Origin: an uncultured Oscillospiraceae bacterium
Lineage (GTDB): Bacteria > Bacillota > Clostridia > Oscillospirales > Oscillospiraceae
NCBI GenBank assembly: GCA_947625815.1
Contig: CANQPU010000016.1
Location: forward strand, 1 to 43,142
Length of the DNA: 43,142 nucleotides
Reading direction: 5' to 3'
Shown here piece after piece: positions 1 through 43,142 of this stretch. A program made the translations under genes and the position numbers. Each line of letters opens with the position of its first letter. The first letter of the stretch is position 1. The notes below the pieces were generated by a model. It ran no database searches and was not told the origin of the DNA. It saw nothing but the letters and a program-made list of their open reading frames with translations.

Positions 1-74
1 AGCGGGATTGTGTAAAGGTAGCACAGCGGACTCTGACTCCGTATGTGAGGGTTCGAATCCTTCTCCCGCTGCCA
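1..74 (+). tRNA. tRNA-Gln (anticodon CUG)
   Basis: The sequence folds as a complete tRNA. The acceptor stem pairs 1-7 (AGCGGGA) with 64-70 (TCCCGCT), followed by discriminator G71 and an encoded CCA at 72-74. The anticodon stem pairs 26-30 with 38-42 around the loop CTCTGAC, which puts CTG at positions 33-35 and reads the glutamine codon CAG. The T arm GAGGG-TTCGAAT-CCTTC is intact. The window begins exactly at the first base of the tRNA, so its promoter is not visible. Confidence 0.95.
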
Positions 75-75
75 T

Positions 76-112
76 AAGCGGTGGTACAACAGCGTTGTAT
101 CACCGCTTTTTC
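76..112 (+). terminator. Rho-independent terminator of the tRNA
   Basis: AAGCGGTG and TACAAC pair with GTTGTA and CACCGCTT around an AGC loop, and the stem runs into TTTTT. It lies immediately after the tRNA CCA end and separates the tRNA from the downstream genes. Confidence 0.85.
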
Positions 113-154
113 CATAGCGTAAAAAGATTATCCTGATGAAAGGGGGGCGGTCCG

Positions 155-796
155 GTGCGGGCGCTCATCTTTGATTTCGACTACACACTGGGGGACACGA
201 CCGAGGGGATCCTGACGTGCATCTCCTGGGGCCTTGCGCGGCTGGGCTTCCCGCCGGCGCCGCGGGAGGAGATGCGCCGGACCATCGGGCTGAGCCTGGG
301 GCCCACGCTGGAACGCCTGACCGGGTGCGCCGACGCGGAAAAGGCCCGGGAATTCACCCGGGCCTTCATGGAGAAGGCCGACCAGGTGATGGTGGACTCC
401 GCACAGCTGTACCCGGACACCCTCCCCGTGCTGGAGAGCCTGCGCGCCCGGGGCGTCCGGACCGCCATCGTCACTACCAAGGCCTCCTTCAGGATCCGGG
501 CCATCCTGGAGAAATTCCACGCCGTCTCTTTGGTGGACGCGATCGTGGGCTCGGACATGGTGGAGCGGGAAAAGCCCCATCCGGAGCCGCTTTTCATGGC
601 GCTGGGGATGCTGGGCGCGGAGCCCGGGGAGGCGCTCTACGTGGGGGACAGCCCGGTGGACGCCGAATGTGCCGCCAGGGCCGGGGTGCCCTTCGCGGGG
701 GTCCTCACAGGCACCGCGGGGAGAGAGGAGCTGGAGGCGTTTCCCCACGTATGCGTGGCGGAGAGCCTTGCGGAGATCTTTGAGGAGGCGCGGTGA
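155..796 (+). CDS. HAD-superfamily hydrolase (phosphoglycolate phosphatase-like)
   Basis: This 213-aa protein has all four HAD motifs. Motif I is DFDYT (nucleophile D7, acid D9), motif II is the Thr in IVTTKA, motif III is the Lys in EKPHPEP, and motif IV is GDSPVDAE. Length and motif spacing fit the cytosolic subfamily IA phosphatases related to Gph and PpaX, with a helical cap between motifs I and II. The substrate is probably a small phosphorylated metabolite but cannot be told from sequence. The start is GTG at 155, preceded by an AAAGGGGGG purine tract. The stop overlaps the start of the CDF transporter (TGATG), so the two are probably translationally coupled. Confidence 0.85.
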   Translation: MRALIFDFDYTLGDTTEGILTCISWGLARLGFPPAPREEMRRTIGLSLGPTLERLTGCADAEKAREFTRAFMEKADQVMVDSAQLYPDTLPVLESLRARGVRTAIVTTKASFRIRAILEKFHAVSLVDAIVGSDMVEREKPHPEPLFMALGMLGAEPGEALYVGDSPVDAECAARAGVPFAGVLTGTAGREELEAFPHVCVAESLAEIFEEAR

Positions 797-1899
797 TGGA
801 GCGCGGCAGAAAAATCGTCCGTGTCAGCCTGATCGGCATCGCGGTCAATTTGATCCTGGTGGCCTTCAAGGCCGCGGTGGGGTTCGTGACGAACTCCATC
901 GCCGTCATCATGGACGCGGTCAACAACCTCTCGGACGCCCTGTCCTCCGTCATCACCATCGTGGGGACGAAGCTGGCGGGCAAGGAGCCGGACAGGAAGC
1001 ACCCATACGGCCACGGGCAGATCGAGTATGTGACGAGCGTCACCGTGGCGGTGATCGTCCTGGCCGCCGGAGCGGCCGCCCTGAAGGAGTCGGTGGAGAA
1101 GATCATCTCCCCCTCCCAGACCCACTATACGGCGGTCTCCCTCGTCATCATCGCCGTGGCCGTGGGGGCGAAGCTCCTTTTGAGCCGGTACGTCCGGCGG
1201 CAGGGCCGGAAGCTCAACTCGGAGGCGCTCATCGCCTCCGGGACCGACGCGATGTTTGACGCGCTCATCTCCTTCGCCACCCTGGTGGGCGCGGCCGCGG
1301 CCATGGTGTGGCACGTGAGCATCGAGGGCTGGCTGGGCGCGGGGATCTGTGTGATCATGCTCAGATCCGGCGTGGAGATGCTCCTGGAGAGCCTGGGCCA
1401 GATCATCGGCGCCCGGGTGGACAGCCAGCTTTCCGTGAAGCTCAAGACGGCCATCTGCCAGCACCCCCAGGTGCTGGGGGCCTACGACCTGTCCCTCCAC
1501 CGCTACGGGCCGGAGAAGATCATAGGCTCGGTACATATCGAGGTGCCGGACGACATGACGGCCCGGGAGATCCACGCCCTGACCCGCAAGCTCATGGGGG
1601 AGGTCTTTGACGAATTCGGCATCCTCCTCACCATCGGGATCTATGCCTCCAACACGGTGGAGGGGAAATACGCCCGGATGAAGGAGGAGCTGCGGGAGAT
1701 CATCGCCGGATATCCGGAGGTCCTGCAAATGCACGGCTTTTACGTGGATACGGAGGCGGGCAGCGTCTGGTTCGACCTCATCATCGACTTCGCCTCCAAA
1801 CGGAAGGACCAGATCCGCGACGAGATCGTGGCCGAGATGAAAAAGCGCTACCCGGAGTACACCTTCGGCGTGATGCTGGACAACGACGTCAGCGACTGA
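796..1899 (+). CDS. Cation diffusion facilitator transporter, probable Mn(II) exporter
   Basis: This 367-aa membrane protein has an N-terminal six-helix CDF domain and a cytoplasmic C-terminal metallochaperone-like domain (from about residue 210). The TM2 metal site reads N43-N-L-S-D47 and the TM5 site reads D-A-M-F-D. Zn and Fe CDFs normally carry H/DxxxD plus HxxxD, whereas the Asn-Asp-Asp-Asp arrangement is the signature described for MntE manganese exporters. Mn export is therefore the best inference. ATG 796 is chosen because GAGGAGG lies 7 nt upstream; GTG 793 is the alternative. The TGATG overlap couples it to the HAD phosphatase. Confidence 0.85.
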   Translation: MERGRKIVRVSLIGIAVNLILVAFKAAVGFVTNSIAVIMDAVNNLSDALSSVITIVGTKLAGKEPDRKHPYGHGQIEYVTSVTVAVIVLAAGAAALKESVEKIISPSQTHYTAVSLVIIAVAVGAKLLLSRYVRRQGRKLNSEALIASGTDAMFDALISFATLVGAAAAMVWHVSIEGWLGAGICVIMLRSGVEMLLESLGQIIGARVDSQLSVKLKTAICQHPQVLGAYDLSLHRYGPEKIIGSVHIEVPDDMTAREIHALTRKLMGEVFDEFGILLTIGIYASNTVEGKYARMKEELREIIAGYPEVLQMHGFYVDTEAGSVWFDLIIDFASKRKDQIRDEIVAEMKKRYPEYTFGVMLDNDVSD

Positions 1900-1921
1900 C
1901 GGCGGGGAGACAGGCGGAAAA

Positions 1922-1989
1922 GGGACGGTATACAGGGACGGTACAGGTACAGTACAGGTACGGTACAGATATGGTACAGGGACGGTACA
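1922..1989 (+). repeat. 11-nt tandem repeat, about six units
   Basis: Degenerate units of GGKAYGGTACA run head to tail. One 13-nt unit (1922-1934) is followed by five 11-nt units at 1935, 1946, 1957, 1968 and 1979. The tract lies between the CDF gene and the GH31 gene and ends about 50 nt before the GH31 start. No hairpin or promoter accounts for it. Function unknown. Confidence 0.8.
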
Positions 1990-2037
1990 GGAGGGGAGCG
2001 GCCCCTCTGGGGCCGGGAGAAGAAAGGAGAGACAGGG

Positions 2038-4008
2038 ATGATCTTCAGCATAGAGGACGGGACGCTCACGTGCCGCGACGGGAACGAGACGGTGCGGATC
2101 GAGGGCTGGGGCCGGGATGCGCTGAGAGTCCGCGCTACCAAAAACGCCGGCTTTTCCGGGCTCGACAAGGGCCTTGAGCCGGCGGAGAACGGGGCGAGGG
2201 CCGAGCTCACGTCCACCGGCGCCTCGGTGGAGAACGGACGGATACGGTGCGTCGTCTCCGGCTCCGGGTGGATGGAGTTTTTTTCGGGGGACAAGCCCAT
2301 CCTGAAGGAATATTACCGTGATTTCCGGGGCGCCAACCCCCACAGCCCGAGCCTGAAGCTGTCCGCCCGTGAGTTCAGGGGACACGGCGCGGACTGGGAG
2401 GTGACGGCGCGGTTCGAAGCCCGGGCCGGGGAGAAGATCTTCGGCATGGGCCAGTACCAGCAGCCCAACCTGGACCTGAAGGGGTGCGTTTTGGAGCTGG
2501 CCCAGAGGAATTCCCAGGTCAGCGTACCCTTTTACCTGTCGGATCTGGGCTACGGCTTCCTCTGGAACAATCCGGGCATCGGCTCCGTAGTGTTCGGGGC
2601 CAACTATACCCAGTGGCACGGCGCGATGACCGACGAGCTGGACTACTGGATCTGCGCCGGGGAGACGCCGAAGGAGATCCTGGAGCGGTATACCGCCGTC
2701 ACGGGCCGGGCGCCGGAGTTCCCGGAGAACGCCCTGGGTCTGTGGCAGTGCAAGCTGAGATACCGCACCCAGGAGGAGGTCCTGGAGGTCGCCCGGGAGT
2801 ATAAGCGCCGGGGGATCCCGCTGGACGTGATCGTCATTGACTTTTTCCACTGGGTACGCCAGGGGGACTGGAGCTTCGACCCGGTCTACTGGCCGGATCC
2901 CGCGGCCATGGTCCGGGAGCTTCGCGATATGGGCGTCAGGTGCATGGTGTCCGTCTGGCCCACGGTGGACAGAAAGAGCGTGAATTTCCGGGAGATGCTG
3001 GAGCGCGGGCTGTTTGTCCGTACCGAGCGGGGGAGCATCCAGTGCTTTGATTTCCAGGGGGACACGGTCATCTATGACGCGCTGAACCCGGAGGCGCGGG
3101 CGTTCATCTGGGAAAAGATCCGGGAGAATTATTACAGGGACGGCATCGACATGTTCTGGCTGGACGAGGCTGAGCCCGAATACTCCGCCTACGACCATGA
3201 CCACTTCCGCCACTTCACGGGCCCTGCCCTCAAGGTGGGCAACGCCTATCCCCGGGAGCACGCCAGGGGCTTTTTCGAGGGCCAGACCCGGGAGGGACAG
3301 CGGGATATCGTGAACCTCCTGCGCTCGGCCTGGGTCGGCAGCCAGAAGTATGCCGCCCTCGTCTGGTCCGGGGATATCCTTTCCAACTTTGACTCCCTGC
3401 GCGACCAGCTCTCCGCGGGGCTCAACATGGGCCTGGCCGGCATCCCCTGGTGGGTGACGGACACCGGGGGATTTTTCGGGGACGTGAGGGATCCCCATTT
3501 CAATGAGCTGCTGGTGCGGTGGTTCCAGTTCTCCTCCTTCTGCCCGGTGCTGCGGATGCACGGGGACCGGGGCCCTCACGACATCCCCAGGCTCTCGGAG
3601 CTCGACTACGGCGGGGGCTTTTCCGAAACGGGCCGCCCCAACGAGCTGTGGAGCTATGGGGAGGAGGTCCTCGCCATCCTGAGGAAGTACCTGGATCTGC
3701 GCCTTTCTCTGCGCGGCTACATCAGGTCCGTATTCGACGAGGCCAGCCGGAACGGCTCGCCCATCATCCGGACCATGTTCTACGAGTTCCCGGAGGACCG
3801 GCGGTGCTGGGAGCTGGACGACCAGTATATGTTCGGCCCGGACTACCTTGTGGCGCCGGTGCTGGTCCAGGGACAGACGGAGCGGGAGGTCTATCTCCCC
3901 GCCGGCACGTGGGAGGATATCCACACCGGCCGGAGCTTCACAGGTCCCGCCACGGTCACAAGAGCGGTCCCGCTGGAGATCATGCCGGTTTACAGGAGGG
4001 TCAGGTGA
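2038..4008 (+). CDS. Glycoside hydrolase family 31 (alpha-xylosidase/alpha-glucosidase-like)
   Basis: This 656-aa retaining glycosidase has an N-terminal beta-sandwich (to about residue 220), a TIM barrel and C-terminal beta domains. The nucleophile is D376 in FWLDEAEPE. The general acid/base is D475 in WWVTDTGGF. The family motif around RMHGDRG follows. These motifs place it nearest the YicI-like alpha-xylosidase group, although alpha-glucosidase activity is possible. There is no signal peptide, so it should act in the cytoplasm on imported oligosaccharides. The xylulokinase gene 11 kb downstream is compatible with xyloside use but is not in the same operon. AAAGGAG lies upstream of the ATG. 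Confidence 0.9.
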   Translation: MIFSIEDGTLTCRDGNETVRIEGWGRDALRVRATKNAGFSGLDKGLEPAENGARAELTSTGASVENGRIRCVVSGSGWMEFFSGDKPILKEYYRDFRGANPHSPSLKLSAREFRGHGADWEVTARFEARAGEKIFGMGQYQQPNLDLKGCVLELAQRNSQVSVPFYLSDLGYGFLWNNPGIGSVVFGANYTQWHGAMTDELDYWICAGETPKEILERYTAVTGRAPEFPENALGLWQCKLRYRTQEEVLEVAREYKRRGIPLDVIVIDFFHWVRQGDWSFDPVYWPDPAAMVRELRDMGVRCMVSVWPTVDRKSVNFREMLERGLFVRTERGSIQCFDFQGDTVIYDALNPEARAFIWEKIRENYYRDGIDMFWLDEAEPEYSAYDHDHFRHFTGPALKVGNAYPREHARGFFEGQTREGQRDIVNLLRSAWVGSQKYAALVWSGDILSNFDSLRDQLSAGLNMGLAGIPWWVTDTGGFFGDVRDPHFNELLVRWFQFSSFCPVLRMHGDRGPHDIPRLSELDYGGGFSETGRPNELWSYGEEVLAILRKYLDLRLSLRGYIRSVFDEASRNGSPIIRTMFYEFPEDRRCWELDDQYMFGPDYLVAPVLVQGQTEREVYLPAGTWEDIHTGRSFTGPATVTRAVPLEIMPVYRRVR

Positions 4009-4065
4009 CCCGGGCGGGCTTTCGGGAAGGAACCGCAACATTATGATCACGGGAAGGTGAGAAAC

Positions 4066-4638
4066 ATGGAAAATAAAGGAACAAGGGAGCTGCGGACAGA
4101 GCGTCTGATCCTGCGGCCGTGGAAGGAGAGCGACGCTGAGGAGGCCTTCGCCAACTGGATGAACGACCCGGACGTGACCAAATATCTGACCTGGACGCCC
4201 CACGGCGACGTCTCGCTCACCCGCGCTCTTTTAAAACTGCGCGAGGAGGAGTGCAAGCGGCCGGAGTGCTACCATTGGGCCATCGTCTTGAAGGAGGGGA
4301 ACGTCCTCATCGGCGATATTGAGGCGGGGACCGTGGACGAGTATCAGGCGACGGGCGGTATCGGCTACTGCCTCGGCAAGGCCTGGTGGGGCAAAGGACT
4401 CATGACCGAGGCACTGACGGAGGTCTTGCGGTACTGCTTTGAGGAGGTCGGATTTTATCGGATAAACGGCAGCCACGCGGCGGAGAACATCGGCTCGTCC
4501 CGCGTGATGGAAAAATGCGGGCTTGTCTATGAGGGGACGCGCCGAAAGGCCTATCGCCTGCTTCAGACAGGCGAACGTGTGGACATCGTGGAACGCGGCC
4601 TCCTGCGGGAGGAGTATCTGAAGCGTAAGCTTTCCTGA
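4066..4638 (+). CDS. GNAT N-acetyltransferase (RimJ/RimL-like)
   Basis: This 190-aa protein opens with the RimJ/RimL-type sequence LRTERLILRPW. Its acetyl-CoA binding region is G-K-A-W-W-G-K-G-L-M-T-E-A-L at about residues 105-118, followed by the typical N-x-x-S-x-x-V-M-E-K-C-G-L motif. The substrate, whether a ribosomal protein N-terminus, an amino acid or an antibiotic, cannot be assigned. ATG 4066 is preferred over GTG 4057 because GGGAAGGTGAG sits at ribosome-binding distance. Confidence 0.85.
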   Translation: MENKGTRELRTERLILRPWKESDAEEAFANWMNDPDVTKYLTWTPHGDVSLTRALLKLREEECKRPECYHWAIVLKEGNVLIGDIEAGTVDEYQATGGIGYCLGKAWWGKGLMTEALTEVLRYCFEEVGFYRINGSHAAENIGSSRVMEKCGLVYEGTRRKAYRLLQTGERVDIVERGLLREEYLKRKLS

Positions 4639-4703
4639 AGCACAGCGCGGGTCCATCTCCTTGGCAAAACTCAAATTGTATAAAACACAGTATCATCTTG
4701 CGC

Positions 4704-4731
4704 TCGACAGAATTTTCTGTTATAGTATAAA
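4704..4731 (+). promoter_or_regulatory. Sigma-A type promoter for tldD
   Basis: A -35 TCGACA (4704-4709), 16-nt spacer and -10 TATAAA (4726-4731) lie about 70 nt before tldD. Confidence 0.6.
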
Positions 4732-4799
4732 AAGGGAAAAGCGGCCGGCTTTTGAAGCCGGGGCCTTTAAAAATACCGGAACCGACAAGGAGGAGAAGA

Positions 4800-6182
4800 A
4801 TGATACCAAAAGACTTATGTGAGCGGGTCCTCGGAGTTGCCGCCTCCACGGGGGCGGACTACGCCGAGCTCTTCGCGGAGAACACCCTGAACCACTCCAT
4901 CGCGATGGTGGGGGGAAAGGTGGACGCCATCAACGACAACGTCATCGCGGGAGCGGCCATCCGGGTCTACAAGGGCCTTCGGAGCGTCATGGCCTCCACC
5001 GTGGACACCAGCGAGGCGGGGCTTTTAAAGTGCGCCAGGCGCGTGGCGGACGCGTTGGGGGAGGGCAAGGCGGAGATCGCCATCAACCTCTCCGAGCGTG
5101 TCCTGGCCAACATCCATCCGGTGCTGGACGCCCCCTCCAGCGTGGCAAATGCCCGGAAGGTGGACATCCTCCGCGCCGCTCAAAGCGCCGCCAGGGAATA
5201 TAACGAGGCCGTGCGCCAGGTGACAGGCACTTTCCTGGATGTGGACCACAATATCCTCATCGCCAGCTCCGACGGGGTGTACGCCCAGGACAGGCAGATC
5301 CGCACACGCCTGGCGGTCAGCGCCGTGGCGGAGATAAACGGCCAGACCCAGACGGGCTCCTGCTCCCCCGGACGGCGGATGGGCATGGAGATGTTCGACG
5401 GCCTCATCGACCCCGTGGCCGTGGGAAAAGAGGCGGCGCGTCAGGCGGTCGTCATGGCCGGGGCCGGGTACTGCCCCGCCGGGGTGATGCCCGTGGCCAT
5501 CGAGAACGGCTTCGGCGGCGTCATCTTCCACGAGGCCTGCGGCCACTCGCTGGAGGCCAGCTCCGTGGCCTACAACGCCAGCCAGTTTGCCGGAAAGTTG
5601 GGCCAGAAGATCGCCAATGAGAAGGTCACCGCCATCGACGACGGCACCATCCCCAACGCCTGGGGGTCCATCAACATCGACGACGAGGGTACGCCCTCCC
5701 GCAGGAGGGTCCTCATCGAGAAGGGCATCCTCAAGACCTACATGATCGACAAGTTCAACGGCCGGAGGATGGGCATGGAGTCCACCGCCAGCTCCCGCCG
5801 CCAGAGCTACTCCTACACACCCACCTCCCGCATGACCAACACCTACATAGCGGCGGGGGAGGACAAAAACGAGGACATCATCGCCTCCATCGAGTACGGT
5901 CTTTACGCCAGGAAGATGGGCGGCGGCTCCGTCAACCCCGTGACGGGCGAGTTCAACTTCGCCGTGGACGAGGGGTACATCGTGAGAAACGGGAAGATCT
6001 GCGAGCCCGTCCGGGGCGCGTCCTTAGTGGGCAAGGGCTCCGAGATCATCCAGAAGATCGACATGGTGGGCACGGATATGGACATGGGCCAGGGCATGTG
6101 CGGCTCCTCCTCGGGGTCCATCCCCACAAACGTGGGACAGCCCCTCATCCGCGTCTCCAGCATCACCGTGGGCGGCAGATAA
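4800..6182 (+). CDS. tldD: TldD-family metalloprotease
   Basis: This 460-aa protein carries the TldD zinc motif HExxxH at residues 244-249 (HEACGH), followed by a long C-terminal beta-rich domain ending in the characteristic GTDMDMG and GSSSGSIPTNVGQP region. TldD/TldE heterodimers degrade unfolded peptides and mature microcins or CcdA in E. coli. The next gene is the partner subunit, 12 nt downstream. AAGGAGG (4787-4793) fixes the ATG at 4800. No peptide precursor gene is visible nearby, so the native substrate is unknown. Confidence 0.9.
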   Translation: MIPKDLCERVLGVAASTGADYAELFAENTLNHSIAMVGGKVDAINDNVIAGAAIRVYKGLRSVMASTVDTSEAGLLKCARRVADALGEGKAEIAINLSERVLANIHPVLDAPSSVANARKVDILRAAQSAAREYNEAVRQVTGTFLDVDHNILIASSDGVYAQDRQIRTRLAVSAVAEINGQTQTGSCSPGRRMGMEMFDGLIDPVAVGKEAARQAVVMAGAGYCPAGVMPVAIENGFGGVIFHEACGHSLEASSVAYNASQFAGKLGQKIANEKVTAIDDGTIPNAWGSINIDDEGTPSRRRVLIEKGILKTYMIDKFNGRRMGMESTASSRRQSYSYTPTSRMTNTYIAAGEDKNEDIIASIEYGLYARKMGGGSVNPVTGEFNFAVDEGYIVRNGKICEPVRGASLVGKGSEIIQKIDMVGTDMDMGQGMCGSSSGSIPTNVGQPLIRVSSITVGGR

Positions 6183-6194
6183 GGAGGTCAGAAC

Positions 6195-7541
6195 ATGGAT
6201 TTCAACGAATTCAAAAAATACGTCGCCGAGGCGGCCAGCGCCCTCGGCATCACGGATTATGAGCTTTACTACACCTGCGGCGAAAGCACGTCAATAGAGG
6301 CCTTTGGCCATGAGATCAATGGCTTCACCTCCTCGGTGGAGGGCGGCGTCTCCCTGCGCTGCGCGTTGAACGGCAAGATGGGCTACGCCTCCACCCAGGC
6401 GCTGAGCGAGGCCGAGGCGCGCGCCTTGGTCCGCCGCGCCGCCGAGAACGCCGCCACGTTGGAGAGCGAGGAGCCGGCCCTTTTCGTGGAGGGCGGACAG
6501 ACCTACGAGGAGCACCCCGCGCCCTCCTATCCGCTGCCCGATGCCGCGCAGCTCAAAAAGACGCTGCTGGAGGTCCAGGAAAAGCTCCTGGCCGCCGACC
6601 CCCTGGTTCTGGACAACTCCCAGAGCTCCGCGGGCGCCGGCACCGAGACCGTGGCGATCTTCAACTCTCGGGGCCTGGATGTCAGCGTCAGCGCCGGAAT
6701 GGCCAGCTTCTTTGTGGAGGCCATCGTGGGCGACGGGCAGGAGATGAGCAACGACTACGAGTTCAAGCTGGGCGATCCGGCCGAGATCGACTTTGACCAG
6801 CTCATCGACAAGGCCGTCACCAACGCCAAAAACAAGCTGGGCGGCACCGTCCCCGCCACCGGGGCCATGCCGGTGGTCTTTTCGCCCGAGGCCATGCGGG
6901 CGCTTTTGGCGACCTTCTCCTCCGCTTTCTCCTCCGAGATGGCCCAGAAGGGCCTCTCCGCCCTTCGGGACAAGGAGGGCCAGATTGTGGCCGCGCCCAA
7001 TGTGACGCTGGTGGACGACCCGTTCTTTGAGGGCATCGCCATGCCCATGCCCTTCGACGCCGAGGGCTCGCCCACCCACAAAAAGAACGTCATTGAAAAC
7101 GGCAGGCTCATGACGCTCCTCTATAACCTCCAGACCGCCGCCAAGGCGGGCAAGACCACCACCGGCAACGCCGGGAAAGCCGGTTATGCCGCCAAGGTGG
7201 GCGTGCAGCCCTTCGTCATGTACCTCAAACCGGGTGAGAGCTCTGAGGAGGAGCTTTTGGAGAAGGCCGGGAACGGCGTCTATATCAACATGCTGGGCGG
7301 CACCCACGCCGGGGCCAACCCCATCTCCGGGGACTTCTCCCTCCAGAGCGGCGGTTTCCTCATTGAGAACGGCAAAAAGACCTCCCCCATCAAGTCCTTC
7401 ACCGTGGCGGGGAACTTCTTTGCCATGCTCTCCACCATCCGCGACATAGCTTCCAACCTGGAGCCCCCCAGAGGCGGCGGCTCCACGGGCTTCACCTCCC
7501 CCAGTGTCCTGGTGGACGGGCTAACCGTTGCCGGGAAATAA
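6195..7541 (+). CDS. TldE/PmbA-family subunit
   Basis: This 448-aa protein follows tldD in the same operon, with AAGGAGG just before its ATG. It has the same fold as TldD but lacks HExxxH, as expected for the PmbA/TldE subunit that completes the protease chamber. The C-terminus shows the family pattern GTHAGANPISGDFS (about residue 373) and FTVAGNFFAML. It should act in the cytosol as the non-catalytic partner of TldD. Confidence 0.88.
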   Translation: MDFNEFKKYVAEAASALGITDYELYYTCGESTSIEAFGHEINGFTSSVEGGVSLRCALNGKMGYASTQALSEAEARALVRRAAENAATLESEEPALFVEGGQTYEEHPAPSYPLPDAAQLKKTLLEVQEKLLAADPLVLDNSQSSAGAGTETVAIFNSRGLDVSVSAGMASFFVEAIVGDGQEMSNDYEFKLGDPAEIDFDQLIDKAVTNAKNKLGGTVPATGAMPVVFSPEAMRALLATFSSAFSSEMAQKGLSALRDKEGQIVAAPNVTLVDDPFFEGIAMPMPFDAEGSPTHKKNVIENGRLMTLLYNLQTAAKAGKTTTGNAGKAGYAAKVGVQPFVMYLKPGESSEEELLEKAGNGVYINMLGGTHAGANPISGDFSLQSGGFLIENGKKTSPIKSFTVAGNFFAMLSTIRDIASNLEPPRGGGSTGFTSPSVLVDGLTVAGK

Positions 7542-7550
7542 AAAATACCT

Positions 7551-7583
7551 GACGGGCCGATCCATGCGTCGGCCTGTCATTTT
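7551..7583 (+). terminator. Hairpin between tldE and the amidohydrolase
   Basis: GACGGGCCGA (7551-7560) pairs with TCGGCCTGTC (7569-7578) with one G-T pair, followed by ATTTT. The T tract is short and the next ribosome site begins at once, so it may attenuate rather than fully terminate. Confidence 0.5.
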
Positions 7584-7595
7584 AAGGAGAAAAAA

Positions 7596-8744
7596 ATGAC
7601 ACTTCTCATTAAAAACGGTCTCCTTCACGACGCCGTAAACCGGGAGCCCTACAAGGCGGACATCCTCATCGAGGGGGACAAGATCCGCGCGATAGGGGAG
7701 GACCTCCCCAGCCCCGAGGATGCGGAGGTCCTTGACGCCGCGGGGCTGGACGTCTGGCCCGGCTTTGTGGACGCCCACACCCACATCGGCCTGGACGGCA
7801 CCGGTATCGGCTATGAGGGGCGGGACTACAATGAGATGAACGACATCTGCTGCCCGCAGCTCCGGGCCATTGACGGCATCAATCCCATGGACCCCAGTCT
7901 CAGGGCCGCCCGGGAGGCCGGCGTCACCACCGTCTGCACGGGCCCGGGGAGCGCCAATGTCCTGGGCGGGACCTTTGCCGTCATCAAGACCGCGGGGAAA
8001 AGGGTGGACGACATGGTCGTGAAGGCCGAGGCCGCCATGAAGTGCGCCTTCGGCGAGAACCCCAAGCGCTGTTACCGGGACAAGTGCGACTCCACCCGCA
8101 TGTCCACCGCCGCCATCCTCCGGCGGGCCCTGTTTGAGGCCCGCGACTACAAGGCCCGGAAGGACGCGGCGGACGGGGACCCCTCCAGGATGCCCAAATT
8201 TGACATGAAGCTGGAGGCCCTTATCCCCGTTCTGGAGAAAAGGATCCCCCTGAAGGCCCACGCCCATCAGGCCAACGACATCTTCACCGCCCTTCGCATC
8301 GCCCGCGAGTTCGGTGTGGACATCACGCTGGAGCATGTGACCGAGGGGCACCTGATAGCGGAGGAGCTGGCCGGGGAGCATGTCCCCATGGCCGTAGGGC
8401 CAACGCTGACCCACGCTTCGAAATTTGAGCTCCAGAACAAGAGCTGGGAGACCCCGGGCGTGCTGGCCCGGGCGGGCTGTGCCGTGTCCATCATCACGGA
8501 CAACTCCGTCATCCCTCAGCAGTACCTGCCTCTTTGCGCCGGCATGGCCGTCAAGGCGGGCATGGACCGGTTTGAGGCCCTCAGGGCCATCACCATCAAC
8601 GCCGCCCGGCACGCCGGCGTCGCCGACCGGGTGGGATCCCTGGAGGTCGGGAAGGACGCGGACGTTGTGGTCACGGAGGGATGCCCCTTTGAGGTGTTCC
8701 ACACGGTAAAGGCTGTTTTCATCGACGGAAAGCGCGTGTGCTGA
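7596..8744 (+). CDS. Amidohydrolase-superfamily enzyme (imidazolonepropionase-like)
   Basis: This 382-aa TIM-barrel metal-dependent hydrolase has the first metal motif HxH at H61/H63 (DAHTHIG). Further metal ligands are His in KAHAHQ and EHVTEGH and the Asp in IITDNSV. The C-terminal GSLEVGKDADVVV strand is typical of the imidazolonepropionase/dipeptidase branch. The substrate is a cyclic amide or a dipeptide-like compound. Its position behind the TldD/TldE protease would suit late peptide breakdown, but this is inference. AAGGAG precedes the ATG. Confidence 0.85.
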   Translation: MTLLIKNGLLHDAVNREPYKADILIEGDKIRAIGEDLPSPEDAEVLDAAGLDVWPGFVDAHTHIGLDGTGIGYEGRDYNEMNDICCPQLRAIDGINPMDPSLRAAREAGVTTVCTGPGSANVLGGTFAVIKTAGKRVDDMVVKAEAAMKCAFGENPKRCYRDKCDSTRMSTAAILRRALFEARDYKARKDAADGDPSRMPKFDMKLEALIPVLEKRIPLKAHAHQANDIFTALRIAREFGVDITLEHVTEGHLIAEELAGEHVPMAVGPTLTHASKFELQNKSWETPGVLARAGCAVSIITDNSVIPQQYLPLCAGMAVKAGMDRFEALRAITINAARHAGVADRVGSLEVGKDADVVVTEGCPFEVFHTVKAVFIDGKRVC

Positions 8745-8817
8745 GCGGGAAAAGGCCCTGACGCCGGGATGAGCCGGGGGGACCAATCGTGTTTTACAGA
8801 TCGAGGAGGGGATAATC

Positions 8818-9618
8818 TTGCGAAAATCGTTGTTCCGGGCGTCCGCGCTTTTGACGGCGCTCCTGATCGTCGCCGCGCTCGCGGGATGCGACGTGCCCAA
8901 CGGGAACAAGCTCACCGTGGGCGTCAAGGGGGACGTGCCCAATTTCGGGCTGTACGACGAGGAGTCCGGCAATTATTCCGGCATGGAGATAGAGCTGGCC
9001 GAGCTTTTGTGCAGGGATATGGGGTATGACGGGGCCAAGCTCGTCACCGTCGCGGCCTCCGACCGCGAGGAGCTGCTTGCCTCCGGCGCGGTGGATATCA
9101 TCATTGCCACCTATTCCGTGACGGACGAGCGCCGCGAGCAGGTGAACTTCACGGAGAGCTACTACCGGGATATGGGCACCGTCGTCGTTGAGCGGTCCAG
9201 CCTCATCTCCACCATGCAGGAGCTCCGGGGCTGCACCATCGGGTTCCTGCGCGACTCGTCCATGAAGCTCTCCACGGCGGAGTACCTGGCGGAGCTGGGC
9301 GTCCTGAAGGACTTCGACCCGGCGGCGTTTGAGGCGGGGGACTACCGGGGAGCGGTGGATTTTGTGGAATATGACTCTTACGAGGAGCTCTCCGACGCCC
9401 TTGAGAGGGGAGAGGTGGACGCCATGGCGGGCGACCGTTCCATCGTCAAAGGCTTTGTCGATGAGGACAGGATCGTCTTGCCGGGCGATTTTGCCGTGCA
9501 GGAGTACGCCGCGGCCACCAGCAGGACGAGCGGACTTTTCACCCAACTGAACGAGGCGATGAACGCGCGTCTTGAGGACGGCACCATCGACAGGCTTATC
9601 GTGAAATGGGGGAACTGA
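8818..9618 (+). CDS. Substrate-binding lipoprotein (solute-binding family 3)
   Basis: This 266-aa protein starts at TTG 8818 behind GAGGAGGGG. It has a lipoprotein signal peptide with lipobox LAGC and lipidated C24, then a family 3 amino-acid-type binding fold (LTVGVKGDVPNFG, VDIIIATYSVTDERR). No ABC permease or ATPase follows. The next gene, 5 nt away, is a large mechanosensitive channel. The protein may therefore act as a sensor or ligand presenter rather than a classical ABC component; that is inference. Confidence 0.85.
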   Translation: MRKSLFRASALLTALLIVAALAGCDVPNGNKLTVGVKGDVPNFGLYDEESGNYSGMEIELAELLCRDMGYDGAKLVTVAASDREELLASGAVDIIIATYSVTDERREQVNFTESYYRDMGTVVVERSSLISTMQELRGCTIGFLRDSSMKLSTAEYLAELGVLKDFDPAAFEAGDYRGAVDFVEYDSYEELSDALERGEVDAMAGDRSIVKGFVDEDRIVLPGDFAVQEYAAATSRTSGLFTQLNEAMNARLEDGTIDRLIVKWGN

Positions 9619-9622
9619 GAAA

Positions 9623-12600
9623 ATGGCGGTGAGAAGAGAGAAAAAGCAGAAGGCCGTTACCGACGAAAAGCGAAGAAATTACATGATGTCCCGCACGGCC
9701 CTGGGACTCATCCTCCTCCTTGTGATCGCGGCCTCGGTCCTGACGATCATGGTCAACACCAGGCTCCGCCTGACCAGCGACCAGATATATGCCACCAACC
9801 GCGTGCGCATCGACACGGTCATCGCGGGCCTGCAGGCGGGCATCTCGGAAAACGACGACCTGTCCGCCGAATATGACGCCATATTCACCGCGAAGCTGAA
9901 GGGCGCCAACTATATGTACGACGGCTTTGAGTCCGTGGACTTCTTCAACAAGACGGCCGCCGACATCGCCAGTCTCATGGGCGTTGACGCCGTGGCGATC
10001 ATCGACTCCGCCGGGAAGACCATCGGCCGCTATAACTGCGGCTATGACTTTACCATCCGGCGCTTTGCTATGCTCCGGGCCTGCTCCAATGAGGACGGGA
10101 CCTCCGAGCCCTTCTCCATCCACTATCCCGACAGGACCGTCAGGTTCTTCGGCATGAACGTCGCCGCCGACAGGATCCTGGTCTTTGCCCAGGACTGGAC
10201 GGAAACGGAAGAGAACATCCAGAACGCCACCTCCTGGGAGGCGGTGCTGCGCGGCATGGTCAGTGTGGACACCCTGTCCATTGCCGTATCCCTGAAGGAC
10301 TACTCCTTCCTCTATAACCCCGTCGCCGATCTGACCGGGCGGGACGCCTTGCAGAACGGCGTCCCCATTGAAGCGCTCAACGACGGGTACGAGGGAGAGC
10401 TGGAGTTCGGCGGGGAGACCTATTGCGTGGTGGGCCGGCAGTGGGGGGACGCCATGGTCTATGTCATGACCAGGGCCGGCACCAATATGGCCAACGATAC
10501 GGTGCTCCTCGTTTTCCTGGCCGTGGTCTTCCTCCTTTTCATCGCGATCCTCTCGGTCTACGGCATCATCATCAACCGCGACAACATCAGCACCGGCAAG
10601 CGTCCGTCCTATATCACCCTGAAGAAACGGACCGATCCCAAAACCGGGGAGGTCCGGAACGTGCTGAATTTCAACCTGACCGTGGCCAAGAAGCTCCTGC
10701 CCATCACCCTGGGCGGCGTGGTCGCCGTCACGGCGCTGTGCTACTACACCCAGTCGATCACAAGCCTATCCTCCATAGCCTACGAATCCAACCAGGCCAT
10801 TGCGAACATCGGCACGAAGCTGGAGCGCAACACCGAGGATGCCACCAGGCTCAACCTCCAGTACAAGGAGGTCTTTCTGGACACCTGCTCCACGCTGACC
10901 AACATCCTGGAGGAGAACCCGGACCTTCTCTACAATTTCAGCCCGGAGGATGAAAAGGTCCATTACTATCCCTTTGAGATCTCCGAGAACGGAGGGGAGT
11001 CCACGGGCCTTGACCGATACGGCAATCCCGCGTATGTCCAGAGCGAGCACCCCTTCCTTCAGGAGCTGTGCCGGATCAACAATATCGCCCAGATCACCAT
11101 ATTCGGCGAGGACGGCCGGATCATGGCCACCAGCGGTACGGGCTGGTGGTTCCAGATCTCCGACGCGCCGGAGGCCCAGTCCTGGGATTTCCACGAGATC
11201 CTCTCCGATCACATCGACTATATCGCCCAGGATCTGGCGGTGGACGAGGAGGGCAACCTCTCCCAGTACATCGGATCGGCCTATTATTACTACACCTATC
11301 AGGACCCCGAGACGAACGAGACGAAATATGCCTCCCGGGCGGACTATCAGCAGCAGTTGCTGGAATACAACACCACCCACCAGTGGAACGGGCCCGTGAT
11401 CGACAAGGTCCGCGGCGTGCTCCAAATCAACATTGCCCCTGAACGCCTGCGCTCCATCGCGCAGACGGCCACGCTGAGCTATGTGGCTGACCACACCACC
11501 ATCCACGGGACCGGCCACACCGTTATCTGCGACACCTCCGACGAGCACCGCTGCGTCTACTCCCCCCGGGAGGCCGACATCGGCAAGACCGCCGCCGCCA
11601 TGGGCTATTCCCCCCTGGCCTTCAACGAGACGGGCGAGATGTACAACGGCTTTGAGACGCTCAACGGCGTGGAGTATTTCCAGACCTTCAAGATGGTGGA
11701 CGAGCAGAACGTCTTCATCGGGACCTCCGTCCCCATGGATACGGTCTATTCCACCCGGGACAGCATGACGCTGATCACCTTCATCACCGTATTGGTGGGC
11801 TTCCTGGCCAATTTCATCTACACCTGCGCCTTCGGCAGCTCCGAGGAGCTGATGTACAGCGAGGATTCCGGCGCCGCCCCCGACTGGAGGCTGAGAAACG
11901 AGAAGGACACCGTCACCATTACCATGCCCTCCGGCAAGACCCGCAAGGCCCGCACCGCCGCCTCCCGCTGGGACGCGGAATACATACCCTGGTGGTCCAA
12001 GACCCCGGAGCAGAAGTTCGCGCAGATCGCCGGCTGGGCCTTCGACCTGTTCGCCTACATGCTTTTCCTGTGTATCGTCCTGTCCCGCTCCGGCGTCGTG
12101 ACCATCGACGCGATCAACTATGTCTATGAGGGCGTCTGGACAAAGGGTTTGAACATCTTCGCCCTGACGAACGGCGCCATCACCCTGATCGTGGTGTTCG
12201 TCATCGCCAAGCTGGTCGAAATGGTGATCGACAACATGAGCGCGAATATCGGAAGCCGCGCGGAAACGCTGGGACACCTTATCTCCTCCGTCATCCACTA
12301 CGGCGTGGCCATCTTTGCCGTGTTTTACGCCCTCTATCTGTGCGGCCTCGACACCGGGAGCCTCATCGCCTCCGCCGGGATCCTGTCGCTGGTCATAGGC
12401 CTTGGCGCCCAGAGCATGATCCAGGATATCCTCGCCGGCGTGTTCATCGTCTTTGAAGGCGCCTTCCGCGTGGGCGACATCGTCACCATCGGGGATTTCC
12501 GCGGCAATGTTCTGGAGATCGGCCTTCGCACCACGAAGATCGAGGATCCGGCCAAAAACATCAAGATTTTCAACAACTCCACCCTCTCCGGGATCATCAA

Positions 12601-12985
12601 TATGACAAAGGAGGCCAGCTACGCGGGCATCGACGTGGGCATCGCCTACGGCGAGGACATCCGCAAGGTGGAGGAGGTCCTGAAGCGCGAGCTCCCGCTC
12701 ATGAAGAAACGCCTGCCGGCCATTATGGACGGCCCCTTCTACCGCGGCGTTTCGGAGCTGGCGGCCAGCTCGGTCAATATCAAGATCCTGGCGCTGTGCA
12801 AGGAGGCCGACCGCATCCAGCTGTGCCGTGACCTCAACCGGGAGATGCTCATTATCCTTCAGGACAACGGCATCGACATTCCCTTCCCGCAGGTCACGCT
12901 CAGCTATCTGGAGGGCGGAGACGGCGGGAACGGGGAAAAGGACAGCCGGGAGAAGGAGGCGGAGGAACTTGAGAGCCGCGTTTAA
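9623..12985 (+). CDS. Large MscS-family channel with two extracytoplasmic sensor-like regions
   Basis: This 1120-aa protein is far longer than the roughly 290-aa MscS. A first membrane helix (residues 23-45) is followed by an extracytoplasmic region with a Cache-like feel (to about 290). Helices near 295-320 and 355-375 follow, then a second large extracytoplasmic region (380-710), a helix near 715-735 and a further membrane block. The MscS pore helix and beta domain lie near residues 905-1000 (ASAGILSLVIGLGAQSMIQD, then GDIVTIGDFRG). It probably opens on membrane tension, possibly gated by a ligand seen outside. It sits in a tight operon between a binding lipoprotein and a small exported protein. 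Confidence 0.85.
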   Translation: MAVRREKKQKAVTDEKRRNYMMSRTALGLILLLVIAASVLTIMVNTRLRLTSDQIYATNRVRIDTVIAGLQAGISENDDLSAEYDAIFTAKLKGANYMYDGFESVDFFNKTAADIASLMGVDAVAIIDSAGKTIGRYNCGYDFTIRRFAMLRACSNEDGTSEPFSIHYPDRTVRFFGMNVAADRILVFAQDWTETEENIQNATSWEAVLRGMVSVDTLSIAVSLKDYSFLYNPVADLTGRDALQNGVPIEALNDGYEGELEFGGETYCVVGRQWGDAMVYVMTRAGTNMANDTVLLVFLAVVFLLFIAILSVYGIIINRDNISTGKRPSYITLKKRTDPKTGEVRNVLNFNLTVAKKLLPITLGGVVAVTALCYYTQSITSLSSIAYESNQAIANIGTKLERNTEDATRLNLQYKEVFLDTCSTLTNILEENPDLLYNFSPEDEKVHYYPFEISENGGESTGLDRYGNPAYVQSEHPFLQELCRINNIAQITIFGEDGRIMATSGTGWWFQISDAPEAQSWDFHEILSDHIDYIAQDLAVDEEGNLSQYIGSAYYYYTYQDPETNETKYASRADYQQQLLEYNTTHQWNGPVIDKVRGVLQINIAPERLRSIAQTATLSYVADHTTIHGTGHTVICDTSDEHRCVYSPREADIGKTAAAMGYSPLAFNETGEMYNGFETLNGVEYFQTFKMVDEQNVFIGTSVPMDTVYSTRDSMTLITFITVLVGFLANFIYTCAFGSSEELMYSEDSGAAPDWRLRNEKDTVTITMPSGKTRKARTAASRWDAEYIPWWSKTPEQKFAQIAGWAFDLFAYMLFLCIVLSRSGVVTIDAINYVYEGVWTKGLNIFALTNGAITLIVVFVIAKLVEMVIDNMSANIGSRAETLGHLISSVIHYGVAIFAVFYALYLCGLDTGSLIASAGILSLVIGLGAQSMIQDILAGVFIVFEGAFRVGDIVTIGDFRGNVLEIGLRTTKIEDPAKNIKIFNNSTLSGIINMTKEASYAGIDVGIAYGEDIRKVEEVLKRELPLMKKRLPAIMDGPFYRGVSELAASSVNIKILALCKEADRIQLCRDLNREMLIILQDNGIDIPFPQVTLSYLEGGDGGNGEKDSREKEAEELESRV

Positions 12986-13301
12986 ACGACTTTCCGCCGC
13001 GGCGGCCGCGCTTACCGTCCTGGCGGTATCCGCCGCCCTGCCGGCTCTGGCCTCCGGCGAGGAGCCCGAGGAGGGCGGCCCCGGGGAGGCCGCCGTGGAG
13101 GAGAGCGCGGGGGAGAACGGGGGCGGAGGGACCGGGACGGTGCTGGGCCTCTCCGCCGGGACGGCCGTGCTGCTGGGCGCGGGGGTGTATACCCATGCGC
13201 GCGGGAAGCTCCACGAGGACAAGGGTGAGCGGGAGTTCGTCCATTTTGAGAACCACACACGTCCCTACGATCCCGAGAGCGGAAGATTCCGGGGAGAGTA
13301 A
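12969..13301 (+). CDS. Small exported or membrane protein of unknown function
   Basis: This 110-aa protein starts at TTG 12969, with GGAGGCGGAGG just upstream, and overlaps the end of the channel gene by 17 nt. It has a signal peptide ending around LPALASGEE, an acidic Glu/Gly-rich linker, a hydrophobic segment (TVLGLSAGTAVLLGAGVY) and a charged tail. I recognise no family. The overlap points to co-translation with the channel, so an accessory role is plausible. The start codon is inferred from the ribosome site and signal peptide. Confidence 0.65.
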   Translation: MRAAFKRLSAAAAALTVLAVSAALPALASGEEPEEGGPGEAAVEESAGENGGGGTGTVLGLSAGTAVLLGAGVYTHARGKLHEDKGEREFVHFENHTRPYDPESGRFRGE

Positions 13302-13324
13302 ACCACATCCAAAGGAGAAACGAT

Positions 13325-14767
13325 ATGGAGAAGCTGTTTAAGGTGAAAAGCCGCGGCTCCAGCGTGAAGACCGAGCTGGTGGCCGGACTTACCACTTTTT
13401 TGACCATGGCTTATATCATCATGCTGAACCCGAACCTGATCGTGGGCTTCCGCCACGGGGCGCTGGGGAACTTCGGCGCCGACGCGGGCGCGGCCTGGAA
13501 CGGGGTGTTCCTGGCGACCTGCCTGGCCTCGGGCGTGACCTGCATCCTCATGGCGCTCGTGGCCAACAAGCCCTTCGGACTGGCCCCCGGCATGGGCCTG
13601 AACGCCTACTTTGCCATGGCCGTGGCGGAGATCGCCTCGGCGGCGGGGTGCGCTTACCTTGTGGGACTTCAGGCGGCGCTGTGCCTTATCCTGATCGAGG
13701 GACTGCTGTTCCTCGTTCTGTCGCTTTTCAATATCCGGGAGAAGATCATCGCCTCCATCCCGCTGGGCGTGCGCCTCGGTATCGGGCCCGCCATCGGGAT
13801 GATGCTCATGAACCTGGGCTTCGGCTCCAACGCCGGCGTAGGCGCGAACGGGGAATATTTCGTGCTGAGGGACTTCTTCGGGCCCCTCTCCGCGGGCGTG
13901 GCCAGAGAGAACATGGACGGGTATTTCCCGGTGATGGTCCTGACGGTCGTCACCATGTTCGCGGGGCTTTTCCTGATCATCAGCCTCTCCCGCCGCGGGG
14001 TAAAGGGGGCGGTGCTCCTGGGGATGCTGGCCTCCTCCGCCATTTACTGGGCCGGACAGGCCATCTTCCTGAAGCAGGATCCCTTTGCCTCCCTGCGCGG
14101 CGCCTCCTGGCTCCCGCCGGTGAGAGACATGCTGGACACCACCTTCCTCAAATTTGATTTCAAGACGCTGATGTCCTTGGGCTGGCTGAGCGTGGTCATT
14201 TTTATCGTCAGCTTTTGCATGATCGACATGTCCGACACGATCGGCACGGTCCTGGCCGGCGCCGAACGCGGGGGAATGGTGGATGAGAAGCACAACGTGG
14301 AGAATATGAAGCAGATCCTGATCGTGGACGCCGTGGGGACGGTCCTCGGCTCCGCCGCCGGGACCTCCAGCGTCACCACCTACGTGGAGTCCATCTCCGG
14401 CATTGAGGCCGGGGGCCGGACCGGCCTTACGGCCCTGACCACCGGAGTGCTGTTCCTGGCCTGCGCCTTCATCAGCCCCCTGGCGGCCGTCATCCCCCCG
14501 CCGGCCACCTCCGCCGCCCTCATCTATGTGGGGATCCTCCTGCTGAGCGGGCTGAGGAAGATCGACTTTTCCGATATTTCCGCCGTGGCGCCGGTGTTCA
14601 TCATGATCGTTGCCATGCCTGTGTCAGGCTCCATCGGCCACTCCATCGGCCTGGGGCTCATCGCCTACACCGTCATCAAGCTCTTTGGCGGCAAGGGGAG
14701 CGAGGTGCCGCTCATCACCTATATCATGTCCGGCATTTTCCTCCTGAAATTCTTCCTGGCTCTTTAA
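13325..14767 (+). CDS. NCS2/AzgA-family purine permease
   Basis: This 480-aa polytopic membrane protein has the AzgA-type opening (ELVAGLTTFLTMAYIIMLNP), the conserved GLAPGMGLNAYF helix and the GTSSVTTYVESISGIEAGGRTG-like motif near residues 345-365. AzgA/PbuG proteins import hypoxanthine, guanine or adenine by proton symport. It has its own AAAGGAG and follows the small exported gene by 23 nt, so it may be the last gene of the 8.8-14.8 kb transcript. Confidence 0.9.
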   Translation: MEKLFKVKSRGSSVKTELVAGLTTFLTMAYIIMLNPNLIVGFRHGALGNFGADAGAAWNGVFLATCLASGVTCILMALVANKPFGLAPGMGLNAYFAMAVAEIASAAGCAYLVGLQAALCLILIEGLLFLVLSLFNIREKIIASIPLGVRLGIGPAIGMMLMNLGFGSNAGVGANGEYFVLRDFFGPLSAGVARENMDGYFPVMVLTVVTMFAGLFLIISLSRRGVKGAVLLGMLASSAIYWAGQAIFLKQDPFASLRGASWLPPVRDMLDTTFLKFDFKTLMSLGWLSVVIFIVSFCMIDMSDTIGTVLAGAERGGMVDEKHNVENMKQILIVDAVGTVLGSAAGTSSVTTYVESISGIEAGGRTGLTALTTGVLFLACAFISPLAAVIPPPATSAALIYVGILLLSGLRKIDFSDISAVAPVFIMIVAMPVSGSIGHSIGLGLIAYTVIKLFGGKGSEVPLITYIMSGIFLLKFFLAL

Positions 14768-14825
14768 ACCCCTTGCGCCCCAAGGACTTTTATCCACCGC
14801 GGCCATTTTTACAAGGAGGGATCGT

Positions 14826-16301
14826 ATGTATACCGTCGGCATCGACCTGGGCACGTCCGCCGTCAAGCTTCTGCTGGTGGACGGGGAAGGCAGGGTCGTG
14901 AACCAGGTCACAAAGGAGTATCCGCTGTCATTTCCGCGTCCGGGGTGGTCAGAACAGGCCCCCATGGACTGGTGGAGAGGGACGGTAGAAGGGGTAAGGG
15001 AGTTGGTCCCGAAGGGAGAGGAGGACCGGGTAAAGGCCATTGGCGTGGGGGGGCAGATGCACGGGTTAGTTGCCCTGGATGACCGGGACAACGTGCTCCG
15101 CCCTGCCATTTTGTGGAACGATGGGCGCACGGCGAAGGAGACGGACTACCTCAACGAGACGGTGGGCAGGGAGACTTTGAGCCAATACACCGCCAACATT
15201 GCCTTCGCCGGGTTCACCGCGCCGAAAATTCTCTGGATGAAAGCAAACGAGCCGGAAAAGTTCCGAAAAATCGCGAAAATCATGCTCCCCAAGGATTATC
15301 TGGTCTATAAAATGACCGGCGTCCACGCCACGGACTACTCCGACGCCTCCGGGATGCTGCTTTTGGACGTTCAGCACAAGCGGTGGTCACAGGAGATGCT
15401 GGAGATTTGCGGCATCACGGAGGCCCAGCTGCCTAAACTCCACGAAAGCTGGGAGTGTGTGGGGACCTTAAAGCCCGAAGTCGCGGAGAAATTTGGCCTC
15501 CCCGCCTCCGTCAAGGTCTGCGCCGGGGCGGGGGACAACGCCGCCGCTGCGGTGGGGACCGGCACCGTCGGGGCCGGAGGGTGCAACATCAGCCTCGGCA
15601 CCTCTGGGACGGTGTTCATCTCCTCGGACCGCTTCGGCGTGGACCCCCACAACGCTTTGCACGCCTTCGCCCACGCGGACGGCGGCTGGCACCTGATGGG
15701 CTGTATGCTCTCCGCCGCCTCCTGCAACAAGTGGTGGATGGATGAAATTTCAAATGATACGGACTATCCCGGCGAGCAGGCGAAGATAAGCCCGGACAAG
15801 CTGGGCCGCAATCACGTCTATTTCCTCCCCTACCTCATGGGCGAGCGCAGCCCCATCAACGACACGAACGCCCGCGGGACCTTCACCGGCCTCACCATGG
15901 ACACCACCCATGCGGACATGACGCAAGCGGTGTTGGAGGGCGTGGCGTTCGCCATCCGGGACAGCTTCGAGGTGGCGAGGAGCCTGGAAATTGACATCCC
16001 CCGCTCCAACATCTGCGGCGGCGGGGCGAAATCTCCGCTTTGGCGGAAGATCTTAGCTAACGTTCTGGGAATTCCTCTGGACATGGTCACCACGGAGCAG
16101 GGCCCCGGCTACGGCGGCGCGATCTTGGCGATGGTGGCGGACGGGAAATTCCCGACGGTCCGGGCCGCCTGTGACGCCCTGGTGACCGTGGCCTCCACCA
16201 CTGAACCCGACCCGGAATTGACGGCGCTTTACAATGAGAGGTATCAGCAATTCAAAGAGATCTACCCCGCCATGAAGTCCCTGTTCCCGAAACTGATGTG
16301 A
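14826..16301 (+). CDS. xylB: Xylulokinase
   Basis: This 491-aa FGGY-family kinase, the usual XylB length, opens with GIDLGTSAVKLLL (ATP phosphate-binding). It contains GGQMHGLV and ILWNDGRT (sugar-binding, XylB-specific), GAGDNAAAAVG with the catalytic Asp, and GGGAKSPLWRKILANVLG near the C-terminus. It phosphorylates D-xylulose for the pentose phosphate pathway in the cytosol. AAGGAGG lies upstream of the ATG. The DUF4867 gene begins 10 nt after the stop. No xylose isomerase or transporter is in the window. Confidence 0.93.
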   Translation: MYTVGIDLGTSAVKLLLVDGEGRVVNQVTKEYPLSFPRPGWSEQAPMDWWRGTVEGVRELVPKGEEDRVKAIGVGGQMHGLVALDDRDNVLRPAILWNDGRTAKETDYLNETVGRETLSQYTANIAFAGFTAPKILWMKANEPEKFRKIAKIMLPKDYLVYKMTGVHATDYSDASGMLLLDVQHKRWSQEMLEICGITEAQLPKLHESWECVGTLKPEVAEKFGLPASVKVCAGAGDNAAAAVGTGTVGAGGCNISLGTSGTVFISSDRFGVDPHNALHAFAHADGGWHLMGCMLSAASCNKWWMDEISNDTDYPGEQAKISPDKLGRNHVYFLPYLMGERSPINDTNARGTFTGLTMDTTHADMTQAVLEGVAFAIRDSFEVARSLEIDIPRSNICGGGAKSPLWRKILANVLGIPLDMVTTEQGPGYGGAILAMVADGKFPTVRAACDALVTVASTTEPDPELTALYNERYQQFKEIYPAMKSLFPKLM

Positions 16302-16311
16302 GGTGCGAAAA

Positions 16312-16941
16312 ATGAAAATCTATTCCGTTTACGACCCCGAATTCAAGCCCTACGGCCGCGTCCTGGAGGGCTACGACACCACCTGCCTCCTAAACGCCGT
16401 GAAAACGATCCCTCTCCCGGAGAGCGGCACGGCCTACGAGCCCAGCATCCCGGTGCTGGAGGCCACCTGCAACTACGCCGAGTTCCAGAATAACTTCTAC
16501 GGCGGGATGCCCGTGGAGATCGGCATGTGCTGGGGCCGCAACTCCAAGCTCAACTGCCTGGAGTACCACCGGGACAGCGAGCTCAACATCGGGGAGGGGG
16601 AGTACATCCTGCTGGTCGCCCGTCTCGACGAGGTGGAAAACGGCGTCCTGGACACCACCAAGGTCAAGGCGTTTCGCGCCCCCGCTGCCGTCCCGGTGGA
16701 GGTCTACGCCACCACCCTCCACTACGCACCGTGCGGCGCGGCTCCCGGCGAGCCCTTCCGCGTGGCCATCGTCCTCCCCAGAGGCACCAATTTCCCGATG
16801 CCCGCCATTACCCCGAAAAACCCGGAGGACGCCTGGATGACCGCCCGCAACAAGTGGCTCCTGGCCCACCCGGAGTCCGACGAGGCTCAAAATGGCGCGC
16901 ACATTGGCCTTACGGGGGAAAACATCGACCTTGCACGCTGA
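16312..16941 (+). CDS. DUF4867-family protein
   Basis: This 209-aa soluble protein begins at ATG 16312, with GAGGTG at ribosome-binding distance overlapping the xylB stop region. Its sequence fits DUF4867 proteins, which are commonly found beside pentose kinases in Clostridia and are thought to have a cupin-like fold (NFYGGMPVEIGMCWGRNSKL). A role in xylulose or arabinose metabolism, perhaps as an isomerase or epimerase, is inference from neighbourhood only. Confidence 0.8.
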   Translation: MKIYSVYDPEFKPYGRVLEGYDTTCLLNAVKTIPLPESGTAYEPSIPVLEATCNYAEFQNNFYGGMPVEIGMCWGRNSKLNCLEYHRDSELNIGEGEYILLVARLDEVENGVLDTTKVKAFRAPAAVPVEVYATTLHYAPCGAAPGEPFRVAIVLPRGTNFPMPAITPKNPEDAWMTARNKWLLAHPESDEAQNGAHIGLTGENIDLAR

Positions 16942-16957
16942 TCGTGATACAACACAT

Positions 16958-16992
16958 CGCCCCCGCCCGGGAGATTGCTCCGGGCGGGGGCG
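16958..16992 (+). terminator. GC-rich terminator hairpin after the xylB operon
   Basis: A perfect 13-bp stem pairs CGCCCCCGCCCGG (16958-16970) with CCGGGCGGGGGCG (16980-16992). The tail is TAGTTTATT. It lies between convergent transcripts. Confidence 0.75.
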
Positions 16993-17098
16993 TAGTTTAT
17001 TGGCTGGTTGGCTGTCTTCTCAAGGCCGGACGATCGCCGCGGGGCGAAGCGCCGGCTCCCATCAGCTATGGGGGCCTGCCGGCGGCGCCAAAACCGCG

Positions 17099-18292
17099 TC
17101 AGAGACAGGCCAGGGTATCCTGATAGAACCGGTCCATCTCCTCCCGGGTGGGGAAGACGGCGATATACATCTGGTTGCCCATGGCGCCGGACAGCACCTG
17201 GGGGATGCGGCCCACCAGCCTCATCCGGGCGCCGTAGGTGCGCATGATGTCCTCATGGCTCATGACAAAGCGCTTCCCGTCCCGGCGGCCCAGGTAGGCG
17301 CAGAAGTAGTGATCCTTCTCGGGGATACTGGTCTTATCAAAGGCCACCATGTCCGCCCAGACCTTGTAGACATTGGTGCCGTGGGCGTAGTCGATCATGT
17401 CCGGGGTATAGCCGCCGCTGGGGCGCATGTTGACCTCCAGGCCCACCAAGTCGCCCTTTTTCCCGAGGCCCGCCTGGTCCCGGGTCAGGCGGAAAAACTC
17501 AAAGTGGATGAACCGGCTCTTCACGCCGAAGGCCCTGGCGGTGGCGCGGCCCGCGGCGCGCGTATCCTCGGGGAGATCCCGGAGGATGTAGTAGATGGAG
17601 TTGTCCCCGTCGTTGACGATGTCCATGATGGACATGGGGGTCACATTTCCCGCCTCAAACATGGGCTCGCCATGGGAGTCGTAAATGGCGTCGTAGGAGT
17701 TGACCTCCGCGTAGACGTACTCCTCCATGATATAGCGGACCTTAGGGTCCTTCATCTCAAAGAATTTGAGCAGGGCCTCGTCGGATCTCAAAGCGTGGGT
17801 GTCGGAGGCCCCCACGCCGTTGTCGGGCTTGACCACCACGGGGTAACCTACCTGCGAGATGAACGCCCGGCAGTCCTCAAGCCCCTCCACGATGTGGTAA
17901 CGCGCCGTGGGGATCCCCGCCCGCCGGTAGTACTCCTTCATCTGGGATTTCAGCTTGATAGCGGGCATGTCCGCCTCCTGATAGCCGGAGGTGATGTGAA
18001 AGGCGGTGCGCAGTCTGGCGTCCCGCTCAAGCCAGTATTCGTTGTTGGACTCCAGCCAGTCGATGGGGCCGTATTTGAAGATGAGAAAAGCCACGGCCCG
18101 GTAGACGGAGTCGTAGTTTTCCAGGTTGTCTACCTTGTAATATTCGGTCAGGTTCTCCCGGAGCCCCTGGCTCAGGCGCTCGTAGCGCTCGTCGCCGATG
18201 CCCAGCACGTTCATGCCGTTGGCGCGCAGCTCCCGGCAGAAGAGCCAGTAGTTGGCGGGGAAATTGGGGGAGATAAAGATGATGTTTTTCAT
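17099..18292 (-). CDS. ATP-grasp domain enzyme (ligase of unknown substrate)
   Basis: This protein of about 397 aa resembles the carboxylate-amine ligase branch of ATP-grasp enzymes. It has an N-terminal Rossmann-like domain (IIFISPNFPANYW), an ATP-grasp lid (YPVVVKPDNGVGASDTHA) and the Mg-binding end E-V-N-M-R-P-S-G-G. It probably joins a carboxylate to an amine via an acyl phosphate; the substrates are unknown. I start it at ATG 18292 because homologous proteins open at MKN and AGGAAG lies upstream. ATG 18325, overlapping the esterase stop as ATGA, is the alternative. It is co-transcribed with the esterase. Confidence 0.82.
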   Translation of the reverse strand: MKNIIFISPNFPANYWLFCRELRANGMNVLGIGDERYERLSQGLRENLTEYYKVDNLENYDSVYRAVAFLIFKYGPIDWLESNNEYWLERDARLRTAFHITSGYQEADMPAIKLKSQMKEYYRRAGIPTARYHIVEGLEDCRAFISQVGYPVVVKPDNGVGASDTHALRSDEALLKFFEMKDPKVRYIMEEYVYAEVNSYDAIYDSHGEPMFEAGNVTPMSIMDIVNDGDNSIYYILRDLPEDTRAAGRATARAFGVKSRFIHFEFFRLTRDQAGLGKKGDLVGLEVNMRPSGGYTPDMIDYAHGTNVYKVWADMVAFDKTSIPEKDHYFCAYLGRRDGKRFVMSHEDIMRTYGARMRLVGRIPQVLSGAMGNQMYIAVFPTREEMDRFYQDTLACL

Positions 18293-18321
18293 GCTGATCG
18301 TCGCTTCCTTTTCCCTGGGGA

Positions 18322-19092
18322 TCATCCTTCATAGAACAGCGTGTCCATGAAAAACGGGATCTGCTTTTCCCAGCTTGCCTCGCAATGCTCGCCGCCGGGG
18401 ACGATGCGGGCCGTGACGAATACGCCCCGCTCCATGAGCGTTGACGCCACCTTGCCGAACCGTTTTTCCAGCTTCAGGCCGGGGAAGCGCCCCATCTCCC
18501 GGGAGCCGTAGTCCATATAGACCACGGTGCCGGGTTCGATCGGCGCGGAGCGGAGCAGTCCGTCCAGCTTTTCGACATTTACCATGACGGAGGGCGACAG
18601 CGCCGCCGCCCTGGAGAAGACGCTGTTATAAGCCGTTACGGCGTAGAGGCTCATGAGGCCGCCCATGGAGCTGCCCGCGATGAACGTGTGCTCCCGGTCC
18701 GGCAGGGTGGGATAGCGGCTGTCGATGTAGGGCTTGAAGGAGTTTACGAACCACTCCATGGTCTCATGTCCCCGTCCGGGCAGAGTGCCGAACTCCCGCG
18801 CGCGGAGGTCAAAGGGCGAGTACTCCGACAGGCGTTCGCCGTGGGTCCCGTGATTGCACTCCACCGCCGCCACAATAAGGGGCGTTCCGGTCGCCTCCAG
18901 GTATTCCTTCATACCCCAGCTTTTGCCATAGGTGGCGTCGGCGTCAAAAAAGACGTTGTGCCCGTCGAACATATACAGCACCGGGAACCGGAGACCGGGG
19001 TCGGCCTCCGCCATGGCGGGCAGGTAGACATACGCGTTCCGGACCTTGTCGCCGGTGAGCTCCGGCAGGGTGACCTTCCATTTAACGACCAA
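18322..19092 (-). CDS. Esterase D/Fes-like alpha/beta hydrolase
   Basis: This protein of about 256 aa is an alpha/beta hydrolase with the nucleophile elbow G-S-S-M-G (Ser near 142) and a late His in PGGEHCEASW (near 240). The PVLYMFDGHNVF opening is typical of the putative esterase family related to EsterD, Fes and YieL. It lacks a signal peptide. TTG 19092 is chosen because AAAGGAG ends 8 nt upstream; GTG 19101 would overlap that ribosome site. It is the first gene of a two-gene minus-strand operon with the ATP-grasp enzyme. Confidence 0.85.
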   Translation of the reverse strand: MVVKWKVTLPELTGDKVRNAYVYLPAMAEADPGLRFPVLYMFDGHNVFFDADATYGKSWGMKEYLEATGTPLIVAAVECNHGTHGERLSEYSPFDLRAREFGTLPGRGHETMEWFVNSFKPYIDSRYPTLPDREHTFIAGSSMGGLMSLYAVTAYNSVFSRAAALSPSVMVNVEKLDGLLRSAPIEPGTVVYMDYGSREMGRFPGLKLEKRFGKVASTLMERGVFVTARIVPGGEHCEASWEKQIPFFMDTLFYEG

Positions 19093-19142
19093 TTTGACCA
19101 CTCCTTTTTTCGGCCAACAGGCTTTTGAACTCCAATATGGTG

Positions 19143-19171
19143 ATTATACCAAATCATGCGGTAAGTGGCAA
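19143..19171 (-). promoter_or_regulatory. Promoter of the esterase/ATP-grasp operon
   Basis: On the minus strand, TTGCCA (19171-19166) is followed by a 17-nt spacer and a perfect TATAAT (19148-19143) with an extended TGG before it. It lies about 50 nt upstream of the esterase start. Confidence 0.8.
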
Positions 19172-19608
19172 GACCAAAACTACATCTTGGAGAAAATGAT
19201 TCTTCATGCAGACAAGGGGCCCTCGGACTTTTGGACAGACGCTGATGAAGGGTGCGGAAATCCGGCAATTTTCTCAGAGTTTGAGGATGGTCTAAAGCGC
19301 GGAAAATAATTCAAAAAGAGCACTTTCTTTGCCCGTGGAACACAGTTGTCTCCCAGCCCCAGCGTCAGCGCCGCCGAACCCATGAGGTTGCCGGTGCGGC
19401 TGAAGGTATAATCATTTTAGCAATCTGGGGAGTAAAAGTACAGGGGATGCCCGGGAATTTTGCGCTCCGAAATGCGCCACAAAGCCAGGAAAACCATTTC
19501 AAGTGGTGGGGTTGACAGTGGGCCTGGGAGTGACCCACTATCAGTTGCACAAGTGAAAATGACAGATAATTTTTAATGAGCCCCAGTTTTGAAGAAATTG
19601 AGGGCCTT

Positions 19609-19652
19609 TGGTGGAGGCTGACGGACAGAACCCGCGACCTCCTGCGTGTGAA
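19609..19652 (-). repeat. Degenerate tRNA 3'-half fragment (possible att scar)
   Basis: Read on the minus strand, it runs TTCACACGCAGGAGGTCG, a T-arm-like GGGTTC and then CAGCCTCCACCA, as in the 3' half of a tRNA-Val(CAC) including CCA. The T-loop has lost bases and no 5' half is present. Such fragments are typical leftovers of integration into a tRNA 3' end. Confidence 0.55.
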
Positions 19653-19794
19653 CCGATTTTCAAAACTTTTTCCGACCATTTCTAATGCTTTTTGATAGTC
19701 TTTGCTACAAATCAAATACTCTCCGCCCATCTTCCCTCCGCCTCGGTACGATGTCTCCGCCCCTGTCTGTGGCGGGATATGTGGTCAGAAGCTG

Positions 19795-19832
19795 CCACTC
19801 CCTCACCCGGCAGGGGCCGGGTGAGGGAGTGG
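19795..19832. repeat. Perfect 17-bp inverted repeat
   Basis: CCACTCCCTCACCCGGC (19795-19811) pairs perfectly with 19816-19832 around an AGGG loop. There is no T tract on either side, so it is not a standard terminator. Confidence 0.8.
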
Positions 19833-19965
19833 GTGCATTGTAGCTTGAGGGGAGGGGGATGTCAAGTTTTTTAATCATAAAAAATCTCTGGACTTTTCTC
19901 CGACCTTGTGGTATTTGTTGTTCCCGCAGGGAGGTGCTAAAATGGCACGGAAATTGAACATGAAA

Positions 19966-19994
19966 AGAGAGCGGACCCGTTAGGGCCGCTCTCT
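19966..19994 (+). promoter_or_regulatory. Leader hairpin before the DUF6809-like gene
   Basis: AGAGAGCGG (19966-19974) pairs with CCGCTCTCT (19986-19994). The ribosome site GGAGGGGAGAAGG follows, just before ATG 20017. No T tract follows; it may be a leader element or the end of an upstream transcript. Confidence 0.4.
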
Positions 19995-20016
19995 CACTGT
20001 GTAGGAGGGGAGAAGG

Positions 20017-20298
20017 ATGAAGGTAATCAAAGAACTCTGGTACGGAAACCTCAAAATGTGCGAAAGGGAGGTGCCCAAAGACTCACCGCTTCGCAAGTCC
20101 ATGAACCAGGCATCCAAGGCGGAGGAAAAGCTCGCGGAGACGCTAAACGAGGAGCAACGCAAAATGCTGGAGTCCCTCTTGGACAAGCATCTGACTCTCA
20201 CTGCCGACCTTGAGTGCGACGCCTTCACAAGAGGCGTCCGCTTCGGGGTGCGGATGATGATGGAGATACTTGGCGCGGAGGACGGTCAAAATTTGTGA
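20017..20298 (+). CDS. DUF6809-like small protein
   Basis: This 93-aa predicted all-helical, charged cytosolic protein has the pattern common to DUF6809 proteins of Clostridia (ELWYGNL near the start, FTRGVRFGVRMMMEIL near the end). Function is unknown. GGAGGGGAGAAGG precedes the ATG. The last codons and stop lie inside copy 1 of the dispersed repeat (20285-20327), so the original C-terminus may have been altered by that element. Confidence 0.6.
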   Translation: MKVIKELWYGNLKMCEREVPKDSPLRKSMNQASKAEEKLAETLNEEQRKMLESLLDKHLTLTADLECDAFTRGVRFGVRMMMEILGAEDGQNL

Positions 20299-20327
20299 CG
20301 GTATAAGCAAAAAGAGGGAAATCAGGG
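20285..20327. repeat. Dispersed repeat, copy 1
   Basis: The core GTGACGGTATAAGCAAAAAG is preceded by GTCAAAATTT and followed by AGGGAAATCAGGG. Three relatives occur at 22050, 30617 and 41018. GTCA and TGAC form a small stem at the left end. Confidence 0.75.
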
Positions 20328-20337
20328 AAAGCACTTT

Positions 20338-21438
20338 TCAGAGAGTGTAAGAAGCAAAATACTCTGCGATTTCCCTCATTCTGTCCTCCTGCTTCACATG
20401 GAAGGGACAGCGGCTTTCGCAGTGGCCGCAGTGGAGGCAGGAGGAGGCGTGGAGGGGGAGGTTGAGGTAGTGGTTCTTCGCCAGCTCGTCGCCGACGAGG
20501 GCGAGGTCGTAGTATTTGTTGATGAGGCCCACATTGAGGCCGGCGGGGCAGGGCTGGCAGTGGTTGCAGTAGACGCACACGCCCTCGGCGTCCCGCGGCG
20601 TAAACTCGCCGATGACCGAATAGTCCAGCCCCTCCGGCGCGGCATCCATATAGTGGAGCGCGGTCCGGAGGTCCGCCATGTCCCGGACACCGGGGAGCAC
20701 CGTCAGTACGGCGGGGCGGTCCAGGGCGTATTGGAAGCACTGGACTGGGGTGAGGGCGCGGCCGAAGAGGGAGCGCTTTTCGTCCAGAAGCTGGCCGCCG
20801 GCGAAGGGTTTCATCACGGAGATGCCCACGCCCATCCTCTCGCAATCCCGGTAAAGGGCGGCGCGCTGGGCGCTTTCCCCAATGGCGTACTCGCCCTTCT
20901 GGTAGTCGTAGGCGGGGTTGATGCTGAACATGAAGAGGTCAATGAGTCCAGTGTCCAGGACGCGCCTTGCGACGGTGGGGTCGTGGGAGGAAAAGCCCAG
21001 GTGCCGGATGACGCCGTCCGCCTTGAGGCCCTTCATGTAGTCCCAGAGACCGCCGTGCAGCACCTCGTCCAGATCCTCCAGGTCGTCCACGCAGTGGATG
21101 AAGCCGAAGTCCGTATAGTCCGTTTTGAGTGTGCGGAAATTCCATGCGATCTGCTCTTTGATTTCGTCAAGGTCGCGGGTCCAGCCGTACTCGCCGGTTT
21201 TGTAGGTCGCGCCGAAGTGCATCTGAGTGAGGATCTTGTCACGCCTTCCGGCGAAGGCTTCAGCGTAGGCGAACAAGGGCGCCTCAACGGACGGGGCCAG
21301 GTCGAAGTAGTTGATTCCATTCTCGATTGCGGCGTTCAGCACGGCGGCCATCTCGTCCCTCGTGCCGGAAAGGCTCCCGGCGCCGAGGCCGATGACGCTG
21401 ATCTTGTCGCCCCCGTGGGGCAGTGTGCGATATTCCAT
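20338..21438 (-). CDS. Aldo/keto reductase-like protein with C-terminal 4Fe-4S ferredoxin region
   Basis: This 366-aa protein has an AKR barrel (residues 1-290) followed by a cysteine region of ferredoxin type: CVYCNHCQPCP and CLHCGHCESRCPF, enough for two 4Fe-4S clusters. Of the AKR tetrad, D46 and H115 are present, but the Tyr position is V51 and the Lys position is Q72. It belongs to a divergent Fe-S AKR group, and classical NADPH carbonyl reduction is doubtful. Start ATG 21438 has GTGAGGT upstream. It lies 7 nt after a frameshifted lipoprotein gene and probably shares its promoter. Confidence 0.85.
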   Translation of the reverse strand: MEYRTLPHGGDKISVIGLGAGSLSGTRDEMAAVLNAAIENGINYFDLAPSVEAPLFAYAEAFAGRRDKILTQMHFGATYKTGEYGWTRDLDEIKEQIAWNFRTLKTDYTDFGFIHCVDDLEDLDEVLHGGLWDYMKGLKADGVIRHLGFSSHDPTVARRVLDTGLIDLFMFSINPAYDYQKGEYAIGESAQRAALYRDCERMGVGISVMKPFAGGQLLDEKRSLFGRALTPVQCFQYALDRPAVLTVLPGVRDMADLRTALHYMDAAPEGLDYSVIGEFTPRDAEGVCVYCNHCQPCPAGLNVGLINKYYDLALVGDELAKNHYLNLPLHASSCLHCGHCESRCPFHVKQEDRMREIAEYFASYTL

Positions 21439-21445
21439 ATGTACC

Positions 21446-21921
21446 TCACTTCTCCAGGGACAGGGTGATGACCACGTCGCCGTTTGAGAGCAGATCGGCC
21501 ATCTCCTCATCCGTTTTGTTTATGATATGTCCGAGCCCGGTGTACGCCCAGGAGTTGGAGCCGTAGAACACCACGATCTGGTCGCCGGAGTAGAGCACGA
21601 TGTCGCCGGACTTTGTCACGGTTTGAGTGTCGTTTCGCGGCAAATCGGCGCCGAGGTAGCCCACCTGCTCGAAGCCGCGTACATGGACATCTGCACCGTG
21701 ACTGGTCCGCCCTTCGCAAGATTACGAAGCGCCTCGACGGACTCGTTTTCCTCCCACTCCACCGAAACGTCCGTGTCGGCGATCTTCATTTTCAATGTCC
21801 CGTCCATTTGGTTTTCCTCCTTGTCTGTTGCGGGTGTTTCCTTTTGCACCTCCTCGCCGTAGCATGACGCGAGAGCGAGAAGCAGGGCGGGGAGGAGAAG
21901 TAAAATCGTGAGTTTTTTCAT
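21446..21921 (-). pseudogene. Frameshifted cyclophilin-like lipoprotein
   Basis: The first part encodes a lipoprotein signal (LASC, Cys20) and the start of a cyclophilin-like domain (LKMKIADTDVSVEWEENES, VTVQMSMY). Near 21675-21680 the frame is lost. The remainder (VGYLGADLPRNDTQTVTKSG, GDQIVVFYGSNSWAYTGLGH) continues in another frame. Restoring one base after TACG would give the expected MYGGFEQVGYLG. The two halves together match the cyclophilin_like fold found in Clostridial lipoproteins. It is broken unless this is a sequencing error. Confidence 0.8.
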
Positions 21922-21956
21922 ATGATGCCTTTCAAATGCTTTGCTGAACAGTATAA

Positions 21957-21985
21957 ATTATACCCGCATCAACCCCGAATGTAAA
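21957..21985 (-). promoter_or_regulatory. Promoter of the cyclophilin-like/AKR transcript
   Basis: On the minus strand, TTTACA (21985-21980), a 17-nt spacer and a perfect TATAAT (21962-21957) lie about 36 nt before the lipoprotein start. Confidence 0.75.
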
Positions 21986-22049
21986 GGGCGGAATGCGGGT
22001 TTTAATTTATGGTGTAATGCAATTTGACAATGCTGAACAGGGCGAGAAT

Positions 22050-22093
22050 GCGTCAAAATTAGTGACGCTATAAGCAAAAAGAGGCAAATCAGG
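22050..22093. repeat. Dispersed repeat, copy 2
   Basis: This is the best-formed copy. GCGTCA (22050-22055) and TGACGC (22063-22068) make a 6-bp stem, followed by TATAAGCAAAAAGAGG and CAAATCAGG. It adjoins the truncated end of the fructosamine kinase remnant. Confidence 0.75.
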
Positions 22094-22149
22094 CGTAACG
22101 TTTTGCAATGGACGAGACATTAGATTGATAGGGGAGATCAATAGGTTGA

Positions 22150-22456
22150 GGGGGTTGAGGAGGTATTCCATAATCAATAAAGCCCCTGTCCCGTCCGCTC
22201 CGACTGGCAAAGGCTCTGGTACGCCGATGGTGCCGGTGGCTTTCAGAGCATTGAGGCCCTCGGCCTCGGCGGTGAACATGCCGAGAAGATCGGGGCGGTT
22301 ACATTTGAGAAAGACGTGCGCGCCGTCGGATAGCTCCAGCCTGTACGCGCGGTTTATGTCCCCGCCGGACACCCGCTGTCGGTCGACCACCGTGACCGAG
22401 GGGCCGAAAAGGGTGGAGATTGCACTATCTATTGAGTTCGCACAAAGCATTCTCAT
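22150..22456 (-). pseudogene. Truncated fructosamine kinase-like gene (N-terminal part)
   Basis: The fragment reads like the first 100 residues of fructosamine/ketosamine-3-kinases: VSGGDINRAYRLELSDG (nucleotide-binding start), VFLKCN, AEGLNALKATG and LLIMEYL. Homology ends at about 22150, where the frame runs into unrelated sequence and dispersed repeat copy 2. The catalytic C-terminal lobe is absent. The exact start (22456 or 22450) is uncertain. Confidence 0.75.
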
Positions 22457-22537
22457 CACCCAAGCCAATTTAGTAAATCCATTTTACCCCAAGCTGTGCT
22501 TTTTTTCAATATACTGCGTCGTGATGGACGTTGTTTG

Positions 22538-22566
22538 TTGAAATCACAGGAAACATAGGGTATAAT
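22538..22566 (+). promoter_or_regulatory. Promoter of the helicase operon
   Basis: TTGAAA (22538-22543), a 17-nt spacer and a perfect TATAAT (22561-22566) lie 31 nt before the helicase ATG. Confidence 0.8.
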
Positions 22567-22597
22567 ATTGGAAAAGTGCGGGAAGAGAGGTGTCCTT

Positions 22598-25500
22598 ATG
22601 CTTTCCAACGGCCTTTACGAACAAGTCATCAATAAATCTCTTGATGCTGAGCTTGCTACTACGGATAAGCTGGTTGAGACTGCCCCTATTGATGGGGCGG
22701 AGGCGACGAAGGTGCTGGCCAAGTATGTAGCGGAGGTCGTGGAGCTGGGACTTGAGAACGTCAAGGACAACGGGGGAGACCTTGAGGCCCAAATTGAGCT
22801 GGTAAATCGGCTCGTCCGAGACATTGCCGCCGGCACGAACGAGGGTGAATTTGAAAATCTGTCCATAGCCCAGCGGGCGGAGCAACTCTTGGCCCTGATT
22901 GAGCGGAAGAACACCACCCTCGCTGTGGACGAAAAAGCTGGGATCGTAAGGCCCGAGACCTCCATTGCCCAGAGCTCACTTTTCACCGGTTCCCCCCACG
23001 AGCCCCATATGTACACGGAACTCAAAAAGGAGATCGTCTCCTGCGACCGTATCGATATGCTGGTTTCTTTTATCAAATGGAGCGGGCTTCGTCTTTTGAT
23101 GGAGGAGCTGGGTGATTTTACCCGACGGGGCGGAAAACTGCGTGTCATAACCACCTCCTACATGGGCGCCACAGATATCAAGGCCATCGAGGAGTTGCGG
23201 AAGCTCCCCAATACCCAGATCAGAGTGAGTTATGACACCAAACGGACGAGGCTCCACGCCAAGACCTATGTCTTTTACCGGGATACCGGCTTCACCACGG
23301 CCTATGTGGGGTCCTCCAATCTCTCCAATGCCGCTATCTCCAGTGGCCTTGAGTGGAACGTCAAGGTTACGAAAAAGGATCTGCCGGAGACCATCGACAA
23401 GATTGAGGCAACCTTTGAGAGCTATTGGAACTCCGGCGAATTTGAGTATTACGATGAGGACCAGCAGGAACGACTTTCTCGTGCATTGAAGGCCGAGAAA
23501 TACTTTGACAGCAGCAACGCTGAGGCCTATATAGTAGATGTCCAGCCGTATTCCTATCAGCAGGAGATACTTGACAAATTAGAGGCGGAACGCGCCGTGC
23601 GGGGTTATACCAGGAATTTGGTGGTGGCCGCTACGGGCACGGGAAAGACGGTCATTTCGGCGCTGGACTACCGGCGCTTTCGCCGGCAAAACCCCAGTTT
23701 GCCCTGCCGCCTTCTTTTTGTTGCCCACCGGGAGGAGATATTGCGCCAGAGCCTCTACACCTTCCGGGCGGTGTTGAAGGACGCTAACTTTGGGGAGATG
23801 TTCGTTGGGAACACAAGGCCCGAGAGCCTGGATAACCTGTTTATTTCGATTCAAACTTTCAATTCCCGGGATTTCACAGAGAAGACAACGCCGGAATTTT
23901 ATGATTACATCGTTGTAGACGAGTTCCACCACGCCGCCGCACCCACGTATCAAAAGCTGCTGAAGTATTATCAGCCGAAAATCCTACTGGGCCTAACGGC
24001 TACCCCGGAGCGCATGGACGGAAAGGACATTCTTCCCTCCTTCTCCAACCGCATCGCGGCGGAAATTAGGCTTCCGGAGGCCATTGACCGCAAGCTCCTG
24101 TGCCCGTTCCAATACTTCGGCGTCACGGATGTGGTGGACCTTGACTCCCTTCGGTGGACGGCGGGTGGCTATGACAGAACGGAGCTATCCAACATCTACA
24201 CCATCAGCGGTTTAGTTGCAAAATGGCGGGCGGATTTAGTGATTGAATCCCTGTTTAAGTACGTCACTGACATCAACAAGGTGAAGGGCCTGGGCTTTTG
24301 CGTCTCCGTGGAGCACGCCAAATTTATGGACAAGTTCTTCAACGAGCGGGGCATCCCCTCCATGTTCCTCACCGGCGACACTCCGGACGAGGAGAGGCGG
24401 AGCGCCAAGAATAAGCTGGTCTCCGGCGCAATTCGTTTCATCTTTGTGGTGGACATCTACAACGAGGGCGTGGACATCCCGGAGGTCAACACGGTCCTCT
24501 TTTTGCGCCCCACCGAGTCCTTGGCGGTGTTTTTGCAGCAGCTGGGCCGCGGCCTGCGGCTTTCGGAGGGCAAGGAATGCCTGACGGTGCTGGATTTCAT
24601 CGGGCAGGCCAATAAAAAGTATAATTTTGAGGACAAATTTGCCGCTCTGCTCACCAACACCGCCCGTGGTGTGACAAGAGAGATCAAGGAGGGCTTTGTG
24701 AGCCTCCCCAAGGGATGCTATATCCAGTTTGAACGCAAGGCGGCAAAGTATATCCTGGACAACATCCGCGCATCCTACGGCAACAGCGCGGGACTGATAG
24801 CGCGGATCGCTTCCTTCCAGGAGGACACGGGAAAAGAGCTGACGCTTGCCAATTTCCTGGACCATTATCGCCTTGACCCCAGGAGCTTGTACAAATTTTC
24901 GTCCTTCTCGCGGCTTTGCGCCAGGGCAGATGTGAGGGCCGACTTCACAGAACCCTTGGAGGAGACTATGACGAAGGCGTTTGCACGTCTTTCGGTTATC
25001 GACTCCCGGCGATGGATCGACTTCTTGCAGGGTATTTTACCAAAGTTGGACGATGTGGATTTCTCCGCATTGCCGCCCGTAGATAAGCGGAGGCTTCAGA
25101 TGTTCTACGTGACCGTCTGGGGCAAAGCGGTGGAGGATTGGCAGGGCGATGAGGTTCGGGACAATTTGCGTGCCCTATCCAACAGCTCTGTGATGCTATC
25201 AGAGCTCATGGAGCTTCTGAGATACCAGTACCAGCGCATCGACTTTGTGGATGAGGCTGTGGATGTGGGCTTTGACTGCCCTTTGGATTTGCATTGCACC
25301 TACACCAGAGATCAAATCCTGGTGGCTATGGACTTTTTGAAGCCCACCACCGTCCGCGAGGGCGTCAAATGGCTTCCGGAGAAGAAGTTGGACGTGTTTT
25401 TCGTGACCTTAAATAAGTCGGACAAGGACTATTCGCCCACCACTATGTACAAGGATTACTCCATAAATAGTCAGCTCTTCCACTGGCAAAGTCAGAGCAC

Positions 25501-25747
25501 CACGGCGGAGAATTCCCCCACGGGCCAGCGATACATTCACCATCAGGAGCAGGGGAGCCGTGTGCTTCTCTTCGTCCGTGAGTTCAAATCCGACCGCATT
25601 ACTTCCGGCGCCGAGGCCTATACCTACCTTGGCCCGGCAAAATACGTTAAACACGACGGCTCCTGCCCCATGAACATCACCTGGAAATTGGATGCTCCCA
25701 TCCCGGCGAAATTCTTGAAGAAGACAAATAAGCTGGTGGTGGGGTGA
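22598..25747 (+). CDS. PLD-nuclease/DEAD-like helicase with DUF3427 C-terminus
   Basis: This 1049-aa multidomain protein has a phospholipase-D-like nuclease domain (residues 130-270, HxK at H220/K222 then GSSN) and a superfamily 2 helicase core. The core shows ATGTGKT with K350, box II D441-E-F-H and QLGRGLR in motif VI. A C-terminal DUF3427 region runs from about residue 690. Such proteins are common in defence islands and on mobile elements and are expected to translocate on and cut nucleic acid. ATG 22598 is chosen over TTG 22568 because AGAGG precedes it and the TTG overlaps the promoter. It is the first gene of a four-gene operon. Confidence 0.9.
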   Translation: MLSNGLYEQVINKSLDAELATTDKLVETAPIDGAEATKVLAKYVAEVVELGLENVKDNGGDLEAQIELVNRLVRDIAAGTNEGEFENLSIAQRAEQLLALIERKNTTLAVDEKAGIVRPETSIAQSSLFTGSPHEPHMYTELKKEIVSCDRIDMLVSFIKWSGLRLLMEELGDFTRRGGKLRVITTSYMGATDIKAIEELRKLPNTQIRVSYDTKRTRLHAKTYVFYRDTGFTTAYVGSSNLSNAAISSGLEWNVKVTKKDLPETIDKIEATFESYWNSGEFEYYDEDQQERLSRALKAEKYFDSSNAEAYIVDVQPYSYQQEILDKLEAERAVRGYTRNLVVAATGTGKTVISALDYRRFRRQNPSLPCRLLFVAHREEILRQSLYTFRAVLKDANFGEMFVGNTRPESLDNLFISIQTFNSRDFTEKTTPEFYDYIVVDEFHHAAAPTYQKLLKYYQPKILLGLTATPERMDGKDILPSFSNRIAAEIRLPEAIDRKLLCPFQYFGVTDVVDLDSLRWTAGGYDRTELSNIYTISGLVAKWRADLVIESLFKYVTDINKVKGLGFCVSVEHAKFMDKFFNERGIPSMFLTGDTPDEERRSAKNKLVSGAIRFIFVVDIYNEGVDIPEVNTVLFLRPTESLAVFLQQLGRGLRLSEGKECLTVLDFIGQANKKYNFEDKFAALLTNTARGVTREIKEGFVSLPKGCYIQFERKAAKYILDNIRASYGNSAGLIARIASFQEDTGKELTLANFLDHYRLDPRSLYKFSSFSRLCARADVRADFTEPLEETMTKAFARLSVIDSRRWIDFLQGILPKLDDVDFSALPPVDKRRLQMFYVTVWGKAVEDWQGDEVRDNLRALSNSSVMLSELMELLRYQYQRIDFVDEAVDVGFDCPLDLHCTYTRDQILVAMDFLKPTTVREGVKWLPEKKLDVFFVTLNKSDKDYSPTTMYKDYSINSQLFHWQSQSTTAENSPTGQRYIHHQEQGSRVLLFVREFKSDRITSGAEAYTYLGPAKYVKHDGSCPMNITWKLDAPIPAKFLKKTNKLVVG

Positions 25748-25768
25748 GAGAAAAGTTAGGAGGCTTAC

Positions 25769-26449
25769 ATGAGTACAGAGAAGAGGTCTGGCGTTATCTA
25801 CATACTCACAAATCCGTCCTTCCCGGACTATGTGAAGATCGGGTACGCGACGAATATTGAAAAGAGGCTTGCTCAGCTCAACAGGAGCGAGTGTATGCCC
25901 TTTGCCTTTCGCGTCTATGCCACATATGAGGTCTCAAGGCCGCTCCAGGACAAGGAGCTCCACAGCCTCATCGACAGGCTCAACCCGGAGCTTCGGGCCA
26001 TTGACACCTTTGACGGCAAGACGAGGACGAAAGAATTTTACGCTATGACGCCGGAGGACGCCTACGCCCTTCTTGAGAGCATCGCCAAGCTCAGCGGGAC
26101 GGAGGACAAGCTCCGACGACTGACGCCGGAGGGGCATGAGATACTGGATGAGCAGGTGGCGGCATCCGTGCAGGAGGAGGCAAAGGAGCGAAAATCGCCC
26201 TTCTCCTTCTTCAAATGCGGTATTCCCATCGGCGCTGAAATAGTGCTTGAGGCGAAGCCGGACGTGGTCGCCACCGTGAAAGACGAGCGGCAGATCGAAT
26301 ATAACGGCAAAACTTACTCCCTCTCAGCCCTGGCGCAGGAAATTCTTCAGACACCGTACCCCCTTCAGGGCCCGGTATTCTGGACATACCAGGGCAAGAA
26401 ACTAAGGGATATACGCTTGGAGAGGGAAAAACAGGGACTTTATCAGTGA
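25769..26449 (+). CDS. GIY-YIG nuclease-family protein
   Basis: This 226-aa protein has an N-terminal GIY-YIG domain of the T5orf172 type (VIYILTNPSFPDYVKIGYAT, then KRLAQLN with the catalytic Arg). Its C-terminal segment (KTYSLSALAQEIL, VFWTYQGKKLRDIR) resembles DUF4357/RAMA-like modules that often follow such nucleases. It begins 21 nt after the helicase stop with its own TTAGGAGG. With the PLD-helicase it makes a likely nucleic-acid-processing pair. Confidence 0.82.
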   Translation: MSTEKRSGVIYILTNPSFPDYVKIGYATNIEKRLAQLNRSECMPFAFRVYATYEVSRPLQDKELHSLIDRLNPELRAIDTFDGKTRTKEFYAMTPEDAYALLESIAKLSGTEDKLRRLTPEGHEILDEQVAASVQEEAKERKSPFSFFKCGIPIGAEIVLEAKPDVVATVKDERQIEYNGKTYSLSALAQEILQTPYPLQGPVFWTYQGKKLRDIRLEREKQGLYQ

Positions 26450-26476
26450 TTCTATTCAGCAAAAGGAGCGGGCCAT

Positions 26477-26809
26477 ATGGACATCGAACGGGCAAAGGAA
26501 ATACTGAGAACCCTGGCGGATGGCACGGACCCTCTCACGGGGGAGGTTCTTTCAGACGACAATGTCTGTAACAAGGCAGAGGTCATCCGAGCGCTTCACT
26601 GCGTCTTGAACGAGCTTGAGACAAAAAAGAGCAGCCCCACAAGGATGATGCCGGAGAACGCTGGGAAGCCGTGGACTAAAGAGGATGACCTGAAGTTGAT
26701 TGCCATGTTTGACGAGGGCTGCTCAAAGCAGGAAATGATGAGCTTCTTTGGCAGGACAAACGGAGCAATAACCTCTCGCTTGGCACGATTGGGAAAGATA
26801 GACAATTAG
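26477..26809 (+). CDS. Small SANT/Myb-like DNA-binding protein
   Basis: This 110-aa protein has a C-terminal SANT-like or homeodomain-like helix-turn-helix: GKPWTKEDDLKLIAMFDEG, then MMSFFGRTNGAITSRLARLG. The N-terminal 50 residues are helical and charged. It begins 27 nt after the GIY-YIG gene with AAAAGGAG upstream. It may help target DNA or regulate the operon; there is no direct evidence. Confidence 0.7.
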   Translation: MDIERAKEILRTLADGTDPLTGEVLSDDNVCNKAEVIRALHCVLNELETKKSSPTRMMPENAGKPWTKEDDLKLIAMFDEGCSKQEMMSFFGRTNGAITSRLARLGKIDN

Positions 26810-26839
26810 GATACCTATGAGTAGAGGAAGTAAAATCAT

Positions 26840-27349
26840 ATGAATAACATACATATTCTCAGTTCCGACATCACCACCCTGCACTGCGATGCCATCGTCA
26901 ACGCCGCGAATCGGAGCTTGCTGGGCGGTGGGGGAGTGGATGGGGCGATTCATCGGGCGGCGGGGCCGGAGCTTTTGGAGGATTGCCGGGGGCTCCATGG
27001 GTGCCGGACTGGGGAGGCGAAGATCACGAAGGGCTACCGGCTGCCGGCGAAATTCGTCATCCATACCGTGGGGCCGGTATACAGTGGAGCTCCGGGCGAT
27101 GCTGTTTTGCTGGCGGACTGTTACAGAAATTCGCTGGACCTGGCGCGGGAGAACGGCGTCCGCACCATTGCTTTCCCGGCAATCTCAACGGGCGTGTATG
27201 GCTACCCGGTAAGAGAGGCCACCAAGATTGCCGTGGATACTGTGCACAAATGGCTGGCGGATAACTCAGACTACCCGATGGACGTGACCTTCTGCTGCTT
27301 CGACGAGCGGACGAGGAAGGTTTATGAGGAGCAGACAGCCCGGATATAG
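26840..27349 (+). CDS. Macro-domain ADP-ribose/O-acetyl-ADP-ribose hydrolase
   Basis: This 169-aa stand-alone macro domain of the YmdB/MacroD type has [22 protein letters not shown] (ADP-ribose loop, residues 17-38) and [10 protein letters not shown] (second loop). Enzymes of this group deacetylate O-acetyl-ADP-ribose and can remove ADP-ribose from proteins. It is the last gene of the helicase operon, 30 nt after the SANT-like gene, and is followed by a strong terminator. Confidence 0.88.
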
Positions 27350-27354
27350 AAACA

Positions 27355-27390
27355 AAAAGACGGCTTGTGAGAGATCACACGCCGTCTTTT
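27355..27390 (+). terminator. Terminator of the helicase/macro operon
   Basis: AAAAGACGGC and TGTGA pair with TCACA and GCCGTCTTTT around a GAGA loop, with one internal mismatch. It ends in TTTT 6 nt after the macro gene. Confidence 0.85.
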
Positions 27391-27412
27391 GATATTTTCA
27401 AAGCGCCTTTAC

Positions 27413-27562
27413 TTAAAACAGCTCCATCGGCTGTGTGTGACCCGGAATATCCATGACAAGCCCTCCGCAGTCACGATAGCCGAGGGTGCGGTAGAAGTGT
27501 TGCGCTTCCTCGTCGGATTGCGTGGAGGTCAGGACCAGGTCGTAGCCTTTGGCACGCGTATC
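27413..27562 (-). pseudogene. C-terminal fragment of a GNAT acetyltransferase
   Basis: The minus strand encodes about 49 residues ending at TAA (27415-27413). They include AKGYDLVLTSTQSDEEAQ and HFYRTLGYRDCGGLVM, the classical end of a GNAT domain. No start or N-terminal part exists. Upstream sequence is unrelated, so only the tail survives. A further short tail on the plus strand (27564-27643, ending LMILEQEGKER) is another unrecognised remnant. Confidence 0.65.
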
Positions 27563-27686
27563 TGATTCCCAAAACCTCTACAGGGCGGTGGATGATTTGG
27601 AAAATCTGATGATACTTGAGCAAGAAGGAAAAGAGCGATAAATCCGTATTTAAACATAATTGAACAAACGAGTAAAGAGACTAAAA

Positions 27687-27717
27687 CCCGGTCAGACACA
27701 TTACTGTGCTGACCGGG
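27687..27717. terminator. Bidirectional terminator hairpin
   Basis: CCCGGTCAG (27687-27695) pairs with CTGACCGGG (27709-27717), with inner CACA/TGTG pairing. The minus-strand product ends in TTTTAG, suiting the lipoprotein transcript at 27772. Confidence 0.75.
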
Positions 27718-27771
27718 CTATTTTAGAGGGAGTAACCTTTCTTCGTTAGTTGTTATGCTTTAAAAAATGCT

Positions 27772-28347
27772 TCAATTTATTTTACTGTCAAAAATATTCT
27801 TGGCTTCTTGCTGCGATTTTGAGCTAAAGCAAATATGACTATTGTCCCCGTAGTAGTATAATGTGACCGTTCCGGTGCTATGACCTCCGACCAAATACTC
27901 GGTAATAACAATATCTGTGCTTCCAGAATATATTTCTCCTCCCAATTTAGGGGTCAATGAGATTGTAAAATTCTGCGGAAGATCGTCAGCGAATATTTTG
28001 CTTGAAGCATTTACATAAAAATCGTCATCGCTATATTCTTTGCCGTCAACAACATATTCATCTGGACAACTTTTTATTATCTCAAAGTCCTCAGAAGAAA
28101 TTGTTATTATAAAGCGTTCGAGGTTGCGAGCACGGGTTCCAAAAGATATTTTTGCCGTAAAAGGAACATCTGCATCGATTACATTTTCTTCTGCTTGAAG
28201 CGCAACCCAAAATCCTATCCTTGGATCGTCACTTGAAATAGCAGAAATATCCTGTGCTGCGTTCTGATTGTTTGTACAAGCGGGAAGCAATGACAAACTG
28301 AATACAAGTAAGCAGAGCAGTATAATAGTTCTTTTTGAGCAGCGCAT
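27772..28347 (-). CDS. Lipoprotein of unknown function
   Basis: This 191-aa protein has a lipoprotein signal peptide (LLPAC, lipidated C24). The mature part is beta-rich (ITISSEDFEII, VTLYYYGDNSH), suggesting an immunoglobulin-like or similar extracytoplasmic fold. No known family is recognised. AAAGGAGGGG precedes its ATG. It is the last gene behind the ECF sigma factor and the membrane regulator on the same strand, 51 nt after the latter, so it is a plausible member of that regulon. GC content is lower than in the flanking genes, suggesting separate origin. Confidence 0.72.
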   Translation of the reverse strand: MRCSKRTIILLCLLVFSLSLLPACTNNQNAAQDISAISSDDPRIGFWVALQAEENVIDADVPFTAKISFGTRARNLERFIITISSEDFEIIKSCPDEYVVDGKEYSDDDFYVNASSKIFADDLPQNFTISLTPKLGGEIYSGSTDIVITEYLVGGHSTGTVTLYYYGDNSHICFSSKSQQEAKNIFDSKIN

Positions 28348-28398
28348 TTTGAACCCCTCCTTTTTAGAGTATGTTAGTGCAGACAGACAGCCCGCTTC

Positions 28399-29490
28399 CT
28401 ATTCTGCACTTACAAGCTGTCCCGGCCAAATATTATAGGCTGTGGCGGGCTCACCGTAATAAGTGACGGTAACACTGTCACCCACGTTGAAGCGGTCAGC
28501 CTCACCGGGAAGCCAGACCGTCAGGTGCACACCGCTGCAATCCAATGTGATATAGTCGTGGCTTTCATTGTAATGATGCTGAACGCCGTCGGAATCATCC
28601 TCGGTCCGGCTGTCTACATGGGTCACTGTGCCGACAGCAGTTCTTGGTTCCGAAATATTTTCCTTTTGGGGCAAGATACTCGCAAGTGCTAATGCAAGCT
28701 CATTGTTTTCAAGTCCGCAGGCAGTGACGGTAAAAATCACGCCGCCTTGCGCAAACTCGGTATACACGCACTCAGTCCCATCTTCGTCCTCATATTTGAA
28801 AAGCGCCAGATCCCAGCCCTTTATCTCTGAAAAGTTGATTTTCTCCGGTCCGCTTTTCACTAGCTCCGGGGACGGGGTCAGATTTTTGAAGACCGTTCGC
28901 AAAGTCAGGGTGACGCTCTTGCTGCCCTCCGTGAACACATAGGAGTTGACATCGTAATAAACGCCGCGTTCCTCCGTCCTGTACACGCCGTACCCGCCTC
29001 CAAAGCATCCGCCGCCGGTGTGTTGAAAGCCTGCGCCGGGAATAATACCGTCCTCCGGGAAACTGACACTGAAATATTGGAGGGATTCTTTCGCGCTCAT
29101 GGCGTGGAAATCCTCCACCGCCAGACCTATCATTGCCGCTGTCCCTGCGGGAGCCGCGTCAATGTCATTGAACACTATGGAAAATCGATTGCCGCTGTCG
29201 GGCTCGTCGGGCTCGTCCAATGTAAGCCCCGGAACATTGTCGGTCGAAGGATATTCACCGGGGTCCGGTTCGCGTTCGATCGTACCGTCGGGATTCGGAA
29301 CGGGCGTACCGCCTTCTTCCCATGGATGGAAGACCGCGACGACGCTGACAGCTACAATACAAAGGCAAGCGGCCAGTCCCGCCCATTTTTTCCACATGGG
29401 GGCTTTCTTGCTTTCCTCCGCCTGTGCTTCCTCGATAAACCGGTCGTCAATATTGGAAATACTGTCGTAGAGCTTCTTTGTTTCTTTCAT
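28399..29490 (-). CDS. Membrane-anchored protein, probable ECF anti-sigma partner
   Basis: This 363-aa protein has a cytoplasmic N-terminus of about 35 residues, one membrane helix (WAGLAACLCIVAVSVVAVF, near 36-54), a Pro/Asp-rich linker and a large extracytoplasmic part. Its start overlaps the stop of the sigma factor gene (ATGA), the usual arrangement for sigma/anti-sigma pairs. There is no zinc-binding HxxxCxxC motif, so the anti-sigma role rests on topology and position. The last 80 residues (ESHDYITLDCSGVHLTVWLP, FNVGDSVTVTYYG) look like a small beta-barrel domain. Confidence 0.7.
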   Translation of the reverse strand: MKETKKLYDSISNIDDRFIEEAQAEESKKAPMWKKWAGLAACLCIVAVSVVAVFHPWEEGGTPVPNPDGTIEREPDPGEYPSTDNVPGLTLDEPDEPDSGNRFSIVFNDIDAAPAGTAAMIGLAVEDFHAMSAKESLQYFSVSFPEDGIIPGAGFQHTGGGCFGGGYGVYRTEERGVYYDVNSYVFTEGSKSVTLTLRTVFKNLTPSPELVKSGPEKINFSEIKGWDLALFKYEDEDGTECVYTEFAQGGVIFTVTACGLENNELALALASILPQKENISEPRTAVGTVTHVDSRTEDDSDGVQHHYNESHDYITLDCSGVHLTVWLPGEADRFNVGDSVTVTYYGEPATAYNIWPGQLVSAE

Positions 29491-30044
29491 AGCGAATAGC
29501 CCTCCTTTTCAAACGTTGATTTTAATTCCCGCCGAAGTCGATACATCCTCTTTGCCATCGCGGCCGGAGAAATTCCCTCTTTCTTCGCCAGCGCGTTCAC
29601 GGATTCACCGTTCCAATAACGGCGTACAAAGAGAATACGGTCTTTCTTCGTAAGGGCGGCAAGCCAAGTGTTTATGACTTCGGTCAATTCTTGTTCTTCT
29701 ATTTCACGCTCCACGGTAACGGGGGAGGGAATGCAGTCCTCCAATTCACTCAGGATATCCTCCAGACCTGCATAGCGTTTCTGCCGATGGTTCTTCTTCC
29801 AAAGGTCATACGCAAGATTCCGGGCGACTCTGCCGAGCCATGCGCCGAGTTTATCCGGCTTTTGCGGCGGTATGGCGTTCCATGTATGCAAATATGTCTC
29901 GTTGACACACTCCTCCGCGTCTTCCTGGATCGACAATATATTCAGCGCGATGCTGTGGCAAAACGCGCCGTACTTTGCCGCTGTTTCCGCGATTGCTTTT
30001 TCATCCCGCTGGAAATACAATCCGATGATCTCCAAGTCCTCCAT
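29487..30044 (-). CDS. ECF-type RNA polymerase sigma factor
   Basis: This 185-aa sigma-70 family protein has region 2 at residues 15-85 (DAEECVNETYLHTWNAI, WLGRVARNLAYDLWKKN) and region 4 at 125-180 (LTKKDRILFVRRYW, then helix-turn-helix VNALAKKEGISPAAMAKRMY). It lacks regions 1 and 3, as ECF factors do. GGAAAGGGGGAG lies before the ATG. It leads a minus-strand operon with a membrane protein and a lipoprotein. Confidence 0.88.
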   Translation of the reverse strand: MEDLEIIGLYFQRDEKAIAETAAKYGAFCHSIALNILSIQEDAEECVNETYLHTWNAIPPQKPDKLGAWLGRVARNLAYDLWKKNHRQKRYAGLEDILSELEDCIPSPVTVEREIEEQELTEVINTWLAALTKKDRILFVRRYWNGESVNALAKKEGISPAAMAKRMYRLRRELKSTFEKEGYSL

Positions 30045-30201
30045 TCCGCTCCCCCTTTCCGTAAAAGTCGATTTTGAAGGCCCTCATCTATATAGACGAC
30101 ATTTCAGAGCTGATATTCCTGGCGTTTTTAAAATTATTATAGCTTATTTCCGTTAACAATTCTACTGCGGATTCCTTGCTTGGAATAAGGGAGATGCTGA
30201 T

Positions 30202-30600
30202 TTGGCAAAACGCAGGACCAGCAGGGAGAGACGAGCACACCGATGGCCGCTGGGAGGGCCGTGTGGTCGTGGACTACGACGAGAAGGGCAAGCCCAGGAC
30301 AAAAAGCGCCCTTGCCCACACCAAGGAGGAGTGCCTTCAAAAGCTGGAGACGCTCCGAACCCGGTGCGGCATCGTGACCGGTAAGGCGCGGCCAGATAGG
30401 CCCTTCGGCGACTGGCTGGACCGGTGGTATCAGGAGCTGGCGAAGCCCCGGTTCCGGCCCAAATCCCGCGAGGATTATGAAAATGAGATCTACAACCACA
30501 TTGTTCCACGGATAGGGAAGGTGCCGCTCAATAAAAACTCCATGGAAATCCTGCAACAATTCTACACAGAGCTGAGGTGGAGAAAATGGAAAGGGAGATG
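30202..30600 (+). pseudogene. Truncated, frameshifted tyrosine integrase (N-terminal part)
   Basis: TTG 30202, with AAGGGAG upstream, opens MAKRRTSRER in one frame. The sequence then continues in another frame as DGRWEGRVVVDYDEKGKP, KTKSALAHTKEECLQKLE-like arm-binding sequence and the start of the SAM-like core-binding domain (FGDWLDRWYQELAKPRFRP, NHIVPRIGKVPL). It stops at 30600, with no catalytic domain, 16 nt before dispersed repeat copy 3. Both a frameshift and a truncation are present. Confidence 0.8.
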
Positions 30601-30616
30601 AGGGAGGGGATGGAGA

Positions 30617-30650
30617 CGTCAAAAACTGTGACGCTATAAGCAAAATAAGC
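30617..30650. repeat. Dispersed repeat, copy 3
   Basis: CGTCAAAAACTGTGACG forms a small stem and is followed by CTATAAGCAAAATAAG. It abuts the cut-off end of the integrase remnant. Confidence 0.7.
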
Positions 30651-30680
30651 CGCTCCGGGATACACATCGGAGCGGCTTTG
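30648..30680 (+). terminator. Hairpin after the integrase remnant
   Basis: AGCCGCTCCG (30648-30657) pairs perfectly with CGGAGCGGCT (30668-30677) and is followed by TTTG. Confidence 0.65.
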
Positions 30681-30988
30681 TGGTGTATGGGTTTGCGAAT
30701 GCAGGAAAATCATGGAACAAGAATAGCAAGGTTCACTGGAAGACATTGTATTTTTCCGACGATTGGCCGAAAATTTTTCCAATGAATGGCGAAAAGGGGC
30801 AACTTGTCGCAGCAACTATAAGCTTGCCCCGATCCACGTAGGCCGGGCTCATTTTGAGGAAGAGCCGCAGTATAAGAACTTCACGAAGAATGGCACCTAC
30901 CTCTGGAAGCTGATCGAATGCCGGTACTGGCACGCGCTGAAGGTAGATTTCCCGCCGGACAGCAGCTGGCTGGGCGCAATCCTCGATT
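30681..30988. other. Decayed sequence left of the CRISPR array
   Basis: No intact gene is supported. Plus-strand reading frames broken by frameshifts (SKVHWKTLYFSDDWPKIF near 30725-30780, then HVGRAHFEEEPQYKNFTKNG and TYLWKLIECRYWHALKVD near 30835-30945) look like a decayed coding region that I do not recognise. The open frame runs on into the first degenerate CRISPR repeat, so it is not functional as it stands. Confidence 0.4.
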
Positions 30989-31021
30989 ATTTCAACCTAC
31001 GCACGCCTCGCAGGGTACAAC
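30989..31021 (-). repeat. Degenerate trailer-end CRISPR repeat
   Basis: The 33-nt segment matches the neighbouring array repeat at 26 of 33 positions. It is separated from the first intact repeat (31056) by 34 nt, exactly a spacer length. It is the oldest, leader-distal repeat of the array. Confidence 0.85.
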
Positions 31022-32972
31022 AGATAGGGATGCTCATCGTTCAGGACCAGGTGTGATTTCAATCCACGCACCCCTTGCGGGGTGCGACTCACCGTCATGG
31101 AGGCGATGGGGCTCACAGAGGCGATTTCAATCCACGCACCCCTTGCGGGGTGCGACTAGAGCTGTGCGCCCGGATGCTTGCACAAGGGAGGATTTCAATC
31201 CACGCACCCCTTGCGGGGTGCGACGACAGCCGAGACGGCGGAGCTGTACTACGACGGGATTTCAATCCACGCACCCCTTGCGGGGTGCGACCCCGTCCAT
31301 GTCGGAGGTGACTATCACACAGCGATTTCAATCCACGCACCCCTTGCGGGGTGCGACCTCCAGGACCGCGTTGTCGGCCTCCCACGCCTGATTTCAATCC
31401 ACGCACCCCTTGCGGGGTGCGACCCGGGGTCAGCGTGGATTGGCTGCTGGGGAGGGAATATTTCAACCCGCGCACCCCTTGCGGGGTGCAACCCAGGGCG
31501 GCAGAACAGTTACCGTCACAGCGGTATTTCAACCCACGTACCCCCTCGCGGGGTGCGACGTTTGACGCCGGCGTCTACTCCGTGCAGGAGCTATTTCAAC
31601 CCACGCACCCCTTGTGGGGTGCGACGGATCAGGAGATCGCGGCCTGGGTCGGCGCGACGATTTCAACCCGCGCACCCCTTGCGGGGTGCGACCGGGGCGC
31701 CACGCCGCTGGCGGAGATCAGCGAGCGATTTCAACCCGCGCACCCCTTGCGGGGTGCGACTGTGCTGGGGACAGAGTACACCATCACCGTCAAATTTCAA
31801 CCCGCGCACCCCTTGCGGGGTGCGACCCACTTCAAGTCCATCGCCAGCTACACCCCCGCCCAATTTCAACCCGCGCACCCCTTGCGGGGTGCGACTGCAG
31901 GCCCATGGACACGTTGGACACCCGCTCGCATTTCAACCCGCGCACCCCTTGCGGGGTGCGACTTTTGACCAGCCCTGGGCAAGCGTCCCCGCACCAAATT
32001 TCAACCCGCGCACCCCTTGCGGGGTGCGACGTGAAGGAGGGAACGACATGGATACCCTGTACACAAATTTCAACCCGCGCACCCCTTGCGGGGTGCGACA
32101 CGCTCAAGGTCCCCTCCACCGGAGCCGGCAGAATTTCAACCCGCGCACCCCTTGCGGGGTGCGACTACCTCATGAGGCAGGTGCGATACATACCAAACGT
32201 ATTTCAACCCGCGCACCCCTTGCGGGGTGCGACGACTGTTGCCGCAGTCGGGACGGTTTCGCTGTCCAATTTCAACCCGCGCACCCCTTGCGGGGTGCGA
32301 CTGTGCTGGGGACAGAGTACACCATCACCGTCAAATTTCAACCCGCGCACCCCTTGCGGGGTGCGACCACACGCTTCTTCATGGCCTCATCACGGGCCTT
32401 ATTTCAACCCGCGCACCCCTTGCGGGGTGCGACGGGAAGGCCATGAATTGCCCGTCAAAGCTCCAGTTATTTCAACCCGCGCACCCCTTGCGGGGTGCGA
32501 CGTCCAGCATATTGTTCACACACGCCTGCCCCTGCTCATTTCAACCCGCGCACCCCTTGCGGGGTGCGACGTACCTGTACCGTTCCAGCGCCGCGGACTG
32601 TTTCGCATTTCAACCCGCGCACCCCTTGCGGGGTGCGACGAAGCCTACACCAGGGCCGCCCCCGGCCAGGGGATTTCAACCCGCGCACCCCTTGCGGGGT
32701 GCGACGACCTGATGGGCAACATCGTGGCGGAGCTCCACAATTTCAACCCGCGCACCCCTTGCGGGGTGCGACGCAATCCGAAGACCATAATCGATAATCT
32801 TACCGATTTCAACCCGCGCACCCCTTGCGGGGTGCGACTCCATCCAGGGCCCGGCCCCGAACCGGATCAGGATATTTCAACCCGCGCACCCCTTGCGGGG
32901 TGCGACCGCGGGCGTGATCTCCCGGATTCGCGATGCCTTATTTCAACCCGCGCACCCCTTGCGGGGTGCGAC
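30989..32972 (-). CRISPR. Type I-C CRISPR array, 30 repeats and 29 spacers
   Basis: Repeats are 33 nt (the one at 31526 is 34) and spacers are 33-36 nt. On the transcribed minus strand the repeat is GTCGCACCCCGCAAGGGGTGCG plus an 11-nt handle ending ATTGAAAT or GTTGAAAT, the type I-C pattern. Intact repeats start at 31056, 31124, 31192, 31259, 31325, 31391, 31460, 31526, 31593, 31660, 31728, 31794, 31863, 31930, 31998, 32067, 32133, 32201, 32269, 32335, 32401, 32469, 32538, 32607, 32673, 32740, 32806, 32874 and 32940. A degenerate terminal repeat is at 30989. The leader lies on the right, next to cas2. The six oldest intact repeats carry the handle TGGATTGAAAT; nearly all newer ones carry CGGGTTGAAAT. 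The spacer at 31761-31793 recurs at 32302-32334. Confidence 0.98.
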
Positions 32973-33143
32973 AGCAAAAGTATACAAATATCCCGTTTGG
33001 ATATTGTAAGATCTGCCAAAAATAGCTTATTTCGAACTTGTATAAATGGAATATAATCCCTTATAGATTCTCGTCTTTCTAAAATTACCGGGGAAACCGG
33101 TGCGAACCTTGCGGGAATCTCTGTCTGCTTGGGCCTCGCACGG
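32973..33143 (-). promoter_or_regulatory. CRISPR leader
   Basis: This 171-nt stretch lies between the cas2 stop and the newest repeat. The half next to the array is AT-rich, as in type I-C leaders. An ACCGG...CCGGT dyad lies near 33088-33102. It should hold the array promoter and the adaptation signals. Confidence 0.75.
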
Positions 33144-33434
33144 CTATACCATCAGCACCCCTTCGGGCTCATAGGTCCTTTTCGCGCCGAAGTGTTCGAT
33201 CTTGCTTTGGTATTTGTTCCCGAGCTGATAGAACCGCAGACTGTCCTTTTCCGGCTCTATGGATCTCAGCAGCTTTGCCTGGAGCTGCTTATACTGCGCG
33301 GGGTCCACCAGACATTCAAAAACAGAGTTTTGTACCCGCTGACCATAATCGACACATAGCTTGGCTACCTGACGCAGACGCCTGCGGCCGGCGGCATCTT
33401 CTGTGTTCACATCATAGGTGATGAGTACCAGCAT
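33144..33434 (-). CDS. cas2: CRISPR-associated endonuclease Cas2
   Basis: This 96-aa protein has the Cas2 ferredoxin-like fold: MLVLITYDVNT with the conserved Asp at the end of the first strand, then RVQNSVFECLVDP and a C-terminal strand. It dimerises between two Cas1 dimers in the integration complex. It is the last cas gene, 9 nt after cas1, and is directly followed by the leader. Confidence 0.95.
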   Translation of the reverse strand: MLVLITYDVNTEDAAGRRRLRQVAKLCVDYGQRVQNSVFECLVDPAQYKQLQAKLLRSIEPEKDSLRFYQLGNKYQSKIEHFGAKRTYEPEGVLMV

Positions 33435-33443
33435 AACTTCTCC

Positions 33444-34475
33444 TTATTTCCACAGGAACGGCGGATAACCGTCCATATCGTCCCGAAGGTATCGGGCCAA
33501 CAGGAGGGCCTGAACATAAGGCACCAGGCCCCAGGCCAGCTTTTCCTTCAAAAAGGGATGAGTGATGGGTTCAGCCAGCCGTTTCTGCCAGGCGGAAAGG
33601 AATATTTTCCTTCCCTCGTCGTTCAGCCATACGGCCCCGCTGGGCTGTCGGTCGAAATGCTCAGGACGGATGACTCGGTTGTTGATCAGGGTGAGCACGA
33701 ACCGGTCGGCGAAAATCGGGCGCAGCTCCTCCATCAGATCCAGCGCCAGGGAGGTCCGCCCCGGCCGGTCACGGTGGAGGAATCCAACATATGCGTCCAG
33801 ACCCACGCTCTCAAGCGCGCCTGCACAGGAATTTGCCAGCAGGGTGTAGGAGAAGGAAAGCAGCGCGTTCGCCGGGTCCAGCGGCGGCCGGCGGGAGCGG
33901 CCGGAAAAGGCAAAGGTTTCCCGCTGATTCAGGATAAGCTCGTCAAAAACGCCGAAATACACCGACGCGGTCTGCCCTTCCAGCCCTCTTAGACCGTCCA
34001 GGCTGTTCTCCAACAAGAGAGCGGGCAAGCTCTCCGACATCTGGGAAGAGGCGCATTCCAGCGCTTCATCGTTTACCCGCATCGGGTGGTCCCGGCGGGT
34101 GCGCTCGATGCTCCAGCGACCGTTGTAGACCTTCCCGAAGATGAAGCTCCGGGCAGCGCGACAGCTTTGGGCGGGGTCGTCCGCTACCCGGTATTGTGTC
34201 CGGCGCAGAAGGACATTGCCCGGGTTCTCCCCGCTGACCCGCGCCAGGAACCGTCCCTTCGGGGTCAGAAAGCACAGATTGATGCCCTCCCGGGCACATT
34301 TACCCATGAGGGCGGGACTGGCCCCCTTGTAGGAGAAGCAGAGGATGTTTTCTAATGTATGGAGGGGAAACTGCCCCCGCTTTTCCTCCCCGGAGAGCAC
34401 CACGACCGTCTCGCCCTCCAGGGCCAGGTAGCTGTCCTCACTGAGAACAAACAGAGTATTGAGTAATTTTCTCAC
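33444..34475 (-). CDS. cas1: CRISPR integrase Cas1 (type I-C)
   Basis: This 343-aa protein has the I-C opening KLLNTLFVLSEDSYLALEGE and the active-site region around Glu in NSLDGLRGLEGQTASVYF, His in YVGFLHRDRPGRTSLALDL and the following Asp/Glu. It inserts new spacers at the leader-proximal repeat with Cas2 and Cas4. The start is GTG 34475, overlapping the cas4 stop (GTGA), with AAAGGAGG upstream. An upstream in-frame ATG would run into cas4 and lacks a ribosome site. Confidence 0.95.
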   Translation of the reverse strand: MRKLLNTLFVLSEDSYLALEGETVVVLSGEEKRGQFPLHTLENILCFSYKGASPALMGKCAREGINLCFLTPKGRFLARVSGENPGNVLLRRTQYRVADDPAQSCRAARSFIFGKVYNGRWSIERTRRDHPMRVNDEALECASSQMSESLPALLLENSLDGLRGLEGQTASVYFGVFDELILNQRETFAFSGRSRRPPLDPANALLSFSYTLLANSCAGALESVGLDAYVGFLHRDRPGRTSLALDLMEELRPIFADRFVLTLINNRVIRPEHFDRQPSGAVWLNDEGRKIFLSAWQKRLAEPITHPFLKEKLAWGLVPYVQALLLARYLRDDMDGYPPFLWK

Positions 34476-35146
34476 GGCTCGTCCTCCTTTCCGGGCAGAT
34501 GGGCGTGGAGATAGGCGGCGGGGGTTTGACCCTTGACCAACCGGGGCAGGCACAGATCCTTCAGAGAGCAGGCAGAACAGCCTTTGTCGGGCTTGGCTTT
34601 AGGGGTGTGTCCCCTGGCGTAGAGGGCGCGCATCTCTGCCAGCATGGACTCTACCCGCCCCCGCAGGGCCGCGTCCAATACCACTCGGGTGCGCCGCCGG
34701 GGCTCACCGTAAAATAGACTTCCCTCCGGGATGGAGCAGAGCAGCATCTCCTCCAGGCACATGGCCTGGGCGCACAGCTGCAACTCGTCAGCATCGAAGG
34801 GCTTGGGCTTCCCCCGCTTGTACTCCACGGGGTAGGGGAGCCAGGTCCCCTCCCGTCCAGAAAGCGTCACCCCAGCGGGATCCCGATGGAATTCCACAAC
34901 GTCGCACACGCCCTGGATCTGAAGCCGGTGGGAGACCACCCGCACGCCGCGGACGATTAGTATGTCGCCGCGGCTTTCGGTCAGCTGTTCATCGTGGGCG
35001 CGGTCGTGGAGCAGGTCACCCTCCACGGTGCGCAGGTTTTCGGCCCACTGCTGTTCAATGTGGATGAGCGCCCACTGGCGGCGGCAGAAGGCGAAGTGCT
35101 GGAGGCCGGACAGGGCGAGATACTCCTCCTCCGGCGCAGCGGTCAC
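34472..35146 (-). CDS. cas4: CRISPR-associated exonuclease Cas4
   Basis: This 224-aa RecB-like nuclease has one N-terminal Cys (FAFCRRQWALIH) and a C-terminal Cys cluster (CSACSLKDLC) for a 4Fe-4S cluster. The nuclease motif includes PVEYKRGKPK. In type I-C, Cas4 trims prespacers and selects the PAM. The start is GTG 35146, overlapping the cas7 stop (GTGA). Confidence 0.95.
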   Translation of the reverse strand: MTAAPEEEYLALSGLQHFAFCRRQWALIHIEQQWAENLRTVEGDLLHDRAHDEQLTESRGDILIVRGVRVVSHRLQIQGVCDVVEFHRDPAGVTLSGREGTWLPYPVEYKRGKPKPFDADELQLCAQAMCLEEMLLCSIPEGSLFYGEPRRRTRVVLDAALRGRVESMLAEMRALYARGHTPKAKPDKGCSACSLKDLCLPRLVKGQTPAAYLHAHLPGKEDEP

Positions 35147-36033
35147 CCCATGCGGGTACAGGTAACGCCGGCGGGCAGGGCGGACTCGTTGACGGTGACG
35201 GAGTAGTCGCTGTAGGCCCGAGGGCTAATGACGTCCACCTTTTTGGCAACGGCGACGGTGTCGAAGAGCTTCCAGGCCGGGGCGCAGCCCAGCTCGTTGT
35301 CGTGCTTGAAGACGATGAGCTCCCGCACGGCCATTTTGCCCCGGGCGGCGGACCGGTCGTTCTCGAACATGTTGAGAATCGCCTGCCACAGAAGCTGAAG
35401 GTCGTCCTCGGAAAACCCGGTGACCTTCTTGGCCAGATTGGCGGAGACATACCCCTCGCACCGGTAAAGGGCATAGGGGACGATGTACTTCCGGCCCATC
35501 TCGGTGCCCTTCTTCTCCGCGTCGGCCTCGGTGGTGATGGCCACGCGGGTGATGGTGACCTCCTGGGGCACGATGGGATCGACGCTCCGGGCGAAGCCCA
35601 GCTGTACCGGGCCCCGGATCTGGCCGCAGTTCAGGTTGTTCTTCACAAAAGTGGTCATGACGGCGCCGAAGGAGCGGATGTCGAAGAAGTTCCGGCACAT
35701 GAAATCCCGGACCTTCTCGTCCAGCTTGTCGTCCTTCTTTTTCGCCTCCTTGACAGCCTTCTCGTCAACTTTCAGGTAGGCGTAGGCCTCCGCATCGGAG
35801 CGGTTCAGGGGCACGCCGTCCTTGATGTAGATGCGGTAGCCCGCCTCGCCCTCTTTGACGGTCTCAACATAATTCCGGATCTTCCGTTTCAGGCACACGT
35901 CGGTGACCAGGCCGCAGCCGGTCTCCGGATCCAGCCGGGGCATATTGCCCGCGTCGGGGTCGCCGTTGGGGTTGCCGTTCTCCACGTCAAATAGGATCAC
36001 GAATTCATAGCGGTTTTTGATGGGGTCAGACAT
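35143..36033 (-). CDS. cas7: Cas7 backbone subunit (Csd2)
   Basis: This 296-aa protein has the Cas7/Csd2 RAMP opening (NRYEFVILFDVENGNPNGDP), the central IRSFGAVMT motif and the VQLGFARSVDPI region. Several copies form the crRNA-binding filament of Cascade. ATG 36033 is chosen because AAGGAGG lies 8 nt upstream. The start overlaps the end of cas8c by 8 nt. Confidence 0.95.
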   Translation of the reverse strand: MSDPIKNRYEFVILFDVENGNPNGDPDAGNMPRLDPETGCGLVTDVCLKRKIRNYVETVKEGEAGYRIYIKDGVPLNRSDAEAYAYLKVDEKAVKEAKKKDDKLDEKVRDFMCRNFFDIRSFGAVMTTFVKNNLNCGQIRGPVQLGFARSVDPIVPQEVTITRVAITTEADAEKKGTEMGRKYIVPYALYRCEGYVSANLAKKVTGFSEDDLQLLWQAILNMFENDRSAARGKMAVRELIVFKHDNELGCAPAWKLFDTVAVAKKVDVISPRAYSDYSVTVNESALPAGVTCTRMG

Positions 36034-37792
36034 TTTCATTTCCTCCTTTGTCCTTCTTCTCATAGAATTTCTGTACCTGATGATAATAGCCCAGGTGGAA
36101 GGTCCCCTGATCGGCCAGGGACATCCGTGTGGGCAGGGTCTCATGGATTCGGCCCTCCAGGTCGCCGATCATTTTCTCAAAATAGGTCTTCAGCCCACCC
36201 TCCAGCTTCCGCAGATGGCTCTGTGACAGCTTGGTGAGCAGGGGGAAGATGGCGGCGGGGGTGGCGCAGGCGCTGTTGAAATACTTGTCCTTGATGGTGG
36301 CGTTGATGCCGGGGTTGGCTGCGGACTGGACCCGCTCCAGCACGGCGAACAGCCGACCCAGCACATAGGGAAGATGGTTGCTTTGATCGTTGAGTTCCAC
36401 GGCTAAAACCTCCTCCGGAACTTTGAATTCTCTGTTTTTCAGGAAAAATGCTTTCAGAATGGCCGCCCGGCCATAAGTGACGTTCTGTTCGGCCCGGATG
36501 CGCAGCATGGTCTGCTCCAGCAGCGCAACGGGATAGGGACCGCCGGACAGAATGGCCCGGACAACAGCTCCTGCCATGGGCGGGGACGCTTTCTTGTCCC
36601 GACTGTTGGGGTTGACGGTCTCATTCAACAGCCGCCACAGGGGCAGGGCTCCATTTGCGGCATATGCGGGCCTGACGATCTCCAGCCGGTCATAGTGGGC
36701 CTGCACATTGGACAGCATCCGCCCAAAGGTGCTCTGCAAAAAGAACCGCACGCTCAGCCTGGCGGCGTTGGGGGCGAGGCCCAGGACGTAGAAGCGGTTT
36801 TCTGGATCGAGGGAGATGCCGTTCACATCTACTGGGTCACCGTGGGCCAGCGCCCGAACCGCGCTTCGCAGGTCCGCGTCGGTCATCACCTCGGACGTGC
36901 CACCGAACATGGCGCAGGAGAAGATATCCTGGTTCAGCGGTTCGGCGTCCTCCGCCCAGAAGACAACGGCGGTGTCGCCGATGGTCTGGAGGTGTTCCCT
37001 GTCCGCAATGAGCCGGTTCAGCGCAGCGCCGTATTTGAAGGCGGCCTCTTCGGAGACAGGGGAGTTGAGCCCCTGGCCGGTCCCGTCGGACTGCTCGTGG
37101 CCGAAGGATTCAAAGGCGGCGGCGTTGAAGGACACCAGCGATGCCCCGCTGGACTGGGCGCCCTGAACCCCCTTGATGGCGGGGTGGAGCCGGGCGATGG
37201 GGGCCTGCCTGCCCGTCACGAGACACAGGCCGGAGGAAGCCCCGGCGGAGCTTGCGGCGCGGCTATTTTCCCATGCGGCCCGGATGGCGGGATCATTGTG
37301 GGCGTACAGCCCGTTTACGGAGAAGACCAGGTTCGCTCCCTTGAACATCTCCTCAAGATAGGGGAGAAGAATCGGGTGTTCCGCCGCTTGTTCCGGCTGC
37401 CAGGCATCGAAAAAGGCGCACACCGCTCGGGCGGCGGGGGAGTCCACTGTATCGAGAACGTTTCGGTGAAGGACCTTTGCGTCCTCAAAACATTTCAGCG
37501 TCCGGTCCGGTTTCCCCTTGTTGTCAATGCCAAGAAAATAGGAACTGTTGTCACACAGAAAGTTTGCGCAGATGTTGACAGCCCGCTTTTGTTGTTCCGG
37601 TACCCGCAGGGATTGGGGAACCTCTTTTTTACTTCCTTCCGCTGTGATTTTCAAAGGAAAGACCCTGCGGAGTTCCCCCTGCTCGTCGATGTCCAGGGCA
37701 AAGGAAACCTTAGCCACGCTCCAGCCGGGGGGCGTGATCTCTCCCCGCTGGGCCAGGGCATCGTAGTAGTCACAAAGCGCCTGCAAGATCAT
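36026..37792 (-). CDS. cas8c: Cas8c large subunit (Csd1)
   Basis: This 588-aa protein, the normal Csd1 size, opens MILQALCDYYDALAQRGEI and contains FYVLGLAPNAARLSVRFF, typical of the family. It recognises the PAM and recruits Cas3; an internal start may yield the small Cas11c subunit, as known for I-C. ATG 37792 overlaps the cas5c stop (ATGA) and has GGAGGTG upstream. Confidence 0.95.
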   Translation of the reverse strand: MILQALCDYYDALAQRGEITPPGWSVAKVSFALDIDEQGELRRVFPLKITAEGSKKEVPQSLRVPEQQKRAVNICANFLCDNSSYFLGIDNKGKPDRTLKCFEDAKVLHRNVLDTVDSPAARAVCAFFDAWQPEQAAEHPILLPYLEEMFKGANLVFSVNGLYAHNDPAIRAAWENSRAASSAGASSGLCLVTGRQAPIARLHPAIKGVQGAQSSGASLVSFNAAAFESFGHEQSDGTGQGLNSPVSEEAAFKYGAALNRLIADREHLQTIGDTAVVFWAEDAEPLNQDIFSCAMFGGTSEVMTDADLRSAVRALAHGDPVDVNGISLDPENRFYVLGLAPNAARLSVRFFLQSTFGRMLSNVQAHYDRLEIVRPAYAANGALPLWRLLNETVNPNSRDKKASPPMAGAVVRAILSGGPYPVALLEQTMLRIRAEQNVTYGRAAILKAFFLKNREFKVPEEVLAVELNDQSNHLPYVLGRLFAVLERVQSAANPGINATIKDKYFNSACATPAAIFPLLTKLSQSHLRKLEGGLKTYFEKMIGDLEGRIHETLPTRMSLADQGTFHLGYYHQVQKFYEKKDKGGNENV

Positions 37793-38442
37793 CGCAGCAC
37801 CTCCTTCCAGGCAATCTCCAGCACGCCGTTTTTCAGCTCGGCCATGAAGAACATGGGGCGGATATCCCGGGAGTTGGAGTAGTCCATGTCGTAGAGCATC
37901 AGCCCCAAGGAACGGCTCTCCGGGATCGTTGGCACCGGCCCGCCGGGCCAGGCCCGGAAATGGGCGGGGAACTCCCGGCAGCCGAAACAGGGCTGGTGGT
38001 AGCACTGGCCGCTCGCCAGCCTCCGCCGGGCGATGTCGATGAACTTGCCCTCGTTGTCCGACGGCGCGGCCTTGTCAGTCATGGTGAAATGGGCGTCGAT
38101 CACATAGCGGACATTGGTCAGCACCATGGAGGCCCGCTGTTGGATGCTCTCGCCGGTGTAGATGGCCAGGGGCTTGTCTCCGCCCGTCATCGCCGCTCGC
38201 ACGTTGGATGCGGTGATCTTGTCCTTGACCTCATTGCGCCGGATGTTGGTAAAGGCGATGGGGTTCATCACATGGACACGGTCGATGTGCCACCTAAGGC
38301 CCGGGTGCCAATATATGGCTTCGATCAGCCCCCGTGCGGCGCTGGGCGTGATCACGTCGTAGCTGACGCGTTCCACCTTCAGCTCCGGGCGGGTGAACAG
38401 CGCATAGTCCCCCCACACCTCCACCTGGATTCCTTGGCTCAT
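37789..38442 (-). CDS. cas5c: Cas5c, pre-crRNA endonuclease and Cascade subunit
   Basis: This 217-aa protein has the Cas5d/I-C opening (IQVEVWGDYALFTRPELKVE) and SYDVITPSAARGLIEAIYW. In type I-C it replaces Cas6: it cuts in the repeat to leave an 11-nt 5' handle and then caps the crRNA. It is the first gene of the cas5c-cas2 operon. AAAGGAG (within 38453-38460) is its ribosome site and overlaps the proposed PAM of the crRNA-like regulator. Confidence 0.95.
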   Translation of the reverse strand: MSQGIQVEVWGDYALFTRPELKVERVSYDVITPSAARGLIEAIYWHPGLRWHIDRVHVMNPIAFTNIRRNEVKDKITASNVRAAMTGGDKPLAIYTGESIQQRASMVLTNVRYVIDAHFTMTDKAAPSDNEGKFIDIARRRLASGQCYHQPCFGCREFPAHFRAWPGGPVPTIPESRSLGLMLYDMDYSNSRDIRPMFFMAELKNGVLEIAWKEVLR

Positions 38443-38457
38443 AGTTGCTCAACTCCT

Positions 38458-38494
38458 TTCTATAAAATGATAAATAAATTGTAGCCGATAAAAA
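38458..38494 (-). promoter_or_regulatory. Putative PAM-flanked target of the crRNA-like RNA in the cas5c promoter
   Basis: TTC at 38458-38460 (plus strand) is followed by TATAAAATGAT (38461-38471), identical to the first 11 nt of the spacer-like segment at 38590. A full-length R-loop (to about 38494) would cover the start site, the -10 box and part of the promoter spacer. Confidence 0.7.
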
Positions 38495-38506
38495 TGCAAA
38501 TGTCAA
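38478..38506 (-). promoter_or_regulatory. Strong promoter of the cas5c-cas2 operon
   Basis: On the minus strand, a perfect TTGACA (38506-38501), an exactly 17-nt spacer and TACAAT (38483-38478) place the start near 38470, about 28 nt before cas5c. Confidence 0.88.
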
Positions 38507-38516
38507 TATTTTTTTG

Positions 38517-38546
38517 TTGCCTGACGATGGTGAATTAGAGTATACT
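38517..38546 (+). promoter_or_regulatory. Promoter of the crRNA-like RNA
   Basis: TTGCCT (38517-38522), an 18-nt spacer and TATACT (38541-38546) predict a start at about 38554, the first G of the repeat-like element. It is back-to-back with the cas5c promoter, 10 bp between the -35 boxes. Confidence 0.7.
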
Positions 38547-38553
38547 TAGTAAT

Positions 38554-38653
38554 GTCCCGTGAGCAGCTTGCTCATGGGTGGATTGAAATTATAAAATGAT
38601 CAATTACACATGGCGATTCAGAGGGTAAATGTGACAGCATTTACCCTCTGAAT
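38554..38653 (+). ncRNA. CreR/CreA-like crRNA-resembling regulatory RNA
   Basis: The element begins with one repeat-like unit (38554-38589). CCCGTGAGCA and TGCTCATGGG form a 10-bp stem with one G-T pair, followed by TGGATTGAAAT, the same 11-nt handle as the older repeats of the array. A spacer-like part (from 38590) begins TATAAAATGAT and runs into a 16-bp hairpin (38616-38653) in place of a second repeat. The stem sequence differs from the array repeat, so it is not a stray array unit. The promoter, handle, guide and PAM-flanked target fit the CreA/CreR class, in which Cascade loaded with a crRNA-like RNA represses a nearby promoter. No toxin gene (creT) is evident, so autorepression of cas5c-cas2 is favoured. 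The function is inference; the parts are visible in sequence. Confidence 0.75.
38616..38653. terminator. 16-bp hairpin between cas3 and the crRNA-like RNA
   Basis: ATTCAGAGGGTAAATG (38616-38631) pairs perfectly with 38638-38653. It lies 6 nt beyond the cas3 stop and ends the crRNA-like RNA on the other strand. It probably serves both; T tracts are weak. Confidence 0.7.
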
Positions 38654-38658
38654 CTGTT

Positions 38659-40821
38659 TCACAGAATGATCCCTACGCCCTCACTATCAGGTACCCCAAG
38701 CCCCGTATCCTCATCATACAGGGAAATATCGGTCAAGACATAGAGATCCTCCTCCATCATGTCCACGGCGCCCCGTCCCAGCAGGGCGTCCAGGTGATTT
38801 TTATATACGTTGACGCTGTATTGCCCTGCCTTCCGCAGCAGGGCCCGGCTCCGCTCACCGTTTCGCAGGCGGGCGGCGATCTCCTTGGCCTCCTCTGTGC
38901 GTGGAACAAGGACGGCGTAGGTGCTTTGGTCGATGAGGTGAAAAGCCTGCGCTAACTTGACGAAAGGGAAGGTGGGACAGCGGGGGTCCTGTACACCGTT
39001 TTCCAGCAGAGAAACGATGTGTTTGCTGTCGATTTCCGCCCCGGTGAACTGACGCAGAGCGGTGAAATAGCGCTCAATGGTCTCGGGATCGTCCAGCGCG
39101 GGGCAATCCCGGGTGACGGCGCGCATAACCTCCAGCGGCCGCTTCATCGCGTGGGGCAGGGTCGCGGTGTAGGCGTCATCCGGCCGGAAAATGTATACGC
39201 GGCTGTCGTCCGCGGGGCGCTTTCCCTCCCTGTTGCACCGCCCGGCGGCCTGGACGATGGAGTCCAGCCCCGCCTCGGCACGGTAGACCGCGGGGAAATC
39301 CACATCCACGCCGGCCTCGATGAGGCTGGTGGACACCACCCGGCAGGGCAGGGCGGCTTTCAGCCGGTCCCTTATGGTGCTCAGCACCTCCCGCCGGTGC
39401 TCCGGCGTCATCAGTGTGGACAGGTGGAAGCCGCCCTCCCTGTCCAGCAGATCATAAACCGCCTGGGCCTGCTTGCGGGTGCTTACGATGCACAGAACCT
39501 GGTCGTGGGCACGGAGTCTCCGCGCCAGCTCCCCGTTGGAAAGCTGCCCCAGGTGCTCATAGCGCACGCGCTCGAAGATGCACTTTGGGACGGCGGGGGC
39601 GATCTCCCGGGGGGCCAGCTCGGTTGCGATGGCGGTGAACATGGGCCCCAGGGCCGGCTGAGTGGCGGTACACAGGACACAGGACGCGCCGTAGTTCACG
39701 GTCAGCTCCGCAATGGCCCGGACGCAAGGCAGAAGATAGGACAGCGGGATGGTCTGGGCCTCGTCAAAGATGATGACGCTGTCCGCCAGATTGTGGAGTT
39801 TCCGGCACCGGGAGGGCTTGTGGGCAAAAAGAGATTCAAAAAACTGCACGGCGGTGGTCACAATGACCGGCATATCCCAATTTTCGGATGCCAGCTTCCG
39901 GCGCTCCTTCTCCGGGTCCCGCGGTCCGTTCTCGTCGTCCCCGAAGTCCACATTGGAGTGGTGCTCCAGTACCGCCTCATCGCCCAAGATCTGACGGAAG
40001 GTGTCTGCCGTCTGCTCGATGATGCTGGTGTAGGGAATCACGTAGACGACGCGCTTTTTCCCGTGTTCCACGGCGTGGCGCAGGGCGAAGGCCAGGGAGG
40101 AGACGGTCTTGCCGCCGCCGGTGGGCACCGTCAGGGTGAAAAGGCCGGGGTCTTGGGCCGTTCCGGCCTCCATACAGGCGTTTAGGATGTCCTGGCGGGC
40201 GCGGTCAAGCTCGGACTTCGGGTCCTTCCAGCGGGTTATGTATGTCTCCAACCGGACAAGCAACTCGTCTACGGTGATGTCGCTGCCTCTGGGCGGCGGG
40301 CTCCCCAGCATGAACGTCTCCGTGTCCAGAAAATCCGCGTCCACCAGACAGGAGAACAGCATCCTTATGAAGAAAGCCATCGTAAAACCGCCCTGCCCCA
40401 GGACCCTGGGCGGGCGGAACCGGGGACGTGTCAGATGAATCTCTCGGGAAAAATCCCCGTAGGGCTCCACCTGCCTCTTGAGCCGTCCGTTCAGGGTGGA
40501 GTCGGAGGAGACATCCAATTTTCCTCCTCCGTCCGGCAGGCCGCCGTGATGGCCCGCCACGCAGTAGGCCGCGGGCCAGCCCGCGTATTTCATGATTTCC
40601 TGGGCGCCTGCGGTGGAGTGGTCGGTGTGAATGTTTTCCCCCGATATACGCCGCTGGAAGGCGCGGGAGTACTTCCCGATGTCGTGGGCAAGCCCCAGCT
40701 GCCTCCCCACCTCCTCCGCGCCGAAGGGCGCCGCAAACCCGGCGCAGAGCTCGGCCACGTTTTCCGCGTGCTCCGAAACACTCTGCTCCCGTCCGTCCTC
40801 CGTGCGATGGGCAAGATACAT
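38659..40821 (-). CDS. cas3: CRISPR helicase-nuclease Cas3 (HD fused)
   Basis: This 720-aa protein has an N-terminal HD nuclease domain (SEHAENVAELC, LAHDIGKYSRAFQ, then VAGHHGG) followed by a superfamily 2 helicase. The helicase shows Walker A VPTGGGKTVSS, box II FDEAQTIPL and motif VI region QAAGRCNREGK. It degrades DNA opened by Cascade. ATG 40821 is chosen because AAGGAGGG lies 7 nt upstream; ATG 40839 is too early. It is transcribed in the same direction as the other cas genes but is cut off from them by the 216-bp regulatory gap. Confidence 0.95.
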   Translation of the reverse strand: MYLAHRTEDGREQSVSEHAENVAELCAGFAAPFGAEEVGRQLGLAHDIGKYSRAFQRRISGENIHTDHSTAGAQEIMKYAGWPAAYCVAGHHGGLPDGGGKLDVSSDSTLNGRLKRQVEPYGDFSREIHLTRPRFRPPRVLGQGGFTMAFFIRMLFSCLVDADFLDTETFMLGSPPPRGSDITVDELLVRLETYITRWKDPKSELDRARQDILNACMEAGTAQDPGLFTLTVPTGGGKTVSSLAFALRHAVEHGKKRVVYVIPYTSIIEQTADTFRQILGDEAVLEHHSNVDFGDDENGPRDPEKERRKLASENWDMPVIVTTAVQFFESLFAHKPSRCRKLHNLADSVIIFDEAQTIPLSYLLPCVRAIAELTVNYGASCVLCTATQPALGPMFTAIATELAPREIAPAVPKCIFERVRYEHLGQLSNGELARRLRAHDQVLCIVSTRKQAQAVYDLLDREGGFHLSTLMTPEHRREVLSTIRDRLKAALPCRVVSTSLIEAGVDVDFPAVYRAEAGLDSIVQAAGRCNREGKRPADDSRVYIFRPDDAYTATLPHAMKRPLEVMRAVTRDCPALDDPETIERYFTALRQFTGAEIDSKHIVSLLENGVQDPRCPTFPFVKLAQAFHLIDQSTYAVLVPRTEEAKEIAARLRNGERSRALLRKAGQYSVNVYKNHLDALLGRGAVDMMEEDLYVLTDISLYDEDTGLGVPDSEGVGIIL

Positions 40822-41017
40822 CCTGTATCCCTCCTTCATTCATTAGGCAGGACGCAAAGCGCGGCAGCATCCCGTCTCAAAATTGCGTAAAATGTGTAGG
40901 ACGATGATTTGAAAACCGTTCCACGTCTCTATTATCCGCCGAAGTGCTAAAAAATGCAAGCGGAGTTTCATGCGGTATTCTCGCTCCTCCGCCCTTTCCC
41001 AGGAGGCCGGGAGACAA

Positions 41018-41050
41018 CATAATCTGTGACGCTGTAAGCAAAAAAGGGGA
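41018..41050. repeat. Dispersed repeat, copy 4
   Basis: The core TGTGACGCTGTAAGCAAAAA is well kept, but the left half that forms the stem in other copies has diverged. Confidence 0.65.
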
Positions 41051-41138
41051 GCGCGGTGAAAGATGTGGTCACGGAAAACCCCAACTGTGATATTTCATGT
41101 GGTCAACGGAAAATCCGAAGAATACATAATAACTTTTC

Positions 41139-41196
41139 ACCATCAAAAAGTACAAAAAATCCATGAATTCTTGTGAAATCATGTATTTTTGATGGT
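41139..41196. repeat. Imperfect inverted repeat beside the tRNA fragment
   Basis: ACCATCAAAAAGTAC (41139-41153) pairs with GTATTTTTGATGGT (41183-41196) with one bulge. An inner ATGAATTC/GAAATCAT pair extends it. On the minus strand it directly follows the tRNA-like CCA, so it could be the old tRNA terminator. Confidence 0.6.
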
Positions 41197-41237
41197 GGAG
41201 GCCGCTGGACTCGAACCAGTGACCTCCTGCGCGTGAA
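41193..41237 (-). repeat. tRNA-Val(CAC)-like 3'-half fragment (probable att scar)
   Basis: On the minus strand it reads TTCACGCGCAGGAGGTC (anticodon loop with CAC and the 3' side of the anticodon stem), then CACTGGTTCGAGTCCAG (T arm) and GGCCTCCACCA (acceptor and CCA). No 5' half exists upstream. This is the usual trace of an element integrated into a tRNA 3' end. A frameshifted integrase lies 0.9 kb away. Confidence 0.65.
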
Positions 41238-41369
41238 GATTAGCTGGGGCATATCGCAAGGTTCTTTGAGGCATTTCTGGCCCGTTCCGCTCGGCTTTGG
41301 AGGGGGAGAGAATGGTGCCGTGTCCACTGTTTCCACCCGCTGATTTCCTGTGGTGGGTCAAAGTGTGGG

Positions 41370-41630
41370 TCAGGCGGAGAAGGCGGGGCGGATGTCCAGC
41401 TTTATCCCGGCCTCTGCTTCTCTCTGCTTGGCCCAGGTGACGCGGGTCACTTCTTCCACAAACCCGCGCTCCTTGGAGGACGCCAAATAATAACGGATAC
41501 CAAACTGGTGGCAGATGTCAAAGAGCAGCTCGGTATACTCCATGCTTTCCTTTGACGGGATGGAGAAATAGCCGCCGGCCTGTTCGGCCAGAGCATCTAT
41601 GGATGCCGGCTCAGTCGTAATGCGTTCCAT
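41370..41630 (-). CDS. Hypothetical protein
   Basis: This 86-aa cytosolic protein, acidic in its first half, starts at ATG 41630 behind GAGGAGGAG. It contains YTELLFDICHQFGIRYYLAS and a charged tail. I do not recognise it. It overlaps the end of an upstream remnant by several bases, as in an operon of a mobile element. Confidence 0.5.
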   Translation of the reverse strand: MERITTEPASIDALAEQAGGYFSIPSKESMEYTELLFDICHQFGIRYYLASSKERGFVEEVTRVTWAKQREAEAGIKLDIRPAFSA

Positions 41631-41777
41631 GGGCACTCCTCCTCGGAAAGATATTTTGAAAACAGCGCCCACGCATCCTCATCTGCCAGCATGAAGCGTT
41701 TTGGCCCGCCGGAAAAGGCGCTGGGGATCAGGTTCGCGCCAATGTTATAGTGCAGAAAGCCTGCTGGAAGGTTTGTT
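41590..41777 (-). pseudogene. C-terminal remnant of an unknown gene
   Basis: On the minus strand an open frame without an early start encodes GFLHYNIGANLIPSAFSGG and FMLADEDAWALFSKYLSEEE, then stops near 41590. It reads like real protein and overlaps the start of the next gene, but its 5' part is missing. Family unknown. Confidence 0.4.
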
Positions 41778-42156
41778 TACGGTATAATAACTCCTTCATG
41801 CAGGTAAGTAAAGGGTTCAAATTCTGCGGGGGACCCCCCTGCAATTTTCGGGAGGGGGAATAGTATTAACAATACGTAAATACGTAGAGCAACAAATATA
41901 AAGCCCTCCCACAGGAGTTGCAATGCCCGTTAATTCTCGGTTTAGTGATCTATACGGAGACAAATTCGCCTTGAGAGCTATGGCACCGCGTGAGGAAAAA
42001 CTTTAAAAAACTTTTTACCTGGTGCGAGGTTGATGATGGAAATCTTAGAATGAGATCAGTCAAACTCATTACTTCCTGATTGTAAATTGCTCTCACTATT
42101 TGCGGGCTTCTCTTTGGGATATATAATGGGGTATATTCCAAAAGGAGGGTAAAGAT
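41778..42156. other. AT-rich intergenic region before the integrase
   Basis: No gene is seen. It is more AT-rich than the rest of the window and ends with the integrase promoter and AAAGGAGGG. Confidence 0.5.
42100..42127 (+). promoter_or_regulatory. Promoter of the integrase
   Basis: TTGCGG (42100-42105), a 16-nt spacer and a perfect TATAAT (42122-42127) are 29 nt before the ATG. An imperfect dyad GGGATATA/TATATTCC overlaps the -10 and could be an operator. Confidence 0.6.
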
Positions 42157-43057
42157 ATGGATTTAACAACGATTATTGCCAACTACATGGAACGCTGTGA
42201 GAACGTAAAAAAGCTTTCGGCGGATACACTGAAAGCGTACCGCATTGACCTTGCGCAATTTCGAGATTTTGCAGGGGAGGGTTGGACTGAGAAAGAAGCA
42301 TTGAATCGGTACATCATGCACCTCAACCGGAGCTTCGCGCCCCGGTCCGTAAAGCGAAAGCTTGCCAGCGTCAGGGCGTTTTTCAATGACCTGGAGTTCA
42401 ACGAGATCATCGAGATCAACCCGTTTGACAAGCTTCACGTCAAGATACAATATCCACAACAACTTCCAAGGACGATCCCGGAGGACGTTATAAAGAGGCT
42501 TTTGCAGAGTGCACGGTTACGACCCTGTCCGTAGGGAGACGCTACTCGACATTGTGGTGCTGGAGCTCTTGTTCAGCACGGGCCTTCGGGTGTCGGAATT
42601 ATGTTCGCTCACGCCGGATACTTTTTTACTGACTAGCAACGAGCTTCGGCTGCTGGTCAGGGGGAAGGGTCTGAAGGGGCGAATGATTGAGCTATCGACA
42701 CCGGATCTGATAGTGCTCTTTAACAAATACTGTTCCGAATACGCTGCGGAAACAGCTTCTCAAAACGCCATCCTCATCAACCACCGCGGACGACCCTTGA
42801 TGCCGCAGTCCGTTCGTCGTATCATACATAAACACCTTGAACGCATCGGTTCCACGAGCAACATCACCCCCCACATGTTTCGCCACACCTTCGCCACATC
42901 TCTCTTGGAGGCGGGAATGGACATACGGTATATCCAGTCGCTGCTCGGCCACAGCTCCATATCGACTACCCAGATTTATACGCATGTCGCATCACCGCGC
43001 CAGACGCAACTCTTAGCGGAGAAGCATCCGAGGGGGAAAATGACGTTCAAGCTGTAA
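42157..43057 (+). pseudogene. XerC/XerD-like tyrosine integrase, frameshifted
   Basis: The first part (42157 to about 42510) is a SAM-like core-binding domain (LSADTLKAYRIDLAQFRDFA, SVKRKLASVRAFFNDLE). The catalytic domain continues in another frame from about 42509: Arg in STGLRVSELC, HMFRHTFAT, LLGHSSISTTQIYTHV with the nucleophile Tyr. All catalytic residues are present. The break sits where helix LLQSA should join GYDPVRRETLL. It is disabled unless the shift is a sequencing error or is bypassed. Confidence 0.82.
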
Positions 43058-43073
43058 CATATAACCACCCAAC

Positions 43074-43103
43074 CACCCGCCGCCGGAATTCCGGCGGCGG
43101 GTG
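43074..43103 (+). terminator. Perfect 30-nt palindrome after the integrase
   Basis: CACCCGCCGCCGGAA is followed directly by its exact complement. The tail TGTGTTATT is only moderately T-rich. It probably ends integrase transcription. Confidence 0.75.
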
Positions 43104-43142
43104 TGTGTTATTGGGTAGATAATCTTGAATTATCGGTTGCGA

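What the first reader, a model, noticed from the sequence alone, without database searches (positions are those of the whole stretch)
38507..38653. A crRNA-like RNA gene hidden between cas3 and cas5c
The plus strand has a promoter (TTGCCT, 18 nt, TATACT) whose predicted start is the first G of a lone CRISPR-repeat-like unit: a 10-bp stem, then TGGATTGAAAT, the type I-C crRNA handle. A spacer-like part follows, and a 16-bp hairpin stands where a second repeat would be. The stem sequence differs from the array repeats, so it is neither an array fragment nor a stray repeat. This is the layout of CreA/CreR-type RNAs known from type I systems. No standard annotation would list it.
Basis: partly seen in the sequence, partly recalled or inferred. 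Interest (0 to 1): 0.93.

Follow-up and report, generated by a model that had tools for sequence, protein, structure and literature searches.

The report
Guide RNA that throttles its CRISPR
Between two CRISPR genes of a bacterium lies a small, unannotated guide RNA gene that appears to lead the bacterium's own CRISPR complex back to the switch of the CRISPR genes to turn them down, and many related bacteria carry versions whose guide and target have changed together.

Summary
The lone type I-C repeat-like unit (38554-38589) is followed by a 25-nt guide. The guide's first 17 nt match 38461-38477 at all positions but 12 and 16. That site is flanked by TTC, the I-C PAM, and abuts the -10 box of the divergent cas5c promoter; it is the only such site found in the genome. 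In relatives, 29 of 53 distinct cas3-cas5c gaps of at least 60 nt carry a unit with the common handle. 27 of these 29 clearly match a TTN-flanked site in their own gap, one is borderline and one has none. Four more units, with a variant handle, were found through such a match. Guides form 20 families. Mismatches fall at guide position 6 (23 of 32) and 12 (29 of 32), but at 31 of 480 other cells within 1-17, the fingerprint of type I Cascade base flipping. Best explanation: a type I-C CreR, a crRNA-like RNA that makes Cascade repress its own operon without cleavage. Transcription, processing and repression are inferred. Known kind, new subtype and architecture.

The parts
38517..38546 (+). predicted promoter of the guide RNA gene (TTGCCT-18-TATACT)
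   Evidence: consensus scan, 9 of 12
38554..38589 (+). solitary type I-C repeat-like unit: 10-bp stem (38556-38565/38569-38578) and 11-nt 5' handle TGGATTGAAAT (38579-38589)
   Evidence: such units in 29 of 53 distinct gaps of 60 nt or more, plus 4 with a variant handle
38590..38614 (+). guide; first 17 nt (38590-38606) match the cas5c promoter site except positions 12 and 16
   Evidence: compared with the similar unit of L023, guide and target have co-changes at positions 7, 10 and 13
38615..38654 (+). 17-bp perfect hairpin with short T-run: terminator-like 3' end standing in place of a second repeat
   Evidence: guide-to-hairpin distance 17-31 nt in 31 of 32 units (median 24), 56 in L095; rejected by the strict terminator scan
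38458..38460 (+). PAM TTC
   Evidence: TTC in 27 of 32 units, TTT 3, TTA 2
38461..38477 (+). target (protospacer) of the guide, abutting the -10 box and covering the predicted start of cas5c transcription (about 38470)
   Evidence: only match in the draft genome at up to 2 mismatches, itself with none
38478..38506 (-). predicted cas5c operon promoter TTGACA-17-TACAAT
   Evidence: 11 of 12
37789..38442 (-). cas5c, first gene of the presumed regulated operon (then cas8c, cas7, cas4, cas1, cas2 down to 33144)
   Evidence: NCBIfam TIGR01876, TIGR01863, TIGR02589, TIGR00372, TIGR03640, TIGR01573
38659..40839 (-). cas3, on the far side of the hairpin
   Evidence: TIGR01587/TIGR01596
31526..32972 (-). 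type I-C CRISPR array; 21 spacers of 33-36 nt measured, competing source of crRNAs

Best explanation
This is a cas-regulating RNA (CreR) of a type I-C system. The plus-strand gene gives a short RNA with one repeat hairpin, the I-C handle, a guide of about 25 nt and a terminator-like hairpin. Cas5c is expected to cut at the base of the repeat stem and keep the handle, and Cas7/Cas8c to assemble on it. The guide pairs with about 17 nt next to a TTC PAM over the -10/start region of the cas5c-cas8c-cas7-cas4-cas1-cas2 promoter. The bound Cascade blocks RNA polymerase, but the pairing is too short to license Cas3 cleavage, so the operon represses itself. When array crRNAs take up Cascade subunits, or an anti-CRISPR disables Cascade, repression should be relieved. 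Shown here: anatomy, PAM, guide-target match, uniqueness of the target in the draft genome, recurrence in relatives, co-variation, the base-flip mismatch pattern, and position on the predicted promoter. Inferred: transcription, processing, binding, repression and its release.
For: The window guide matches its target over 11 consecutive nt next to TTC; the best other TTC site on either strand of the window has a run of 4. Over PAM and 13 guide positions it is the only site in the draft genome at up to 2 mismatches, with none; the backwards control pattern has one match. Relatives: of the 29 common-handle units, 22 have a TTC-flanked match of at least 12 of 15 positions in their own gap, against 7 of 812 swapped and 9 of 5800 shuffled guides. 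With TTC, TTT or TTA allowed, it is 27 of 29, against 15 of 812 and 60 of 5800. Four more units with handle GGATAGAAAT score 13-15 with TTC (found through the match). A search with no PAM requirement and no excluded positions finds the same site in 31 of 32; its 32 best sites follow TTC (26), TTT (4) or TTA (2), against a 2.4% background of TTC. Mismatches: position 6 23/32, 12 29/32, 18 22/32, other positions of 1-17 31/480. Window versus L023: all three guide differences at pairing positions are matched in the target. Target centre relative to the predicted cas start: 29 of 32 within -60..+30; randomly drawn PAM sites give mean 10.8, maximum 21 in 20,000 draws. L033, close sister of L035, has a changed handle and no target above 9 of 15. 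Literature (passages only): E. coli Cascade binds maximally with no more than an 18-bp match, flips every sixth base and needs longer pairing for interference (PMC5904413). A type I-C Cascade represses from TTC/TTT PAMs, and a single repeat-spacer suffices in E. coli (PMC10865793).
Against: No RNA or binding data. 20 of 53 gaps of 60 nt or more have no recognised unit. L079 has a unit without a target; L024's score of 11 is reached by 323 of 5800 shuffles. Only 1 of 24 testable short-gap loci has a unit with a target within 500 nt upstream of cas3. Of 60 regions upstream of more distant Cas5c genes only 6 do. In 12 of 32 loci the target lies just upstream of the -35 box (centre -56 to -47), where repression is less certain. 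The terminator scan rejects the hairpin. Stems of 6 bp or more occur in 17 of 32 units against 32% of shuffles. The same E. coli study saw no effect on transcription at its short-match off-target sites (PMC5904413 passage). The promoters are consensus predictions.
Confidence: 0.86

Rival explanations
1. It is a CreA antitoxin: Cascade with this guide represses a small toxin gene (CreT) in the gap, making the cell dependent on CRISPR-Cas.
For: The closest anatomical analogue found in print, type I-F CreTA of Acinetobacter, lies in the cas3-csy1 gap, has a 20-nt guide with 17 pairs (not 6, 11 and 18) and a divergent mini-ORF with a Shine-Dalgarno (PMC10097628: section 6 read, other passages). 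Six relatives (L004, L005, L006, L027, L030, L031) have a similar 27-36 aa ORF upstream of cas5c that ends in ATGA over the cas5c start.
Against: In the window the predicted start lies about 28 nt from the cas5c ATG, behind a Shine-Dalgarno-like AAAGGAG, with no room for another gene. In the six relatives the small ORF runs into cas5c, so cas5c would be on the same transcript.
Confidence: 0.05
2. It is a stray or fossil CRISPR unit (mini-array remnant) or a local duplication of promoter sequence without function.
For: L004 has two repeats with a 34-nt first spacer and near-array repeats, so units can arise from mini-arrays. L033 and L040 look decayed.
Against: Guides and targets differ together across 20 families. 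Mismatches concentrate at 6, 12 and 18, and the target, not the unit, carries the PAM. Neither drift nor duplication predicts this.
Confidence: 0.04
3. It is a defence guide: an orphan crRNA against a mobile element, whose match to the promoter is incidental.
For: Has the handle and a guide of crRNA type.
Against: The only match found in the genome is the cas5c promoter, and 27 of 29 common-handle units clearly match their own gap. The guide regions (17-31 nt in 31 of 32, median 24) are shorter than the window's 33-36 nt array spacers. No search of the guides against phage collections was made.
Confidence: 0.02
4. Cascade with this RNA activates or re-routes transcription instead of repressing it, at least where the target lies just upstream of -35.
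For: 12 of 32 targets centre at -56 to -47, close to where class I activators bind (activator geometry recalled).
Against: The window belongs to the other class: its target covers the start of transcription. Known CreRs repress (PMC13131331 passage).
Confidence: 0.03

Closest known systems
CreR, cas-regulating RNAs (Liu et al. 2023, Cell Host Microbe; paper not held; known here through passages of reviews PMC13131331, PMC12737573 and PMC12948488)
   Same: crRNA-like RNA from a repeat-like unit in the cas locus, partial match to the cas promoter, expected autorepression by Cascade
   Different: One review passage names I-B, I-E and V-A, another Type I and V-A in general. Here the system is I-C, where Cas5c rather than Cas6 processes the crRNA (PMC7684278 passage). 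All units but L004's were seen with one repeat, followed by a terminator-like hairpin instead of a second repeat; guide region median 24 nt.
CreTA (I-B haloarchaea, PMC9458426 passages; I-F Acinetobacter, PMC10097628)
   Same: repeat-like unit, in Acinetobacter in a cas3-effector gap; about 17 pairs with gaps near every sixth base; divergent target promoter next to a PAM
   Different: the controlled gene is a small toxin RNA; here it is cas5c. The Acinetobacter units have two repeats.
scaRNA-directed Cas9 repression in Francisella
   Same: CRISPR effector used as a transcription repressor with short pairing
   Different: type II, different RNA and protein (seen in a passage of PMC9458426)
Racr, phage-borne solitary repeats (PMC10651486, start of abstract in a listing)
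   Same: solitary repeat RNA
   Different: phage-encoded inhibitor; ours lies in the cas locus and its guide matches the cas promoter

Membership tests
CreR | repeat-like and spacer-like unit outside the array, in the cas locus | tested here: met
   38554-38614, between cas3 and cas5c
CreR | guide partly complementary to the promoter of its own cas operon, with the subtype's PAM | tested here: met
   TTC at 38458, 15 of the first 17 positions match, abutting -10 of a predicted promoter
CreR | complementarity limited, so binding without cleavage | tested here: inconclusive
   sequence part met: match falls to chance after position 17 in the 32 loci; absence of cleavage itself not testable
CreR | RNA is transcribed, processed by the crRNA nuclease and loaded on the effector | not testable with these tools
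   promoter, handle and stem predicted only
CreR | represses cas expression, relieved by crRNA load or anti-CRISPR | not testable with these tools
   none
CreTA | target promoter drives a small toxin gene | tested here: not met
   window: predicted start about 28 nt from the cas5c ATG, no intervening gene; in six relatives a small ORF intervenes, undecided there
CRISPR array fragment | repeat identical or nearly so to the array, spacer of array length | tested here: not met
   repeat differs in the stem; 25 nt from handle to perfect hairpin against 33-36 nt spacers

The most novel reading that the evidence does not exclude
A widespread, so far undescribed I-C branch of CRISPR self-control. A one-repeat guide gene with a terminator hairpin as its 3' end builds a short Cascade that works only as a transcription factor on the cas promoter. 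Guide and operator pairs turn over quickly, in two geometries: over the start site, and just upstream of -35, where it might even activate. It would let the host read out crRNA load and anti-CRISPR attack.
Probability: 0.4. Interest if true: 0.78.

Novelty: new variant of a known kind. Interest (0 to 1): 0.64.

Why it matters
[quoted passage not shown] This gives a concrete, testable control circuit for it, seen in 32 distinct gene neighbourhoods of Clostridia and relatives, many from gut samples by their record titles. It also gives a simple computational signature to find more: a handle, then a guide whose 17-mer recurs next to TTC with mismatches at positions 6 and 12. The mismatch pattern is evolutionary evidence, from natural sequence alone, that I-C Cascade ignores every sixth base and that about 17 pairs suffice for the selected function. 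If right, it offers natural promoter targets that should be bound without cleavage, useful for I-C repression tools, and natural sensors of anti-CRISPRs.

Tried and rejected
Array fragment: rejected, repeat and guide length differ. Array spacers as the regulator: the best match of the 21 spacers to the gap is 10 of 15 with PAM AGC. CreTA: see rivals. Terminator: the strict scan found none in 38300-38800; several relatives' hairpins have better T-runs (by eye). Rfam: only a tRNA at 1-71 at the gathering threshold.

Weak or negative results. Stems of 6 bp or more in 17 of 32 units against 32% of shuffles. Pair counting on two sequences (window and L023) gives 10 of 10 pairs kept in both and 3 double changes, but 56 of 500 shuffles do as well, so it proves nothing alone. 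The Cas5c tree (80 rows, 30 labelled CreR) shows the label scattered: 22 changes, at least 16 forced by starred branches, 87 of 500 shuffles as low, so gains and losses cannot be told apart. Of 59 loci from two TIGR01876 draws, searched over about 1.1 kb upstream of cas5c, 3 gave units with targets of 13 or more (L109, L118, L159). Of 60 longer regions, 40 of them from genomes already in that set, 6 did (L168 and L177 repeat L109 and L118); the reversed-sequence control had 8 handles and none. Some of those regions end 2.7-3.7 kb upstream at contig ends, so a promoter before cas3 may have been missed. L079 has a handle but no TTN-flanked match of 10 or more in its 10.6-kb locus. L024 scores 11 of 15 and fits the targets of L004 and L021 better (12). 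L040 has an altered handle and no match above 8. Cas5c relatives in plasmids (54 records) were found but not followed. The four variant-handle units were found by looking for the match, so they are no independent support. The -60..+30 limits were set after seeing the data.

Rows dropped: L014 had no Cas5c match under my threshold. Of 96 other loci plus the window, 8 had no measurable cas3 gap and 5 gaps were duplicates. 33 loci with gaps under 60 nt were analysed apart: 24 testable, 9 too short upstream of cas3; two of the 9 have their longer copy among the 24.

Literature: in the listings seen (most are capped at 10-30 rows) I saw no paper on a CreR in type I-C. The defining CreR paper is not held and may list I-C examples. 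PMC9067536 (passages) predicts structured RNAs in I-C loci, one about 300 bases upstream of cas3; I could not identify it with this one. PMC11417383 held none of six searched terms.

Full report
What is there. The window carries a complete type I-C locus on the minus strand: cas3 (38659-40839), then cas5c, cas8c, cas7, cas4, cas1 and cas2 (38442 down to 33144) and an array. Between cas3 and cas5c lie 216 nt. On the plus strand they hold a promoter-like site (38517-38546), a lone I-C repeat-like unit (38554-38589), a 25-nt guide (38590-38614) and a 17-bp hairpin (38615-38654) that ends four bases before the cas3 stop codon. On the minus strand they hold a near-consensus promoter (TTGACA-17-TACAAT, 38506-38478, 11 of 12) whose predicted start, about 38470, lies some 28 nt before cas5c. 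The two promoters are divergent.

The missing piece. The guide begins TATAAAATGATCAATTA. The site 38461-38477 reads TATAAAATGATAAATAA and is preceded by TTC. Eleven bases match in a row, then 13-15 and 17; the mismatches are at 12 and 16. No other TTC site in the window matches the guide in a run longer than 4. In the draft genome (35 contigs) a pattern of PAM and 13 guide positions with up to 2 mismatches matches only here, with none; the same pattern read backwards has one match. TTC and TTT are used as I-C PAMs in PMC10865793 (passages). TTC is named for the Xanthomonas I-C system in PMC8406640 (start of abstract). The target touches the -10 box and covers the predicted start.

Relatives. 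Cas5c relatives were taken from 60 genomes, the window's own included (13 with a match), the public genome set (best 80 of 377 confirmed) and viral contigs (4). Of 53 distinct gaps of at least 60 nt, the window's included, 29 have a handle of the common form. For these 29, the best TTC-flanked match over guide positions 1-5, 7-11 and 13-17 reaches 12 of 15 or more in 22; guides swapped between loci reach that in 7 of 812 tests, shuffled guides in 9 of 5800. Allowing TTC, TTT or TTA, 27 of 29 reach it, against 15 of 812 and 60 of 5800. The other two are L024 (11, a score that 323 of 5800 shuffles reach) and L079 (none). Four more gaps have the handle GGATAGAAAT with TTC targets of 13-15, but I found these by searching for the match. 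The 32 units with a site, L024 and these four included, are used below.

Fingerprint. Over the 32, mismatches are at position 6 in 23, at 12 in 29 and at 18 in 22, but at only 31 of 480 other cells of positions 1-17; beyond 18 the match is at chance. Because the score ignored 6 and 12, I repeated the search with all 17 positions, and again with no PAM. The site was the same in 31 of 32 each time. The profile in the first repeat was 23 at position 6, 28 at 12 and 32 of 480 elsewhere. The PAMs of the best sites in the second were TTC 26, TTT 4 and TTA 2, against a TTC background of 2.4%. PMC5904413 (passages) reports for E. coli type I-E that every sixth base is flipped, that affinity is maximal with no more than an 18-bp match, and that interference needs more. 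The same paper saw no effect of short off-target binding on nearby transcription, a caution for my reading. A like pattern (17 of 20, not 6, 11 and 18) is printed for the I-F CreA (PMC10097628).

Co-variation. The guides fall into 20 families. Within families, guide differences are mostly matched in the target: L005/L006 at 1 and 5; L004/L019 at 4, 9 and 17; the window and L023, the unit most like it in guide, at 7, 10 and 13, all of their differences at pairing positions. L024 is an exception: it fits the targets of L004 and L021 better than its own. The window and L023 repeat stems are both 10 bp with three double changes, though two sequences are too few for a test (56 of 500 shuffles do as well). 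L033, very close to L035 in Cas5c, has TTGGAAT for TTGAAAT in its handle and no target above 9 of 15, as expected if both decay together.

Position. With the best sigma-70-like site taken as the cas promoter, target centres form two groups: 12 at -56 to -47 and 17 at -2 to +28; three lie at +44, +44 and +82. 29 of 32 lie in -60..+30, against a mean of 10.8 and a maximum of 21 for randomly drawn PAM sites in 20,000 draws. These limits were set after seeing the data. In 30 of 32 the target reads in the same direction as the guide gene.

Spread. 20 of 53 gaps show no unit, and close relatives L017, L018 and L022 have short gaps without one. Of 24 short-gap loci with enough sequence, one (L060) has a unit with a target within 500 nt upstream of cas3. 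In 60 regions upstream of Cas5c genes from wider draws, 6 have a unit with a target of 13 or more. On the Cas5c tree the trait is scattered. It looks like an often lost or exchanged accessory.

Mechanism. The simplest account is Cascade-mediated autorepression guided by a CreR, as set out in Best explanation. The pairing length fits binding without cleavage. The single repeat fits the report that an I-C repeat-spacer without a second repeat still represses in E. coli (PMC10865793, passage). The guide region (median 24 nt) is shorter than the window's array spacers (33-36 nt) and suggests a shorter Cas7 filament; this is inference.

Place among known things. CreRs are described in reviews for I-B, I-E and V-A (PMC13131331 passage) and for Type I and V-A generally (PMC12737573 passages). 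I saw no I-C case in the listings of eight literature searches, but the defining paper is not held. I therefore call it a new variant of a known kind, not a new kind.

Noticed in passing
L004, L005, L006, L027, L030, L031, upstream of cas5c: A similar 27-36 aa ORF (for example MVEARRTGGRTNR..) just upstream of cas5c, ending in ATGA over the cas5c start: a possible leader peptide or CreT-like element; not found in the window by the same scan. L034 and L041 have unlike ORFs ending at the same place.
   Followed up: partly
L004:2140-2600: A two-repeat mini-array: a first 34-nt spacer of unknown target, then the self-targeting guide; repeats close to array repeats. Looks like an intermediate between array and CreR.
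   Followed up: partly
L005, L006, L010, L034, L035, L037, L038, L055, L069, L073, L074, L081 gaps: Targets placed just upstream of the predicted -35 box rather than over the start: a second geometry with tight spacing.
   Followed up: partly
L006 gap: An insertion of roughly 230 nt between the targeted region and cas5c relative to L005 (gaps 625 and 391 nt), interrupting a hairpin-like stretch with TTAAGGTGACA; by eye.
   Followed up: no
window 42157-43057: Two overlapping plus-strand ORFs in different frames that by eye resemble the halves of one tyrosine recombinase; not tested.
   Followed up: no
window 38616-38588 (-): A third promoter-like site (TCGCCA-17-TATAAT, 10 of 12) antisense to the guide gene, reading towards cas5c; may be chance.
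   Followed up: no
L178, unit about 2.85 kb before cas5c: A unit in the same direction as the cas genes, with a TTT-flanked target 479 nt away; a different layout.
   Followed up: no
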